Source: Rubripirellula sp. (GTDB taxonomy: Bacteria > Planctomycetota > Planctomycetia > Pirellulales > Pirellulaceae). Taken from it: a stretch of DNA of 64,000 bases. Positions within the stretch are counted from its first letter, which is position 1. Every line of letters begins with the position of its first letter. The stretch lies in contig JAPKCI010000007.1 in NCBI GenBank assembly GCA_028823035.1, forward strand, positions 1 to 64,000, read 5' to 3'. The position numbers and the translations under genes were made by a program. The notes beneath the pieces were generated by a model, which saw nothing but the letters and a program-made list of their open reading frames with translations, made no database searches and had not been told where the DNA came from. Of this stretch, positions 1-64,000 are shown piece after piece.

Positions 1-122
1 CAGGTACTACTTGCCAGTTACAGGTACTACTTGCCAGTTACAGGTACTACTTGTCAGTTACAGGTACTACTTGTCAGTTACAGGGTACTACTTGCCAGCT
101 GCAGGTACTACTTGCAGGCGTT
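1..122. repeat. 20-bp tandem repeat at window edge
   Basis: Six head-to-tail copies of a unit caggtactacttgccagtta. The first four are exact 20-mers with one C/T variation, the fifth carries a one-base insertion, and the sixth is degenerate at its 3' end. The array probably continues beyond the window start. It lies about 110 bp upstream of the first sulfatase gene. No coding or RNA function is evident; short intergenic arrays of this kind recur across this window. Confidence 0.9.
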
Positions 123-233
123 AGTACAGGACCCGGTCGCAGGACTGGTGCAAACGCCGTCGCGTGGCGTGCTTCCGTGGTCTAACCCTGCGAATGCAAA
201 ATCAATCGCATCCACTTTAACGATTATAGCCTT

Positions 234-3200
234 ATGCAACTCTTCAGATGTCGTGCTGCGTTCCTTGTTGTTTGGTTGATTACGATCGCGGTGGTCTCCA
301 CCAAAGGCTTGCAGGCTGAAACGAAGAAACGCCCCAATGTGATTCTGATCATGACAGACGATCAGGGGTACGGCGACTTGTCCTGTCATGGCAATCCAAC
401 GCTCAAGACACCGAATCTTGATGCGTTGCATGCTGAGTCCATTCGTTTTACCGATTTTCATGTGGCTCCTTTTTGCACACCAACGCGTGCGGCGCTGATG
501 ACGGGGCGTTACCCGGGCCGGACGGGCGCGTATCGCACATCTTCGGGGCGAACCAGCCTGCACAAGCGGGAAAAGACACTTGGTGATTTGTTCACCATCA
601 ACGGTTACGCAACTGGGATGTTTGGCAAGTGGCACTTGGGAGACAACGCTCCGGCACGTCCCATGGACAAGGGTTTCGAGCGTTCAGTCTGGCATCGCTG
701 TGGTGGATTGACCCAGATCTCGGATCGATGGACCAACGATTATTTTGACGACACCTATCTGGTGGGCGACAAGTGGAAGAATTTCGATGGTTATTGCACA
801 GATGTGTGGTTCGATGAAACGATGGATTTCATGGATTCGGTGCTTACCGATGCCGGCGGAAATAAACCCTTCTTTGTCTACTTGGCAACGAATGCTCCGC
901 ACGGTCCCTATCTTGTTGGTGACCGTTGGAAAAAACCGTACCTGGATGCGGGATGCCCACCCACGCAGGCCGCCTTCATGGGGATGGTTGCTAATTTTGA
1001 CTGGAATTTGGGCAGGTTGCGGACCTATCTCAAACGTGAACGATTGGAATCGGAAACCATCGTGGTGTTTTTGACGGACAACGGAACCTCGGCGGGGGCG
1101 TTGTTTGGCGAAGGCGGAAGAATCACTGGTTTCCCGATTGATCCGCGCGAGAATGGGTTTCGCCGGGGCGGAAAGAGTTCGGCGTACGATGGGGGCCACC
1201 GGGTTCCGCTGTTCATCCAGCACTTTGATCCGCAGTATGGAAAGGCGAGGGATGTTGATGCTTTGGCCATGCACTTTGACCTCACGCCGACGCTGGTCGA
1301 TTTATGTGACCTTGAACGCCCGGCAACCTGGCCTGAACTGGACGGTAAGTCGCTGGTTGGGCAGATGGTCGCCGAACCGCAGGCTTGGCCTGAACGTTTA
1401 CTGCACACGCAGATGCACGGAGGTAACGGATTTGTGGAGCCCGACAGTCCTTGGCTGATCGGTGCAGCGATGACACAGCGTTGGCGATTGGTCGAGGGGC
1501 GTGAGTTGTACGATATCATGAAGGATCCGATGCAACGCAATGACGTTTCCAGCGATTTTCCTGACATTGTCGCTTCTTTAAGAGCTGCACACTTGCAGTG
1601 GTATCGGTCGGTCAAGCCAGGCATGGAACCGTCACGGATAGCGATCGGCAGTGAACTTGAGAATCCCACCGATATGACGAGCCAGGAATGGGTCATGTCT
1701 TCAGGCGGGCCGCCCTGGGCTCATATGCATGTTACGAAGCGTCGAATTGCCAATGGACCTTGGGCGATTGATGTCGCGCAACCCGGCCGGTACCGGCTGA
1801 CACTTTCCCGGTGGCCGGCGTACATCGATAAACCCATTGACTCGACTTATGCGCGTGTTCGGGTTGCAGGTCAGGAAGCGGCGGCAAAGATCGCAGACCC
1901 CGGAAAGCAAACAGTCGTTTCCTTTGAACTCGAACTGCCAGCCGGACCAGCCGAATTACAAACGTGGTTAACAGCCCCCGACGGCAAAATACATGGTGCC
2001 TATTTCGTCACGGTCGAGCGTTTGAAAAACGCGAGTGATGCGGTCCCGTCACTTTTGTGGTCTCAGTATGGCGTGGCCGCGGGCACGCTGAAGTTGGCTG
2101 CTCATACCGATGCTGATCCATTGAATCCGGTCGACGCCTCAGCGGAACTGTGGTTGAAAATTGAGGACAGATGGGAAAAGGTAACGCAGTCTACCGTTGA
2201 CTCGCTGACAGCGATGGCGGTCTTTCGTGTTGATGACTGGGACGACCAACAGAGCGTCCCTTATCAGGTTCGGATCGGGGACAGCGTGGTCGAGGGAATC
2301 GTTCGGGCTAACCCCAAAAACGCAGACCAGCTGAGGCTGATGGTGGTCGCCTGCGTCAACGATAAATGGTTCCCGTACAAACAAGCGATTGATCAGATGA
2401 TCGATCAGAACCCTGATCTGGTGTTTTTTGCTGGTGATCAAATATACGAAAGCAATGCTGGTGGCGAAATCCTTTTGGCAAATGAAGAGTCTGAAGTGCC
2501 AGAGGCAATGGCAAACTATCTTGCGAAGTGGCGGCGGTTTGGCCTGACCTTTCGCGATCTTCTAAAAGATCGCCCGTCGATCATGATCACGGATGACCAC
2601 GATGTTTACGCAAGTGATCTTTGGGGTGACGGTGGTCGTCGCATGAACGGCGTACGAACCACTGGCGGATACCCAATGCATCCACTGTGGGTTAATGCGG
2701 TCGAGCAGACGCAGACGTGGCATTTGCCTGACCCGGCAGCAAGAGGTCCGTGGGGTGACGGCATCAATGCCTATTTTACTTCGCTTGATTATGGCGGAGT
2801 GAGTTTTGCTGTTCTGGAGGATCGAAAGTTCAAATCGCCTCCCTCGGAGGTCGTGACTAAAGCGATCGACGACCCGCTCTCAAAACGGCCCAATCGGACT
2901 CCCGAAGTGATCATGGATCCGGCCTTCGATGCCAGATTGTTGGATCGCAACGATCTTCAATTACTGGGTGAAACCCAGGAAGCGTTTGTACGGGACTGGG
3001 CACTGCAGGTGGTGCGGGATCGGAAACTGGCTGCGGTTCTATCACAGTCTCCGTTTGTGAATATCGGAAATTATGACGTGCGATACGGTGACATGGATGC
3101 AAATGGATGGCCTCAGTCCGCTCGGAATCGCGCGATCACCGCAATTGCTCCATCAAAGGCAATCATGCTTTCTGGCGACATTCACTTTGGGACGCTGCAT

Positions 3201-3530
3201 CAACACGGAGTCAAGAATTGGGGCGACGGGCCTTGGGCGTATTCTGTTCCAGCATTTGCATCCAAGCAGAATCGGAGTTGGGGACCCGCTGTTCCAGCAC
3301 AGGGCCGTGAGATTCCTGGGATCGCAGGATCGGGCAATCACCACGACCGGTTCGGGAACAAGCTGACGGTGGCCGCGACAGCACCCGGTGCGAATGGGTA
3401 CGGTATCGTTGTCTTCAATAAACGCGACATGACGATTACCTGCGAGTTGCACAGCATGGACGCCGAACGTGTTCCGGACGGAAAGATGTTTCGTGGTTGG
3501 CCGCACCGTATTGATGTTTCGCACAAGTGA
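234..3530 (+). CDS. Sulfatase fused to PhoD-like metallophosphoesterase
   Basis: This 1098-residue protein joins two hydrolases. Residues 1-28 look like a secretion signal. The type I sulfatase domain (about 33-480) has metal-binding Asp42-Asp43 in the MTDDQG motif and the maturation motif CTPTR with Cys81, which would become formylglycine. A beta-rich linker (about 490-610) resembles the C-terminal extensions of planctomycete arylsulfatases. From about residue 615 a PhoD-type region starts, with a beta-sandwich followed by a metallophosphoesterase core: Asp735 in AGDQIYES, Asp787-Asp788-His789, and Asp982/His984 in SGDIHFG. It likely acts outside the cytoplasm, removing sulfate and phosphate esters from polysaccharides or other polymers. 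Both active sites look complete. The sulfatase and PhoD assignments are strong; joint action on one substrate is inferred. It is a single uninterrupted frame. Confidence 0.93.
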   Translation: MQLFRCRAAFLVVWLITIAVVSTKGLQAETKKRPNVILIMTDDQGYGDLSCHGNPTLKTPNLDALHAESIRFTDFHVAPFCTPTRAALMTGRYPGRTGAYRTSSGRTSLHKREKTLGDLFTINGYATGMFGKWHLGDNAPARPMDKGFERSVWHRCGGLTQISDRWTNDYFDDTYLVGDKWKNFDGYCTDVWFDETMDFMDSVLTDAGGNKPFFVYLATNAPHGPYLVGDRWKKPYLDAGCPPTQAAFMGMVANFDWNLGRLRTYLKRERLESETIVVFLTDNGTSAGALFGEGGRITGFPIDPRENGFRRGGKSSAYDGGHRVPLFIQHFDPQYGKARDVDALAMHFDLTPTLVDLCDLERPATWPELDGKSLVGQMVAEPQAWPERLLHTQMHGGNGFVEPDSPWLIGAAMTQRWRLVEGRELYDIMKDPMQRNDVSSDFPDIVASLRAAHLQWYRSVKPGMEPSRIAIGSELENPTDMTSQEWVMSSGGPPWAHMHVTKRRIANGPWAIDVAQPGRYRLTLSRWPAYIDKPIDSTYARVRVAGQEAAAKIADPGKQTVVSFELELPAGPAELQTWLTAPDGKIHGAYFVTVERLKNASDAVPSLLWSQYGVAAGTLKLAAHTDADPLNPVDASAELWLKIEDRWEKVTQSTVDSLTAMAVFRVDDWDDQQSVPYQVRIGDSVVEGIVRANPKNADQLRLMVVACVNDKWFPYKQAIDQMIDQNPDLVFFAGDQIYESNAGGEILLANEESEVPEAMANYLAKWRRFGLTFRDLLKDRPSIMITDDHDVYASDLWGDGGRRMNGVRTTGGYPMHPLWVNAVEQTQTWHLPDPAARGPWGDGINAYFTSLDYGGVSFAVLEDRKFKSPPSEVVTKAIDDPLSKRPNRTPEVIMDPAFDARLLDRNDLQLLGETQEAFVRDWALQVVRDRKLAAVLSQSPFVNIGNYDVRYGDMDANGWPQSARNRAITAIAPSKAIMLSGDIHFGTLHQHGVKNWGDGPWAYSVPAFASKQNRSWGPAVPAQGREIPGIAGSGNHHDRFGNKLTVAATAPGANGYGIVVFNKRDMTITCELHSMDAERVPDGKMFRGWPHRIDVSHK

Positions 3531-3757
3531 CAAAAACAGAATGTTCATTGCCGTGGGTTTTTTCGTTTGCACTCATGAATTGCTGCCCCGTGAAAATGCA
3601 GACGATCTTGACGCTGTGCCGTCTGCGGTAGGCGGTGCAAGACTGCATTGACGCAGGGCGTTACCTGATGTTGAACAATTTAGGAACGAGGTTCGGCAGC
3701 GGTACTCGTAGGTTTCGGAATCGACTTTCAGATACTTGAGAACGGAAGAGGCGATCA

Positions 3758-4999
3758 ATGCCAGTCAATGCTTTGATGGTCGGCGCAGGCGAATACACCA
3801 CAGGTTATGTCCATGGGGAACCTGCGTCGTCGGATAAATCAGCCGGCGTTATAGGGATTTCCCTGTTTGACCTGCGACGCCGCGGGTTCGTAGATCAGTT
3901 GCGGTTAGCCAGTACTTCGGGCAAAAATCACCGGGGGATTCGTGAGCATCTGCAACGTGCCATTGGTGATGTTTATGCCGGCATGGATTTGACGGTTGAA
4001 TGTTTCCCCGCAGAGGATGTGCTGTCAGACAAGTTTGCCTACCGAAAGGCTTTGTCGACGATGTCGCCAGGTGATGTAGTGACAGTGTTCACGCCCGATG
4101 ACACGCATTATCAGATTGCCATGGATGCGATTGAACAGGGATGCCATGTACTGATTGCAAAGCCTCTGGTTAAAACTGCTCACGAACATCAGGCTTTGAT
4201 CAGAGCGGCTGAAAAGTGTGACGTCCTCGTTGCGATGGAAGTCCACAAACGCTGGGATCCGATTTACGCTGATGCCAAGGATCGAATTCGTAACCTCGGT
4301 GACTTCAGCCTTTTTCAGTCCTACATGAGCCAACCGAAAACGCAATTGGAGACGTTCCGAAAATGGGCAGGTCAATCAAGCGATATCAGTTACTATCTGA
4401 ATGCCCATCATGTTGATTTTCTGGTGTGGGTGACTGCCGGATTTGCCCGACCATTGAAGGTGCACGCTTCGGCGGCGACAGGCGTGGCGTCAGGCAATGG
4501 GATTGCGACCGAGGATTCGATCGTCCTGACTGTGGACTGGGAAAATATTGATTCCGGCAGTCGAGGGACGTCGAGCTTTACGGCATCATGGATTGCGCCG
4601 ACGTCGGACGTTCATTCTCAACAACGCTTTTTCTACATGGGGCATCAGGGTGAAGTTACTGTGGATCAAGCACACCGAGGTTATTCAGTTGCCACGGATT
4701 CAGATGGGTATGCGTCCGCGAATCCCTTGTTCATGAAGTACACGCCCGACGCAGGTGGTTACTTTGCGGGGCAGGATGGATACGGGTACCGTAGCGTGTC
4801 AGCTTTTGTCGATGCGGCGAACGCAATTCGCGCACGCCAAGCTAAGCCGTCCGATTTCCATGACAAGCTTGCCACTGCACAACAGACATTGTTGGTTTCA
4901 GCAATTCTTGAGGCGGGGCGGCGCAGTCTGGATGAGGGTCTGAGCGTTGCAATCCATTACGCGCCAGATGGAAGTTTTGTGGGACTGGGTGGCGAATAG
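3758..4999 (+). CDS. Gfo/Idh/MocA family oxidoreductase
   Basis: A 413-residue NAD(P)-dependent sugar or cyclitol dehydrogenase-like protein. The N-terminal Rossmann motif is GAGEYTTGYV (about residues 8-17). The catalytic-lysine segment reads IAKPLVKT, so the family EKP is AKP here but the lysine is kept. A conserved His pair lies in LNAHHVDFLVW. There is no signal peptide, so it is probably cytoplasmic. The start is supported by GGAAGAGG at 3744-3751, six bases before the ATG. It sits between two sulfatase genes, which suggests a role in metabolism of a released sugar, but the substrate cannot be read from sequence. Confidence 0.88.
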   Translation: MPVNALMVGAGEYTTGYVHGEPASSDKSAGVIGISLFDLRRRGFVDQLRLASTSGKNHRGIREHLQRAIGDVYAGMDLTVECFPAEDVLSDKFAYRKALSTMSPGDVVTVFTPDDTHYQIAMDAIEQGCHVLIAKPLVKTAHEHQALIRAAEKCDVLVAMEVHKRWDPIYADAKDRIRNLGDFSLFQSYMSQPKTQLETFRKWAGQSSDISYYLNAHHVDFLVWVTAGFARPLKVHASAATGVASGNGIATEDSIVLTVDWENIDSGSRGTSSFTASWIAPTSDVHSQQRFFYMGHQGEVTVDQAHRGYSVATDSDGYASANPLFMKYTPDAGGYFAGQDGYGYRSVSAFVDAANAIRARQAKPSDFHDKLATAQQTLLVSAILEAGRRSLDEGLSVAIHYAPDGSFVGLGGE

Positions 5000-5309
5000 C
5001 GGATACTTCGACAGGCACCCGAACAGGGTAATGGGACTTGATTTCATTGGTAAACGACCTGTTCAGTTGAACCGTCAAATGTGTTGCCTGAAGCGGCACG
5101 CAAGGCAGAAGGCGATGATTGGCAGCAGCCAGATAATCCCGTTTGCTACACACCGGTTGTTAAACGGGGTGTCGTATCCTGCGCGCGAAAGTGTTCCTTG
5201 GTAGACTGCCTGTCCTTCGATGTATCGCGGCGGAACGTCGCCGTCACGTTGATGCTTTGAATGATTGTTGCATCGTTTCGCTCGCCTCCTTGTTGCCCAC
5301 CCAGGTTGG
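5000..5309. other. Intergenic region before second sulfatase
   Basis: No convincing gene. A minus-strand open frame here encodes one hydrophobic stretch but lacks a credible start and ribosome binding site. No hairpin with a T-run was found. Confidence 0.5.
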
Positions 5310-7007
5310 ATGATGATCAGGATCTTTTTGTGTACGGCTGTCTTGAGCAGTTTTCTGCACCTTCCACTGCCCATTGCCACGGCAGTCGATAGCAGTCGAC
5401 CCAATATCGTTTTGATTCTTGCGGACGATTTGGGATATTCCGACCTCGGCTGCTATGGAGGAGAAATCAATACGCCGCGAATTGATCAACTCGCAGCGGG
5501 CGGGTTACGGATGACGCAGATGTACAACGCTGCACGATGCTGCTCAACGCGTGCGTCGCTGCTGACAGGTCTGTATCCCCATCAGGCCGGCGTTGGGGCG
5601 ATGTCCGCTGATGATCACAAGCCAGGGTATCGAGGTTTTTTGACAGATCGATGTGTGACCGTTCCGACATTGTTGCGTGATGCGGGATACCGAACGTACA
5701 TGTCGGGCAAGTGGCACCTGCGAGGCAAAGGAAACCCGGACTGCACTCCTGTCCAACGTGGGTTTGATGAGTTTTACGGGCACTACCGGGCTTACGCCAG
5801 TTACTACCGAAGTGATTTGTTTGTCAGAATGCCCGCCGATCGAACTCGGCGAGAATATCCAGTGGGCGAGTTTTATGCCACCGATGCAATTACTGATCAT
5901 GCGATTGATTTTATTGATCAGGCCGCGACAGAGAAAAATCCATTTTTCTTGTACCTTGCGTACAACGCACCGCACTTCCCGTTGCAGGCACCTCAAGACG
6001 AAATTGAAAAGTGCCTCGATACCTACCAGCAAGGCTGGGACAGAATTCGGCAGGCTCGGTTTGACAGAATGCAGAAGATTGGAATCGTCGACGGCAACGC
6101 AACCTTATCGGTTCGAGGTCACGTGCCAAGTTTTCCCGAACGAAATGCCGATTCACCTTATTACGACCAACAGATACCTGCTTGGGACAAGTTGAGTAAA
6201 GAACGCCAGCGAGATCTTGCTAAGCGGATGGCGACGTATGCGGCGATGGTTCAGATCATGGACAAGAACGTTGGGCGAGTCGTGGATCGACTGCAGGAAC
6301 TGGGGCAATTGAACAACACTTTGCTGGTATTCCTTTCGGATAACGGTGCTTGTGCAGAATGGGATCCGCTTGGGTTCGACAACAATCCCTACCCGAAGAA
6401 CTTGCTTTATGCTGGTTCAGAGCTGAATAAGATGGGAGGCAAAGAAACCTTCCACAGTTACGGGACCGGTTGGGCAAACGCCTGCAATACGCCGTTTCGA
6501 CTCTATAAACATTACAACCACGAGGGTGGAATCTCTGCACCTATGATTGTGCATTGGCCGGAAGGCTTGAGCAGAAATGGGCAGATTGATCGCACACCGG
6601 CCCACGTGATCGACCTTGCGGCTACCCTGCTTGATCTTGGTGGGGCAACCTATCCAACGCCGAAATCAGAATCATCCATTTTGCCGTTGGCTGGGCAGAG
6701 TCTTGTCCCTACATGGAATTCGGATGAGGTTGCAACACGATCTTTGTTTTTCGAGCACGAGGGAAATCGCGCCGTTAGACGGGGACGATGGAAAGCGGTC
6801 TGGACCAACTACTCGAAAAAATGGGAACTGTACGACATTGATCGTGACAGATCCGAAACGATGGATCTATCAACGGAAAAGCCTGACGAGGTCAGCAAGT
6901 TGGCTGATTTGTGGACCACTTGGGCTGAGACGCATTTCGTTGAAAGTCAGCGGGTACAAAAACCGGCAACCGGAATGCCAACGATTTATTATTGGCCGCG
7001 TCCCTAG
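5310..7007 (+). CDS. Secreted sulfatase (arylsulfatase type)
   Basis: A 565-residue sulfatase from the ATG at 5310, chosen because it places a hydrophobic signal peptide (MMIRIFLCTAVLSSF onward, about 25 residues) at the N-terminus; an upstream ATG at 5265 would only add residues before it. Metal ligands Asp39-Asp40 lie in ILADDLGYSD. The maturation motif is CCSTR at residues 77-81, so Cys77 would be converted to formylglycine. A later SDNGA segment is the C-terminal metal-site motif. The downstream region keeps the usual arylsulfatase tail (GRWKAVW, WELYDI). It probably hydrolyses sulfate esters in the periplasm or outside the cell. Exact substrate class is not assignable without comparison. 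Confidence 0.93.
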   Translation: MMIRIFLCTAVLSSFLHLPLPIATAVDSSRPNIVLILADDLGYSDLGCYGGEINTPRIDQLAAGGLRMTQMYNAARCCSTRASLLTGLYPHQAGVGAMSADDHKPGYRGFLTDRCVTVPTLLRDAGYRTYMSGKWHLRGKGNPDCTPVQRGFDEFYGHYRAYASYYRSDLFVRMPADRTRREYPVGEFYATDAITDHAIDFIDQAATEKNPFFLYLAYNAPHFPLQAPQDEIEKCLDTYQQGWDRIRQARFDRMQKIGIVDGNATLSVRGHVPSFPERNADSPYYDQQIPAWDKLSKERQRDLAKRMATYAAMVQIMDKNVGRVVDRLQELGQLNNTLLVFLSDNGACAEWDPLGFDNNPYPKNLLYAGSELNKMGGKETFHSYGTGWANACNTPFRLYKHYNHEGGISAPMIVHWPEGLSRNGQIDRTPAHVIDLAATLLDLGGATYPTPKSESSILPLAGQSLVPTWNSDEVATRSLFFEHEGNRAVRRGRWKAVWTNYSKKWELYDIDRDRSETMDLSTEKPDEVSKLADLWTTWAETHFVESQRVQKPATGMPTIYYWPRP

Positions 7008-7079
7008 AGCCGCTTTGCGGGTCGGTCGGCGGCTGGCATCAAGCAACTTGTTCAGTTCAGGTACAAAGGTGTGCAATTC

Positions 7080-8354
7080 CTATTTTTCCTTTGATGCCGA
7101 ACCGTTTGGACCGATGCAGTATAGGTGATTGACGCCACGAATGAAAAAATTGCCTTGGGATACCGCCATCGATGCCAGGCATTTTTCGTCCAATGCGTTG
7201 CTGGCGATCTGCTCGTATTTGTTTCCTGGTTTGATCACAAGAGTCGTGCCGGTTTCAGAAAGAACATAAATTCTGCCATCTGCATACACGGGTGACGCTG
7301 AGTGGGTGCCATCCAGTCTTTTGTTCCACACGATATCACCATTCTCTGCGTCGATGCAGTGAAGAATGTTGTCGCGGGTGATGGTGTATAGATTGGGCGG
7401 AACCAGTAATGGTGAGGGCATAGCAGGGACGCCTTTTTTTTGTTCCCATGCGATGTGTGTCTTGGTGATGTCTCCTTTTCCACCCAACCGGATGGCGCGG
7501 ATCGTGGGTTCTTCAAACCCCGAAGAAGTGAAAATGATTCCGTCTCCAACAGCTGGCGAAGGCGTCACGCCTTCGCCTTGACTATAGATGGACCAGATCC
7601 TCTCACCGGTGCGGGTGTCAAAACCTTGGACGCAATCGCCCGCAGCGCTAATGATTTGTTTTCCCTGATCAACAACAATGGGGCTCACATGTCCGACACG
7701 CGATGCGTCGCGTTTCCCTTTCCAACGTACCTTGCCCGTTTTTGCGTCAAGTGACAGCAGAACAGCTTGATCCCAAGGAATCTTCCAACCCAAAGTTTTT
7801 TCGTCCGGACTACTGCCATCAAACGGCATGATGATCTGTCCATCGGCAAGGATGGGCGATGCACCGAGACCGTGCAAACTGTGAAATTTGACATCTGAAT
7901 TTGTCCAGATCAGATTGCCGTCAAAATCGACGGCGACCATGGTACCGTCTGAAAACGTGGCATAGATGCGATCGCCGTCAGTAACAGGGGTTGGCGTGGC
8001 GTAGGAGTTCTGGTTGCGTTTTGCGCCTGGGTCCTGGCGATGCGCTTCGACATTCCAGAGCAAATTTCCGTTGTTGCGATCGATGCAAATGACACGGCAT
8101 GACGCTCCATCCTCGGTCGTCGTGGTCAGAAAAACGGTGTCACCGAAAATGATTGGCGATGACCATCCGTTTCCCGGGATTTGCGTCTTCCAATGGACGT
8201 TTTCAGCAGCCGTCCAACTGATTGGCAACTGTGTCTCGTTTGAAATGCCCTGTCCGTTATCACCGCGAAACCTTGTCCAGTTCTCGCCATGTGTAGGATG
8301 GGAAAATACCGGCAAAGTTACAAGCAAGCAGAATATTTTTGTGGGACATCTCAT
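7080..8354 (-). CDS. PQQ-like beta-propeller repeat protein
   Basis: A 424-residue protein with an N-terminal signal peptide (MRCPTKIFCLLVTLPVFSHP) followed by WTRFRGDNGQG, the opening typical of planctomycete PQQ-like propellers. Blade repeats such as VLLSLDAKTGKVRWKGK, VQGFDTRTGERIWSI and LHCIDAENGDIVWNK match the PQQ/BamB type. No dehydrogenase active-site motif is evident, so it is probably a binding or scaffold propeller outside the cytoplasm. It converges with the upstream sulfatase gene and is divergent from the next membrane-protein gene. A homologous gene lies at 30114-31373. Confidence 0.88.
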   Translation of the reverse strand: MRCPTKIFCLLVTLPVFSHPTHGENWTRFRGDNGQGISNETQLPISWTAAENVHWKTQIPGNGWSSPIIFGDTVFLTTTTEDGASCRVICIDRNNGNLLWNVEAHRQDPGAKRNQNSYATPTPVTDGDRIYATFSDGTMVAVDFDGNLIWTNSDVKFHSLHGLGASPILADGQIIMPFDGSSPDEKTLGWKIPWDQAVLLSLDAKTGKVRWKGKRDASRVGHVSPIVVDQGKQIISAAGDCVQGFDTRTGERIWSIYSQGEGVTPSPAVGDGIIFTSSGFEEPTIRAIRLGGKGDITKTHIAWEQKKGVPAMPSPLLVPPNLYTITRDNILHCIDAENGDIVWNKRLDGTHSASPVYADGRIYVLSETGTTLVIKPGNKYEQIASNALDEKCLASMAVSQGNFFIRGVNHLYCIGPNGSASKEK

Positions 8355-8810
8355 CGTGGATCTCGTTATGGAATTGGAAAATAAAGGCGGCGAACGAGAC
8401 GCTTCGGTTGCCGGTTTTGATCAGATGTGGCATCAGTTAACAGGATTTCACTAGCTTGATGATAATTGATCGTGGAATGTTGGGCGAGCGTTGTCCGGGG
8501 TTTGAAAACGACAGATCCGCAGGGAATGAAAATACCACAGGGCCGCTGGGACCGAATTGGTTTTTGCGCATGCACATGAGGTTAGTGGGAAAATTGAATT
8601 TGATTCACGCGGTTTGGTGCGAGAAGGACACAAGAGGTTGGACAGGTGGTGTGTAAGCCGTAGCCATTGCGTAAAACGGCTTCCGAGGTTGCAGTCTGAT
8701 GGTGATCGGTTGTAAGTTGCGCTGGTGTGGGGTTAAAAAGGGAAGAGTTGGGCGAAGGGGCTAGCCTGGCAGGTCGGCTGGCTTGTGTAACGCGCGAACG
8801 ATCGGAATCG
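8355..8810. other. Divergent intergenic region
   Basis: About 450 bp between the minus-strand PQQ-like gene and the plus-strand membrane-protein gene. It must hold promoters for both, but no box stands out clearly. Short open frames inside look random. Confidence 0.5.
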
Positions 8811-10334
8811 ATGGTGGAGAATCTTGAAATCGACGAACCGGAGATTTCGGATGTATCGTTGAGGTTCCTGCGCCAGCGTTGGTACAGGCAGATTTGGGGT
8901 AATTGGGGGTGTACTGGTCTTGGGAACTCGCGTTTCTTGCTGTTGTTGCTGGGTGTTGGATGCCAGTGTGCGACCCTCTGGATTACGTTGCCGCTGTGGA
9001 GCGTCCGCGCCGAACCGCCGAATTTGCCTACGTTTTCTGTGCCGGACGTCGATTTCGTTTGGCCGTTATTTCTTTCGTTAGTTCTGACCATTGCGCTGCC
9101 CCGTCCAGGAATGACGCTGCATTGGGTTTTGCTGATCATTGCGGCGGTCTTTGATCAATACCGTTTGCAGCCACAGTTTTTTGCGATCGCTGTTTTAATG
9201 TCAGCATGCGTGTGGCCGTCGTGGCAGTATTTTGCTCGTTGGTTTTTGGTATCGACTTGGCTTTGGGCGGGATTGCACAAGTTGTTATCCGCGGATTGGT
9301 ATGGGCATGCGTCCTATTTGTTGGTTCAGCGTGCGGGGTTTCCCGAGCCAGAACACATTTACATTCCCGTTGCAGTCACGGTGGCATTTGTTGAAATTGC
9401 TGTTGGGTTGGCGGGATGTTTCCGTCCCCGATGGGCTGCGATTGCCTGTATCCCGCTGCATCTGGGCATTGTGTTGACGTTGTCGCCTCTCATGCTCGAC
9501 TGGAATGCAAGTGTTATTCCGTGGAATTTGGCCATGGCGGCTATTGCCAGTTGGGTCATGTGGACGACGGTTACGGTCATTCCTCAGGGACGGTGGCAGT
9601 GGGCGACAGCGATGGCGTGGTTGCTGTGTCCTTTGGGGTTCTTTGTTGGTTGGCTGGATCACGGTTTTAGTGGTGTGTTGTATTCTGATTCGCTTCCGCG
9701 GGGTCAGATCACATCAATTGATGGGCCGCGTAAAATTAGGGGCTGGGGAGATTTGAAAGTTCCCTTTCCCAACGAGAGACGGACGCTGCGAATGTTCTTT
9801 GAACGGGCTGGTGTTCCAGGCGATTTTTTGCACATTGCAGATCCACGTCTGTTGCTTGATGACCAGTATTTTGTGCTGGACGAAAAACACAACGCGGTCG
9901 AGATTACGGCGGATGAGTTTAATGAGGGCAGTGTTGGGATTCGCTCAGGACCTAAATTTGGCATGGGGCTTGATGAGTTGCGATCCATTTTTGCTCTACG
10001 TCAGGCGGGAGTCAGGATGTTGAGCGAAGCACAGGGATTGCCAATCTACGCAGTGGAATTTAGTGCAGATAATTTCGATTCACGTCTGTTAATCGCTTTG
10101 CGAGGCCTGCCAAATCTTCGCCAGGTGCAACTGTCGGGGACGTCGGTGACCGACGATGATATGCGTCATATTGGGGCGTTGCGAATGCTAACGGGGGTGG
10201 GACTCGATCAGACTGCAATCACTGACGCCGGGCTTGGTTCATTGAAATCTCTTCGGTATCTGGTTCATGTTGAGTGCGAGGGGACGCAGATCACGAAAGG
10301 TGGTCTGAAAGGAGTTCTCAAAGACCCGCGTTAG
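8811..10334 (+). CDS. Multi-pass membrane protein with leucine-rich C-terminus
   Basis: A 507-residue protein from the ATG at 8811 (GGAA lies five to six bases upstream); a GTG at 8727 would add 28 residues. The N-terminal half has about eight hydrophobic segments, including a WLWAGLHKLLSADWYGHASY region reminiscent of HTTM or DoxX/MauE-type membrane proteins. The soluble C-terminal part ends in leucine-rich repeats of the type LPNLRQVQLSGTSVTDDDMRHIGALRML and LKSLRYLVHVECEGTQITKGGL. Membrane topology and repeats are visible; function is unknown. The join of a membrane module to LRRs suggests a binding surface held at the membrane. It is separated from neighbours by long gaps and is probably a single-gene unit. 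Confidence 0.75.
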   Translation: MVENLEIDEPEISDVSLRFLRQRWYRQIWGNWGCTGLGNSRFLLLLLGVGCQCATLWITLPLWSVRAEPPNLPTFSVPDVDFVWPLFLSLVLTIALPRPGMTLHWVLLIIAAVFDQYRLQPQFFAIAVLMSACVWPSWQYFARWFLVSTWLWAGLHKLLSADWYGHASYLLVQRAGFPEPEHIYIPVAVTVAFVEIAVGLAGCFRPRWAAIACIPLHLGIVLTLSPLMLDWNASVIPWNLAMAAIASWVMWTTVTVIPQGRWQWATAMAWLLCPLGFFVGWLDHGFSGVLYSDSLPRGQITSIDGPRKIRGWGDLKVPFPNERRTLRMFFERAGVPGDFLHIADPRLLLDDQYFVLDEKHNAVEITADEFNEGSVGIRSGPKFGMGLDELRSIFALRQAGVRMLSEAQGLPIYAVEFSADNFDSRLLIALRGLPNLRQVQLSGTSVTDDDMRHIGALRMLTGVGLDQTAITDAGLGSLKSLRYLVHVECEGTQITKGGLKGVLKDPR

Positions 10335-10682
10335 AACACTCACGCCGGTGCTGTTGCATCTGAAAGCTGAAAGCTGAAAGCTGGGGGCGGGCGCGGAGAT
10401 CTTCGATGACGCGATTCTGATGCGTGCAGATTGGGTACCACCGGGGTGAACTGATTTGGGTTTCGGCAATGAATTGCAGGCGAACTGCGTGTACGAGCCG
10501 GCTGGATGTAATAGAATGTGAGCTTGCCGGGTACACTTGGGTCGTAGTTTTGATCATAATTCTGGACCGACATACCGAAAATACCTGCCTGCCGCGAAAT
10601 TGGCCGATAGCGATTTGCGATTGCCTCATTCGCGGTGACTGATTCCCATGGCTCTCAGCCTTCCCTTCTTGAAATGCCCCTG
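10335..10682. other. Intergenic region with 7-bp microrepeat
   Basis: Holds three copies of ctgaaag at 10360-10380. No convincing gene. A possible longer start for the downstream cytochrome gene lies at 10635 or 10674. Confidence 0.5.
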
Positions 10683-13600
10683 ATGATGCGAATTGTATTT
10701 CCTGTCTTTACTGCAATGTTTTGCTTGGGTAGCGTCTTACAGGCGCAGGTTTACGACACCCCCGAGAAGGCTCAGCAGGATTCTGACTTTGCCTTGCAGG
10801 GTGAATACTCCGATACCACTCGGGGCTTGCAAGCCATTGCTCAGGGGGATGGTGATTTTATCGTTGTGGTTTACACCGACGGATTGCCCGGTGCAGGGTG
10901 GAATGGCAAAGACAAACAACAGCTTGAACTCGATGCTGAACAGCTCGAAGCGATGGTGAGCAATTTTAAGCGTGTGGAACGAAAAAGTCCCACGCTTGGG
11001 GCAGCGCCGCCAACGGGTGCCGTTGTTCTTTTTGATGGTAGCCCCGAATCACTCAAGCAACACTGGAAGGAAGGAGCCCGGATTACAGAAGACGGGTTGC
11101 TGATGGAGGGATGTACGAGCACGGACACTTTTGGTGACTATTCAATGCACCTTGAGTTTCGCCTGCCCTTCATGCCCAAGGCTCGCGGCCAGGGGAGAGG
11201 AAATAGCGGGCTGTACCATCAGGGTCGTTACGAGACGCAGGTGTTGGATTCGTTCGGGCTAGAGGGCAAGAACAACGAGACCGGTGGACTTTATTCCATC
11301 CGCGATCCTGATCTCAACATGTGCCTGCCACCGCTGGTTTGGCAAACGTACGATGTTGATTTCACTGCGGCGCGGTTCGATGCCGAGGGGAAAAAGCTAT
11401 CGAACGCAAAGATCACGGTAAAGTTGAATGGTGTGGTCGTTCACCGGGATGTGGAGCTTCCCCGTACAACCACTGCCGCGCCTGTCAAAGAAGGAAAATC
11501 AGATGGACCGATTTATTTACAAAATCACGGCAACCCCGTTCGATTCCGAAATATCTGGGTTCGCCCGCGTGATATCGATGCCGAGGTTCGTAGACCGATC
11601 GTTCCATCCTTTGAACGCTTTCATGCCAATGGCAGTAAAGCAGGTGAAGGTGGGCGACTTTTGATTGGCGAATTGAATTGTGTTGCCTGCCATGCAGCGG
11701 ATGAATCTTATGTCGCGGCCATCCCGCCCAAACAGGCACCCATTTTGGACAAGGTAGGCCAACGACTGCACCCTGAATGGATGGTCGACTACATCGCCAA
11801 TCCGCATGAAATGAAGCCGGGTACAACGATGCCCGATTTGATGTCGGGGATGTCAGAGGAGCAGCGTGGGCAGGCAGCATTGGCGATTACTAATTTTTTG
11901 GTTGGTACCGATGTGATTGATTCAGGCGGAAAGGCTGGCAACACGGGGCAGGGCGAACGTCTGTTTCACGAGGCAGGCTGCGTTGCCTGCCACATGCCGC
12001 GTGATGGCAGGAAGGCATCCGCGGATACTTCGGTGCCGTTGGTGGGACTGGAAGACAAATACAGCCGTGAGAGTTTGGAAAAATTTCTGAAGGATCCTCT
12101 TGCAGTGCGTGCATCGGGTCGCATGCCCCAAATTGAACTGGGAGGGGACAACTGGCGGCATGTGGCGCAGTATCTGACAGGTGATGAGGGGGTCGCGATT
12201 GGAAGTAAACGCGACTTGCCAAAGGATCCGAATATGAAATTCTCGGCTTATTTTGTCGGCGTGGACAAAATGCCGGACCTGAGCAAGATGGATCCGGACA
12301 AAACAGGCGTTTCTCGGGGGCTGGATATAGGCGTTGGCGGCAGAAATGAAAATGTTGTGATCAGTTACGAGGGATTCCTGCCCATTAAGACGGCTGGCAA
12401 GTACAGCTTTCGACTCGGTTCGGATGACGGGAGCATGCTGTATCTAGATGGTAAGAAATTGATTGATAATGACGGAGTGCATCCCAATACGTCCAAGGAG
12501 GCCAGCCTTGATCTTTCACTGGGACTTCATGCGATTCGTGTTGATTGGTTCGAGAAGAGTGGCGAAGAAGCGTTGGCTCTGGATTGGGCAGGCCCTGGGA
12601 TCAAGTCCGGTGGTATCGACAAAGCAATTGTGATGACCCGGGACCCAGCAGACGTTCCTGTGAAGGAAGAACCTGTTGTAGTTGATCCTGAAAAGTTCGC
12701 CTTTGACATTGCGCTCGTCGATCAGGGTCGTGAACTGTTTTCCTCACTCGGATGCGCAGCCTGTCACCTGAAAACCGATGGTGGCAAGCCGGTTCAATCC
12801 ACGCTCAAGGCTCCACAGCTTGCCGATTGCTCGGCAGGAAGTGGTTGCCTGGCCGAGTCAGTTGAAAAATCAGTCCCCAACTACGATCTGACCGCCATCC
12901 AGAACGATGCGATAGCGGTGGCCTTGCGAGTGGGCCAGCCCAGCGGTCAACCGACCGCTGACATGCAACTGGATCATACGATGGCGTCGTTGAACTGTTA
13001 TGCCTGTCACGTACGGGATGGTAAGGGTGGCCCCGAGTCCGATCGCAATGGGTTGTTTGTTAGCGCCATTCCGGAGATGGGTGATGAAGGGCGTCTGCCT
13101 CCAACTCTTGATGGCGTCGGAGACAAACTTCGCAAGGACTGGTTGAATCAGGTCGTCAGTAATGGCGACAAGAGCCGTCCCTACATGAAGACATACATGC
13201 CGAAGTTTGGAGCCCAGAACGCAGGGCAACTTGCCGGGCATTTTGCCGCGTTGGATAGCCGCAATGACGCCACTTTGAGCGACAGTTCGGAAACGCCGCA
13301 GCGTAAGGCATCCATGGGGCGGCAGTTGGTCGGAGCCAAGGGGTTGGCATGTGTCAGTTGCCATACCTACGGCAAGTTTAAATCGACTGGGATTCAAGCC
13401 ATCGCTCTGGATACCATGGCAACACGTATTCGCGAAGATTGGTTTCACCGGTACTTGCCTGATCCGCAACAGTACCGTCCCGGAACGAGAATGCCGACGG
13501 GATATCCGGAGGGAAAGAGCACGGTTGCCAATGTTTATGAGGGTGATCAGGCGAAGCAACTGGCAGCCATTTGGTCGTTTCTTGAAAAGGGTGCCAATGG

Positions 13601-14291
13601 CGGTGTCCCCGAAGGAATTGTCAGTGGCATGATCGAGCTGAAGCCCGAAGGTAAACCAGTCATCTATCGAAACTTCATCGAAGGTGTCACCGCACGCGGC
13701 ATTGCGGTCGGTTATCCTGAACGCGCTAACCTGTGCTGGGACGCTGATCGGATGGCACTGGCGCTGATTTGGCAGGATCGTTTTATTGATGCCGCCAAAC
13801 ATTGGGAAGGCCGCGGACAGGGAAGGCAGACTCCCCTCGGGGGTAGCGTTACCAAATTGGAAACGGTTGCTTCTGTTGCGGCGCTTGCGGATGCTGAAAC
13901 TGCCTGGCCCGACTCTGCGCCTAAGGAACGCGGTTACAAGTTCCTGGGGTATCGGCTTGATAAGCAGGGACGTCCTACTTTCCGTTATCGATTCAAGGAC
14001 GCGGAAGTTGAGGATACCCCGATCCCGGTCGCGGGTGAATTCAGCGGAACATTTGCACGACAAATCAAAGTCACACCAACCGGACAGAATGAGAAGGCCG
14101 GCATTTACTTCCGGGCCGGAAGTGGGACGATCGAGGCACTCGCTGACGGCTGGTTCCTGATCAATGATACGGTTCGGGTTCGCGTCGATTCGTCTGGCGC
14201 CGAACCCATTGTCCGCGATATTGGCGGCTCTTCTGAAATCCTGGTGCCGGTCAACGGCGCCACCACGATCACGCAACAAATTGCCTGGTAG
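10683..14291 (+). CDS. Secreted five-heme protein with DUF1080 and PA14 domains
   Basis: A 1202-residue protein from the ATG at 10683, chosen because the signal peptide MMRIVFPVFTAMFCLGSVLQAQ begins there; in-frame starts at 10635 and 10674 are possible. Order: N-terminal region, DUF1080 domain (about 113-297, opening VVLFDG), two cytochrome c segments with CVACH near 333 and 433, a PA14 domain (about 519-639, FRLGSDDGSMLYLDGKKLI), then CAACH near 691, CYACH near 772 and CVSCH near 890. A C-terminal region with GYPERANLCWDADRMAL follows. DUF1080 belongs to the glycoside-hydrolase-like 3-keto-disaccharide hydrolase group and PA14 binds glycans. The five CxxCH motifs predict covalent hemes and electron transfer. 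It is probably periplasmic or surface-bound, coupling sugar oxidation to electron flow with the next gene (inference). Confidence 0.92.
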   Translation: MMRIVFPVFTAMFCLGSVLQAQVYDTPEKAQQDSDFALQGEYSDTTRGLQAIAQGDGDFIVVVYTDGLPGAGWNGKDKQQLELDAEQLEAMVSNFKRVERKSPTLGAAPPTGAVVLFDGSPESLKQHWKEGARITEDGLLMEGCTSTDTFGDYSMHLEFRLPFMPKARGQGRGNSGLYHQGRYETQVLDSFGLEGKNNETGGLYSIRDPDLNMCLPPLVWQTYDVDFTAARFDAEGKKLSNAKITVKLNGVVVHRDVELPRTTTAAPVKEGKSDGPIYLQNHGNPVRFRNIWVRPRDIDAEVRRPIVPSFERFHANGSKAGEGGRLLIGELNCVACHAADESYVAAIPPKQAPILDKVGQRLHPEWMVDYIANPHEMKPGTTMPDLMSGMSEEQRGQAALAITNFLVGTDVIDSGGKAGNTGQGERLFHEAGCVACHMPRDGRKASADTSVPLVGLEDKYSRESLEKFLKDPLAVRASGRMPQIELGGDNWRHVAQYLTGDEGVAIGSKRDLPKDPNMKFSAYFVGVDKMPDLSKMDPDKTGVSRGLDIGVGGRNENVVISYEGFLPIKTAGKYSFRLGSDDGSMLYLDGKKLIDNDGVHPNTSKEASLDLSLGLHAIRVDWFEKSGEEALALDWAGPGIKSGGIDKAIVMTRDPADVPVKEEPVVVDPEKFAFDIALVDQGRELFSSLGCAACHLKTDGGKPVQSTLKAPQLADCSAGSGCLAESVEKSVPNYDLTAIQNDAIAVALRVGQPSGQPTADMQLDHTMASLNCYACHVRDGKGGPESDRNGLFVSAIPEMGDEGRLPPTLDGVGDKLRKDWLNQVVSNGDKSRPYMKTYMPKFGAQNAGQLAGHFAALDSRNDATLSDSSETPQRKASMGRQLVGAKGLACVSCHTYGKFKSTGIQAIALDTMATRIREDWFHRYLPDPQQYRPGTRMPTGYPEGKSTVANVYEGDQAKQLAAIWSFLEKGANGGVPEGIVSGMIELKPEGKPVIYRNFIEGVTARGIAVGYPERANLCWDADRMALALIWQDRFIDAAKHWEGRGQGRQTPLGGSVTKLETVASVAALADAETAWPDSAPKERGYKFLGYRLDKQGRPTFRYRFKDAEVEDTPIPVAGEFSGTFARQIKVTPTGQNEKAGIYFRAGSGTIEALADGWFLINDTVRVRVDSSGAEPIVRDIGGSSEILVPVNGATTITQQIAW

Positions 14292-14307
14292 CCCTGATTG
14301 AATAACT

Positions 14308-15777
14308 ATGCACCTGAAAATCTATCTCCCATTGCTGTTCTGTCTAATGGTCAGCCCGTTGGTTGCCCAAGATGTACCGACGGAATCTGATTATTACCCG
14401 ATCACACGCTTTGAAACTCCCGAAGGGGTTGTGCTGGAAGCCAGCGGCTTTCAGCTGATGCCTGATGGAAAAATGGCGGTTTGTTCACGCCGAGGTGAGA
14501 TCTGGATGATCAGTGATCCCAATGCCAAAGAGGTGAAGGCGAGTCAATTCAAACGCTTCGCGCATGGGTTGCACGAAACGTTGACCTTGGCCGAGCGTGA
14601 CGGTTGGCTGTACACAACCCAACGCTCCGACGTGTCACGATTGCGTGATTCCGACGGGGATGGTGAAGCTGACGAATTCGAGATCGTCAACGATGGTTGG
14701 GAAATATCCGGTGATTATCACGAGTATGCGTTCGGATCCAAGTTCGACAAGAACGGCGACATCTGGGTTGTGCTCTGTTTGACCGGATCCTTCAGCAGTC
14801 AGGTACCCTACCGAGGCTGGTGCGTGCGAGTGACTTCGAGTGGAGAAATGATTCCCACATGTAGCGGCGTGCGCTCGCCCGGTGGCATCGGAGCTAACCA
14901 TCTGGGTGACATGTTTTATACCGATAATCAGGGTCCATGGAACGGAACCTGCGGGTTGAAGCACCTTCCCGTTGGCAAGTTTGTCGGCCACCCAGGGGGC
15001 TTTGAGTGGTACAAACTGGCAGAGCCTTTCATGGGTGAAAGACCGGAAGAACCAAAGAGCGGTAGCCGGTTCATGACCGAGGCAAAACGTTTGCCTAAAT
15101 ACGAACCCCCTGCGATTCTGTTTCCCTACAACAAGATGGGCAAATCGGCTGCGGGTGTGACCTGTGACACGACCGGTGGGAAATTTGGACCGTTCGAGAA
15201 TCAAATGTTTGTCACCGACCAGTCCTACAGTACGGTGATGCGGTGCTTCCTGGAAAAGGTTCAAGGGCATTATCAGGGAGCCTGCTTTCCGTTCTTGGAA
15301 GACTTTGGCAGCGGGTCGCTCGGGTTGGAATTGACTGACAGTGGAAAGATGTTCGTCGGTGGAACGAACCGCGGGTGGGGCTCCAGAGGTCGTAAGCCGT
15401 TCGCGGTGGAACGAGTGGATTGGACCGGGAAGGTACCCTTCGAGATCCTTGAGATGCGAGCAAAGCCTGATGGTTTTGAACTGGTTTTCACTGAGCCCGT
15501 TGAGAAGGCTTCGGTTGAAAACACTGATTCCTATAAGATGACAACCTACACCTATATTTTCCAATCGTCCTACGGCAGCCCTGAAGTGGATCACACCATG
15601 CCAAAGATCAGTCGTGCAGTTGCCGGCGAAGATGGCAAAAGCGTGCGACTTTACGTAGACGGCTTGCAGGAAGGTCACCTACATGAGTTGCACTCGGATG
15701 GTGTGCGAGCTAGCAACGGTCTGCCGCTACTTCATAAGCAGGCCTACTACAATCTGAATTACATACCGCAACAGTGA
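14308..15777 (+). CDS. Secreted sorbosone-dehydrogenase-like propeller protein
   Basis: A 489-residue protein beginning 16 bases after the heme-protein stop, so very likely in one operon. It has a signal peptide ([21 protein letters not shown]) and a beta-propeller resembling the glucose/sorbosone dehydrogenase group that in planctomycetes sits beside or within cytochrome c proteins ([42 protein letters not shown]-type blades). A calcium-loop-like [11 protein letters not shown] lies near residue 113. If it binds PQQ it could oxidise a sugar and pass electrons to the adjacent multi-heme protein; cofactor binding cannot be proven from sequence. Confidence 0.82.
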
Positions 15778-15932
15778 CTTTGCACGGAAAACTGAAAGCA
15801 GTCGCTGCTATTTCAGCATCTTGCGAAGCAGTGTCTCGTTAGGACTCTGAAGCAGGCATGGGGTTATCGGCAGGGTGGAATTAGGTAATTGACGGGTTGT
15901 TGCCTCAGGGTGCCTGCTTGTATCAGGAGGGG

Positions 15933-16026
15933 ATTGCGGCTTCCGCCCGACTCCAGTGTTCATTGCGGCTTCCGCCCGACCCCAGTGTTCATTGCGGCTT
16001 CCGCCCGACCCCAGTGTTCATTGCGG
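15933..16026. repeat. 29-bp tandem repeat
   Basis: Copies start at 15933, 15962 and 15991, with a truncated fourth at 16020. The unit begins attgcggcttccgcccgac. Copies are near identical (one C/T change), suggesting recent expansion. Intergenic, 130 bp upstream of a small membrane-protein gene. Confidence 0.92.
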
Positions 16027-16055
16027 AATCGATCACTGAGGAATCGATCACTGAA
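16026..16055. repeat. 15-bp direct duplication
   Basis: Two abutting copies of gaatcgatcactga plus one base, directly following the 29-bp array. Confidence 0.9.
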
Positions 16056-16161
16056 TCAAGGATCGCACGTTGGGTGATGTGGTAAGCTTGTTACGTTGTG
16101 GCGGAGTGTTGCGGCCGATTGATGTCGGGCAATGCGGATACCCGAGTTGGGAGTTTGAAGG

Positions 16162-16569
16162 ATGAGTGATGAGCAGGAGACGGGGTCAGAAGAAGAGCCC
16201 GTGGCGAAGAAACTTGTGACGGTGGACCGACTGACGCGGGATCGTCAACGGCGTGAGGAGAAGAGCAAGGGGGCTCTTGAACGTCCGACTGATGTGACTG
16301 CCAAGGTCTTTCTATTCCAGTTGTACATAGGCTATCGTATTTTCGGATTTGCAACGCTGCTGTGTCTGATACTCGGCATCGCGAGCATTTTCATTGATTA
16401 CACCGATATCCCGCTCCTCGCGGATTTTGGGTTCAAACCTTTCATTGCCTGCCTGATTGCCTATGTGTGGTTGAAAGTCGCGCGGACCCAAATAGGTCTT
16501 GCGTTAGATACTAACGGCACCTTCAAGGATATCCAGAACGGAGTCCATGAGTTGAGGTCTCGCGATTGA
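16162..16569 (+). CDS. Small two-helix membrane protein, unknown function
   Basis: A 135-residue protein. The first 45 residues are charged and probably cytoplasmic (acidic, then KKLVTVDRLTRDRQRREEKSK). Two hydrophobic helices follow at about 57-78 and 91-106, then a polar tail. GGGAG at 16149-16153 lies eight bases before the ATG and supports the start. No family is recognised. It precedes the ligase gene by 60 bp and could be cotranscribed with it. Confidence 0.7.
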   Translation: MSDEQETGSEEEPVAKKLVTVDRLTRDRQRREEKSKGALERPTDVTAKVFLFQLYIGYRIFGFATLLCLILGIASIFIDYTDIPLLADFGFKPFIACLIAYVWLKVARTQIGLALDTNGTFKDIQNGVHELRSRD

Positions 16570-16629
16570 ACGCGTCAATATTTCGATCAAATCCCTTTTG
16601 ATTGTCACCCTCTGTGATTCCCGAGAAAC

Positions 16630-18156
16630 ATGCTCGACCAACTACTCGCCCCTATACTCAATACAGATCCAGATCGGACGGTGCTTGAAGTTCACGGCCG
16701 TAGTTGGTCGGCAAAGCAGTTGGAAGGCGATGCAAACCGGCTCACAAACGGTCTGCGACGCATGGGCGTGCAGCCGATTGATCGCGTTGCGGTGCTGCTA
16801 CCCAATTGCCAGGAAACAGTGGTTACGTACCTTGCCTGTTTTAAAGGCAACTTCGTTATCGTTCCTTTGGACTACCGACATCATGCAGCGCAGATTCGAT
16901 ATGCGATGAATCACAGCGGTGCAAGTGTGTTGATTGTTCACCACGATCGGATTGAGGACCTTCAGGAGGAAGGTGTACTTGTTGCGGTGGATCAGGTGGT
17001 GACCGTCGCGCGTACAGGCGAAGATGACTATCAGCATTTTCATGAATTGGTACAGGGGGCGTCGGACGAGGCTCCTGAGGTAGTGTTTGAGGCAGATGAT
17101 CTTTCAGTGATGATTTACACTTCCGGCACAACTGCCAGACCCAAGGGCGTAACGCTGACGCGGGCGGCAGTTGTAGCGGGAGTGAAAAAGTATCTCACTC
17201 GGGTTCCGCTCAATGGTGATGATGTTGCGCTGATCGCAGCGCCGATTACACGTCCGATGGCGTTGCGAAGTCAGTTGCTGCCCATCCTGCATGCAGGCGG
17301 TTGTGCTTCGCTGATCGCGGGTTTTGAGGTGGATGCTTACATCGAAGCGTTGAAAAATCCCCCCAGTAAGACCTTCTTGGCGTTACTGCCCGGAGCCCTG
17401 TCTCAGTTGTTGGCTCATCCGGCGATTGGTGATTGCGATTTCGGTTCCCTTCGAATTTGTGTTGTTGGGGGTGACCGCGTCCCGGAAAAATTGCACGAGT
17501 CTTTCCTGAATTTGACCGGTGTGCAGTTAACGGAACAGTGTGGATCCTCCGAGGTGGGCGCCTACTCCTTGAATCCACCCTTTGGCAGAAAGAAACTCGG
17601 TTCGATTGGCTTGCCTATGTACGGGGCACAGGTCTGCATCTTGACGCCCGAGGGTGACGATGTACCAGACGGGCACACGGGCGAGATCGTTGTCAGTAGT
17701 CCCTTGATGATGGATGGCTACTGGAACGATACTGCCTTGACCCGCAAGACGCTTCACAACGGCTGGGTTCGTACCGGGGATTTGGGCAAATTTGACGACG
17801 ATGGATATTTGTGGTTCATGGGACGGAAAAAAGACATGATCGTCTGCGGTGGCAGTAATGTGTCTCCGATTGAGGTTGAGTCGGTGCTTCTGAATCATCC
17901 GTCGGTGGCAGAAGCTTGCGTTTATGGGTTAACGGAATGTGATGGCAGCGAAGAAGTGCATGCCTGTGTAACCAGCCACGGGCAAGCCGAGCAAGCGAGT
18001 GAGGAAGAGTTGAGGGCTTATGCAGGTCAGCATCTTGCTCAGTACATGGTTCCGCGAAGGATTCAGTACATCGAGGAAATGCCGCGTAAGGGCGCGGGGA
18101 AAATCGATAGAGAGCGACTGCGGATGCGAGACGAGACGGGGCTGCACGATCTGTAG
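16630..18156 (+). CDS. AMP-dependent acyl-CoA synthetase/ligase family
   Basis: A 508-residue class I adenylate-forming enzyme of usual length. The AMP-binding P-loop is YTSGTTARPKG (about residues 163-173). The later TGDLGKFDDDGYLWFMGRKKDMI segment holds the hinge and ribose-binding Asp, and the C-terminal PRKGAGKIDRERL carries the catalytic lysine. It activates a carboxylic acid as acyl-AMP and probably transfers it to CoA or a carrier. The acid substrate is not evident. No thiolation domain is attached. It has no signal peptide and is cytoplasmic. Confidence 0.9.
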   Translation: MLDQLLAPILNTDPDRTVLEVHGRSWSAKQLEGDANRLTNGLRRMGVQPIDRVAVLLPNCQETVVTYLACFKGNFVIVPLDYRHHAAQIRYAMNHSGASVLIVHHDRIEDLQEEGVLVAVDQVVTVARTGEDDYQHFHELVQGASDEAPEVVFEADDLSVMIYTSGTTARPKGVTLTRAAVVAGVKKYLTRVPLNGDDVALIAAPITRPMALRSQLLPILHAGGCASLIAGFEVDAYIEALKNPPSKTFLALLPGALSQLLAHPAIGDCDFGSLRICVVGGDRVPEKLHESFLNLTGVQLTEQCGSSEVGAYSLNPPFGRKKLGSIGLPMYGAQVCILTPEGDDVPDGHTGEIVVSSPLMMDGYWNDTALTRKTLHNGWVRTGDLGKFDDDGYLWFMGRKKDMIVCGGSNVSPIEVESVLLNHPSVAEACVYGLTECDGSEEVHACVTSHGQAEQASEEELRAYAGQHLAQYMVPRRIQYIEEMPRKGAGKIDRERLRMRDETGLHDL

Positions 18157-18237
18157 TGGACCGCACCCGCATTTCGCGACATGAGAATGATACCTGCAAC
18201 GCCGTTGACGGTTGGTTTGAAATCGCCCGGCGGGTAG

Positions 18238-18297
18238 TTTAGCGACTGGCAGTTTGGCGACTGGCAGTTTGGCGTCTGGAAGTTTGGCGACTGGAAG
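18238..18297. repeat. 15-bp tandem repeat, four copies
   Basis: Four consecutive units of the type tttggcgactggcag, with single-base differences between copies. They lie between the convergent ligase and DUF1559 genes. Confidence 0.92.
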
Positions 18298-18379
18298 GCA
18301 AGCCTGCGGAATTGACTCGAATCGAGACCCGTCCCCTTCTTTCTTACGACTTGCGCCTCAGGCCGAACCAACCGAGCAC

Positions 18380-18414
18380 AAAAAACCTCCTCCGCATACA
18401 CGGAGGAGGCTCGG
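18380..18414 (-). terminator. Rho-independent terminator of DUF1559 gene
   Basis: On the minus strand a 9-bp GC-rich stem (cctcctccg, loop tgtatg, cggaggagg) is followed by six T, about 35 bases after the DUF1559 stop codon. The flanking ccgag/ctcgg can extend the pairing. Confidence 0.9.
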
Positions 18415-18444
18415 AAAATCATCTTGTGATTTCGGTCAGCCGAG

Positions 18445-19665
18445 TTATTGGTTCAACTGCTCTTCGATCGTTTCACTGCTAGCTCTGGTTCCAAGTGCAC
18501 CCCACAGACCATACGGGCTTGCGGAACCGGGTGCTGCGTAATTTGGCGGGCCGGTGAGACGTACGTTGGGTGCATGCTGGTTACCCGCTTCAATCGAATC
18601 GGTGATGAAGACCACTGCACCGTCACACATCAAAATATGCGCTCCGCCCTCATGGTTACTACTTGGTGGAACCACACCACGGCCAGTGGAACCCGTGTTC
18701 ATGCAAATCTCGCGGTTGGGGGGCAGGATCGTGGTGATGGCGCTATAGAGCGGTCGACCCAGTGCCCATTTGTAACCCCGACCGTTCTGACTACCACCGG
18801 AGAGGCTGGCGGATATAGCCCAGTACTGAGGACGGGTTGGATCGACGAAAGGTTGGCAGATGGCGGGGTCCAACATCGCGTTGTTGTTGCCCAAGCCATT
18901 GTTTCTGGCGTGCAAGCCCGTCGTTTTGATTGCCCGGTCACCCAAGCTGGTGGCCATTTCACCACAAGCAATGGTGTTGGCAAGGCCGTCCAACACGTCT
19001 CGGAACTTTGAATCAAGTCGAGGCACGAATGCGCCACGACATGCCGCACGCGCGTTTCTAGCCACTCCAGACGAGGCGGGCAGTCCGTTGTTATTCATCA
19101 TTCCATTCTGGTTGCGGTGAATAGCGTCCCCGAGATTGGCACCATAGTTGGTTCGCCCTTGTGATGGCAGACCGACGCCTGGATCGCTCGGACAACGTAA
19201 CGTCGGAATTTCAGTTAACCATGGATCGTACGGTTCGGCTGACAGTCTGGCCAGGTTGGTGTTCGGTCGAGGACCCATCGCTTGATACATGTTACCGGTG
19301 GATACCACGAGAAACGGATTGGAGATCTTTTCCCAGAGTGCCTGCTGTTCCATGAAGGGCGCCAAGCCAACGAAAATGCTCAGATCGTTTTGGTTGTTCC
19401 CTGGCGGAAGTCGAGTGTCTCCGATTGCCGGCAGACCATGTAAGCCAGTGCCGCCGCCGTGTCTAGGCAGTTGCTTGAAGGCTGAGTGGTAGTTGTGGAT
19501 AGCCAATCCGATTTGCTTGAAGTTGTTACTGCAACTCATTCGCCGCGCAGCTTCGCGAGCTGCCTGAACGGCGGGAAGCAACAAGCCGACTAACACCCCG
19601 ATGATCGCAATAACCACGAGAAGCTCGACCAGCGTGAAACCCTTTTTGATTTTATAAATTCGCAT
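18445..19665 (-). CDS. DUF1559 protein with type IV pilin-like N-terminus
   Basis: A 406-residue member of the DUF1559 family, which is greatly expanded in Planctomycetes. The N-terminus [19 protein letters not shown] is a prepilin/pseudopilin leader with predicted cleavage after Gly9. Next come the family hallmarks [32 protein letters not shown] and the C-terminal [11 protein letters not shown] segment. The helix would anchor it in a membrane or in a pilus-like fibre, with the large domain exposed. Its cellular role is not known. It follows a small lipoprotein gene by 89 bp and ends at a strong terminator, so the two probably form one transcript. Confidence 0.95.
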
Positions 19666-19754
19666 AATGCATTCCGTTAAAAGGAAAAGAAAAACTTTCT
19701 GACTCGATTGGCACGTCCTGAAACGTAATGTAGAAATTTTGAGATAATTGACGC

Positions 19755-19958
19755 CTACTCTTCATCTTCTTCTGCTTCTTCTTGTGCTTCTTCTTCTGCC
19801 TCGATTCTCGCATCCTCTGCCATCTCGGCGGCATGCGATTCAACATACTGGTCCAACTCATCCACACTGATCGTGGTAGGCTTATCGCTGCCCCCACAAC
19901 CGGCCAGCGGCAAACAACAGCCAACAACAAACGCACTAAGAAGCTGAGAAAGACGCAT
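19755..19958 (-). CDS. Small acidic lipoprotein upstream of DUF1559 gene
   Basis: A 67-residue protein starting at the [13 protein letters not shown]. It has a short signal and the lipobox LAGC with Cys21 as the lipidated residue. The mature part is highly acidic, ending in a Glu/Ala-rich run ([15 protein letters not shown]). A longer frame upstream of this Met lacks the lipobox at the right place, so this start is preferred. Small lipoprotein genes commonly precede DUF1559 genes in planctomycetes. The acidic tail might bind cations or a basic partner, but this is speculation. Confidence 0.8.
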
Positions 19959-20451
19959 CAATATGTTCCAATTAGAGACTGAGTAAGCTTGAATGAATGA
20001 ACGTATCAGAATGTGATTAGATGATAACGTGAGCGTCAGAACCATTGCAAAGTGGATTCCGTGCTTCGAAAATGCACATTTCGATGGGTTTGACGGAGAT
20101 TTCGATGTAATTACGGACTTGTTGATCGACAGGCATGCAAGGAACTCGTGCCACCGCAGTTCGGTAAACGCCTGACGCATCAGGTCAATGGCTGAGCGGA
20201 TAATACCAACTGTCGCAATATGTCAGTTTTTGTGCTTGCGGTACCTAAAGTGCTCGATCATGCATTTTACCCGAATTGCAAAACGCCTGTCCGCCCAATT
20301 TCCCAAGACAGGTTTTCGTCACTGCTTTACATTTTTGACGGAATGCTTTTTTTAAATTCCTTAGGGACAATTTCGGCCGGGTCTTAATTACGCCGACCTT
20401 CTATCGGGCGGTGGATGTCTCGTCCCTGACTCTGTAGAGGCGGCGTGAATA

Positions 20452-21909
20452 GTGACGAATATAATTTACTGCTGGGCATGTCGATCGCGAGTGTCAAGTT
20501 GGCTCTTCGCGTTTTTGTCGGCAATGACTATGGTCGTTTGTTCCGCGGCGACTGCTGCAGAGCCAACCACTAACGCCGTTGCGTTTGCAGACGGCGGTAA
20601 ATTCAAGATGCTCTACGATGCGCGGCAACGGCCTCAATCTGTGCTGATCAACGGGGAAGTTTTCATCGTCTTCAATGGGGATGCGAACCCAACCGAGAAT
20701 GATAAGGGGAAGGCGTGTCCACTGTTGGTCAGGTATGACACTGTGGCTCGAACCTTTTCAAAATCGGTACGTCTGGGGAAAGCAAGCAGCGACCACCATC
20801 ACAGTCCCATCATTTGGGCTGATCGCGACGATTACCTTCATGTTCTTTTTGGGTGTCACAACTCATCTGGTACACACTTGATTTCGAATCGTCCTGCCGG
20901 AAAGGTGGGCGAGTTGACCTGGAACATAGGTCCGCAGATTGCAGCCAAGTTATCGTATCCGACTGTGTTCAGAATGCAGGGAGGTAAGGACTTGATCTAC
21001 TACAGAACCGATGGTCATACGAGTTCATGGACTTATCGGGTCAGTCAGGATGACGGACAGACGTGGCAGGGGCCGGACAGCGACGTCATTGATTTGGACG
21101 CTAGAGGACGGCTTGATTGGTCCTCTTATCAGACAAAAATCCGCAGCAAAGATGGAAAGTACCTGCATGTTGTCTACACCGATTACGACGACAACAAAAA
21201 CGATCCTGATCCTAAACGCTTCTTCAATCCTCGGTACAACGGGTTGGCATCCAACGAGTGGAAGTACAACTTGTCTTATGTCAAAATTGACCCCCAGATC
21301 CATGAGGTGACCAACGCGGAGGGTGTGGTATTAAAGACCCCTATTGATATCGTCTATTCAATGGCTAACTGCGAGATATGGGACACGCAATGGCGGGGCG
21401 CCGGAGTCCCTCCTGCAGTGGCGTTGGATCAAGCCCAGCAACCGGTCTTTCTTCACGTACTGTCCGAAGGCTCACTTTCCGAGCATCACTACTATTGCGT
21501 CCGTCGTGTTGGTGGCAAATGGAGACAAACTCGGATCACTGGCTCCAATCATCAGTGGAATAGTGGGCATCTATCGATCGATGAGGCGGGGATTCTTCAT
21601 GCGTACGTCATCGTAGGCGACGGCTACCTTGAGGGCGGTTACATGGACCGACACGGTGGCGGTAGGATCGAAGAGTGGGTGTCAGAGGATGGGGGGCTAC
21701 GTTGGCAGAAACGGCGGCAAGTGTCTCCGGTGCAGAAAGCGTACGATGGTTGGCGTTTCAACAACGTGCAACCGGTTGTTCGCCCTGATGGCAGCGCGGT
21801 GGCTGGGATGTTGTTGTTTTATGGGTGGAAGAATCCGAACGATCCGTTGGCTCGTGCATTTCTTGTTGACGAGAGTGGTTTGAGTGGTGGTAGGGTTGAG
21901 ACCAAATAG
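20452..21909 (+). CDS. Secreted BNR_4 beta-propeller, ulvan-lyase-like (PL24/PL25)
   Basis: A 485-residue protein from a GTG start with AGAGG about 11 bases upstream; the next ATG would delete most of the signal peptide (SWLFAFLSAMTMVVCSAATAAE). The mature protein is a BNR_4-type seven-bladed propeller (QDDGQTWQGPD, SEDGGLRWQKR blades). This fold is shared by PL24 and PL25 ulvan lyases. His116/His117 in SDHHHSPIIW and His136 in FGCHNSSGTH are about 20 residues apart, like the catalytic His pair known in PL25, and Tyr/Arg-rich segments follow. It lies 20 bp upstream of an iduronate-2-sulfatase-like gene, which fits action on a sulfated uronic-acid polymer. Lyase activity is an inference; a non-catalytic sialidase-like propeller is the alternative. 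Confidence 0.75.
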   Translation: MTNIIYCWACRSRVSSWLFAFLSAMTMVVCSAATAAEPTTNAVAFADGGKFKMLYDARQRPQSVLINGEVFIVFNGDANPTENDKGKACPLLVRYDTVARTFSKSVRLGKASSDHHHSPIIWADRDDYLHVLFGCHNSSGTHLISNRPAGKVGELTWNIGPQIAAKLSYPTVFRMQGGKDLIYYRTDGHTSSWTYRVSQDDGQTWQGPDSDVIDLDARGRLDWSSYQTKIRSKDGKYLHVVYTDYDDNKNDPDPKRFFNPRYNGLASNEWKYNLSYVKIDPQIHEVTNAEGVVLKTPIDIVYSMANCEIWDTQWRGAGVPPAVALDQAQQPVFLHVLSEGSLSEHHYYCVRRVGGKWRQTRITGSNHQWNSGHLSIDEAGILHAYVIVGDGYLEGGYMDRHGGGRIEEWVSEDGGLRWQKRRQVSPVQKAYDGWRFNNVQPVVRPDGSAVAGMLLFYGWKNPNDPLARAFLVDESGLSGGRVETK

Positions 21910-21929
21910 TTCATGTTGAAAGTTGGAAT

Positions 21930-23672
21930 ATGAGAGACACGATTGCAGTTCGGATCGGCGTGATCAGTTGCGTTCTGTGTGGGTCGGTTGCTTTTTGCTC
22001 GGAAGGCAATTTTGAAGGGGCCAATCAGTCGGGTGCGATGTCGACAGGGAATCAAAGTGCGGGGAGTTCCGCCTTGCTGGTTGAGGCGATCGACGATCCG
22101 GCGCAGAGTCCACGGGGGCAGGTCTCCGCTGAATCCCATGTTCTGGTTTCAAAAAAGGTACCGCCGAATGTACTGTTCTTGGCGATTGACGACCTGAATG
22201 ATTGGATCGGAGCACTGGGCGGACATCCACAGGCCAAGACACCCAATCTCGATCGTTTGCTGGCAAACAGTATTGTTTTCCACAATGCACATTGTGCAGC
22301 ACCTGTGTGCAGTGCCTCTCGGCATGCGTTATTCAGCGGGTTAAGGCCGTCGAGCACCGGTTGGTATTCCAATTCCTCCAAGACTTTGAAGAACTATCGA
22401 AAAACGCTGGGTGATATCCTCCCCATGCCGAAACACTTCCGCGATCACGGCTACAAGACAATGGCTGCCGGAAAAGTGTTCCATAAAGGGACGTCAGATA
22501 TCAAAGGCTACAAATACTGGGACGATGAGAGGCCGAAGTTTCGTTGGCCCAAAGCACTTGCCGCTCGCGGCCACGGATACCAAGGCGACAGCGGTGGGCA
22601 CTTTTATCCTTTTCCCAAGGATGGTGGAGCCATTTTTCAATTGCACCAAAAAGGCGTGAGTGGACAATCTTTGTGCTGGGGTGCACTAGAGGAGGCTGAT
22701 ATGCCGATCGAGGGTATGCCTGATGAACAAATTGCTGCCTGGGCTGCGGATCAGTTACAGCAACAGCACGAGAAGCCCTTCTTCCTTGCCGTTGGCTTCA
22801 TTCGACCGCATCTTCCCTACACGGCTCCTAAGGAGTTCTTTGATCTGCATCCGCTTGATTCGGTGGTCATGCCGCAAGTACCCGGCGACGAAATGGATGA
22901 CGTTCCACTGTGGGGCAAAGCGATGGCGTATGGCACGATCACAGGGGGAGATCATTTCAACATACAAAGCGTCGGAGAGGGGTATTGGCGAGAGATGGTG
23001 CGTGCGTACTTGGCGTGCGTTTCTTTCGTGGATGCGCAGGCGGGGAAAGTGCTGGAAGCGCTCGATAAGGGACCCAATGCTGACAATACGATCGTCGTGT
23101 TTTGGTCGGACCACGGTCAGCATCTCGGTGAGAAACGGCACTGGCGTAAAATGGCGTTGTGGGAAGAGTCAACGCGTGTGCCTTTGGCGGTCCGATTGCC
23201 GGGGGGTGTGAATGGTGGTCAACGGTGTGACAGCGCCGTTAGCTTGCTTGATCTTTACCCTACGATGATTGAACTCTGTGATTTGCCACCGATGCCTGGG
23301 CTTGAAGGTCTCAGCCTGATGCCACAGTTGGTTAGTCCGGGCAAACTGCGTCGCGAACCCGCCGTCATGACATGGCAGTACAACAATCACGCGGTACGTA
23401 GCATGAACTTCCGGTTCATTCGTTATCGCGACGGCAGCGAGGAGCTTTACGATCATCGGGTTGATCCGGAGGAACATCGGAATTTGGCTGCGGATCCAGA
23501 GTTCGCGGGCATTAAGCAAACACTGGCGGCTGCAATTCCTGAAGTCAATGTCGTCCCGCGTTCGATTGCGGAGGGCGGCACCGATGTGTATGGAGGTAAG
23601 TACGAGATGCTTCGGGATAGGGGAGTGCCGGAATGGCTTGGTGATCTGCCGGGGAAGGGTTCACACAAGTGA
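21930..23672 (+). CDS. Iduronate-2-sulfatase-like sulfatase
   Basis: A 580-residue secreted sulfatase of the IDS-like group. The motif NVLFLAIDDLNDW (metal Asp87-Asp88) and the maturation motif CSASR with Cys127 followed by HALFSGLRPSSTG are characteristic. The segment WGKAMAYGTITGGDHFNIQ and WSDHGQHLGEKRHW are also typical of this group. An unusual 50-residue low-complexity spacer separates the signal peptide from the catalytic domain. Its gene starts 20 bp after the propeller-lyase gene, so both are probably cotranscribed and may act in sequence on the same polymer. Likely substrate: 2-O-sulfated uronic acid units or a similar sulfated sugar. Confidence 0.92.
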   Translation: MRDTIAVRIGVISCVLCGSVAFCSEGNFEGANQSGAMSTGNQSAGSSALLVEAIDDPAQSPRGQVSAESHVLVSKKVPPNVLFLAIDDLNDWIGALGGHPQAKTPNLDRLLANSIVFHNAHCAAPVCSASRHALFSGLRPSSTGWYSNSSKTLKNYRKTLGDILPMPKHFRDHGYKTMAAGKVFHKGTSDIKGYKYWDDERPKFRWPKALAARGHGYQGDSGGHFYPFPKDGGAIFQLHQKGVSGQSLCWGALEEADMPIEGMPDEQIAAWAADQLQQQHEKPFFLAVGFIRPHLPYTAPKEFFDLHPLDSVVMPQVPGDEMDDVPLWGKAMAYGTITGGDHFNIQSVGEGYWREMVRAYLACVSFVDAQAGKVLEALDKGPNADNTIVVFWSDHGQHLGEKRHWRKMALWEESTRVPLAVRLPGGVNGGQRCDSAVSLLDLYPTMIELCDLPPMPGLEGLSLMPQLVSPGKLRREPAVMTWQYNNHAVRSMNFRFIRYRDGSEELYDHRVDPEEHRNLAADPEFAGIKQTLAAAIPEVNVVPRSIAEGGTDVYGGKYEMLRDRGVPEWLGDLPGKGSHK

Positions 23673-24011
23673 TCGAGCGACTGCGATCGGATCGGTTGCA
23701 TGCGGTTGGTTTGCGGTCGTCGTTGTGTTGATTTGATCCAGCAGAGAGCGTGGGTAGTGCGAGGCTGGCCAACGCCGCGCAATAGGACGATACTGGCGGC
23801 TAAGGAAACGCCTCGTGAGAATGCGAGCGATGCAGTTTGCATTGTTGTCGCGGGCTGCGAATTTTGAGTGCAGGGAGACCATGAAATGGAACGCGTAAGT
23901 GGAATGAGTTGGAGCAACTTTCGGACCTGTGGACAAAGGATGGCAGTGGCAGAGGGCGGCAGCGACAGCATCACTGGGAAGTGTCTGGCTGCGGTGCGTG
24001 ACCGAGATGTG
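23673..24011. other. Intergenic region
   Basis: No gene or hairpin recognised. An in-frame upstream extension of the next gene runs to 23868 but has no signal-like sequence before Met at 24012. Confidence 0.5.
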
Positions 24012-25295
24012 ATGAACGCTCATTGTGCGAAGTGGTCATCGTCCCTGGTTGCATTCTTGGTTGCAATCTTGGTTGCGTTGGTGGTGTCAGACGTGGCGCA
24101 TGCTGAAGAGACAGATTTTGGGCTGAAGATTGAGCAATTGACAAAGGGCCCAAAACACCATTTCTTCGGGTATATCGGTCAGTGCCAAACGATCCCATGG
24201 AATCAGCATGAGCGGTTCATTTTGTGCATGGAAATTGATGCGATTGACCGTATGCCGGAACCGAGGGATGCGGCCACCATTTGCCTGATTGATACTAAAC
24301 AACAAAACCGGCTTATACGGTTGGATAAGACGCATGCGTGGAATCCCCAGCAAGGAACGATGTTCTATTGGAATCCGCTCGAACCGGCGACTCAGTTTTT
24401 TTTCAATGATCGGGATGTTGCGACGGGCAAGGTGTTTACCGTTTTGTACGACATTGAATCAAAGCGACGAGTGCGTGAGTATCGGTACGACGATACACCC
24501 ATTGGCAATGCCGGAGTCGCAGTAGACGGCAGATCGTGGCTGGGTTTGAACTACGGGCGGATGGCTCGTTTGCGGCTTGTCACCGGTTACCCCGCTGCGT
24601 TGGATTGGTCCCAGGACAGTATCTCGCCAGACGACGACGGGCTGTTTGTCGTGAACACCAACTCGGGTGAAAAACGTTTGTTGGCGTCCTTTCGAGAAAT
24701 CGAAGTACTGCTGAAAAAGAATAAGCCGGGTCTCATGCACACAGGTCTGTTTATCAATCACGCACTTTGGAATCGTGATTGTGATCGCATCTATTTCTTT
24801 GCCAGAGCTGGATGGAGTGGCAATGGCGGTGACAAAGTGAATGTGCCATTTAGTATCCACGCGGATGGGACGGGTCTTTCGCTCCATGAAATCCACGTGG
24901 GTGGTCATCCCGAGTGGGCAGAAGGCAGTCTTTTGATTGGCCAAAAAGGAGGCAGGCAGATTGTGTATGACGTCGACTCGCAGACCGTCGTTGAACAATG
25001 GGGAGATAGGAAAATATTTCCCAATCCTGAGGGAGACATATCACTTTCTCCCAATGGTCGGCTGTTCGTCAACGGCTACAAAAAAGGTGACGCCAATCTT
25101 TACGTGGTGTACCGGCGGAGTGACGGCTGGTTTGCCAGAAGTGAGGGAGTCTATAAGGGACCGTACGGAGGTGATATCAGGATCGACCCAGCGCCGCGTT
25201 GGAATCGGTCCAATAACATGCTTCTAGTGCCAGGAATTGCCGAAAACAAAACGCGACAGCTATTCCTGGTTCGACTGGTGATAACTGGGGACTGA
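24012..25295 (+). CDS. Secreted TolB/oligogalacturonate-lyase-like propeller
   Basis: A 427-residue protein from the ATG at 24012, where a clear signal peptide begins (SSLVAFLVAILVALVVSDVAHAEE). The rest is a WD40/TolB-like propeller whose arrangement resembles PL22 oligogalacturonate lyases: HHFFGYIGQCQ near the start, LFINHALWNRDCDRIYFF, HADGTGLSLHEIHVGGHPEW, and SPNGRLFVNG. Several His residues are positioned as in the metal site of that family, but the final HPHP motif appears as DPAPRW. It follows the lyase and sulfatase genes on the same strand and may complete the degradation set. Activity as a uronate lyase is tentative. Confidence 0.68.
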   Translation: MNAHCAKWSSSLVAFLVAILVALVVSDVAHAEETDFGLKIEQLTKGPKHHFFGYIGQCQTIPWNQHERFILCMEIDAIDRMPEPRDAATICLIDTKQQNRLIRLDKTHAWNPQQGTMFYWNPLEPATQFFFNDRDVATGKVFTVLYDIESKRRVREYRYDDTPIGNAGVAVDGRSWLGLNYGRMARLRLVTGYPAALDWSQDSISPDDDGLFVVNTNSGEKRLLASFREIEVLLKKNKPGLMHTGLFINHALWNRDCDRIYFFARAGWSGNGGDKVNVPFSIHADGTGLSLHEIHVGGHPEWAEGSLLIGQKGGRQIVYDVDSQTVVEQWGDRKIFPNPEGDISLSPNGRLFVNGYKKGDANLYVVYRRSDGWFARSEGVYKGPYGGDIRIDPAPRWNRSNNMLLVPGIAENKTRQLFLVRLVITGD

Positions 25296-26118
25296 TGGCT
25301 CAGACTCACTCGATCTGGAACTGTCGTCTGTGCGCGTTCGCGGGGTGAGTACTACCAGTATTCAAAGAGATGAATTGGGGAAACCATTGTTCAGGCACGC
25401 CTGTTCCTTTGCGGTTTCCGGTGATGGCGGCGAAAGATGACACCGTTTCCATGATGCCCGCGGACGGGGATGATAATGGGAACTGCCGCTCGGAATCATT
25501 CATTCCATCTGGATTGGTAAACAAAAGTTTCCGTGGAAAATACAACGCGACGATGGCGAACCGAAGCCACCGGACCAATCAAAGATGTTTTCAATTGGCG
25601 GATTTGTTCCAGAATTAAAACATTGGAAGATCAATCAATTTCAAGGGGCGAAGGAAAAAAAAGCAGTCACTAGCGAAGGACCCGAGGGGAACGCTGCGTT
25701 GGAATGGATTTTGAAAGTTCAACAAAGCAACCACAGAAACTTCCCGTCTAACCCTGAAATCAAAAAGAACTGCAAAGCTACCGGCTGCCGTCTTTGACAA
25801 ACTCAAATTGCAAAGACACGATGAAGACAATTTGTATCCAGAACCACAACCCGTGGGAACATTCAGCCGAGAAGGAACTCGAACTTTGCGAACAAGGACG
25901 CAGGAAAAGTTTGTGTTTTCCGCACCTCGGGATTGACGGCAATGCGAAAAATCTATTTGCCGAGTTGGCGATCGATGCTGACAGTATTCATTGGTTCGCC
26001 GGATCGTCCTGCAAAGCGATAAATAGCAAACAATGAGCGATGGTGGTCGTCACTTCAAAGTCGCGTCAAAAATGCGTTTACACCAGAAACAGATGAAACC
26101 AAATGAATGACTCATCTG
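25296..26118. other. AT-richer intergenic region
   Basis: About 820 bp with no recognised gene. A short frame with an ATG near 25821 (71 residues, ending at 26036, no recognised family) is possible but unsupported. Confidence 0.45.
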
Positions 26119-26156
26119 AAAAAAACGTCGTTGATCGATAGGGATCAACGACGTTT
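26119..26156 (-). terminator. Rho-independent terminator of repeat-rich gene
   Basis: A perfect 14-bp inverted repeat (aaacgtcgttgatc at 26123-26136 and its complement at 26143-26156) with a 6-base loop. On the minus strand the stem runs into a T-run. It lies about 55 bases after the stop of the minus-strand gene. Confidence 0.88.
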
Positions 26157-26210
26157 CTAAGTGAATCTAATAACAATGAGTTTCAGTTTTGGCTAAGGGC
26201 ATTAGCCCTG

Positions 26211-28150
26211 CTAAGGATTGTTGATCGCGCGGACAGCAGAAGCCACAGCACCCGACGAAACGCCCTTGTTGAGAGCGTTGTTGTCATCGTTATTGAGCTC
26301 ATTATCAACCACCGTTATAACAAATCCTGAAATAAATCCCCCGACGTCGGCCCAGAATTTTCCGTTACCTCGCTCGATGATATCGCCATCAAAAATATCG
26401 TCATGGGCATTCCAGTAGGAGACGGTTCCTTTGGCAAGAGAGAGCGATCCAAGAACCAATGAGCGTTCTTCATTGGTGAAATCTCGAGATAGAAGCGTTT
26501 CGATGGCCTGGTCGTCAATCAACCGGTTGAAAGACTCCAGGTCGGGGCTCAACATCATTGTTTCTCTCATTCGTTGAACCGCGTCTCTCATCGGGCCTTT
26601 CGTTGGCAGTTGGTTTTGGAAATTCTCGAGATAACCGAATCCGTCTTCGGCAATCTTGGCGGTTTCGGCAACCATGTTTTTCGTCGCAAGGAAAATTTCT
26701 GCGGGGGCTCCGTAGATCTGTGACATAAACAAGCAGCTGTTGAGATACAGATCCTCTTGCGTTAGGGGGGACTGTTCGGGTCGGTTTAGCGTAATGTTAC
26801 TGTAACTAGTGCGTCCCGGATTCTTTCCTGGGCGGTGCACGCAATCATGACATTTACACGGCGACACAATTGCGTGGGCGTACATCCCCCGTAACGAAAG
26901 CAGATTGAGGTTTAGGTCGGGCGTCAAATAATCCAGTGCTCGATTATGCATAATGCCGACGTGTGCCAGTGGATTTGGGTCAATCGATCCGATCACGTCC
27001 GAAGTTCTGAGCTTGCCCGGGTTTTGCAAACGATTCGTGTCGTTGCAATCCCCCCAGCCCTTGGCGATGACCAACGTTTGACCGGAATCGTCCCCTATCG
27101 AAATCAAGGTATCCGAACGCATCCCGTAAGATGTCAGGAATGTAAGGTAAGTGAATTCTGCTTCTGTCTGCATCATTGCTAATTGATCGTCGATCCTTCC
27201 AAAGATCAGTTCGACCCCGGAAGAATTACAACGGCACGGTTCGGTACACGACGCGCCACAGACCTCGCACTGTATGACATCCGACTCGCTGGAAGTGTTA
27301 CTTCCGTTACTATCCATGAAGCCTCCTCGATTGGACCGCGTGGTATTGTGGTCGTCGCTGCCCGATTTCGTATCGCCTGAACCAATCCCGTTTCCGCGGG
27401 GACCCATCATTATTTGGCGATTGGACCGCGTGGTGTTGTGGTCGGCGTTTCTTGATTTCGTATCGCTCGAACCATCCCTCTTAAACGTCGCACCAGTTTG
27501 TGGGTTTCGACCACGTCTTGCAGCACGCTTCGGAGCAATGGAGGAGGATTTGGGAGGACTTCCAAATCCGATCAAAGCAACTGGATCAGCTTTCTTGCGT
27601 GTACTGGATACGTTCGTAGTGATAGGTTCTAAAGCTCTTTTTGGATCTGCTTGTGATAGGTCTGACCTGCTCGCCATTGCCTCAGATAATTCAGCTTTGT
27701 TCCCGACGCCATGATGCCCAATCTCACCCTTGTCACCACCTGTCCCGCCCGTGTCCCTAATACCGCCACGATTTGAGCGAGTCGTATTGTGGTCGACCGC
27801 ACCTGACTTCATATCGCCAGAACCAGTCCCACCTGTACTCTTAGGTCGCGTACCATCATTCCCCGGTGGGAACATATCGACGACATGCCCATTTTTGCTC
27901 TTTTCGGATCCATCATTCCCCGGTGGAAACATACTGACGACCACCCCTTCTTTGCTTTCCTGCAGAACGGAGACGACCAGATGGTCGCAATGACTGCGAC
28001 TCAGTTCGGCGTAATAGAGGTTGGCTAATTCAGGATCATCGTCCTTTACCGGGGCCTTTGAGAGGCCATTCCCTGAATCGGGATTCCGATCCCGAGACCG
28101 ACTAAAAAGATGATTGCGAAAAAGTTTCGATGTGAAAAGAAACGGAACAT
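26211..28150 (-). pseudogene. Repeat-rich secreted orphan protein, frameshifted
   Basis: The best start is the ATG at 28150, with AGGA eight bases upstream, giving a signal peptide MFRFFSHRNFFAIIFLVGLG followed by IPIQGMASQRP. That frame hits TAA just after a CCCC run at 28051-28054. The long downstream frame begins one base off; one extra C in the run would give an unbroken 646-residue protein. Downstream are two FPPGNDG units 19 residues apart and three copies of a DHNTTRSNR motif, each preceded by D-M/T-KS. Next come cysteine clusters CEVCGASCTEPCRC and CKCHDC and an alpha-rich C-terminal region. No family is recognised. Without a correction, an N-terminally extended 674-residue frame (start 28235) lacks any export signal. 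Sequencing error, real mutation and phase variation all remain possible. Confidence 0.7.
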
Positions 28151-28820
28151 GACAAAATTCCTGGGATCTAGAAGAGAGAGAAGTAGTAATTCTGGATACC
28201 GCCAGTTGCAAAGGTTGTGCCAACCCCAAATGCATGTGTTTAGTCGATGATTGCTAATCGAACGAAATTAAAACTGAATCAAAATAAGATTGAAACTTGA
28301 AATCGAGATGGATAACTGAATTGAGATATTCAATCAGACGTTTCGAAAACAGAGATCTTCTGACACACATTATTCTTTCACGAAAGCAACTCAGATTGCG
28401 TTTTGTTGTGAAGTCAACCTGCGGTCTGTTGCCTGCTGCGGTCACGCAAAGCAGGGTTGCAGCTAGGCTCAATGTCCGGTGCCCCTAATGAATAGGATCG
28501 AGAATCCGCAAGTGAATGAATAGACTCTTGGAGGTATTCACAGTACGTTGCCTGACAGGTAGGTGCCAATGGACCTGACGTTGAGTTCCACGACTATTTC
28601 AGATGGCTGGATTCGGGAAGAGGTGCCTCGCATGAAGCCACTCGATCACAGCAAGCGAACTGCCGTTTCCAAGGTTGACGACCTGCGGAAATGAAGATCC
28701 GTGTTTTCGTGCTGTTAATTGGCCGAAGCAGACCGCAGCGTCGTTTCGCATTGCGTACAATATGGATTCAGGCGATTACCGATGGGGTTGGGCTTGGTAC
28801 AAAACAGAACGAGGAAAATC
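28151..28820. other. AT-rich divergent intergenic region
   Basis: About 670 bp between the minus-strand orphan gene and the PmoA-family gene. The part at 28240-28330 is clearly AT-rich. No gene recognised. Confidence 0.5.
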
Positions 28821-29828
28821 ATGAAGTGCTTTTTGCTTTTTTCGGCGTTTGCCTGTTCAATATTCTGCTGCTGTGCCAGCGTGGCAGCGGTAGAACCCGA
28901 TACGGGCGCCACGCCGAATGTCCGGTTTGAGCATGCCGACAAAAAGCTTAAGGTTTTTCTAGGTGACCAGCATTTCACGACTTTTGATTACGGGAGTCAC
29001 GACAAACCAATTTTGTACCCGATCCTTGGCCCAGGCCAAGTTGGAATGACGCGGAATTGGCCGATGAAAGACGACGTTGTTGGCGAAGCGCACGACCACC
29101 CACATCACAAGTCAATGTGGATCACGCACGAAATCAGTGGAGTCGATTTTTGGGGAGAAAAAGGTGGTGAAGTGCAGACTGCTACTATCGAAGCCGAGTT
29201 CGTCGGAAAACCAAAGAACGTGTTTCGCGCTACCTCGCTCTGGGTGAAAAAGAGCGACGGAAAAACATTATTGACGGATCAGACTGCATACCGATTTGGT
29301 GGCGACAAAAACAGCAGATGGATCGACTGCACTATCACTTACCGCGCCGATCACGGGGACATTACTTTTGACGATACAAAAGAAGGGCTGTTCGCCATCC
29401 GAACCCATCCCGACCTGCGACTGAATGCTAGACCGGCGCAGGGTGTTGCGGAAGTCTTTGGCACCGCAGTTAACAGTGAAGGTGTGGGTGGCAAAGAGAT
29501 TTGGGGAAAGAATGCAAAATGGCTTTTATATCAAGGCCCGATTGATGGCAAACCGATGAGCATCGCCATGTTTGATCACCCGGAAAATCTGCGACATCCC
29601 ACCACGTGGCATGCCCGCGACTATGGACTGGTGACGGCAAATCCATTCGGACTTCACCATTTTTTGGGCAAAGAAAAAGGTTCAGGCGCCTATCGACTAA
29701 AAGATGGAGAAACATTGACATTGCGGTACCGCGTTGAGTTCTTGAATGGATTGGCTACGCCTGAAGAAATCGAATCACGCTACGAGGCTTTCTGCACGCC
29801 CGTTGAACGGTTGGTTTTTCAGGAGTGA
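28821..29828 (+). CDS. Secreted PmoA-family (PF14100) protein
   Basis: A 335-residue protein. GAGG at 28811-28814, six bases before the ATG at 28821, and a Cys-rich signal peptide (MKCFLLFSAFACSIFCCCASVAA) fix the start; upstream in-frame codons are ignored. The body matches the family named methane oxygenase PmoA in databases, which despite the name is unrelated to particulate methane monooxygenase in most planctomycetes. Hallmarks are PILGPGQVGMTRNWPM, HDHPHHKSMWITH and VDFWGE. The His-rich segment may bind a metal. Its biochemical role is not established. It is probably exported and transcribed alone. Confidence 0.85.
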   Translation: MKCFLLFSAFACSIFCCCASVAAVEPDTGATPNVRFEHADKKLKVFLGDQHFTTFDYGSHDKPILYPILGPGQVGMTRNWPMKDDVVGEAHDHPHHKSMWITHEISGVDFWGEKGGEVQTATIEAEFVGKPKNVFRATSLWVKKSDGKTLLTDQTAYRFGGDKNSRWIDCTITYRADHGDITFDDTKEGLFAIRTHPDLRLNARPAQGVAEVFGTAVNSEGVGGKEIWGKNAKWLLYQGPIDGKPMSIAMFDHPENLRHPTTWHARDYGLVTANPFGLHHFLGKEKGSGAYRLKDGETLTLRYRVEFLNGLATPEEIESRYEAFCTPVERLVFQE

Positions 29829-29997
29829 GTTGATCTGATACCGCGGGTGTTGAGTACGCTGCGCCGGTTTTTCCTGCAGTGTTTAAATTCGAACAGTGTC
29901 GCAAATGGCAGCCCAATGCGGTTGGAAACTGTCGGATCGATTGTGTTTTGATTGACAGACACGCTCACACTTGCCGCGGTACAGCTCTGATCGATCC

Positions 29998-30038
29998 GTG
30001 GTCGCTACTGGCGATTACTGTGGTCGCTACTGGCGACT
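29998..30038. repeat. 22-bp direct repeat
   Basis: Two adjacent copies of gtggtcgctactggcgattact, the second diverging at its last bases. Intergenic, 75 bp upstream of the second PQQ-like gene. Confidence 0.85.
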
Positions 30039-30113
30039 TGCCTACTCAGTGTTTGTGACAGCGATTCAAGCGTCCGACTTGAATGCTTGACTTTGACTCA
30101 TGGTGCTCTTTAG

Positions 30114-31373
30114 ATGATGCGTTTATTTAGTGTCTTGATCGTTTTCGTGTCATTGCAGTTTCCGCTCGGCGCCGAAGATTGGGCGCAATTTCGAGGCCCC
30201 AGAGGGAACGGAGTTACGGTTAGTCGTAACTATCCGACGGACTGGGGAATCGAACGTAATGTTCGCTGGTCGGTTGACCTTCCGCAGCCGGGCAACGGAA
30301 GTGCGATCGTTACTGGCAACAAAGTCCTTGTATGTAGTGCAGTGGATACGAAGGGGCTGGAACGGAGCTTGTTCTGCTTTGATTCACTGACTGGGAAACA
30401 GCTTTGGGTACAGAATGTTAATATCTCACGTGCAATGCCTACGCACAAAACAAATCCGTATGGTGGTTCCACTCCGGCCAGCGATGGACAACGTGTGGTT
30501 GTATGGCATGCTTCAGCAGGGTTGCATGCTTACAGTATGGATGGAGCGAAATTGTGGTCGCGGGACCTCGGCGAGTTTCAACACATGTGGGGCTATGGTT
30601 CCAGCCCCATCATTATTGGGGACCGAGTCTTTCTGAACTCGGGCGCTGGTAAAAAGGTGTTTGTCGCTGCTTTTGATTTGAGTACTGGCAACACGATCTG
30701 GCGGCATGACGAACCGGTTGACGGAGATGGCGATTACAATAACGAACGCAAGTACATGGGGACATGGTCAACACCGATCTCGATCAAGCGTCAAGGACGT
30801 GGTTTGGTAGTGGTGGCGATGCAGAAGCGAATCTTAGGGCTTGATGCGGAAACCGGTGAGGTTGTGTGGTTCTTTGTCGTTGATAGCGACCGTGGAGATT
30901 TGTCCTACAGCAGTCCTATGGTGCAGGGTGATGTTTGCTTGTTCAACGCCGGATTTAAAGGTCCGTTCGTTGCGTTCAAAATAACTGGGGTTGGCGATCT
31001 AGCGGGTGATCAGCTTTGGAGGTCCGACAATAACCCGCAGTCCATCGGCACGGGAGTGATTGTTGATCAGCACGTTTACCGTCCGGGTGCTGGTCCCAAT
31101 CTGATTGATTGTACGGAGATCGAGTCCGGTAAAAGTGTTTGGCAGCATCGCACGAAGGGAGCGTTTTGGAGTTCGATCTCACTCTCCGGCGAAGTTGCCT
31201 ATGCTACGGATCAGCGTGGTAGGACGACCGTGTTTCGTCCGTCTCCGACGGGTTTCATTGAGCTGGGAGAGTGCCAGTTGGATGACACGACAAACGCGAC
31301 TCCTGCGCTGGCTAATGGAAATGTTTTTCTGCGAACAAGTCGAAAATTGTGGTGCATCGGTGAGTCGCAGTGA
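30114..31373 (+). CDS. PQQ-like beta-propeller repeat protein
   Basis: A 419-residue exported protein (signal MMRLFSVLIVFVSLQFPLGA) opening with DWAQFRGPRGNGV, the standard planctomycete PQQ-propeller start. Blades include LFCFDSLTGKQLWVQN, VAAFDLSTGNTIWRHD and ILGLDAETGEVVWFF. It parallels the minus-strand gene at 7080-8354 in architecture. No catalytic domain is attached. Function outside the cytoplasm is likely; partner unknown. It converges with the golvesin-domain gene. Confidence 0.88.
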   Translation: MMRLFSVLIVFVSLQFPLGAEDWAQFRGPRGNGVTVSRNYPTDWGIERNVRWSVDLPQPGNGSAIVTGNKVLVCSAVDTKGLERSLFCFDSLTGKQLWVQNVNISRAMPTHKTNPYGGSTPASDGQRVVVWHASAGLHAYSMDGAKLWSRDLGEFQHMWGYGSSPIIIGDRVFLNSGAGKKVFVAAFDLSTGNTIWRHDEPVDGDGDYNNERKYMGTWSTPISIKRQGRGLVVVAMQKRILGLDAETGEVVWFFVVDSDRGDLSYSSPMVQGDVCLFNAGFKGPFVAFKITGVGDLAGDQLWRSDNNPQSIGTGVIVDQHVYRPGAGPNLIDCTEIESGKSVWQHRTKGAFWSSISLSGEVAYATDQRGRTTVFRPSPTGFIELGECQLDDTTNATPALANGNVFLRTSRKLWCIGESQ

Positions 31374-31524
31374 GCCGTCAGTTGGCTGGTTGTTCGCCGT
31401 CAATGTTTGGATGCGTGCTGGAAAATTACGGTTTGAAAGGGTTCTGATCGCTGCTTACTGCTTTACAACCATACGGCTTGTTGAATCAGCTCTGCTCATT
31501 GTGCCGGGCGAAGAACTGTTTTGT

Positions 31525-32190
31525 TCATTGCCTGCGCGCATCGGTTCCGACACTTGGTTTGCATCCCGGTTCAGGGTGCTTGTCGGGTATTGGAATGAAC
31601 TGAACTGAGTCGGCGATGACGTACTTGCCGGCGGTACCCTCTGTGGTGATCCGTACCCAACCGGTCTTCCCTTTCAGGAATCTGAATTTGCCAAGTGTTC
31701 GAAAAAGCCGCTTGTGTTCCGGGATTTCCTGTTGATTGATGCGTAAGGTTTTTTCACCATTGGCGTGGTGGATCGTGACCGGGGTGTTGGTTGCCCGCCG
31801 TACATTATAGCAATGCGAGAGCCGTACTTCGTAAAACCCAGTGCGTGGAATAAGAGGGCGGTAAGTGACTGAGTTATTCCCCTTGGCTTTCTTTTGATCG
31901 TGAAGGTAACCAAGTCCGACGTACGGGGGGGTGTGGGTTGAGTACATCCACGTACCGATGAGCTCAGCATCCATTTCGTCAATTACGATTCCAGGTAAAG
32001 TCGACGTTCTTTGAACCACGAACGGAACCAAGTCGGGATTGTCAACGTCCCCAGATTTGTGTTGATTTGGTAGCGCATCAGGATGTGGCCGCTTTTGATT
32101 CGTAGGCGAATCAGACCACGCATGAATCAGAGAAGTTGCCATCATGATCGCCGAGGCAGTCGCAAGACGTCGGTTGGTGATCTCTAGCAT
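31525..32190 (-). CDS. Standalone golvesin/xanthan-lyase-like domain protein
   Basis: About 221 residues. After a weak signal-like region (ATASAIMMATSLIHAW) comes a single domain with IVIDEMDAELIGTWMYSTHTPPYVGLGYLHD, a YEVRLSHCYNVRRATNTPVTIHHANG core and IADSVQFIPIP at its end. This domain is normally the C-terminal module of planctomycete FAD-dependent oxidoreductases and of golvesin-type proteins, where it is a beta-sandwich thought to bind carbohydrate or surfaces. Here no enzyme domain precedes it, and none is found in the upstream 800 bp, so it is either a genuine small binding protein or a relic of a larger gene. Confidence 0.72.
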   Translation of the reverse strand: MLEITNRRLATASAIMMATSLIHAWSDSPTNQKRPHPDALPNQHKSGDVDNPDLVPFVVQRTSTLPGIVIDEMDAELIGTWMYSTHTPPYVGLGYLHDQKKAKGNNSVTYRPLIPRTGFYEVRLSHCYNVRRATNTPVTIHHANGEKTLRINQQEIPEHKRLFRTLGKFRFLKGKTGWVRITTEGTAGKYVIADSVQFIPIPDKHPEPGCKPSVGTDARRQ

Positions 32191-33079
32191 TCGTGGATGG
32201 CTGCATTTGTAGTGCATGGCTGCAATCGGTGATGGATTAAGCCGGGGACAGGGTTGTGTCCACGAAGCTCTATGTGAAAGGTCGCAATCAGGACAGCTTA
32301 TCCCAAACGATGAACCTGTGGCTACGAAAATGCCATCAGGATTACTATCTGGATCGGGATGTTGATGCCGGTATGAGAAACTGCAATTTGGTAAGCGGAT
32401 AAAGAACGATTGAGTTCGGGTGTGGGACTTAGGCAGCGGTGCTGCGTTAAAGATTCGGATTCAAACCCCGCAGCTTTTGACTCCTTCCACTGGACGGCTC
32501 GTGGCGCGGTGATTTTGCCCGTCTTGGTCTGAACTCTGAGTTCCGTTCCCTTTTTGGTGAAAATTTGTAGCAGTCTTCGATCGAAGTGCCATTGGCAGGA
32601 AACGCTTTTTGGACACGAGAGAGAATAAGTTTGTGTCGATGGCGATGAACCAGTCGGATTCATGTTTTTGGCCGCTGGCCAGTTGTTTCGGAAGCTACTG
32701 CAAGGCATTCTGCCCGATTGAAATACTTGTCCGAAAAAACAATGCCAGCAGATACCAGTGGGTGTTAGTGGAACCCCGCATGCGGGGGCAGGAAGAAGGT
32801 TTCCGTTGACGGCCTCGGTAGGAATCAAAAAATTTCGGATCAGTTGCGATTCTGTGAACCGTTGGGAGGAATCGGGCTCAACTATCCAGGGAATCGTTGG
32901 ATGGTGTCAATGTGTCAGCAGCTGCGGCCACACTTCAATTTATCGGCTGTTGGTTCCGTTGTGTTGGGTGTTCAAACGACTGAACTTTTACGCAAGTTGG
33001 ACCGGTTCAACCTTATGTTGGTTTACCGTAAGTTAACAATTCAGTATTTTTGGCCTTCTATTGAGCATGAATTCGAGTT
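32191..33079. other. Intergenic region, no clear gene
   Basis: About 890 bp. Several overlapping frames on both strands show no coherent family. No remnant of an oxidoreductase could be recognised upstream of the golvesin domain. A perfect palindrome ccccgcatgcgggg lies near 32774. Confidence 0.45.
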
Positions 33080-34612
33080 ATGGAAAATTTCATCAAGAGA
33101 TCTGCATTTGGAGCGGTTTGTTCCGTTTGTTTTGCGTTGAGTGCAGCTTACGGACAAGAGGCGACGCCGGGTTTTAATCAGCTTATCCCCAAGGCCGTCA
33201 TGACTCCCGATGTTGTGGAAACCAGCATCGGGACTTTGAAATTTTTTGATGGGATGCCGGACAGGGCGACTGTAGAGAAAGTTTATGACAACCTCGATAC
33301 GATTCGCGCTTCAGAGGCATTTCTTAACTTTATCCCTGCTGCGTCGCTGGAGGGTGTGCGACTAGGGCTTGAGGGAATCGGTGTCACGAAATCGAATCAA
33401 GTGATGATATTCGATCAATTGCTTGATTCGAATCCGTTGTTCCTGACGGGCAACACTGACACTGTTTATGCGATCGTGATTTTTGATCTCAAACGGGATG
33501 GACCCACGGTTGTCGAGATTCCAGCGGGAAGTGGACCAAGCACCGTTAATGACGCCTTCTTTCGCTTTGTTGTTGACATGGGCGCTCCCGGTCCGGATCG
33601 TGGTAAGGGTGGCAAGTACCTGATCGTTCCAGACTCGTATCAAGGCGATGTTCCAGAGGGGTATTTTGTCGCCCACTCGTCATCCAATATCAACGTGATG
33701 GTTCTGCGAGGGTTCCTCGTTGACGGAAAAACAGATGCAGCGGTACGATCGTTGAAGCAAGGGCTGCGAATTTATCCGCTGAGTCAGAAAGATAGTCCTC
33801 CGAAGATGGAGTTTGTCAGCGGCTCGCGCGTTCCGTTCAACACAGTACACGCCAATGATTTTTCGTTCTTCGAAGAAGTGAATCATGTGATTCAACGCGA
33901 GCCAGTGAAGTTTATCGACCCTGAACTGAGGGGGTTGCTTTCCAGCGTTGGAATACAGAAGGGAAAGCCATTCAAGCCCAACGCGCGGATGGTAAAGAAG
34001 CTGCAGGACGGCGTTGCAATCGGGAATGCCACCGCCCGCGCTCTGCTGTTACGTCCCAGAGATAAAACCGCGTTCTATTATCCTGATCGGCAATGGTATT
34101 CTGCCTTCGTTGGTGGCGATTATCGCTGGTTAATCGCTGGTGGTGAGGGTGGTCGGAATCTGGATTCACGCACTGCATTCTTTTACGGATATACCTTGAA
34201 TACTCCCGCGATGGTTCTTGAAATGGTAGGAGCTGGTTCGCAATATGCTGTGACTTCAACCGATTCTGATGGAAATTATCTGGACGGTAGCAAGAACTAT
34301 CGTTTACATGTGCCGGCAGATGTGCCTGCGAAGGATTTTTGGTCGGTTGTGGTTTACGATCCGCAAACTCGGTCAGAATTGCAAACGGGACAGCCTTTTC
34401 CAAGTAAGAATAACAAACGTGACGAACTCGTCGCCAACACTGATGGATCGGTTGACCTGGACTTTGGACCTGAACCGCCGCAAGGCGAAGCCACAAACTG
34501 GGTCCAAACTGTCCCGGGCAAAGGTTGGTGGGCCATTCTCAGACTTTATGGTCCGCTGAAACCGTGGTTTGAAAGAACCTGGCGACCCGGTGACTTTGAA
34601 AGGGTCGAGTAG
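33080..34612 (+). CDS. Exported DUF1254/DUF1214 protein
   Basis: A 510-residue protein with signal peptide (SAFGAVCSVCFALSAAYG). The N-terminal DUF1254 part includes GNTDTVYAIVIFDLKRDGPTVVEIP and the C-terminal DUF1214 part includes YTLNTPAMVLEMVGAGSQY, WSVVVYDPQTRSELQTGQPFPS and the closing GKGWWAILRLYGPLKPWFERTWRPGD. Both belong to a widespread bacterial family of unknown function with a beta-rich fold. It is probably periplasmic. No operon partner is evident. Confidence 0.92.
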   Translation: MENFIKRSAFGAVCSVCFALSAAYGQEATPGFNQLIPKAVMTPDVVETSIGTLKFFDGMPDRATVEKVYDNLDTIRASEAFLNFIPAASLEGVRLGLEGIGVTKSNQVMIFDQLLDSNPLFLTGNTDTVYAIVIFDLKRDGPTVVEIPAGSGPSTVNDAFFRFVVDMGAPGPDRGKGGKYLIVPDSYQGDVPEGYFVAHSSSNINVMVLRGFLVDGKTDAAVRSLKQGLRIYPLSQKDSPPKMEFVSGSRVPFNTVHANDFSFFEEVNHVIQREPVKFIDPELRGLLSSVGIQKGKPFKPNARMVKKLQDGVAIGNATARALLLRPRDKTAFYYPDRQWYSAFVGGDYRWLIAGGEGGRNLDSRTAFFYGYTLNTPAMVLEMVGAGSQYAVTSTDSDGNYLDGSKNYRLHVPADVPAKDFWSVVVYDPQTRSELQTGQPFPSKNNKRDELVANTDGSVDLDFGPEPPQGEATNWVQTVPGKGWWAILRLYGPLKPWFERTWRPGDFERVE

Positions 34613-35398
34613 GCAGCCGGGAAGTGCAGCCGCTAGCTCGTGGTCCGAGTGCGAAATGAAGCCGAGGACCTCTTGGCTTTTTCTGTTTGCCGTTCGCGGT
34701 TGTGACGGCGGCTATCTGCAACGGGTGCAGGCACGGCATGTTCCGTGTCTGCTTGATTTGTATCTTGGACCTAGGTTGGTGTCATCTGGATCTGGAAACG
34801 CGAAGCCAAATGTTTCCGTTGGAATTCGTTCTGCAGATTTTCTAAGCGAATGCGTCGGATGCGTTTGAGAAGTTGCCGCGTGAGGGATAACACTGGAAGC
34901 CCGAACGGTGGGCTTGCCGGCGGTGTGTGTTCTTTGATTCCCTGTGTAGTCTGAGTCTGATCGCCGTGCTGCCAAGGTTGCCGGTTTGCGAACAGGTCGA
35001 CAGTGCATGGCCTCATCGTGGTGGTATCGAGGTTGGTGAGCCTGTTGCTCAGCGCGAGATGCGACTGAGGATATTCCCCTGGTGATGTATGCCGGTGAGT
35101 GGCAATCTGATTATCTAAAAGACCGTTTTGTGCTACGGACTTCCGTCATCGTTTACGCTTTGCTGATTGTCCGCGAATCACTGTACATTGAGGAAGATAA
35201 GTTATGTTTGTCGAGATTGTTACCGGAACGCCGTTCTTGCTTAGTCGTTGGCGGATTCCATTGGTGATATTCAGTGTAGGAAATCACTGAACAGGCGAGA
35301 GGTGGTGAATCGACGATTTCGAGCGTTCTGCCGGCCTTCGCTTTCCACGACTGTGAGAATGTCTCGCTTTTCTGGTTCACGCCGTGGACTTGGAATAT
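34613..35398. other. Intergenic region, no clear gene
   Basis: About 790 bp. Small frames on both strands show no family, signal peptide or ribosome binding site. No terminator recognised for the upstream gene. Confidence 0.45.
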
Positions 35399-35842
35399 CT
35401 AGGCTAAGATGAAAGCGAAACCGTCCGATTTATGCGACTGGTTGGTGAGTCGTTCGGGGAATACGGTACGTTTGCAGTCAGGTGTGACGAGGTGTACACC
35501 GGATATGTGGTTCGACAGAGTCGCAGCATGATGATCTCTCCATCGTGTGAGGCCGACGAAGAATTCTCGATCTTTTCTGCTTTTAGGGAAGAACCTTGCC
35601 GTGCCACGCAACAGAAGTGTCTCCAGCGTGACTGGCCCCCAATTGAAATTGCCAAACATCCGCAGGATTGCGTTCCAACCAACATTGGTTGTTGGGTCTG
35701 GACCCAGAACATCACGAATACTCCACGCGAATGGTGCGATGAAAAACACAAGAAACACTACGCGGGTGCCCAACATGTAAATCACTGAACGCTGGATCAA
35801 ATGCCTGATTACTGGTGTGTGGGCAGAATCATAAGGATTCAT
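35399..35842 (-). CDS. Small membrane protein with NPY-type N-terminus
   Basis: The ATG at 35842 gives a protein beginning MNPYDSAHTPVIR, a style frequent in small planctomycete membrane proteins (MNPY followed by a polar stretch and a helix). A hydrophobic helix RVVFLVFFIAPFAWSIRDVL follows at about 28-48. The C-terminal half after about residue 90 is basic and low in pattern, so the gene may be truncated or frameshifted there. No ribosome binding site is seen. Function unknown. Confidence 0.45.
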   Translation of the reverse strand: MNPYDSAHTPVIRHLIQRSVIYMLGTRVVFLVFFIAPFAWSIRDVLGPDPTTNVGWNAILRMFGNFNWGPVTLETLLLRGTARFFPKSRKDREFFVGLTRWRDHHAATLSNHISGVHLVTPDCKRTVFPERLTNQSHKSDGFAFILA

Positions 35843-36130
35843 GGTTCGTTTGACGTGAGTGTGCAGATTGGACACGCGAAAGCAACGTCCCTCGCGGGAA
35901 CGAAGGCTGCAACTGTGGTTACGTGATCAGGGTGGTCAGTCTTAGCCTTCTTTGTGAGTTGATCGTGCTACGCTGAAAATAGCTGACGTTGACGACGTCG
36001 AGTGCAATCGCGTTGCTGGTAGCAGGGCATCTGATCTGAGCGACTAGCGCATGGTGCGATATGGGTCCCCTCTCGATTTGTTATCATTGCTGTTGTAGAT
36101 TCATTTGACACATCGAAACGCGAGGGGAAT

Positions 36131-36472
36131 ATGTCCGATAACCAGAATCCGTATGGCCCAGGTTTGGAAGTTAGTCCGCAATTCGTGCCTGGCCAGGATG
36201 GAGGTGATAAGACCGGCGGTATCATACCTTACAAAAACATGCCAGCTCTGCTGGCGTACTATTTGGGGTTGGGTTCACTGTTACCTTTCATTGGATTTTT
36301 TTTGGGAGTCGCCGCTTTTATTTTGGGTGTAATCGGTTTGCGTAATCGAGCAAAAAATCCAGTCATTAAAGGGAGTGTCCACGCGTGGATAGGGATTTTG
36401 TTGGGAGGCTTGATGGCTGTTGTTTGGGCTGTACTTCTGGGCGTAGTTGTTGTGGCGATAACGGTGGGATAG
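36131..36472 (+). CDS. DUF4190-like two-helix membrane protein
   Basis: A 113-residue protein with a polar N-terminus (NQNPYGPG) and two hydrophobic hairpin helices at about 45-72 and 82-112, in the arrangement of DUF4190 (ALLAYYLGLGSLLPFIGFFLGVAAFILGVIGLR and HAWIGILLGGLMAVVWAVLL). GAGGGG at 36121-36126, four to five bases before the ATG, supports the start. Function unknown; family members are small inner-membrane proteins. Confidence 0.85.
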   Translation: MSDNQNPYGPGLEVSPQFVPGQDGGDKTGGIIPYKNMPALLAYYLGLGSLLPFIGFFLGVAAFILGVIGLRNRAKNPVIKGSVHAWIGILLGGLMAVVWAVLLGVVVVAITVG

Positions 36473-36550
36473 TTGTGGCGGTATTTTCGCAATAATCGTT
36501 GACAATCGCGTACAAGAGGAGGCTGGAATCCGTGAGGGTTACTGTGATTG

Positions 36551-36922
36551 ATGGATGACGTAGTTGATCCACGAAGCGTGGCGGAATCTCTAAAGTCTCT
36601 TTGGGCTCCACGAATCGTAGGGGAAGTGGACAATGCTTATGTGAAGGTCGCAAAGATCTGCGGTTCTCTGACGTGGCACGCGCACGAGGATGACGACGAG
36701 ATGTTCATGGTGCTCCGTGGGCAAATGCAGATAGAGATGGAAAAGCAGACTGTCACCTTACGAGAAGGCGAATTCTTTGTTGTCCCCAAGGGTGTACGTC
36801 ACAATCCTACCGCTGAACATGAATGTTTGATTCTGCTGTTTGAACGGAAATCGACTCAACACACGGGGGATGTCCAGCTGAAGAACACGCGTACGATTGA
36901 ACAGCAGTTGCGGCAGGAGTGA
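36551..36922 (+). CDS. Small cupin-domain protein
   Basis: A 123-residue single-domain cupin. Cupin motif 1 is WHAHEDDDEMFMVLRGQMQIEM, with His-x-His and Glu as metal ligands, and motif 2 is GEFFVVPKGVRHNP with the last His. This resembles cupins implicated in small-molecule binding or mannose-6-phosphate isomerase-like proteins of unknown substrate. No signal peptide. A short frame begins two bases after its stop, so the two may be coupled. Confidence 0.9.
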   Translation: MDDVVDPRSVAESLKSLWAPRIVGEVDNAYVKVAKICGSLTWHAHEDDDEMFMVLRGQMQIEMEKQTVTLREGEFFVVPKGVRHNPTAEHECLILLFERKSTQHTGDVQLKNTRTIEQQLRQE

Positions 36923-36924
36923 TC

Positions 36925-37077
36925 ATGGGATTGTCGAGAGTGATCAATCCAGACATGATTTTCTGGGACCAGCAGAATTGGGGCGGACTTGTCAGCATTG
37001 CCGCTGCTGTGAAACTGATATGGTTCTTGGACGGGGCGATGAATCTGGTGGCGACGTCAGGGGAGCGTGAAGCATGA
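36925..37077 (+). CDS. Possible 50-residue small protein coupled to cupin gene
   Basis: The ATG lies two bases after the cupin stop and is preceded by AGGAG five bases upstream, embedded in the end of the cupin gene. The predicted product starts MGLSRVINPDMIFWDQQNWG and has a short hydrophobic segment VSIAAAVKLIWFLDG. No family is known. The spacing and ribosome binding site are the only evidence for translation. Confidence 0.45.
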   Translation: MGLSRVINPDMIFWDQQNWGGLVSIAAAVKLIWFLDGAMNLVATSGEREA

Positions 37078-37180
37078 TTTCAGCTGCAGGGAACAGGTGT
37101 TGCGATCCAATGCACTGGTGGCAACTGCTGTTGTCGGTCGATCCCCTACACAAGTTCAACGCGTCTTGGCGTAGTGACCG

Positions 37181-39085
37181 CTACTTTTGAGCATCGACAA
37201 ATTGCTTGACCAGATCGCCGGGGATGGCATAGCTGCGAACTCTACTATTGCGGGCGATGTTCAAGCCTAGGAAGTTTCCGGCGAGATCAAATATAGGTCC
37301 GCCGCAGTTTTCTGGCTGGAGATCGGCATCGTGCGGAATGACTGCGGTGAAGCCATCTCTGCGACCACTTTTGTCCATGTTGTCAGCTGCGTGGTTTGAC
37401 GTTGACGGATAGGCACCGAGGGTAATTGGCTTCTGTAATTCCTTGTCGTCTCGCTGCAACGTCGCGATGATCGTAACCTTTGGGTCGACTGTGGTTAAGA
37501 AGGTACGCATGTCGCGATGTGTATTGATTTTCGTGTCATTCATTTTCGTCACCACATCGCCAACCTTGAGCCCGGCTCGTTTTGCTGCCCCATCATCGTT
37601 GACCTCTTTCAACTCCGCGCCCTGGCCGTTTTTGTAGGTGGCTGGGACGACGCCCAGAAATCCTCTACTCGCCTGCTTCTGGGATTTGAAGAGTCGGGTG
37701 CTGACAACGCTAACTAATCCGCTGCCATCGGCATCCGGGGCAAGCACAAAATTTCCGATCGCCGGTTGGCTGCCCATTGCCTCGCTAAGGTCAATTCCAT
37801 CCAGATTGCTATTGGGGGTTTTCAGCAAGATCAGATCGTTCGCTTGGTCTCGGCTGACAATTTCAAGTTCAACATCCTTTCCCTCGATCTTGGCCGTCGG
37901 CTTGTCGCCCACCATCGAATTTTTGCTGACCACCAAATTGGTTCCCTTGATCATCGTGCCCACGATGGAGAAGGAGGCAATGTCTGTATCGACGCCGAAT
38001 TTGCTCGATATGTCGATGCAGACGTCGTCCAACTGGTCTTCCAGTTCAGAGAACTCTCGAGGTAAATTCACTAACTGCTTGATTGGCTTTGGGGCTCTGA
38101 ACTCTCTTGGCTCGTAGCTGGGAAGTTCTACCTTCGGAGCCTCCGGTTCAATGTCGAGAGTGATTTCGAGTTCGATTTTCTCTTTGCCCCGGAGCAGTTT
38201 GACAACAACCGGATCCGCACCGTCATCGCGTGCGGCGGCTAATGCTGTACGGAGTTGATTGACGGACTTGATAGCCTTTCCGTAGACCATCTGGATGACG
38301 TCTTTGACCTGAATTCCATGTTTTTCAGCGACACTGTCTTGGATGACTTCATCCACAGCGATCCCGGTGCCATTACTCTGTTCGACGCCGCGGAACCCCA
38401 GCTTTGTCCGTGGCGGACCTGATTCCGTAAACGAACGTTCGCTGTTCAGTTCGTTCCAGAAAGTTTTGAACACATCGATTGGAACTTCGTAATTGCGGTC
38501 CATCTTTCGGCCGATGCGTGAGTGGATACCGATGACGCGTCCGTTGAGGTCAAACAACGCTCCTCCGGAGTCACCAGGTTCCATCAGCGCTGTTGATTGA
38601 AGCATTCCTCGGGTGAGTCCCGAGCGTACGATGCGACCGAACCGGACCGCTGGAAGTTTGCTTGGTCCTTGGCCTCCGGGGTAACTGATTCCAAGGCAGG
38701 GTTGATTGGCTACCAAGTTAGAGGAATCTCCCATACGAGCAAATGGCAGCGCATCAACGTCGTCAGTGATTTTGACTAAAGCGCAGTCAGCCTGAGGATT
38801 CGTGCCCTTGCCGCGAGCCGTGAAGCGGCGTCCATCAGGAAGAGTCACCTGGTATCGGGTTCCCGGCCTTACTGCGTGGCCGGCAGACAAAACATGTCCT
38901 TCGCTGCTAACAATAACACCGCTAAAAGAACTACCAGAACCGCGGATCGACACGACAGCTGGTTGCACCGCTTCGATGGTCTTGTAGATGTCAGTCTGCA
39001 ACTGGGAAACATCGAAATCAGCTGCGGCCCGATCAAACACAAGGAGAAGGAGAATGATGATGAGAAATATTCGTTTTGTGTTCAT
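37181..39085 (-). CDS. HtrA-like serine protease with PDZ domains and degenerate second protease unit
   Basis: A 634-residue exported protein from the ATG at 39085, which starts the signal peptide MNTKRIFLIIILLLLVFDRAAA. The first trypsin-like domain (about 30-215) has His70 (SAGHAV), Asp100 (ADCALVKI) and Ser173 (PGDSGGAL), a full triad, followed by PDZ1 (about 228-315). The second half begins another trypsin-like barrel (about 345-465) with Asp417 but Ser390 where His is expected. A second PDZ (about 473-557) follows, and only afterwards the strand ENCGGPIFDLAGNFLGLNIA, with Cys594 at the nucleophile position. The first unit should cleave misfolded or signal proteins in the periplasm; the second is probably inactive and binding. 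The exact domain boundaries are estimated. Confidence 0.88.
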   Translation of the reverse strand: MNTKRIFLIIILLLLVFDRAAADFDVSQLQTDIYKTIEAVQPAVVSIRGSGSSFSGVIVSSEGHVLSAGHAVRPGTRYQVTLPDGRRFTARGKGTNPQADCALVKITDDVDALPFARMGDSSNLVANQPCLGISYPGGQGPSKLPAVRFGRIVRSGLTRGMLQSTALMEPGDSGGALFDLNGRVIGIHSRIGRKMDRNYEVPIDVFKTFWNELNSERSFTESGPPRTKLGFRGVEQSNGTGIAVDEVIQDSVAEKHGIQVKDVIQMVYGKAIKSVNQLRTALAAARDDGADPVVVKLLRGKEKIELEITLDIEPEAPKVELPSYEPREFRAPKPIKQLVNLPREFSELEDQLDDVCIDISSKFGVDTDIASFSIVGTMIKGTNLVVSKNSMVGDKPTAKIEGKDVELEIVSRDQANDLILLKTPNSNLDGIDLSEAMGSQPAIGNFVLAPDADGSGLVSVVSTRLFKSQKQASRGFLGVVPATYKNGQGAELKEVNDDGAAKRAGLKVGDVVTKMNDTKINTHRDMRTFLTTVDPKVTIIATLQRDDKELQKPITLGAYPSTSNHAADNMDKSGRRDGFTAVIPHDADLQPENCGGPIFDLAGNFLGLNIARNSRVRSYAIPGDLVKQFVDAQK

Positions 39086-39119
39086 GATCTGTTGCAAATG
39101 AAGACTTGAAAAAATTGGA

Positions 39120-39147
39120 TCTATAGAATACATCGCTCTATAGAATA
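39120..39147. promoter_or_regulatory. Paired 11-bp direct repeats upstream of protease gene
   Basis: Two exact copies of tctatagaata, 17 bp apart, lie 35-62 bp upstream of the protease start codon. They could be operator half-sites or overlap a -10 element (tatagaat). Regulator unknown. Confidence 0.35.
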
Positions 39148-39690
39148 ACCGATGGGCAGGCAACGAATGGTAAATTATGGAGCAGGGGCAAGCCCTCGAT
39201 TCTTTGGGCCAGGTCGCCCAAACGGTACAAGCGATACCGCTGGCGCGGAAAAAACATCCACTCATTGGTCATCGAGTGGCCAAGACCCAGTCGGTCAGTG
39301 TTTTCTTCAGAGCTGCTGTATTCGATTCGCGAAATCCAGAGTTTGTTATGTGATGGAACGCGGAGGGTCAGGGCTGGCTGGTTACCAATCTTCAGGCGAT
39401 TCAATTTTTATCAACAGTCATCTTGTCATTTCAGACGCAATCAGCGGGTTCGGGCCCTCGGTGGGAACGTTCTATCCTTGCCGTAGATGTTCCACGGCAG
39501 GATCGCAGGTGCGCTGCGGCCTCTCAACCGACGTCAGGCGGAACGAAAACAGAAATGGACATCAATGCGGTCCAAAAACTTCAGTGGCAGCTGAGAAAAT
39601 CATGGTTGCCATCGGCCGTGGAAATTGTGTACCAAATACCTTGATTATTGGGTCCCCCGGATCGCAATTGTTTGGGCTTCCGACTGACAA
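39148..39690. other. Divergent intergenic region
   Basis: About 540 bp between the protease and HTTM genes. The open frames inside show no recognisable product. Confidence 0.45.
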
Positions 39691-41268
39691 ATGAAAGATC
39701 GAGCACAAAAGTTTTTTGGATGTGATATTCGTTCGCTGGCTATCTTTCGGATCGCCTTGGCGTGCATTATTTTTTGTGACGTATGTGATCGATTTCAGTA
39801 CGTAGACGCGTTCTATTCTGAGCACGGGTTTTTTAACCTTGAATTGGCCAAGCATGTTTCGCCTTACAGTTACTCAGTGAATTACCTTTCCGATTCCATC
39901 GGATTTCAAAAAGGTGTTTTTATATTGCTGGGGTTGGGGGCTGTTTTGCTGGGGATGGGGTGCTATTCCCGATTGGCAACATGCGTTTGCTGGATTCTGC
40001 TCGCTTCCATCCATGTTCGTAATCCCACGGTATTGATTAGCGGCGACACATTGTTGCGAATGATGTTGTTCTGGTCGATGTTCATCCCGCTCGGGCGTAT
40101 CTGGTCCATTGATCATTGGCGACAGCGGCGGGCATCCGGTGGCGAGACCGAGTTGCCAACCCAACCAAGCTTGTTGTGTTCGGTTGGCACCGCATGTTTG
40201 ATCCTGCAGGTCTGCATCATGTACTGGACAGCGGGGCTGTCCAAGTGGAATGAGGCTTGGCTTGATGGGACAGCAATGGAGTACATTTTGCGGCTGGATT
40301 GTTACACTCGGCCGATGGGCCGATGGGCATTGACTTACCCAATGTTGGTTATGTGTCTCACGTACAGCACGTTAGCGATTGAATTGCTGTTTCCGTTGTT
40401 ACTGTTTGTTCCTTACAGAAATGACTTAATTCGATTGGGCGTGGTCCTGTTCTTTTGGTGCTTCCACATCGGCATTGAGTTTTTCATGGACATTGGGAAG
40501 TTTGGAGCGGTGTCGATGATGGCATGGTTGCCTGTTCTACCGGGGATTTTCTGGAATCACTTTTCACCAACGCGAATTGCTGAACCTGACGGTGGTTCAA
40601 AGAGTGAAGTGAGTGATCACACAAAACCGAGTAGCATCAGAATTTGGGGGAAGCGAGTTTTTTCGATTCTCGTCCCATTCGTATTCCTTGTTTATGTTGT
40701 CATGTGGAATTTGCTTGCGCTGCATGGGTATCTAGGCAGAACCCGGCGACAAGCGGATACAGACAGCTTCTATAGGTTTGGGATGGCAACGATGGTAGGA
40801 CAAAACTTTCAAATGTTTTGTGTGCCTTCGCGTGCCAATGCGACCTACGTTTTTAACGGTCGAATGAAAAACGGGATCCGGATGGATTTGGTGCGAGATC
40901 AACCCGTTCAGGATTCGGCTCCGGGTGGATCGTCGACAGGGATCGTTCGCGGGTGGAAGACGCTGCACTGGTATCTGGTTAGTTTTGGCGGTGATCCGAA
41001 GTTGAATCAATCGCTGCTTGAGTATCACACGCGTACCTGGAATTTGGCTCACGCTGTTAGTGAGCAAGTGTATGAATCCCGCATGGAGTGTTATTACGAG
41101 GAAATCGGACCCGGAGTCCCAGCAGGGTCATTCGAGCACCTTCAAAATCTTGCTTTCTGGGCAAGGTCCGGGCCTATCGAAAAGTCCAAAGAAGAGTTGA
41201 TTCAGGATTTTGATCAACTCATGAATCAATTTGAGGATGGATACATGTTTCCAAGCGGGAATGAATGA
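39691..41268 (+). CDS. HTTM-domain membrane protein
   Basis: A 525-residue protein whose N-terminal 300 residues match the HTTM (horizontally transferred transmembrane) domain related to vitamin K-dependent gamma-carboxylase. Typical features are the opening FFGCDIRSLAIFRIALACIIF, FYSEHGFFN, HVRNPTVLISGDTLLRMMLFWSMFIPLG and YWTAGLSKWNEAWLDGTAMEYIL, with about eight membrane helices. The C-terminal soluble part (about 330-525) resembles the tail found in planctomycete members. Carboxylase activity has not been shown for bacterial members, so the function is open. Confidence 0.9.
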   Translation: MKDRAQKFFGCDIRSLAIFRIALACIIFCDVCDRFQYVDAFYSEHGFFNLELAKHVSPYSYSVNYLSDSIGFQKGVFILLGLGAVLLGMGCYSRLATCVCWILLASIHVRNPTVLISGDTLLRMMLFWSMFIPLGRIWSIDHWRQRRASGGETELPTQPSLLCSVGTACLILQVCIMYWTAGLSKWNEAWLDGTAMEYILRLDCYTRPMGRWALTYPMLVMCLTYSTLAIELLFPLLLFVPYRNDLIRLGVVLFFWCFHIGIEFFMDIGKFGAVSMMAWLPVLPGIFWNHFSPTRIAEPDGGSKSEVSDHTKPSSIRIWGKRVFSILVPFVFLVYVVMWNLLALHGYLGRTRRQADTDSFYRFGMATMVGQNFQMFCVPSRANATYVFNGRMKNGIRMDLVRDQPVQDSAPGGSSTGIVRGWKTLHWYLVSFGGDPKLNQSLLEYHTRTWNLAHAVSEQVYESRMECYYEEIGPGVPAGSFEHLQNLAFWARSGPIEKSKEELIQDFDQLMNQFEDGYMFPSGNE

Positions 41269-41307
41269 GTCCCTGCTCCGCTGTGAGAGTGTTTTCCAAA
41301 ACACTCA

Positions 41308-41583
41308 CTATCTCCCGGAGAGACGTGTTTTCGCGGGCCATCTTGGTGGTCCAGGATTTCTTCTATACGGTCGTGACAGGCCCTGCGGGCGGTTGCATCC
41401 CCGCTTCGCCTCATCGGACTTCATCCTACTGAACTGTTTCTTCCATCTCATCCAGGTTGACTCAGCAACGCCAAGCTTTTGATACACCTCAGCCGATGTT
41501 GTTCCAGCGGCGAGCGTCGCTTCGCCTTCTGCCAACGCCTTCACAATCTGCTGAGGCTTTCGTCGTTTTCGTGTCTTTGTCAT
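41308..41583 (-). pseudogene. IS3-family orfA remnant
   Basis: The first 60 codons encode a helix-turn-helix typical of IS3 orfA: KRRKPQQIVKALAEGEATLAAGTTSAEVYQKLGVAESTWMRWKKQF then SRMKSDEAKR. After that the reading frame breaks and the expected leucine-zipper segment is scrambled; a MARENTSLREIV-like remnant is visible in another frame. No orfB is present. This is a truncated, inactive insertion-sequence relic. Confidence 0.8.
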
Positions 41584-41679
41584 CAAGAGTCTCCTTCGGC
41601 CAGTAGACTCTCATGACTCACTTCTTGGGGAGCACGCCACCAGAAACTCTGCGTCCATTACCGCGAAAAACATACAGGA

Positions 41680-42423
41680 TCATTCGCTCGGATACTTTAG
41701 GCGCAAGACCTTTGCTCGTTTCCGAGCGTCGGCGAGTTCTCGGGAGGACAATTTGGACCTGATTTCGGCATTGGTTTGATAGGAGAATTCACAGCCATTT
41801 GCGCCGGCTGCGGCCAGCCACGCGTAGCCCTCCACGTAATCCTGCGGGATGCCTTCGCCATTGACGTACAGGACGCCAACATTGTTCTGAGCTTGCGCGT
41901 TACCCTGCTCGGCAGCCTTGCGATACCACTTCATCGCTTTGGCTGCATCTGCGGGGACGCTTTTGCCGTTTTCGTACATTGCCCCAATTTCGAGTTGGGC
42001 GTCTGCATTACCCTGTTCGGCTGCCAGGCTATACCAGTGGAAGGACTCGGCCTCATTTGCCGGAACGCCTTCGCCTATTGCGTACATGAAACCAAGGTAG
42101 AACTGAGCGTCAGCGATGCCCTGCTCAGCGGCCTTGAGGTACCACTTCACGGCTTCGGCGTCATCGATTGCAACGCCTTCGCCTTCGTCGAGCATGATGC
42201 CCAAGCTTAACTGCGCCTCAGCGTTACCCTGCTCCGCAGCCATGCGGTACCATTTGGCAGCTTCGGCGTCATCTATCGGAACACCTTCGCCTTGGTCGTA
42301 CATATAGCCGAGGGCATGCTGAGCGTCAGGGTCACCCTGTTCTGCACGTTCTTGCAGCGACTTGCTGCACCCTGCCACGCCGAAAATCAGTACTGCAAGC
42401 CAAGCGATTAGCCACGCTTTCAT
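41680..42423 (-). CDS. Sel1-repeat (TPR-like) lipoprotein
   Basis: A 247-residue protein. The signal AWLAVLIFGVAGC carries a lipobox with Cys19. Five tandem 36-residue Sel1 repeats follow (AQHALGYMYDQGEGVPIDDAEAAKWYRMAAEQGN and relatives), then a degenerate repeat ending AYAWLAAAGANG, and a charged C-terminus. The repeats are also visible as 108-bp DNA repeats. Sel1 solenoids mediate protein-protein contacts; the partner is unknown. It probably sits on a membrane facing the periplasm. Confidence 0.92.
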   Translation of the reverse strand: MKAWLIAWLAVLIFGVAGCSKSLQERAEQGDPDAQHALGYMYDQGEGVPIDDAEAAKWYRMAAEQGNAEAQLSLGIMLDEGEGVAIDDAEAVKWYLKAAEQGIADAQFYLGFMYAIGEGVPANEAESFHWYSLAAEQGNADAQLEIGAMYENGKSVPADAAKAMKWYRKAAEQGNAQAQNNVGVLYVNGEGIPQDYVEGYAWLAAAGANGCEFSYQTNAEIRSKLSSRELADARKRAKVLRLKYPSE

Positions 42424-42475
42424 CTCCAGTCTCCATTTCGAGTCGAATCAGCCTCGTGACAGTCTACCACTCTGA

Positions 42476-42805
42476 GCCACACGGAAACATAGAGAGCTGC
42501 AGAAATACGTTCACGATGCCCACGTGCCAGTTCCGGGCAGTACCGATAAATTCAAAAGGGTTCTCGACGATTCTTTCCTGCGTGTTTTTCTTGCATTACT
42601 TGAAAAAATGGACAGACAGGTCGGACGTGTCATTGCGGCAGTAGACGAACTCCAGTCCGAAAAGAAAACCTCGATTGTTTTTACAAGTGACAACGGTCCA
42701 CCGGACTCGCCAAGGAAGCATGAGACAGGGAACCGGCGTTTCCTAACACGATCATTCAGTCTGACTTTAAACTTTTTGGTCAAGCACCCGAGTTTCGCCT
42801 CGTGA
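42476..42805 (+). pseudogene. Sulfatase gene fragment
   Basis: An internal piece of a sulfatase: FLALLEKMDRQVGRVIAAVDEL, then KKTSIVFTSDNGPPDS, which is the conserved segment ending at the C-terminal metal-binding Asp-Asn-Gly. The N-terminal part with the formylglycine motif and the C-terminal part are missing; a stop lies just upstream at 42473 and the frame drifts after PPDSPRKHE. It is a dead fragment. Confidence 0.82.
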
Positions 42806-43590
42806 CTGGAAACGGCATTGGCTTAAAGCTTTCACACCTTGAACTGGCTTCAAAAGCCTACGTTGATTCCTTCAAATGAGACAGGACGAAGTTGCTCTCT
42901 GTGTCTGACTGAGTTGCCGGCACGCTGACTACGAATTCGAAGAAAATCATCAACAGATCCTTGGTTTCATTGCCGGTGCGAAAATGTGCTGCCCATCCAA
43001 CGCACATGTAAAGCTGGCATCGGTCAGCCCCACTTGACTTTATTTTCGCCAATGCTGCACGCTCGACTACCCATTTGTCGTCGTCAGATTTTGGATCAGA
43101 CTTGCAACGTTGAGATGCCCTGTGCTGAGGTCGCGCATCAGGACTTTCACCACTGCTCCATCCGGACGTTGTTGTTCGTCGTAGTTTGCGGATTCGAAAC
43201 GCTGATGTGTCTAACGCGACAGACCTGCTTGCCTCGGACGATCTGAGTACGTCTTGCTCTCGTTATCGAGTTCCCATCCGACCGTCATTCATCTTTTAGC
43301 ATTCAACACGGAACGTAACAGCATTGAGCGCGGAACGGTTGGTTGTGGGGGTTGCCTAGCGCAGGCAGACAAGTGTATCGCGGACGCAGGTGGCCGTTGG
43401 ATCAATGCAAGAGCAAGTTGAACGACATCCCACTGCCCTCGTTCGCCAGTGGTGTTGGTAAGCGAAGTTCCGGAAATTCCGCAGATTACGGAAATTCGCT
43501 ACCGCCAGTGGATAGCGTTGCTTCGTTTGTCGCGTTGCTCGTGCTATGGGCTGCGACCGAAACACTGCGGCATCTGTACTCGCCCGATAC
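42806..43590. other. Intergenic region, no clear gene
   Basis: About 785 bp after the sulfatase fragment. Frames on both strands show no family; it may be further decayed coding sequence. Confidence 0.45.
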
Positions 43591-43626
43591 AAAAAAAACG
43601 CTGGATACTCATCAGAGTTCCAGCGT
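43591..43626 (-). terminator. Rho-independent terminator of cold-shock gene
   Basis: Stem acgctgga (43598-43605) and tccagcgt (43619-43626) with a 13-base loop; on the minus strand it is followed by a run of eight T. It lies 42 bases after the cold-shock gene stop. Confidence 0.88.
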
Positions 43627-43667
43627 CTTGAAATTTATTATTGAAAGGCGCTCGTCTTGAACGGCGC

Positions 43668-43880
43668 TCAGTCGTTCGCGAGTCGAACGTTTTCCGCTCG
43701 CGGGCCTTTTGGGCCTTGGCCAACGGAGTAGGTCACTTCTTGGCCCTCGCGGAGGTCGTTGAACTCAACGCCCTCGACAGCTGAACTGTGAAAGAACATG
43801 TCGTTGTCGTTGTTGCTGCCGTTTGGCGAGATAAACCCGAATCCCTTGTCGGTGATGCGTTTGATCGTACCTTGTTCCAT
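43668..43880 (-). CDS. Cold-shock domain protein (CspA family)
   Basis: A 70-residue single cold-shock domain. RNP1 is KGFGFISP and RNP2 is DMFFHSSAV, where most CspA proteins have DVFVHHS; a 7-residue Asn/Asp insertion (NGSNNDND) lies between them. It binds single-stranded RNA or DNA and probably acts as an RNA chaperone. A strong terminator follows. The 5' leader of about 140 bases contains inverted repeats, as is common for cold-shock mRNAs. Confidence 0.95.
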   Translation of the reverse strand: MEQGTIKRITDKGFGFISPNGSNNDNDMFFHSSAVEGVEFNDLREGQEVTYSVGQGPKGPRAENVRLAND

Positions 43881-43966
43881 TTTCTAATCCAATACTCTTC
43901 AAAAAGTTATGTCGGGTTCATTTGCGAGAAACGTTCACGCAATAGTCCAACATGGTGGTTTGTATG

Positions 43967-44013
43967 AACGCTGTCAGAAACTTCTGGAGTTCCGCCAACA
44001 GCGTTGGTTTTTT
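43967..44013 (+). other. Hairpin in cold-shock leader, terminator-like on plus strand
   Basis: Arms aacgctgt (43967-43974) and acagcgtt (43998-44005) enclose a smaller inverted repeat cagaa/ttctg. On the plus strand six T follow shortly after. In the minus-strand sense it lies in the leader of the cold-shock gene. Role uncertain. Confidence 0.35.
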
Positions 44014-44019
44014 GTTTTG

Positions 44020-44217
44020 TTAGTTGTTGTCAGTCGCTGAGTTGTCGATTTCCGGAGTGTCGACTTCTTGAGTTGGTTCGTCAGTAGTTTCCTGCGGTAA
44101 GGCCGATTCTGCTTCCTTCCGCTCCTTGCGGCGAGTTCGCTTCTCTTCGGCTTTGTGTCTCTTTTCCATTTCGCGAGCTCGTTTCGCGAATGTATTTTGG
44201 TTTTTAACGATGGTCAA
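44020..44217 (-). CDS. Small basic-then-acidic protein upstream of cold-shock gene
   Basis: About 65 residues from a TTG at 44217, placed just after an AGGAG; an ATG at 44271 would add 18 unlikely residues, and the exact start is uncertain. The sequence begins TIVKNQNTFAKRAREMEKRHKAEEKRTRRKERKE, a long charged helix, and ends in an acidic Thr/Glu tail. Proteins of the type NTFAKRxREMEK are found near cold-shock or ribosome-related genes in many bacteria and are thought to bind nucleic acid. Function not proven. Confidence 0.65.
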   Translation of the reverse strand: MTIVKNQNTFAKRAREMEKRHKAEEKRTRRKERKEAESALPQETTDEPTQEVDTPEIDNSATDNN

Positions 44218-44385
44218 TACTCCTGGGTAACCAGTGCGCTTTGTTTGATCATGAGTCAGGAAACAATCCATTCCTGACGTTTGTCTTATTTTAATGAGTT
44301 GTTTGTAATTTGTGCCCTTGGAAACTCATGATGCATTCTATTACGAGTTTATCATTGTTTCCGTGTTGTGGAATACGGCTTAGAG

Positions 44386-45519
44386 TCAGCTAGGGTTATC
44401 TTTTGATGGTGGCCCGGTGGGCTCGTTTTTGTCAGGATCAGGATTCCATGCTCGGTCTCCACGGTCATTTATGTTTGTTGGCGGTGATGTTCGGTCACTG
44501 CCCTTGGGTTGGGCGAGGGGATTTCGTTGGGTACCGAGGCGATTCCGTTTGGTACGTAGTGTACCATTTCGGAATGCTTCGCCGAGTGCCTTTGGGACTT
44601 CCGACTCGGCGAGCACAAGCAACGCTCTGCTTTCTGCAACCTTCGCTTTCATTTGTTGTGTGAGTGCGATCGCTAATGCACGCCGGACTTCGGCTTTTGC
44701 CCTGGCAACGCGTGTGTCCGCGTTTGCCTGATCTGTTTGTAGCCGCGCTCCGATGTTCTCCCCGACGTCGATATCCAAAATGTCTATTGATACAATTGAA
44801 AAGGCAGTATTGGCGTCAAGTCCGTCAAACATTGTGCCTTTGGTAATTCGTGATGGCATTTCCAGTACATCCATGTGGGTCGATGCTGACCCTATGGCAC
44901 TGACTATTCCTTCGCCGACACGAGCAATAATGGTATCCTCCGTTGCGCCTCCAATCAACTGATCTAGATCTGTGCGTACAGTAACTCGTGCTCGGATAAG
45001 CAACTCGACGCCGTTTTTGGCAACCGCACTCAGCGATTTGCGTCCTTCACGATTTACTGCAGGGCAATTAATTACCTTAGGTGACACGCTAGATTGTACA
45101 GCATGAAGGACGTTGCGTCCGGCTAGATCGATTGCTGCGGCGCGATCAAAATCCAATTCGATCCCTGCACGTTGTGCTGCGATCATCGCTTGCACGACAT
45201 TCATCACGTCGCCACCTGCTAGAGAGTGAGCCTGCAAACGAGCAGTACTCATCCCGCTTTCATGGTCGATTCGTAAACCTGCCTGACGTGCCATTACCTT
45301 GGCGGTGACGATGATTCGCTGGTCAATGTTGAGGAATTTCATCACGATCAAGCTTTTCATGCTCACCTGAGCATCAGACATATAAGCCTGAAGCCAGTGA
45401 GAACCCCACGTCATGAACAAGGCGAACACCAATATCACGATTACCGTCATAGCGACCAACGCCACGATCTTCACGTTAACCCAATCAGGCAGCCATTCGG
45501 CTGTTATCAAACTTTCCAT
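44386..45519 (-). CDS. floA: Flotillin-like protein FloA
   Basis: A 377-residue FloA (YqfA/UPF0365) protein. One N-terminal membrane segment (VALVAMTVIVILVFALFMTW) is followed by the flotillin core (FLNIDQRIIVTAKVMARQAGL, LAGRNVLHAVQSSVSPKVI, LLIRARVTVRTDLDQLIGGATEDTIIARVGEGIVSAIGS, MFDGLDANTAFSIVSIDILDIDVGENIGARLQTDQANADTRVARAKAE). The C-terminal 45 residues are an extra Arg/Pro-rich tail. AAAGGAGG lies six bases before the ATG. FloA organises membrane microdomains. The usual neighbour nfeD is not seen on either side. Confidence 0.95.
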   Translation of the reverse strand: MESLITAEWLPDWVNVKIVALVAMTVIVILVFALFMTWGSHWLQAYMSDAQVSMKSLIVMKFLNIDQRIIVTAKVMARQAGLRIDHESGMSTARLQAHSLAGGDVMNVVQAMIAAQRAGIELDFDRAAAIDLAGRNVLHAVQSSVSPKVINCPAVNREGRKSLSAVAKNGVELLIRARVTVRTDLDQLIGGATEDTIIARVGEGIVSAIGSASTHMDVLEMPSRITKGTMFDGLDANTAFSIVSIDILDIDVGENIGARLQTDQANADTRVARAKAEVRRALAIALTQQMKAKVAESRALLVLAESEVPKALGEAFRNGTLRTKRNRLGTQRNPLAQPKGSDRTSPPTNINDRGDRAWNPDPDKNEPTGPPSKDNPS

Positions 45520-47339
45520 CGCTGCCTCCTTTGTTTGGGGATTATCTTCTTAGCTCACCGAGAGAACCAATGCTCTCGATACAGCCACTCATTATCTCTT
45601 CTATTTCTCGGCTGAGAGTCCGCGGTTTTTTAGCAAAACTGGACTGCGCATGGGCCGAATCTATCCAATTCATCGCGACAAGCAAGAATTATTGACAACA
45701 ATCCACAACGGTGGACAAAGTGCTAACTTTCGATTTTTGTAAAACGGCGCCCAGTGCGCGAGGCCACTTTCGTTATTCAGGTACTGGCTTTCAATGTTCG
45801 AGTTTTTACTTCTCTAGCGGTCGCGGTGCGACCTGTATGACCTTCCTTTGCGGAACGCTTCGAACCAAAATGGTACGAGGCCGGCGTTAAGTGCTGCGTT
45901 TTGAACCGCTTTCGCTGCACTCAGTTGCGGTGACCCTTCGCATCCGGTCTTTACGGGTCCTGTTTTGCGGGGTCAGGAGCGTTTCGTGATGAAACGCACC
46001 ATCACATCAAGTGCCAGACGAGGGCGATTGTTGTGACCAATTACCAAACCGGTCGTCTTCCGGTTGAGATTTTATCTTGCCAGCAGACTCCCCCAGAAGC
46101 GATGGTCTGAGTTAATGCAACTCAGGACCTTACATGCTGCGAAGACAATCCACGTCATTTAAGTTCAATACGAGATCAAACGTTTGCTTCCGATCGGTGA
46201 TTTCAGTGGCGAACGTAAGTCCGTTTGGGGTATCAATCGAAAGCAGTGAACGAGACCTGTTTTTTGTACAGCGTTTGTGTTTTTTGGCCTCAGCACGCGG
46301 ATCTGCAGTTCATGTATTCGGCCATATTCTAGATGTTTCCCGCATGTCCACAATGGCGGTTTCGGATTTCTACTGGATAATCATGAACTGCGGGGCTCTG
46401 CGACTGCCAAACGAACGCGGAACAGCTGCTGGGACTCATAGCAGTTCAGGCTTGTCTACCTAAAGGGGGGCTCTTGATGCAATTCACAGGACTGTGGGCA
46501 TCCGTTCGACCCAATTTTGTGCAGTAGGTTGGCTTCGGAAAGCATTTTTACTTGAGTTTGGGAATGGAATGTTCACTGAGGTTGCCGGGCAAGGGTCGGA
46601 TGATCCAGAACCGGCAACTGATCCAGATTCGGCTGCTGATTCAGATTCGGCAACTGATCCAGGTCCGGCTGCTGGCAAAGTGTCAACTGCCGTCTCGGAG
46701 CGTCATTGCGTTGCTTCGCGGTGTCGTGTGAGCAGTCGTGATCGAACAATCCTCAAACGATTGAATCAAGCCCCGAATGACCCGCTTAACGACTCTTTCT
46801 GAACGATAACAAATCATCCATGGGGAGCGATTCATAGCTTTTGACAGAGTGAACGGGGCATCGAAAAAGTCCGAGCTAGTCACTCTCGCCCTGCTGGGTA
46901 GATTCGCTGGGTTAATGATCGGACGCCATTTTCGCTTGGGTCGGAACGCCGCTATGGGGTTCAGGAAAGTCACCAAAATCGCAGTCGATGTGACTGATCG
47001 CACGAATTTTCAAGCGTTGCGACTCTGGAAAGAAGTCAAAATACGCCGGCCTATTTTCTATCTCAGCCAACGTTACCGGCGTTTCATTGGTCTCTATCAT
47101 TCCGCAGTCAGTGAGGCTGGGGCAAATGGGGTGTTTGCGGGTGTTGCCGGACGGGCTGCGTCGCTTCATTTTTTATCTTCGTTCGGACACGAGATATTCA
47201 CGTCGATGCCGCGCTAAATCAGAACAGCGTCCCAAGTCATTCTTGCAAGTTGAAAGATGATCTCACGCAGGCCAGAGTCTGCCCTCCGCATCTTTTCAAT
47301 TTTTGTCGACTGCTACCGACGGGGAGACCAACATGAACG
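45520..47339. other. Long intergenic stretch, probably decayed
   Basis: About 1.8 kb without a recognised gene. It contains an 18-bp tandem array (listed separately). Frames at 46849-47217 (+) and 46912-47169 (-) overlap and neither resembles a known family. Confidence 0.45.
46605..46676. repeat. 18-bp tandem repeat, four copies
   Basis: Four in-frame 18-base units of the type ccagattcggctgctgat. On the plus strand they would encode Asp/Pro/Ser/Ala hexapeptides, but the surrounding frame shows no other coding signs. Confidence 0.88.
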
Positions 47340-48065
47340 AAGTTGCTGTTTTGCGATCTCTCGGGCAGGTTTCGGCGTCGCAATCCGGGCAAGTCTTACG
47401 CGACTTCCTGCGGGGGCACGTCTGTCAAAACTTCGAGAGAAAGAACTGAAGTCGAAAACTTGGTACGCGTTGATGCTCGACGGCATTCGGCTCAGTAGCG
47501 GCGACGACGTATCCTCGACGTACAAATTGAAGGCCGTAGTCGTAGCTGTGTTTTCGGTATTCTCGGCAACGCCCGCAAGGTCGGATCGTCCGACGACGGG
47601 ATCGTTTCCGTGCAGGCCGTGTCCGTGGATGCAAAGGACCGCGGGGGCCTTTGCGTTGTGGCTTTTGGAAAGGCTTTTGGGAATAAGAAGAAAAACCGGC
47701 AGAGAGGGGATTTCGTCCGCTTTAAGTAGCAGCGTGCAGCGGGTCTGGTCCTCGAATTCGGTACGTTCTTCCTCGATGGCTTTCCATTCTGTCGGCGGGG
47801 TCGATTCGCCGAGCAGGATATCGAGTTGGGAACGGAAGCGATTTTGCCACTGTTTGGCGTCTTCGGCTGATTCGCACTAGAACAGCATCGAGAGTGGGGC
47901 ACTCTCAAGTCCGGCCCGGATGCCGCTGTCGACGACACGCGGCAGCCCTTGGGCGGAGGCGAAGACCGCTGTGCTGAAGATCAGGGCGAGAAAGGTGATG
48001 GTAGTTTTTATGAGTGCGAATGTTACGAGGGGCAGCGGAAAAGCGTTGGCGGATTCGAGGTTCAT
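47340..48065 (-). pseudogene. Inactivated secreted alpha/beta hydrolase (acetyl-esterase-like)
   Basis: From the ATG at 48065 a signal peptide is encoded (FALIKTTITFLALIFSTAVFASAQG), then the frame stops at TAG 47877-47879, in a place where CAG (Gln) would restore reading. The same frame continues with ESAEDAKQWQNRFRSQLDILLGE and PVFLLIPKSLSKSHNAKAPAVLCIHGHGLHGNDPVVGRSD, the oxyanion region of acetyl-xylan-esterase-like hydrolases. Near 47548 the frame shifts, and SYDYGLQFVRRGYVVAATE continues in another frame before a stop. It begins 7 bp after the sulfatase stop, so it was the second gene of that operon. Confidence 0.82.
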
Positions 48066-48072
48066 TCGCGAT

Positions 48073-49569
48073 CTATTTGCGATAGTCGGCTCCAGTTAGG
48101 CTGTTCAGGACAGACTTTTGCCACTGGAGCAGTCGGGCTTGTAGTTCCTTGGCGGTCGCGGGTTGCTGGTCGATAATGTTGTTTTTCTCGCCGGAATCGC
48201 TTTGGAGATCGAAAAGTTCGAATCTGGACTCGCCGCGTTTTTGCTCATGAACGACCAACTTCATGTCGCCATCGATGATGGTGCGTGGGCCCAGATAGTC
48301 GTCTTCGCTGATAGAGGGATGAATGAAGTTTTTGAAGTCACGGGTGGCCTTGCCGGCAGACAGTTTGACAAGAGGTGTTGTGCCTTCCTGGAGTTTAGGA
48401 TCAATGTAGGGTTCATGATTTATGTCGCGGGCACTGTGTCCCTTGTAGATCCAGAAGAAAAGGGGCACGGGACGCTCTTTCATCTTGCGGTCGATCAGGG
48501 GAATGAGATCGGTACCGTCGATCGGTCGATTGGGAAGCGGTTGCCCAACGAGCGCGCAGAGCGTGGGAAGCAGGTCGCTGGTGGTGGCGCGGACCTTCGT
48601 GCTGCGGGGTTGTGGAATACGAGCGGGCCACTCGATCAGACCGGGCACAAGGACGCCGCCATCATAGACTTGGCCCTTAACGCCGCGATGGGGTGTGACA
48701 AGCGAACCGTCACCTGACGTGCCGTTGTCACCGCAATAAAATAGCAGCGTGTTGTCGCGCAGACCCTCGACGGCGAGATGCGTTCGCAAGTTTCCGATGG
48801 CGCGGTCCATGGCGGTTATTTCGGCATAGCGCTCACGCAGCACTTCGCCCTGAGGACGCCTTGTCTGACCGCCGGTTTTGTTGGAGGTCAGTCTGACTGT
48901 CTTCTGGTTGTATTTCGCCGGTAGATCGTCATAGAGCGCGAGGTCCGAAGGTAACCCGCTATACGGCTCGTGCGGTGATCCGAACCACACGACGGTGAAA
49001 AATGGTTTGCCGGCTCTGTGTGCCTGGTCAATGAAGCGGATGGTTTCACGGATAAGGATCTCGGAGCTTTCCCCTTGGATTACTTCGGGCGGTGCTCCGT
49101 TGCGGGACAGAGAGGGGTTGAGTTCAAAAAAGTTGTCGTGCGATACCCATTCATCGAACCCCATCGCGCCCGGATTCACGGGTGAGCCGGATTTGACTGC
49201 CCCGACATGCCATTTGCCAAAGTGCCCGCTGCGATAGCCGGCCTTGCTGAGAATGTGGGCGATCGTGATTTCCTCTGGGCGTAGGGACCAGCCGGGAGCA
49301 AATGTTCCCATCCGGTTGGGATGACGTCCGGTCAGAAAGCTGGCACGTGTGGGTGAACAAACTGGATGTGCAGCGTAGAAATTCTCGAGACGCAGACCGG
49401 TTGTTGCCATCTCATCAAGCACAGGAGTCTTGACATGCGGGTGGCCGTTGTAGCCGGTTTCCTCCCAGCCGTGATCGTCCCCCATGAGCAGGATGATGTT
49501 CGGCTGGGCAGAGTATGAAAAAGGGCCAATGCCGAAAGATAAGATCGCGACAAAATGCAGAAACTTCAT
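48073..49569 (-). CDS. Secreted sulfatase
   Basis: A 498-residue sulfatase from the ATG at 49569, where the signal peptide begins (MKFLHFVAILSFGIGPFSYSAQ). Metal ligands Asp31-Asp32 lie in LLMGDDHGWEETGY and the maturation motif CSPTR has Cys71. Further conserved points are HFGKWHVG and YCGDNGTSGDG. It is intact, unlike the hydrolase gene directly downstream with which it formed an operon. Likely an exported sulfate-ester hydrolase; the pairing with an esterase suggests a polymer bearing both sulfate and acetyl groups. Confidence 0.93.
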   Translation of the reverse strand: MKFLHFVAILSFGIGPFSYSAQPNIILLMGDDHGWEETGYNGHPHVKTPVLDEMATTGLRLENFYAAHPVCSPTRASFLTGRHPNRMGTFAPGWSLRPEEITIAHILSKAGYRSGHFGKWHVGAVKSGSPVNPGAMGFDEWVSHDNFFELNPSLSRNGAPPEVIQGESSEILIRETIRFIDQAHRAGKPFFTVVWFGSPHEPYSGLPSDLALYDDLPAKYNQKTVRLTSNKTGGQTRRPQGEVLRERYAEITAMDRAIGNLRTHLAVEGLRDNTLLFYCGDNGTSGDGSLVTPHRGVKGQVYDGGVLVPGLIEWPARIPQPRSTKVRATTSDLLPTLCALVGQPLPNRPIDGTDLIPLIDRKMKERPVPLFFWIYKGHSARDINHEPYIDPKLQEGTTPLVKLSAGKATRDFKNFIHPSISEDDYLGPRTIIDGDMKLVVHEQKRGESRFELFDLQSDSGEKNNIIDQQPATAKELQARLLQWQKSVLNSLTGADYRK

Positions 49570-50227
49570 AGAGAGCGAGGCGTGGGTGGGAGGTTCACGA
49601 ACTGTCATCACTTCAAGATCGTTCTAACATGATGGCGATGCAGCGTCGAGAAGCGGTGCCGTTTTCAATTGGATCGGACTTTGACTCGGCTACGATAGTC
49701 GCTTCGTTGACAGATTTCGACCATTTCCTTGCGTTGTGTCGTAGCGGTCAGGCAAATGCCAGCAGCTGTCTCTATCCAGCAGAGGCCAGAGCCAACTGAC
49801 TTTACCTAGCAGAAACGTCGCTCAAACACTTTGAACTCTGGTTGGTTGGACACAACGACGCAAGTCAAAATACTGCTACGTGTGTTGAGTGTTCTGAATA
49901 TCCACAGCGACCAGTCCGCATATTTCTTTTGAAATAGCAATCAGACGTAACCGGGTCGGGCGTTCCGACGGTGAATGTTGATGCGGTTGGCACGGTCTGT
50001 CACCCAACCACAATCGCAGACGAGGCGAACCTGACCACGTGCCCGCACGAAACCGCTAGGTGTTAAGCAATGACGAAAGAATCCTCGTTCCGGTGACTTG
50101 CGCAAATGGAAAATAGGCAGGCCGCGAAGGCGTCCAGGCAGGTTAAGCAGAACTGGGTGCAATGCTGCCACAGCAATGCGTACAAAAGGAGCGTTTCTGC
50201 GAATCTCTCTACCAAAAAAGTCCAACA
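49570..50227. other. Intergenic region
   Basis: About 660 bp between the ABC operon end and the sulfatase start. No gene, hairpin or repeat recognised. Confidence 0.5.
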
Positions 50228-51199
50228 TTATTTAACTGCAGCACCACCTTGGTCAACGTTGTCGGGCGTAAAGGATCGAGACCCCAATACAATCTGCTTT
50301 TCGACGGTCGCGCCGTTGAGAATCTGCATGGCTGTATCGATCGCTTCCTGTCCGCCGGTCGGATATTGAAAGGTAACTCCCAGCAAACCCTGTTTAACAT
50401 AAGCGATGCCTTCCTGAGGCAACGCGTCGATACCTACGAAAATCATATCCTTCTGTCGCCCGGCCGCCTTTGCGGCGAGATAGGCTCCATGTGCACCTGG
50501 ATCGTTGTGTGCGTAGACGAGATCGATGTTGTCGAAGCGAGCCAATGCGGAATCCATTTCCTTGCGAGCTTCCGGCTCGAGCCATTTCATATCGGCTTCA
50601 AAGACAACCTCAATATCGCTACCGGCAATGCCAGCGACGAAGCCATCGTGGCGATCCTGGCCGGGAGTTGACGTCGACAAGCCGCGGAGTTCGATAACTT
50701 TTCCTTTGCCCTTGAGTTCGGCTTTGATCCATTCTCCTGCGGCTTTTCCAATCTTTTTGTTGTCGGCACCGATGAAACATGTGAATTGATCACCGAGGAC
50801 AGATCGGTCGAGAACGATGACGGGTATGCCCGTGGCCATCGCTTTGGCTACCGGTTCGGTCAACGGTTGCGCCTCCTTCGGGCTGATGATGATCAGGTCG
50901 ACGCCAGCATTGACAAACTCCTCGATATGCGATCGCTGCTTGAGTGTGTCGTTCTGAGCGTCTTTGAACACGACCTCAACTTCGTCGATGCTGTCGGCAG
51001 CGGCTTTAATATCAGCGTTCATTTGTACTCGCCAAGGCTCGCCGAGGTTGCATTGGCTCATGCCGATGGTCCAGTTTGCCTGATCGCCCTGTGCAGGTGG
51101 TTTGGCTGTACCCGCTGAATTGGAATCTGGATCAGTTCTGCACCCGCATACGAATAGCATCAGTGCCATGACCGAAACCAGCTTGAGTCCTGTTCTCAT
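50228..51199 (-). CDS. Sugar ABC transporter substrate-binding lipoprotein (RbsB-like)
   Basis: A 323-residue binding protein. GGAG eight bases before the ATG at 51199 fixes the start. The signal ends in a lipobox-like VCGC with Cys20. The ligand-binding fold shows WTIGMSQCNLGEPWRVQM, VDLIIISPKEAQPLTEPVAKA, IPVIVLDRSV, ELRGLSTSTPGQDRHDGFVAGI and DLVYAHNDPGAHGAYLAA, as in ribose/galactose-type proteins. Last gene of the three-gene operon; 29 bp after the permease stop. Substrate likely a monosaccharide or sugar derivative. Confidence 0.92.
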   Translation of the reverse strand: MRTGLKLVSVMALMLFVCGCRTDPDSNSAGTAKPPAQGDQANWTIGMSQCNLGEPWRVQMNADIKAAADSIDEVEVVFKDAQNDTLKQRSHIEEFVNAGVDLIIISPKEAQPLTEPVAKAMATGIPVIVLDRSVLGDQFTCFIGADNKKIGKAAGEWIKAELKGKGKVIELRGLSTSTPGQDRHDGFVAGIAGSDIEVVFEADMKWLEPEARKEMDSALARFDNIDLVYAHNDPGAHGAYLAAKAAGRQKDMIFVGIDALPQEGIAYVKQGLLGVTFQYPTGGQEAIDTAMQILNGATVEKQIVLGSRSFTPDNVDQGGAAVK

Positions 51200-51228
51200 C
51201 GTGTAATCTCCATGTGCATTTTTTGTTG

Positions 51229-52254
51229 TCATGCTCGCCGACTGCGCTGCGTCTGCACCGCAATGACGATAATCACGCCCGTCAACATCAGACGCCAAGC
51301 TTCTGGCACGGCATTGATACTTAAAACCTTTTCCAGATAACCGATGGTGAACACGCCCAGGGTGGTTAGCATCATACCGCCACGGCCGCCCGACAGACTC
51401 GTCCCGCCGATGACCACCATGGCAATTGCGATTAGTTCATAGGCCACTCCAGCTTCCGGATCACCCTGTTGCTCTTGGGCCGCTTGACAGATCCCCGCGA
51501 TTCCAGCAAAGACTCCGCACCAGACATATGCCAGAGTTCTTGCCCAGGTGACCGGTACACCTGATAGGCGAGAAGCTTCTTCATTACCACCGACGGCATA
51601 AAGAAATCGGCCCCAACGAAAATGAGACAAAGCGATCCAGGAAATCGTGGCGCAGGCAAAGAAAATTAATGTCACGACAGATACCGAGTCAGCCAGCACT
51701 CGCGAGTCGATCAGTCGAAACAGATACGGCACGTCGACGTATTCGAAGGTTCCATCAGCCTGCTTGACCGCCGTGGAAACCTTGCTGCCACCGGACAGGT
51801 ATTTCGCTAATCCGCGGGCAAATACCATCATTGCAAGTGTTGCGATGAACGGTTGGATCTTTTGCCGCGAAACAAGCGTTCCGGAAACCGCACCGCATAA
51901 TCCTCCAATCACCATTGAGGCCGGCACGACAATCCAGCCGGGCCAGTTCCAGTGGATCGCCATTGTTGCGCAGCAAACGGCGACAAGTGCGAGGACACTT
52001 CCCACGGCCAGATCGATTCCGGCAGTCACGATGACCAGCGTCATGCCGCAGGCGAGGATTCCATAAACCGATGCCTGACGTAGAGCGTCACGATGTGTCG
52101 CTGACTTGAAAAACGCGCCGTCGGCGTTGAATACTAGTCCGACGAACACGACCAGCAGCAGCGCCGTCGCAGCACGGCCACCTGGCGAAAGAATCAGGCG
52201 AGACGCTGTCGTCTGTTGCTTTGTCGCGAGGTCGCCGCGAGGCTGGTCGATCAT
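51229..52254 (-). CDS. Sugar ABC transporter permease (RbsC-like)
   Basis: A 341-residue multi-helix permease with about nine membrane segments. The family segments YGILACGMTLVIVTAGIDLAVGSVLALVAV and AYELIAIAMVVIGGTSLSGGRGGM are clear. It overlaps the ATPase gene stop by four bases (ATGA), indicating coupled translation. Forms the channel with the upstream ATPase. Confidence 0.94.
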   Translation of the reverse strand: MIDQPRGDLATKQQTTASRLILSPGGRAATALLLVVFVGLVFNADGAFFKSATHRDALRQASVYGILACGMTLVIVTAGIDLAVGSVLALVAVCCATMAIHWNWPGWIVVPASMVIGGLCGAVSGTLVSRQKIQPFIATLAMMVFARGLAKYLSGGSKVSTAVKQADGTFEYVDVPYLFRLIDSRVLADSVSVVTLIFFACATISWIALSHFRWGRFLYAVGGNEEASRLSGVPVTWARTLAYVWCGVFAGIAGICQAAQEQQGDPEAGVAYELIAIAMVVIGGTSLSGGRGGMMLTTLGVFTIGYLEKVLSINAVPEAWRLMLTGVIIVIAVQTQRSRRA

Positions 52255-53798
52255 TGCCGAGCCCCCATCGCTGCTTCCATGATCTTCTCAGGTGAAGCGG
52301 TGTCGCGATTGAATTCGGCCGACACACTTCCGCTATGCATGACATAAATCCTGTCACTTAGTAGCATCAGCTCTGGTATCTCGCTTGTACTCAACAGGAT
52401 CGACAGGCCCTCGGATTTCCACTGTTCAATCAATTCATAGATCTGCTGCTTGGCACCGACGTCGATTCCTCGCGTCGGTTCGTCCAGCATCAGAAGATCC
52501 GGCTGAGTTTCCAACCATTTTCCGATGGCAACCTTCTGTTGGTTCCCTCCCGAAAGTAGCGACACCTCCTGATCTAATGAGGCCGAATGCAGACTCATCG
52601 CGTCCCGAGTTCGTCTGGCCGCATTGTACTCACTGGATTTGATCAACCACCCCAGCCGACAATGTTGTTCAAGACTTGCCAGAGTCGTATTCGAAATGAC
52701 CGACTGCGACATCACCAGGCCGGATCGTTTTCGATCATTCGTTAGCAGAGCAAGCCCCTGTCGGGTCGCTTGCCGCGGGTTGGCGGGTGCGATTTGTCTT
52801 CCATTGAGTGTCCTTTCCCCAGTAACGTTGCCTCCATAAGCACCAAAGATTCCACCAAACAGCTGGCTGATTCCGGATCCCTGTAATCCACCAAGGCCGA
52901 CGACTTCACCGGAGCGAACAGTCAGCGAGGCCTGATTGACGGCCGCCGCCTGCGACTTGCCTTGCGGGTAGACCGAGAAATTGCGTATCGCAAAACGGTT
53001 GGGTTGACTCTTGCCAATGGGTTTGGCGTCGAAGGATCGGCGCATGGCTGGCTCGACCTCGCGGCCCACCATCAATCGGATCAGTTTACTCGTTGGCAGA
53101 TCGGCAGCGGCAGCGGTAGCGACAGATTTTCCATTACGTAAAATTGTTATGCGGTCCGCTAACTGTTGAATCTCGTACATCTTGTGGCTGATGTAGATGA
53201 TCCCGCAGCCGTCACGTTTCAGGTTAACGATTAGATCGAATAATCGTTCCGTTTCGCTGACGTTCAGGGCGCTGGTTGGTTCGTCCATGACGATGATCCG
53301 AGCGTTCAGGCTGAGAGCCTTGGCGATTTCAATCAACTGTTGGGTTGCAATGGAAAGGCTTTCGATTGCCTGCCCGGGATCGATATTTAGTCCAAGTCTA
53401 TCGAGCCACTTCCGCGTATCGGCAAACTGCCGACGCCGATCCACCACTCCAAAATGTGAAGGCAGGCGACCGAGGAAAAGGTTGTCCGCTACGGTCATCG
53501 AGGGAATGAGGGACATCTCCTGATGAATGACGGCAACGCCTAGTTGAGTGGCATGCAACGGAGATCGAGGACGCGCCGCTTTGCCGTGAATTCTCAATTC
53601 ACCGTCAAACTCTTGATGAACTCCGGCGAGTATCTTGATCAAAGTGCTCTTGCCGGCGCCATTTTCACCGGCGAGTACATGCACCTCGCCAGCACGCAGT
53701 TCAAACCCGATGTTGTCCAAAACGCCTACGCTTCCGAACCTCTTTCCTATTGCCGACATCTCGACGAGAACAGGTGCAGAATGTGAGGGCGAAATCAT
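52251..53798 (-). CDS. Sugar ABC transporter ATPase, two nucleotide-binding domains (RbsA-like)
   Basis: About 515 residues from the ATG at 53798; an earlier ATG at 53870 would add 24 residues. The first domain has Walker A GENGAGKST, a degenerate signature LSIATQQLIEIAK and Walker B IIVMDEPTSAL. The second has a degenerate Walker A (GLGGLQGSGISQLF) but an intact LSGGNQQKVAIGKWL signature and LLMLDEPTRGID. This layout is typical of RbsA/MglA/XylG. It energises uptake through the downstream permease. No regulator or sugar kinase is adjacent. Confidence 0.94.
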   Translation of the reverse strand: MISPSHSAPVLVEMSAIGKRFGSVGVLDNIGFELRAGEVHVLAGENGAGKSTLIKILAGVHQEFDGELRIHGKAARPRSPLHATQLGVAVIHQEMSLIPSMTVADNLFLGRLPSHFGVVDRRRQFADTRKWLDRLGLNIDPGQAIESLSIATQQLIEIAKALSLNARIIVMDEPTSALNVSETERLFDLIVNLKRDGCGIIYISHKMYEIQQLADRITILRNGKSVATAAAADLPTSKLIRLMVGREVEPAMRRSFDAKPIGKSQPNRFAIRNFSVYPQGKSQAAAVNQASLTVRSGEVVGLGGLQGSGISQLFGGIFGAYGGNVTGERTLNGRQIAPANPRQATRQGLALLTNDRKRSGLVMSQSVISNTTLASLEQHCRLGWLIKSSEYNAARRTRDAMSLHSASLDQEVSLLSGGNQQKVAIGKWLETQPDLLMLDEPTRGIDVGAKQQIYELIEQWKSEGLSILLSTSEIPELMLLSDRIYVMHSGSVSAEFNRDTASPEKIMEAAMGARQ

Positions 53799-53951
53799 GA
53801 AAGGTGACCGTACATCAATGAGCGTGCCTGGTGATACGTGTTGAATGACGCCTGCTGTTAACCTTGCCATCCGCTTGTTTCGGACGGGAGTTCGAAATGC
53901 CTTGTTCGAAATGCTTTCCCGATGGGTTTTCGGGCCTGACGTTCATGCCTG

Positions 53952-55997
53952 CTATTTCTCGCCACTATAGCTTCGGACAGACATCTGCCAAAATTCGTAA
54001 CCGTATCGTTCACGTACCACCGTCATTCTCATGACATCGGTGGTACCGTCGGCAATCCTTAGTCCCATCAGATCACGGACCCGATCGCCAATGTCCACTT
54101 CCCTGCTGTAGCCCATTGCACCATGGGCGCGCATCGAGGCATCTGATGCAGCAAGAGCAATTTCGACCGCCTCTGCCTTCAGTCCATTCACCAATGGTGT
54201 TGCCGCCTTGTAGTCGCCTTGGTCAATCAATGCGGCTGCCTCTCTGGCTAAAGCAATCGCCATTTTCAGTTTCGTAAGGTATTCGCCGATGGGCTGCTGC
54301 AAGTGGGTGAAGCGACCGATGGGGCCGCCAAACGCATCTCGCGATGCAATGCGTGAGGCCATCTGGTCGAGAGCTGCCTCGCCACAGCCGATCGCTGCAG
54401 CCGCTTGCATCAATCGCCAGTATTGAAAGTGCTCAAGGAAAATCTTTCCGCCGTCGCCGTCTTCACCAAGAAGATGCTCGTCGCTCACAAACATGTCATC
54501 GAACTCCAAGCCACCGAAAGAGTTTCCGGTCAGTCCGTGTGCGTAGCGGTCAATGACCTTCAATCCCGGATGGTCGATCGGTATGAGAAATGCTGATCGT
54601 GAGCCGGCTGCGCCTTCGGAAGCAAGCGTATATAGGACGACATGAGTAGCCTCACGAAGACGAGCGTTCCAAAGTTTGCTACCCGTAAGTTTGAAACCTT
54701 CACCGTCACGAACTGCCGTGCTTTGCATCTGCTTCATGTCGGTTCCGGCATCGGGCTCAGTGATCGCTACTGCAACGTACGCGTTGCCCGCGATGATGCC
54801 CTTCAGGACCTGGTGGGAAATGGACGAATCAGACTTGGTGAGCGGACGCCCGTGCGCACCACCGACAACGTCACGCAGGTTCAAATTAAGCTTGCCGGCA
54901 TGGCGGAAGATTTCGAGCATGTTCACTGCTGACCAGCCGCCACCACCGATCTTTTTTGGTAGGTCGAGCCCCGGCAGTCCGATGGCCGATCCCTCTCGCC
55001 GCCAGGCAGTAGGAGATGAAAACTCGCTGGTTGCCCGCAAACGTTCTGCTAACTGATCCATCTGATCAATCGTGGATTCGATTGACACTCCGTTTTCGCT
55101 TTGATTGTATTTTTCGTCTGAACTTAAGCGAATAGTAAAGACAGTATTCAATTCATACGTTTGGTTCGTTCTGTCGACACCAACCGGGCTGTGAAAAAAT
55201 ACCTGATCTTTAGGTGTGTCCGCATCGCCGCGGTATTCGATCGTGAATGTGCGTTTCCCAAGTGGGCTGCTAGGGCTCAGGAATGAAAACGAACCGTCAC
55301 TCGTTTTTTTCAGTAGCACAAAATGACGTCCACGAACTGTGCCATTTTCCTGCGTCACGGTGTAGGCAAGAATTTTGATTTCGCCCTTGGTTGTCGACAG
55401 GTCCGGTCCGTCCGTCGCGGACCACGCTTTTCCAAAGGCCAGATGTGGACTGTTCGGAGCGGATACCGTTGAGATTTCAACCGGTTTTAGATCTGGATCA
55501 CTGCAAGTAAATGCCAGTACATCAACAAAACGCTCGTTGCTAATGCTCCCTTCGTTCAATTCCGGTTTGAATTCAAACAATCGAAGAGCTGAACGGTGTG
55601 GAAGGGGATCCAATCGCTGATAGGCCATGACGCGTATTGCCTGTGCGGCTATCAGCGCTGCTGAGATCGGGCATGCGCCACCACCGGCGGGGTCAATCAG
55701 CTTATCAAGTTCGCCCTGAGCGACGATTGTCGGTGATGCTTCGCTGTGTTGTTGCTGGACTCGGCTAATCGCATCGTTAGCCGTTAACGGAAGTCTTCCT
55801 TCGCTAGCAATGCTGGGTGGCTCTTGCCCGTTCCCCCACAAACAGAGGGCAACACTGATGAATAGGGAAATGAGCAACAACATCGGTAACTGGTTGATAT
55901 GGCCTTTCGCGTTGAATGGGAAGCGGAAGCAACGGAACCTATCATCCACGTTTGCTTGAAATTTAGTGTTGTGTTCTGGCAGTTTTCGAGTTGTCAT
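53952..55997 (-). CDS. Membrane-anchored protein with C-terminal acyl-CoA dehydrogenase domain
   Basis: A 681-residue protein in one frame. Residues 1-35 are polar and basic, then a single membrane helix (about 38-54, LPMLLLISLFISVALCLW). Residues 60-300 form an unknown domain with GGGACPISAALIAAQ (Cys109) and RGRHFVLLKKTSDGSFSFL (His225), a spacing loosely recalling papain/C39-like peptidases. Residues from about 310 are a nearly full acyl-CoA dehydrogenase: ITEPDAGTD (413-420), LTGNSFGGLEFDDMFV, and the closing DGTTDVMRMTVVRERYG. That family is normally cytoplasmic and uses FAD. Here the domain order implies either a cytoplasmic C-terminus with an N-out anchor or an exported dehydrogenase. 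Assembly error seems unlikely because the frame is continuous, but it cannot be excluded. Confidence 0.82.
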   Translation of the reverse strand: MTTRKLPEHNTKFQANVDDRFRCFRFPFNAKGHINQLPMLLLISLFISVALCLWGNGQEPPSIASEGRLPLTANDAISRVQQQHSEASPTIVAQGELDKLIDPAGGGACPISAALIAAQAIRVMAYQRLDPLPHRSALRLFEFKPELNEGSISNERFVDVLAFTCSDPDLKPVEISTVSAPNSPHLAFGKAWSATDGPDLSTTKGEIKILAYTVTQENGTVRGRHFVLLKKTSDGSFSFLSPSSPLGKRTFTIEYRGDADTPKDQVFFHSPVGVDRTNQTYELNTVFTIRLSSDEKYNQSENGVSIESTIDQMDQLAERLRATSEFSSPTAWRREGSAIGLPGLDLPKKIGGGGWSAVNMLEIFRHAGKLNLNLRDVVGGAHGRPLTKSDSSISHQVLKGIIAGNAYVAVAITEPDAGTDMKQMQSTAVRDGEGFKLTGSKLWNARLREATHVVLYTLASEGAAGSRSAFLIPIDHPGLKVIDRYAHGLTGNSFGGLEFDDMFVSDEHLLGEDGDGGKIFLEHFQYWRLMQAAAAIGCGEAALDQMASRIASRDAFGGPIGRFTHLQQPIGEYLTKLKMAIALAREAAALIDQGDYKAATPLVNGLKAEAVEIALAASDASMRAHGAMGYSREVDIGDRVRDLMGLRIADGTTDVMRMTVVRERYGYEFWQMSVRSYSGEK

Positions 55998-56511
55998 GGT
56001 TGCTATAACGGAGTTTCTTGTTTTGGTTTGCCAGCCTAACGTTACGGATGCGTGGGTCAGTGAGAACGATCGACGCTAATCACCACGACATGTAGGATTC
56101 TACCGCGCCAGTTCTTATCAAACCATTGCCGCAGATTCCATTGCTGCAAATACCAACGGGGCTCTGTTCAGTAGTTGCGTCCATCATCAATTTGCATTTC
56201 AGACGCGATAAAAACACCGGAATTACAAACACGGCGGTTAGGCAACGCCATTAATTCGGCCTCTGATCTATCGCGTTCATGTTAATCCGAAATCGGGGCA
56301 GTTGTTGAATTTCGGAAAGGTGAAATGGGCAAGGGTCACCCATGTGGGTCGCGATTAGCGGCAAAGTCCGCGGCTCAATATTTAGCATCGAAGTTGAGGG
56401 GAACGTCCGTGTGACAAACGTTGCCGCCAGTTCGATGGTCAATAGAAGTCGCAACAAATATGCGACATCGTTAGCCGTGCTTGCCAAGTTCTGAAAATTG
56501 AGTTTCGCTGT

Positions 56512-56547
56512 GTCATCAGAGCGAACAATGTCATCAGAGCGAACAAT
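56512..56547. repeat. 18-bp direct duplication
   Basis: Two exact adjacent copies of gtcatcagagcgaacaat. Confidence 0.9.
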
Positions 56548-57081
56548 TCCGATATTGCGATGGTAACTCCGGCGGACAGGATTCATTCACCAGTTCGGCG
56601 ACGGCCAAATACGCGGGTGTCAGGTTGAAGTTGGCGATTATGACATGATTGCGGTCCGGTATCATTCACTGAGGTCCAAGAAGGATGAAACAGAGAACGC
56701 TCGCAGGTACTTGTCACTCGCGAGTCATCGTGCTTTCATCGACAAAGCTGAAAACACGTCACTAAATTTGATAAGTCCCAGACGCCGGCGGACACGTACA
56801 GCGACGGAGTGTGAAATGATTTGCCAGGCATCAAATTGGCTCCGCAGTTGAAGCCGAAGTTCAAACAACGCTATTGCAGACACGTTCGATCAACAACGGC
56901 GATTCGCATCAACCAGAGGAATCTACCCGTTGCAGCACGACTGCCATGGCGCAATTTCGTGGCACGCTCACATTCATAGTGGTTTGCTGAAACCAGAGTA
57001 CGTTTTCAAGAAAATGAACTCCGAAACGGTCGATGGTTGGGCGGGATTTTGCTTGTATAGGCCTGTTCTTACAAAACTGCC

Positions 57082-57144
57082 GCCTTGCTGTTAAAGAGAT
57101 GTCTCGCTGCGATTAGCGAGATCTAGCCTTGCTGTTACAGAGAT
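57082..57144. repeat. 19-bp near-repeat, 44-bp period
   Basis: gccttgctgttaaagagat at 57082 recurs with one base change at 57126. Between them lies tctcgctgcgattagcgaga, an imperfect inverted repeat. Confidence 0.7.
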
Positions 57145-57602
57145 TAGAGAGACGGGTGGGTTGGGACATGGGAGATCTGGACGACGGGGTGCGGTCGCAA
57201 TCTGTAGAGTGTTTGGTCTCTAGCCAAACATGGGGTTGTCGGAGGAAATCCAATTTGGCTCCGCGAATGAGAGCGGGAAGGGCAAAATACCTGCTAGTAG
57301 TCACGAGGTTCGGCGTCGCCAAATTCGTTTGCGGGGGGGGCAGAGCGGACAGCTGGAAAATTGAATAGTTGAGGTAGCCGAACTCGTTTTTTGTCGATTG
57401 CAGGAGTCCAGCAAAAGCGGGGCGACGTGTGAGGGCTTCTTGTGAATTCCCGTAGGTTGTGGATTTTACGCAATCTTGTCGTTCAGTGTCACCGATGCAA
57501 ATTTGGTGGCCATTCCTTCGGGTACAATGTTGTCCCCGCCCCTATCGGCTGCGCTTTCGAATAAGTGATTTACGCAGCGATCAATCATCGGTCCTCCCTC
57601 CA

Positions 57603-60600
57603 ATGAAAAAAATGACAAACCGTCTAGGCAGCGTCGCAGCGTGGTGTTTACTTTTTTTCACGCTCGTTTCCGCTGTCGATGCCACGCGGTCGTTAGCTGA
57701 CGAGAACGACAACGCGGCGGCTCGCGCTTACAACGGCGCCGCCGCTCTTCAAAACGCCGGTTTGCACGTTCGGGCGGCACAGAAATGGACCGAATTTATC
57801 TCGGCGCATTCCAAGGACGAACGTATCGAGCGCGCGCATTTCTACCTCGGCATTTGTCAACTGCGCAGCAAGAAATTTTCCCAAGCTGCTGAAACCTTTA
57901 AAAAGGTTCTCAACACATGGCCTAAGTTTGCACAGGCCGACGTAGCCCAGTACAACCTCGCACTGGCCCGATACGAACAAGCAATTGCTTCGAACAGCGA
58001 GGATCAGTTCCGTCAGGCCGCAGGGGAGTTTTCAACAGTAGCGGCAAAGTTCCCCAAGAGTGATCAGGCCGATGACGCGCTTTACTTTCAGGGGGACTGT
58101 CTGTTCAGATCCGGCGACGTCGCGGCTGCTCTTCCCGCCTATCAAAAACTCATTGACCAATACCCCAACAGTGGCCAACTCGCGCGAGCCTACTATGATC
58201 TTGGCATCGGACAGCAAGAGCTGGAAAAGCCCGCCGAGGCTATCAAGACATTTCAAGCCTTTCTGGCAAAATCCGAATTTGCGACTGATGAACTTACGCC
58301 AGAAATACGTTTGCGTTTTGCGATCTGTCTCCATCAGTTGGATCAATTCGACAAAGCGGCGGTTGAGTTTGACGCGGCATCTAAAATTCCTGAGTTTCCG
58401 CTCGCGTCGTTCGCTCGTTTCCGTTTGGGACAAACGAAAATCGATCAGGGTAAACTGGCCGAGGCGGCACAAGTGCTCGCAGAAATTTCTAAAAAATATC
58501 CCGACAGCGAATACCGATTCGAAGCACAGAAAATTGCCGGGCGATGTTTTTACTTGACCGAGAAATACAAAGAAGCCGAGCAAACGCTGCGGGATATCGC
58601 GAAGGCGAATGAACCTGCTGCTGCCGAAGCAGCCTATTGGTTGGGGAAGACGCAGTTAAAGTTGAATCAACCTGACAAGGCTCTACAAACTCTTCAACAG
58701 GCAATCAGCCGGCATGGAACCAGCAATTTTCTTGCGCACTTGAAACTGCTCCGTATCGACATGTTGTACGAGCTTCCCCAACGACGAGTTGAGACGCTTC
58801 CACTTTACGAAGCTTTCCTGCAAGAATTTCCAGCTCATGAACTTGCGTTTCAGGCTCGCTACATGGCTGCATTGTCCGCGCTCGGCCAATCAGAGTTTGA
58901 CAAAGCACGCAAATATGCACAGGCCCTGCTGAGTGACTCAGGCTCGTTCGATTTGTTAAGGCCGGGTGCGATGTACATCGCGGCTGAAGCATTCTTGCTG
59001 GAAGATTCAGAAAATGCTGATGATCGCGCAAAGGCTTTGTTGTTGTACCGCGAACTGATCATCAAGTATCCGGATCACGCACGGGCGGCTCGCAGCAACT
59101 TACGGATCGGTTGGTGTTTGCACAGGGACAAGAAGTATGACGAAGCGATCCATCATCTCGCGGCTTTGCGTGAAAAATTTGATCGTGATCAACAACTTCC
59201 CGAGGCCCAGATGTTGATCGGACAGTCGCACGCTGCTTTATTGCGACATCGCGAAGCGATTCAAGCGTTCGACGCCGCGTTTGCCGCCAACAATAAATGG
59301 CTGCGTACCGATGAGGTTTTGATTGCCGCCTCACGGTCGCACTCGGCGGTAGACGAACACGATGCTGCGATCGGTAAGCTTCGAAAACTGGTCGATACGC
59401 TTCCCAGTAGCGAGCAGAAGCCACAGGCGCTTTATCGACTCGGAGAAATCACTCAGCAAATTGGTAAGCTTGAAGAAGCAAGCCAGTGGTTTAGCCAGGT
59501 TGCTGACAAATACCCCGACTCTCCCTTGGCAAGTCCGGCAATGCACGCGATGACGACGGTGCGTTTCAACCAGGAAGATTATCCAGAAACCATTTCTTGG
59601 GCCGATCGAGTCATCAAGGGATCGGCAGACTCGAGTCTCAAACAACGTGCTCGTTTGATGCGAGGGTTGGCCTACCAGCGTACGAAAAACAATGTCAAAG
59701 CGATCGAAGACTTAACTGCCTACGTCAAGGATCCTGCGGTTGCCAGTGAAGCGATGACCGCTGGGCACATGTTAGCATTGGCCTACATTTCACAGAAGCA
59801 ATTTCCACAGGCGCGAAAGGCACTCGATGATCTGCTCACGTCCAAGCCGGACTTTGAGGAAGCAGACAAAATTTACTACGAGCTTGCGCACGCACTTCTG
59901 GCCGAACCGACCCAGGCGACTGAGGCGGCGACGACGTTTCAATTGCTTGCTGAAAAGCGACCCGACAGCGACCTCGCGCCCGAGAGTTGGTTTCGTGTTG
60001 CGCAGTACCAAGAGGCTGTTGCCGGGAATTCTTCACAAACAGAGGATGTGAATCGGGCGTGGATGACTGCCGAATCGGCGCTGAAAAATGGATTGGTAAA
60101 GGCAAAGGAGAAGGACCTTCGTGAAAAGCTGCAATACAAATTGGGCGATGTGCAATTCCAGCAGGGCCGGTATGCCGAGGCCGCGAAATCGCTTGCAGTG
60201 CAGCTCGCCGAGTTCCCAACCGGCATTTATGCCGCACCGGCAAACTTCATTTCCGCCGAATGTTACTTTCGACAGAATATGTATGAACAGGCTCTTCCGC
60301 TGTACGTCCAAATGGTCGACGCTCCGTTTCCAGAAGGTGACCAGGACAAGGCCGGTCAATATCGCGCAGAAGCATTGTATCGGGCCGGAAATTGTGCGGC
60401 AGAACTTAAACGGTGGCAGGAAAGTGAGCAGCACTTCCGCAGGTTGCTCGACCAACACAAAGAATTTCCGCAGCGTGATGAAGCTATGTACGGTTTAGGT
60501 TACGCATTGCAACAGCAGAAAAAGGTAGATCAAGCGATCGACAGTTATCAAAAACTGACTCAACAGAGCGAGACGGAGACTGCGGCAAAGGCGAGATTCA

Positions 60601-60845
60601 TGATTGGCGAGATCGCTTTCGGTCAGGAGCAGTATTCAGATGCAATCGAGCATTTCCTGCTGGTGACGGTCGGATACCCCTACGAGTCGTGGCAAGCATT
60701 GGCTCGGTACGAGACAGCGAGATGTTTTTCGGAACTGGGCGACAAGCAACGATCGATTGAGACTCTCAAAGAGATGATTCAAAAACATCCCAAGCACGCG
60801 CGAATCGCCGACGCGAAAAGAATGCTCGCGGAGCAAGATAAATGA
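57603..60845 (+). CDS. Very long exported TPR protein (CpoB/YbgF-like)
   Basis: About 1080 residues from the ATG at 57603, which starts a signal peptide (MKKMTNRLGSVAAWCLLFFTLVSA). The remainder is a solenoid of many tetratricopeptide repeats of the Tol-associated type (AHFYLGICQLRSKKFSQAAETFKKVLNTWPK, ALYFQGDCLFRSGDVAAALPAYQKLIDQYPN, AMYGLGYALQQQKKVDQAIDSYQKLTQQ). Proteins of this class, such as CpoB, sit in the periplasm with the Tol complex, but they are far shorter (about 260 residues). It overlaps the next gene by four bases and so is translated with the proton-channel genes. Confidence 0.92.
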   Translation: MKKMTNRLGSVAAWCLLFFTLVSAVDATRSLADENDNAAARAYNGAAALQNAGLHVRAAQKWTEFISAHSKDERIERAHFYLGICQLRSKKFSQAAETFKKVLNTWPKFAQADVAQYNLALARYEQAIASNSEDQFRQAAGEFSTVAAKFPKSDQADDALYFQGDCLFRSGDVAAALPAYQKLIDQYPNSGQLARAYYDLGIGQQELEKPAEAIKTFQAFLAKSEFATDELTPEIRLRFAICLHQLDQFDKAAVEFDAASKIPEFPLASFARFRLGQTKIDQGKLAEAAQVLAEISKKYPDSEYRFEAQKIAGRCFYLTEKYKEAEQTLRDIAKANEPAAAEAAYWLGKTQLKLNQPDKALQTLQQAISRHGTSNFLAHLKLLRIDMLYELPQRRVETLPLYEAFLQEFPAHELAFQARYMAALSALGQSEFDKARKYAQALLSDSGSFDLLRPGAMYIAAEAFLLEDSENADDRAKALLLYRELIIKYPDHARAARSNLRIGWCLHRDKKYDEAIHHLAALREKFDRDQQLPEAQMLIGQSHAALLRHREAIQAFDAAFAANNKWLRTDEVLIAASRSHSAVDEHDAAIGKLRKLVDTLPSSEQKPQALYRLGEITQQIGKLEEASQWFSQVADKYPDSPLASPAMHAMTTVRFNQEDYPETISWADRVIKGSADSSLKQRARLMRGLAYQRTKNNVKAIEDLTAYVKDPAVASEAMTAGHMLALAYISQKQFPQARKALDDLLTSKPDFEEADKIYYELAHALLAEPTQATEAATTFQLLAEKRPDSDLAPESWFRVAQYQEAVAGNSSQTEDVNRAWMTAESALKNGLVKAKEKDLREKLQYKLGDVQFQQGRYAEAAKSLAVQLAEFPTGIYAAPANFISAECYFRQNMYEQALPLYVQMVDAPFPEGDQDKAGQYRAEALYRAGNCAAELKRWQESEQHFRRLLDQHKEFPQRDEAMYGLGYALQQQKKVDQAIDSYQKLTQQSETETAAKARFMIGEIAFGQEQYSDAIEHFLLVTVGYPYESWQALARYETARCFSELGDKQRSIETLKEMIQKHPKHARIADAKRMLAEQDK

Positions 60846-61753
60846 ATGAATTCAAAACCGTTAAAGAGTCACCCATGAGATCCAAGATGAAACGATCGGC
60901 TGGCACCGTCATGACCATGTCCCTACTGCTGGTTTTCATTTTGGCAGCCAGCTGGCAGACGTACGCACAGGTTCCGCCTGTTGCTGGCGAAAAAGTGAGT
61001 GAAGATGGTTTGACCGAGGATAAGATGGTGAAGGCGGAACAGGCGACCTCCCAGAATCTTGCGACCGATAAGTCGCTTGGCGGTATGATTGTCAGCGGTG
61101 GTGTTTTGAACGTATTCTTTTTCGGAGTACTCGGAATCTTTTCTCTCTGGGCCGGGACCGTCGTTCTGGAACGCATGTTCAACTTGCAGCGGGAAAAAAT
61201 GCTGCCCACATCTTTCTCGATTCAATTCAATCAGATAGTTGAAGTTCCACAAGCCGCACCGGACAGGTTCAAGCAGCTTTGTGAAGGTGGCAAGTCGCCT
61301 GTCAGTCGCATATTGCATGCCGGAGTGCTTCGCTCCGGTCGCAGCGTTTCGGAAGTTGAAAAGGCAATGGAGGATGCTGCGGCCCGTGAGATGGCGGCAC
61401 TGCGAGCGCGTTGTCGGCCCTTGAATGTTGTCGGAAACATCGCACCACTGGTCGGGTTGTTGGGAACGGTCGTGGGGATGATCATTGCCTTTCAAATTTC
61501 TAGTCAAGAGGGATTGGGCAAGGCCGAGCGGCTCGCCGAAGGAATTTATCTGGCGCTGATGACGACCGCTGCGGGCCTGACGATTGCGATCCCTTGCCTG
61601 TTGTTTGCATCTTGGTTTTACGCTCGAGCCGAACGATATATGTGTGATATCGACGAGTGTTTGATGGAAGCGATCCCCAGTTTTGCACGCATGGAGGGCG
61701 TCGATGGCAACGCACTCCGTGACACTGCTGGCGTTGACAAGTTGACAAGTTGA
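60842..61753 (+). CDS. MotA/TolQ/ExbB proton-channel family protein
   Basis: A 303-residue protein starting inside the TPR stop codon (ATGA overlap). Membrane segments are at about 22-42, 86-108, 196-218 and 236-260. The first is cleavable-signal-like and followed by a periplasmic stretch, a layout seen in some ExbB proteins. The channel core includes IAPLVGLLGTVVGMIIAFQ and LALMTTAAGLTIAIPCLL, carrying the conserved Thr residues. With ExbD it converts the proton gradient into mechanical force acting across the periplasm. Confidence 0.93.
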   Translation: MNEFKTVKESPMRSKMKRSAGTVMTMSLLLVFILAASWQTYAQVPPVAGEKVSEDGLTEDKMVKAEQATSQNLATDKSLGGMIVSGGVLNVFFFGVLGIFSLWAGTVVLERMFNLQREKMLPTSFSIQFNQIVEVPQAAPDRFKQLCEGGKSPVSRILHAGVLRSGRSVSEVEKAMEDAAAREMAALRARCRPLNVVGNIAPLVGLLGTVVGMIIAFQISSQEGLGKAERLAEGIYLALMTTAAGLTIAIPCLLFASWFYARAERYMCDIDECLMEAIPSFARMEGVDGNALRDTAGVDKLTS

Positions 61754-61833
61754 GCCCACGAGAAAGTTCTGCCACGCGAAGCTGTGAGCTAGTCTGTTCC
61801 TGAACCAAACCCCGAACAACATCGAGCGCACCG

Positions 61834-62265
61834 ATGCGAATGCCACTTGACGGTACCGAAGGCGAGGGGATGAACCTTACGCCACTGATTGATGTTGTTT
61901 TTCTGTTGCTGATCTTTTTTCTGGTTGCGACACGATTCGACAAAGAAGAATTGGAATTGTCGATACGTGTCCCCGACGTTTACAAGGCTCGACCGGTGTC
62001 GGCCGGGCCGCGGGAGGTTGTCGTCAACATCACTGCGGATGGTGAATACGTGGTGGTAGGAGAGACAGTCAGCGAGCCCCAGTTGCGTAAGATGATTGGT
62101 TCCTTGGTCGTCAAAAACCCGTCAGATCTTTCCACGGTTCAGGTTCGCACCGATATGGATGCGAAGGTCCGATACGCAATGGCCGTCGTGGGCATGTGTG
62201 AAGAACAGAATATCAAACACACATTCTCGGTCCTGGAAAAACAATCTGACGGAGAGGGCCAGTGA
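61834..62265 (+). CDS. ExbD/TolR family biopolymer transport protein
   Basis: A 143-residue protein with a short cytoplasmic N-terminus, one membrane helix (LTPLIDVVFLLLIFFLVAT) carrying the essential protonatable Asp20, and a periplasmic domain with VVVNITADGEYVVVGE. It lies 80 bp after the channel gene, and its stop overlaps the GTG start of the next gene by four bases. It partners with the ExbB-like protein. Confidence 0.95.
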   Translation: MRMPLDGTEGEGMNLTPLIDVVFLLLIFFLVATRFDKEELELSIRVPDVYKARPVSAGPREVVVNITADGEYVVVGETVSEPQLRKMIGSLVVKNPSDLSTVQVRTDMDAKVRYAMAVVGMCEEQNIKHTFSVLEKQSDGEGQ

Positions 62266-64000
62266 GAGACGCAACGGCACCAGATCGGCGCAACCGCAAG
62301 TGGTGGTTCCGACCGCTGTTCATCGTGTTCGCTTGCCTTGTTGTAGTGATCGCGTTCGCGTTGATGCCTCGATATCAATTGCAGTTGGTTACCGTTGATG
62401 ATGCCCACCAATGGTCCGGTAGTGAGTCGCCTCCACAACGGCAAATCGTGTGGCAGCCGGCAACGCCCTTTGCCCCAGTGGGCAATGAAGTTCCGCTTGC
62501 CGAGAGTCGTATTCGGCCCCAAATTACTGACAACGGAAACGTTCTTTTTTTCACTGCACGTAGCGACGATGACCAGTACGGTATCATGCGTTCAGAGCAG
62601 GTAGATGGCCAGTGGACGGTACCTGAAGCGGTCGATGAACTAAATTCACCGAGCAACGATATCGGCCCGGTTGTGCGTGCCGATGGCCAGATCCTTTATT
62701 TGTACTCTGACCGCGACGGCGGTTTCGGCGGTATGGATTTGTATGTCTCCCTTCGAGACGGTGATCGCTGGAGCAAGCCGATCAATCTCGGAGCACGGAT
62801 CAATAGTCCGTCGCATGAATATGATCCAGCGATTTCTCCGGACGGATCGCGACTTTACTTTTCCAGCAACCGCAGCGATGCGATCAATCGTCAAATGGCC
62901 AGCGAACAGTACGATTCGCAGTCGGATCACTGGACCACAACGCTGCGGACCGATTTAGGTAATCGAACGTTCGATCTCTACGTTTCACACTTGGACGATG
63001 CAACGAAAGAATGGAATCATGCCTCGCCGTTGACTTCCTTGAATACGACGCAATACAACGAAGGATCTCCATTCGTTTCGAGCGATGGCGCTTCATTGAT
63101 TTTTGTTTCTGATCGGCCCGAGCGTCACGGTGAATCGCAAAACTATGATATTTATCGTGCCAGGATTGTTGATGGACCTCTGACCGCTGAAAACCTCGGG
63201 ATTGGGATTAATTCGTCAGCAAACGAGGTCGAGCCTGCGTTGGCGAAAGCAGGATTTCAGATCGTCTTCTCGCGATCAATTGATCAAGAATCCATACGTT
63301 ATGGATTGTTTCAAAGTACGGCCAAAGAGGTTCTACGCACGGCACAGTGGGAATCGTCCCGCTGGCAAGCTTTTAGCGCTGCCGTCGTGTCGACTTTCAA
63401 ACAACTGTTTCAGCGTTTTTGGTGGATCCTATGCGTGCTTGCTTTGTTGGCGCTTGCGATTTGGCTGATACGGCAAATGACGATTCGGAGAATTGCAATT
63501 CCCGGTTTTTTGATCGCGGCGATTACGATCCACTTCTTGTTGGTGACCAGTTCCTTCTATGTTTTCTTCCAAGAAGAGATCTCGTATCGGCTGCACAAAA
63601 TGTTCGAGGAAGAAACGGTTCTTGCTAGTGAAGTGTTGTTTCCGTCGTCGGCACCCAATTTGGAGAAACAACCGAAATTTGATCAGGTCGCCGACTTGGA
63701 AATGCCAGAGTCTGTCGATCCGATTGAGGTATCCAAGCAGGTTACCGAATCGGTTCAGACCAACGTTCAGCCGGTCGAACTTGCAATGCCGCAGATGCCA
63801 GTGAGGATCACCGGAGATCTGCCCTCTGACGCTGTTGTTGCGACGGTTTTCGTCCCTCCAAAACCAGATGATCAAGAAAGGAAACTCACTCGCCGTACTA
63901 CTCAGTCTGCACTTGTCTCACCGGATCGCGTGGTGCTTGAACAGACCGTTGCGGTAAACCCGTTGCAAGCGAAACCGATTGAATCGATCAACCCGGAAGT
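62262..64000 (+). CDS. Membrane-anchored PD40/TolB-like beta-propeller protein, partial
   Basis: The GTG start overlaps the ExbD stop (GTGA); the frame is open for about 579 codons to the window end. An N-terminal helix (LFIVFACLVVVIAFALM) is followed by a large domain with five PD40-type blades (ITDNGNVLFFTARSDD, VRADGQILYLYSDRDGGFGGMDLYV, ISPDGSRLYFSSNRSD, VSSDGASLIFVSDRPE, LAKAGFQIVFSRS). Two further helices (WWILCVLALLALAIWLI and FLIAAITIHFLLVTSSFYVFF) come next, then a Pro/Val/Glu-rich stretch. TolB of the classical Tol system is a soluble propeller; here the propeller is tethered and placed beside the proton channel. C-terminus not seen. Confidence 0.85.
   Translation, partial: MRDATAPDRRNRKWWFRPLFIVFACLVVVIAFALMPRYQLQLVTVDDAHQWSGSESPPQRQIVWQPATPFAPVGNEVPLAESRIRPQITDNGNVLFFTARSDDDQYGIMRSEQVDGQWTVPEAVDELNSPSNDIGPVVRADGQILYLYSDRDGGFGGMDLYVSLRDGDRWSKPINLGARINSPSHEYDPAISPDGSRLYFSSNRSDAINRQMASEQYDSQSDHWTTTLRTDLGNRTFDLYVSHLDDATKEWNHASPLTSLNTTQYNEGSPFVSSDGASLIFVSDRPERHGESQNYDIYRARIVDGPLTAENLGIGINSSANEVEPALAKAGFQIVFSRSIDQESIRYGLFQSTAKEVLRTAQWESSRWQAFSAAVVSTFKQLFQRFWWILCVLALLALAIWLIRQMTIRRIAIPGFLIAAITIHFLLVTSSFYVFFQEEISYRLHKMFEEETVLASEVLFPSSAPNLEKQPKFDQVADLEMPESVDPIEVSKQVTESVQTNVQPVELAMPQMPVRITGDLPSDAVVATVFVPPKPDDQERKLTRRTTQSALVSPDRVVLEQTVAVNPLQAKPIESINPE

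Follow-up and report, generated by a model that had tools for sequence, protein, structure and literature searches.

Force transducers tipped with a vWA domain are reported from planctomycetes among others, according to excerpts of the report by Williams-Jones et al. 2025 (PMC12204202), in whose main text the words 'squalene' and 'toroid' have no occurrence. The full SHLS signature corresponds to the spacing S-3X-H-6X-L-3X-S in the excerpted parts of a review (PMC12905483), which also name a contact Ser and a Trp, and the Rhodopirellula baltica genes exbB (RB12053) and exbD (RB12055) appear as salt-induced in an excerpt of PMC2754498. Among the matches listed, the titles and abstract starts of the open-licence PMC literature describe no toroid-tipped partner of ExbBD.

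The window analysed here (the whole stretch of 64,000 nucleotides of Rubripirellula sp. DNA) ends within an operon that is read, with a probability of about 0.68, as a proton-powered trans-envelope force transducer whose fourth protein is coupled to an ExbB–ExbD motor. This reading is based on the co-inheritance of the genes, the histidine of the third transmembrane helix (TM3), the Thr and Asp residues of the motor, the exchange of the tip and the result that profile searches of the genome found no canonical Ton partner. A preliminary description of the window had suggested a complex that transduces force to another output than Tol, which is supported as an interpretation. Most likely the system is a PMF-driven transducer with a new tip that works like TolA or TonB but belongs to neither of their systems, Tol-Pal and Ton.

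Operon layout and motor genes

The genes for a TPR protein, ExbB, ExbD and the propeller protein form one operon, all on the + strand, and their coupling, as first described, is exact by the ORF coordinates. The TPR ORF (end 60845) and exbB (start 60842) overlap in ATGA, exbD (end 62265) and the GTG start of the propeller gene (62262) overlap in GTGA, and the one gap, between exbB and exbD, is 80 bp (61753 to 61834). The features are as follows.

57603–60845, + strand: giant TPR protein, 1080 aa (ORF and Pfam)
60842–61753, + strand: ExbB/TolQ-type motor subunit, 303 aa, with an N-terminal extension (Pfam)
61834–62265, + strand: ExbD/TolR-type subunit, 143 aa (Pfam)
62262–64000, + strand: transducer gene, first 579 of 1202 codons (gene end at 65870 of contig C2)
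62436–63335, + strand: PD40 beta-propeller, about residues 59–358 (Pfam, predicted structure), presumed periplasmic between TM1 and TM2
63414–63470, + strand: TM2, residues 385–403 (hydrophobic segment, homologue alignment)
63492–63563, + strand: TM3, about residues 411–434, TonB/TolA-like predicted motor-contact helix
63564–64000, + strand: first part of the low-complexity linker, which reaches to about residue 850
Contig C2, 64830–65861, + strand: alpha/alpha toroid, beyond the window

The transducer gene is complete on contig C2 (62262–65870, 1202 aa) and runs 1870 b beyond the window. The toroid lies in that part and was therefore invisible to the preliminary description, in which TM3 was overlooked. 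Extension of the reading to the end of the contig (69218), as had been proposed, placed a fatty-acid desaturase and then a RIO kinase after this gene, and neither tolA nor pal, which might have followed directly downstream, was found in the remaining 3.3 kb. The operon itself is without Pal, free TolB and a TolA C-terminal domain.

The TPR ORF starts at the ATG at 57603 (1080 aa); with the in-frame GTG at 57459 as start the protein would have 1128 residues. The protein is indeed about four times the length of CpoB, the CpoB model having 263 positions. Its N-terminus shows, by eye, a signal-peptide-like stretch, and it matches TPR_6 (214 bits) and many further TPR models in Pfam. The ybgF repeat model finds 11 stretches in it (299 bits, cut-off 90.1), which may register TPRs only, and the CpoB model gives 102.8 bits (cut-off 383). 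By analogy with CpoB, this protein is presumed to be a periplasmic scaffold.

Both motor subunits exceed their Pfam cut-offs, ExbB with MotA_ExbB (98.7 bits, cut-off 22.9) and ExbD with ExbD (68.2 bits, cut-off 25.4). The initial equation of the parts with CpoB, TolQ, TolR and TolB did not hold against the specific models, since ExbB gives 71.8 bits with the tolQ equivalog model (cut-off 221), ExbD 41.4 bits with that of tolR (127.3) and the propeller protein 18.7 bits with TolB (343), so that by model the propeller is not TolB. In favour of the transducer reading, the motor keeps its catalytic Thr and Asp: in the alignments T209 and T242 of ExbB correspond to T145 and T178 of TolQ, and D20 of ExbD to D23 of TolR. 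Among 90 family ExbBs, pooled from both samples (no identical transducer is shared between the samples, relatives are present, and the counts are of sequences, not of independent events), T209 is found in 90 and T242 in 89. Against this reading, the near-invariant Ser101 of ExbB TM1 (89/90) may not be the Ser named in PMC12905483, and Trp is not among the four commonest residues of any ExbB TM1 column displayed for these 90 proteins.

The genome has 11 MotA_ExbB matches. A profile search of it matched neither TonB_C nor TonB_2 nor the TonB-dependent Plug, so that a canonical Ton partner of its motors was not detected. TolB exceeded the cut-off in none of 20 genomes, this one included, and two OmpA-domain matches, one beside MotA and the other in a 389-aa frame, are placed on other contigs.

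Architecture of the fourth protein

The chain runs from TM1 (residues 18–36) through the PD40 propeller to TM2 and TM3, followed by a low-complexity linker of ~416 aa and an alpha/alpha toroid of ~340 aa; the three hydrophobic segments confirm the earlier count of at least three membrane helices. In Pfam, PD40 (94.9 bits, cut-off 20.9) and SQHop_cyclase_C are the only models over cut-off. The propeller model shows pLDDT values above 90 in most 10-residue blocks and below 50 in the loop 222–232. Its best PDB match in Foldseek is TolB (E 9.8e-13), whereas in VIA-align TolB (Z 17.8) comes behind the glycosidases of GH62 (Z 21.1).

A Tol-Pal system that has diverged strongly but kept its job, constriction and stabilisation of the outer membrane at division, would fit the TPR, TolQ-like, TolR-like and PD40 propeller parts, which are Tol-Pal part types; the toroid would then correspond to TolA domain III, and CpoB to the TPR protein. 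The Foldseek match agrees with it, and that job may be open in view of the TolB result in the 20 genomes and the position of the two OmpA-domain matches. This explanation is nevertheless unlikely: the operon is without Pal, free TolB and the TolA C-terminal domain, GH62 outranks TolB in VIA-align, and the propeller type is patchy (23/392 genomes, see below), the genome itself having two operon versions, the second a sister operon without propeller.

The transducer reading draws on TM3. Across 43 homologue rows its His (H in 40, N in 3) is the sole column conserved above 90% in the three TM helices, and the position −4 from it is Ser in 35, Ala in 7 and Gly in 1; at residue 404, just after TM2, 39 of these rows have R or K. 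The window protein has A420-x3-H424, i.e. AxxxH. As a control, SxxxH occurs in 11/1136 TM segments of other genes at these loci, in 0/47 TM1 and in 0/50 TM2. The last TM segment, scored by script, has the His in 105 and SxxxH in 91 of 113 toroid proteins (124 minus 4 duplicates gives 120, of which 7 have no scored TM segment). The proteins without this His are L054, L057, L069, L105, L112, L114, L115 and L154, although L105 in fact has SIAFH, its window being misplaced in the script. In the operon type without propeller the His is present in 19/21.

The phylum sample has [SA]xxxH in that helix, by eye, in 22/27 proteins. The other five, without a demonstrated helix, count against the reading. 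In L198 and L199 it was not located, one is a fragment of L208, and two genes with PD40 and toroid (the second gene of L205 and one at L208 in which the toroid precedes PD40) have no such helix in the sequence read. Also against it, three of the 43 rows have Asn for the His, and the window protein keeps only the His of the full SHLS spacing, with Ala at −4, Ser at +7 and Phe at +11; in the family, +7 is L or F in 36/43 rows and +11 is Ser in just 5/43. A further point against is that the pattern of a D-box-like strand after the helix is not enriched, the windows nearest the helix not ranking above later ones. By eye, a beta-prone stretch follows the helix in some Phycisphaerales members.

The 'missing TolA' is probably the propeller protein itself, because TM3 of its homologues carries the TonB/TolA signature SxxxH. 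The earlier statement that no TolA is visible stands for a tolA gene on this contig, and the role probably resides in TM3, linker and toroid.

Recurrence of the gene set and exchange of the tip

A single-protein scan of genome contigs gave no relative; an alignment-based scan gave 206, of which 80 were kept. In 392 phylum genomes a strict limit of E 1e-103 left 2, and a profile of the propeller and TM region was used instead; it matched in 23, this genome included. A three-TM profile, made largely of sequences from the genome's own order, may miss distant forms. Among the 25 loci read around matches other than its own, ExbB and ExbD lie near the propeller gene at 24 and a related TPR gene at 21, the neighbours being identified in BLASTP searches with queries from the window (E 1e-3 or 1e-4), which can miss diverged genes. 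The loci without the full set (L187, L199, L205 and L208) are short contigs of 3.4–7.5 kb. In the query-selected set, ExbB and ExbD are both encoded no farther than 9 kb away for 43/46 propeller proteins; against the reading, neither was found at L048 despite 5.8 kb of upstream sequence. The recurrence, with ExbB and ExbD at 24/25 loci, makes the gene set more than chance and bears out the co-conservation of the propeller gene with exbBD on which the preliminary description depended. It also rules out the arrangement as a local oddity.

No ExbBD was found for 45 toroid proteins of the non-propeller type, 30 of them with at least 4 kb of upstream sequence, which again argues against the reading; L088, where TPR, ExbB and ExbD adjoin the toroid gene, is left out of the 45. 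Many of these proteins carry the same SxxxH helix, which could reflect shared motors or a different meaning of the helix.

The linker contains 9.6% Pro and 70% P/S/T/A/Q/E/D/R/K/G/N, and the tip of the window protein matches SQHop_cyclase_C, not vWA, in Pfam. The toroid of the L097 homologue is predicted as an alpha/alpha toroid (pLDDT 93) and matches the squalene-hopene cyclase 2sqc_A (VIA Z 26.8, 3.1 Å over 287 residues), with glycan-active enzymes behind. The core is highly conserved among the 120 toroids. The catalytic motif of squalene-hopene cyclases, DxDD, occurs in 4 of them at scattered positions, the window protein's toroid not being one of the four.

The cyclase-like fold and conserved core, together with the many toroid proteins without ExbBD found nearby, would suit a membrane-tethered enzyme of terpene-cyclase or glycan type with ExbBD as a mere neighbour. 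This is very improbable in view of the few, scattered DxDD motifs, the ExbB and ExbD genes adjoining 24/25 sampled propeller loci, and L189–L191, which retain propeller, TM2 and TM3 beside ExbBD and swap the tip for a CarboxypepD_reg-like and a beta-rich domain, yet keep the motor helix. The three belong to one genus, so this is perhaps one exchange event; L122 and L133 have the toroid plus both of these domains.

The glycan-active enzymes matched by the toroid and propeller models (GH76, sugar epimerases, GH62 and GH43) point to an energised uptake machine, in which toroid and propeller would deal with polysaccharides or proteins and import would be powered by the motor. Its job would resemble that of TonB but involve no TonB-dependent receptors, in agreement with the unmatched Plug, TonB_C and TonB_2 in the genome. 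It is improbable, as the operon is without a transport gene, fold likeness is no proof of function and squalene-hopene cyclases fit the toroid better than glycan enzymes.

Proposed working and relation to known systems

For the force transducer, the preferred reading, ExbB and ExbD would form the inner-membrane motor, by homology a pentamer and a dimer. TM1 and TM2 would anchor the propeller to the inner membrane on its periplasmic side and TM3 would dock on ExbB via SxxxH, as TonB and TolA do. The linker, given its composition, could span the periplasm, and the toroid, from its predicted fold, would grip an outer-envelope partner. Proton flow would turn ExbD inside ExbB and pull the linker, moving or releasing whatever the toroid grips, and the propeller may bind wall, glycan or TPR protein and set motor engagement.

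If true, an alpha-barrel tip on a TonB/TolA-type motor helix would be a little-described way of applying force across the envelope, at least two of the genome's superfamily motors would gain a partner, and motor coupling in planctomycetes could be tested directly by genetics through a single histidine. A bolder and doubtful proposal would place toroid-tipped proteins next to TonB/TolA and the vWA class as a third, modular kind of ExbBD transducer, replacing Ton and Tol-Pal altogether in planctomycetes like this one, with swappable tips on a TM3 SxxxH module, a wall-sensing propeller gating the motor in a phylum-wide subset and an envelope task specific to planctomycetes, such as macromolecule uptake.

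With squalene-hopene cyclases the system shares the predicted fold (that of the L097 homologue's toroid) but DxDD is missing in 116/120 toroids. The PD40 beta-propeller is common to TolB, PorE and CHU_0125, whereas here it is part of a membrane protein, which gives 82–84 bits with the PorE and CHU_0125 models (cut-offs 600 and 620). With TonB-ExbBD and TolA-TolQR it shares the ExbB/ExbD-type motor genes, an SxxxH TM helix, a long low-complexity linker and a globular C-terminal tip. In contrast to TonB and TolA, the motor helix is the third TM, after a propeller, and not the first, the protein ends in an alpha/alpha toroid, SHLS is without a conserved last Ser, the D-box pattern is not enriched, and no TonB_C or TolA C-terminal domain is found in the transducer by Pfam. 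The closest precedent is the vWA-tipped class, which, in the excerpts of PMC12204202, likewise combines TPR, tolQ-like and tolR-like genes with an SHLS helix, a linker and a tip unlike those of TolA and TonB. It differs in its vWA tip and often two tolR-like genes, compared with a toroid tip, a single ExbD and an extra propeller here; if the reading is true, the 2025 report of non-TonB/TolA tips on ExbBD-like motors extends to a second, unrelated fold.

Operon layout and its two forms

The contig is 69218 bases long, the window being its first 64000, and extension beyond the window completes the fourth gene, which is followed by genes for a desaturase and a RIO kinase. The four-gene layout of the preliminary description is borne out by the coordinates:

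57603-60845, + strand, TPR gene
60842-61753, + strand, exbB, followed by an 80-bp gap
61834-62265, + strand, exbD
62262-65870, + strand, propeller gene (1202 aa), complete on the full contig

The fourth protein, the proposed force transducer, comprises in order TM1, a PD40 propeller, TM2, TM3, a low-complexity linker of 416 residues and a SQHop_cyclase_C-like toroid. Elsewhere in the window (53952-55997, - strand), acyl-CoA dehydrogenase domains follow a stretch of about 300 residues in which no Pfam model matched at the chosen limit.

With the full-length fourth protein as query, matches were obtained in 60/60 genomes searched, most listed rows being accounted for by the toroid, a common planctomycete module present at 10 loci of the window's own genome. 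Around these matches the gene order TPR-ExbB-ExbD-toroid protein was found repeatedly, in two main forms. The first contains the propeller (window and loci L047 and L049); the second has three N-terminal TM helices without propeller, and the own genome carries one (contig C129, locus L014). Searching with the three-TM region as a profile gave matches in 13 of 392 phylum genomes, including, among the matches listed, 9/9 genomes of the own family and 3/3 others of the own order. The propeller-region profile matched 23 of the 392, namely the own genome and 22 from outside its class.

The association of these genes, described preliminarily from the window, recurs in other genomes: ExbB and ExbD accompany 24 of the 25 loci around non-own propeller-profile matches and the TPR gene 21, and the loci without them all lie on contigs of 3.4-7.5 kb. 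Pooling alignment-scan loci (including bins labelled Blastopirellula, Fuerstiella, Planctomycetaceae and Phycisphaerales) with earlier loci gave 46 non-redundant propeller proteins. Within 9 kb, 40 have TPR, ExbB and ExbD neighbours, three ExbB and ExbD, one ExbD alone and two none; one of these two (L101) starts at a contig end. The other is the propeller-type transducer at L048:4296-7673, for which neither ExbB nor ExbD was found across 5.8 kb of upstream sequence.

The 16 three-TM operons group as a single clade (support 1.0) when ExbB sequences are placed on a tree, and therefore the motor follows the transducer type. A tandem pair of TPR-ExbB-ExbD-propeller/toroid operons occupies one MAG contig (L168:3-16479), its first TPR gene cut by the locus start. 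Operons also occur on contigs titled Candidatus Kuenenia (L091) and Candidatus Nealsonbacteria (L103), perhaps through binning errors. A further ExbB locus of the own genome (L015:1754-7230) adjoins a DUF4159 protein and TPR proteins.

Motor residues and the TM3 helix

Residues T209 and T242 of ExbB align with TolQ T145 and T178, and ExbD D20 with TolR D23; the essential residues are named in PMC12905483. Across 90 ExbBs, T209 is present in 90, and T242, S101 (TM1) and P251 (aligned with TolQ P187) in 89 each. The contact network described in that review includes a Ser and a Pro, to which S101 and P251 may correspond, and a Trp; among the TM1 columns listed for the 90 ExbBs, none has Trp in its four commonest residues.

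A profile search of 20 genomes, the own included, gave TonB_C in six, TonB_2 in three, Plug in eight and TolB above its cut-off in none. The own genome (523 contigs, 99.6% complete) has no TonB_C, TonB_2 or Plug match, a profile absence that is not proof.

H424 in TM3 is the sole residue across the three TM helices kept in at least 90% of a 43-row alignment (His 40, Asn 3). Asn substitutes for this motif His in the three proteins L112, L114 and L115. Column 420 holds Ser 35, Ala 7 and Gly 1, column 431 Leu 25, Phe 11, Ser 4, Met 2 and Ala 1, column 434 Trp 34, and column 435 is mixed (Ser 5). Compared with the Ser-3X-His-6X-Leu-3X-Ser motif common to TonB and TolA (PMC12905483, accessible text), the family matches Ser, His and roughly Leu, whereas the final Ser does not match; the window's own transducer retains His alone. 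In the three-TM form the His is found in 19/21, the remaining two having Tyr and Asn. As controls, SxxxH occurs in 11/1136 TM segments of other genes at the same loci, 0/47 TM1 and 0/50 TM2. Because Arg or Lys occupies position 404, which separates TM2 from TM3, in 39/43, TM3 is expected to lead outward from the cytoplasm, like the TonB helix.

In the phylum sample [SA]xxxH was present in 22/27 proteins; the helix was not located in L198 and L199, and one L208 piece is a fragment. The second L205 gene and one L208 gene join PD40 to the toroid, with no [SA]xxxH helix in the parts read. Neighbouring pairs of PD40/toroid genes lie at L205:1-6175 and L208:1-3439, the toroid preceding the PD40 part in one of these genes. 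Toroid proteins that stand alone are numerous (L067-L086, L116-L120, L210, L212 and L213), most of them having one SxxxH helix and no ExbBD found in the vicinity; these are possibly further transducers sharing motors.

Predicted folds and tip exchange

The toroid was modeled from L097 (titled Blastopirellula sp. NAT61), whose best segment shares 71% identity with the query, and the prediction has a pLDDT of 93. It resembles squalene-hopene cyclases (Foldseek E 2.3e-6; VIA Z 26.8, 287 residues, 3.1 Å), followed by sugar epimerases and GH76 (Z 21-23). Cyclase chemistry is unlikely, since DxDD is present in 4/120 toroids. The propeller is well predicted apart from one loop; TolB ranks first in Foldseek, and in VIA-align GH62 glycosidases come first (Z 21.1; TolB Z 17.8). 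Five three-stranded repeats could be discerned by our own reading, which is not a firm blade number.

Three loci of one genus (L189, L190 and L191) have retained the propeller, TM2 and the helix with SxxxH, with ExbB/ExbD adjoining, and their C-terminal ~230 aa after the linker consist of a CarboxypepD_reg-like domain (under its cut-off) and a beta-rich domain. In L122 and L133 the toroid occurs together with both other domains, CarboxypepD_reg scoring above its cut-off. The beta-rich domain is conserved (VHHLGDN...SQFQ) and, together with the CarboxypepD_reg-like domain, takes the toroid's place or follows it. A fixed motor-side module with changing tips is what would be expected of a force transducer, and the exchange was possibly single.

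Proposed mechanism and nearest precedent

Beyond the gene set, its co-conservation, the helix motif, the motor residues, the linker composition and the predicted folds, which are established directly, the transducer would dock on ExbB, its linker would span the periplasm and it would pull on a partner, while the propeller may gate the motor and the TPR protein may serve as scaffold. The nearest precedent is the vWA class (PMC12204202), which shows, in the PVC group, the TPR-motor-transducer gene order of the window operon. Its accessible account contains neither a toroid tip nor an inserted propeller nor an exchange of tips, all three being features of the window family.
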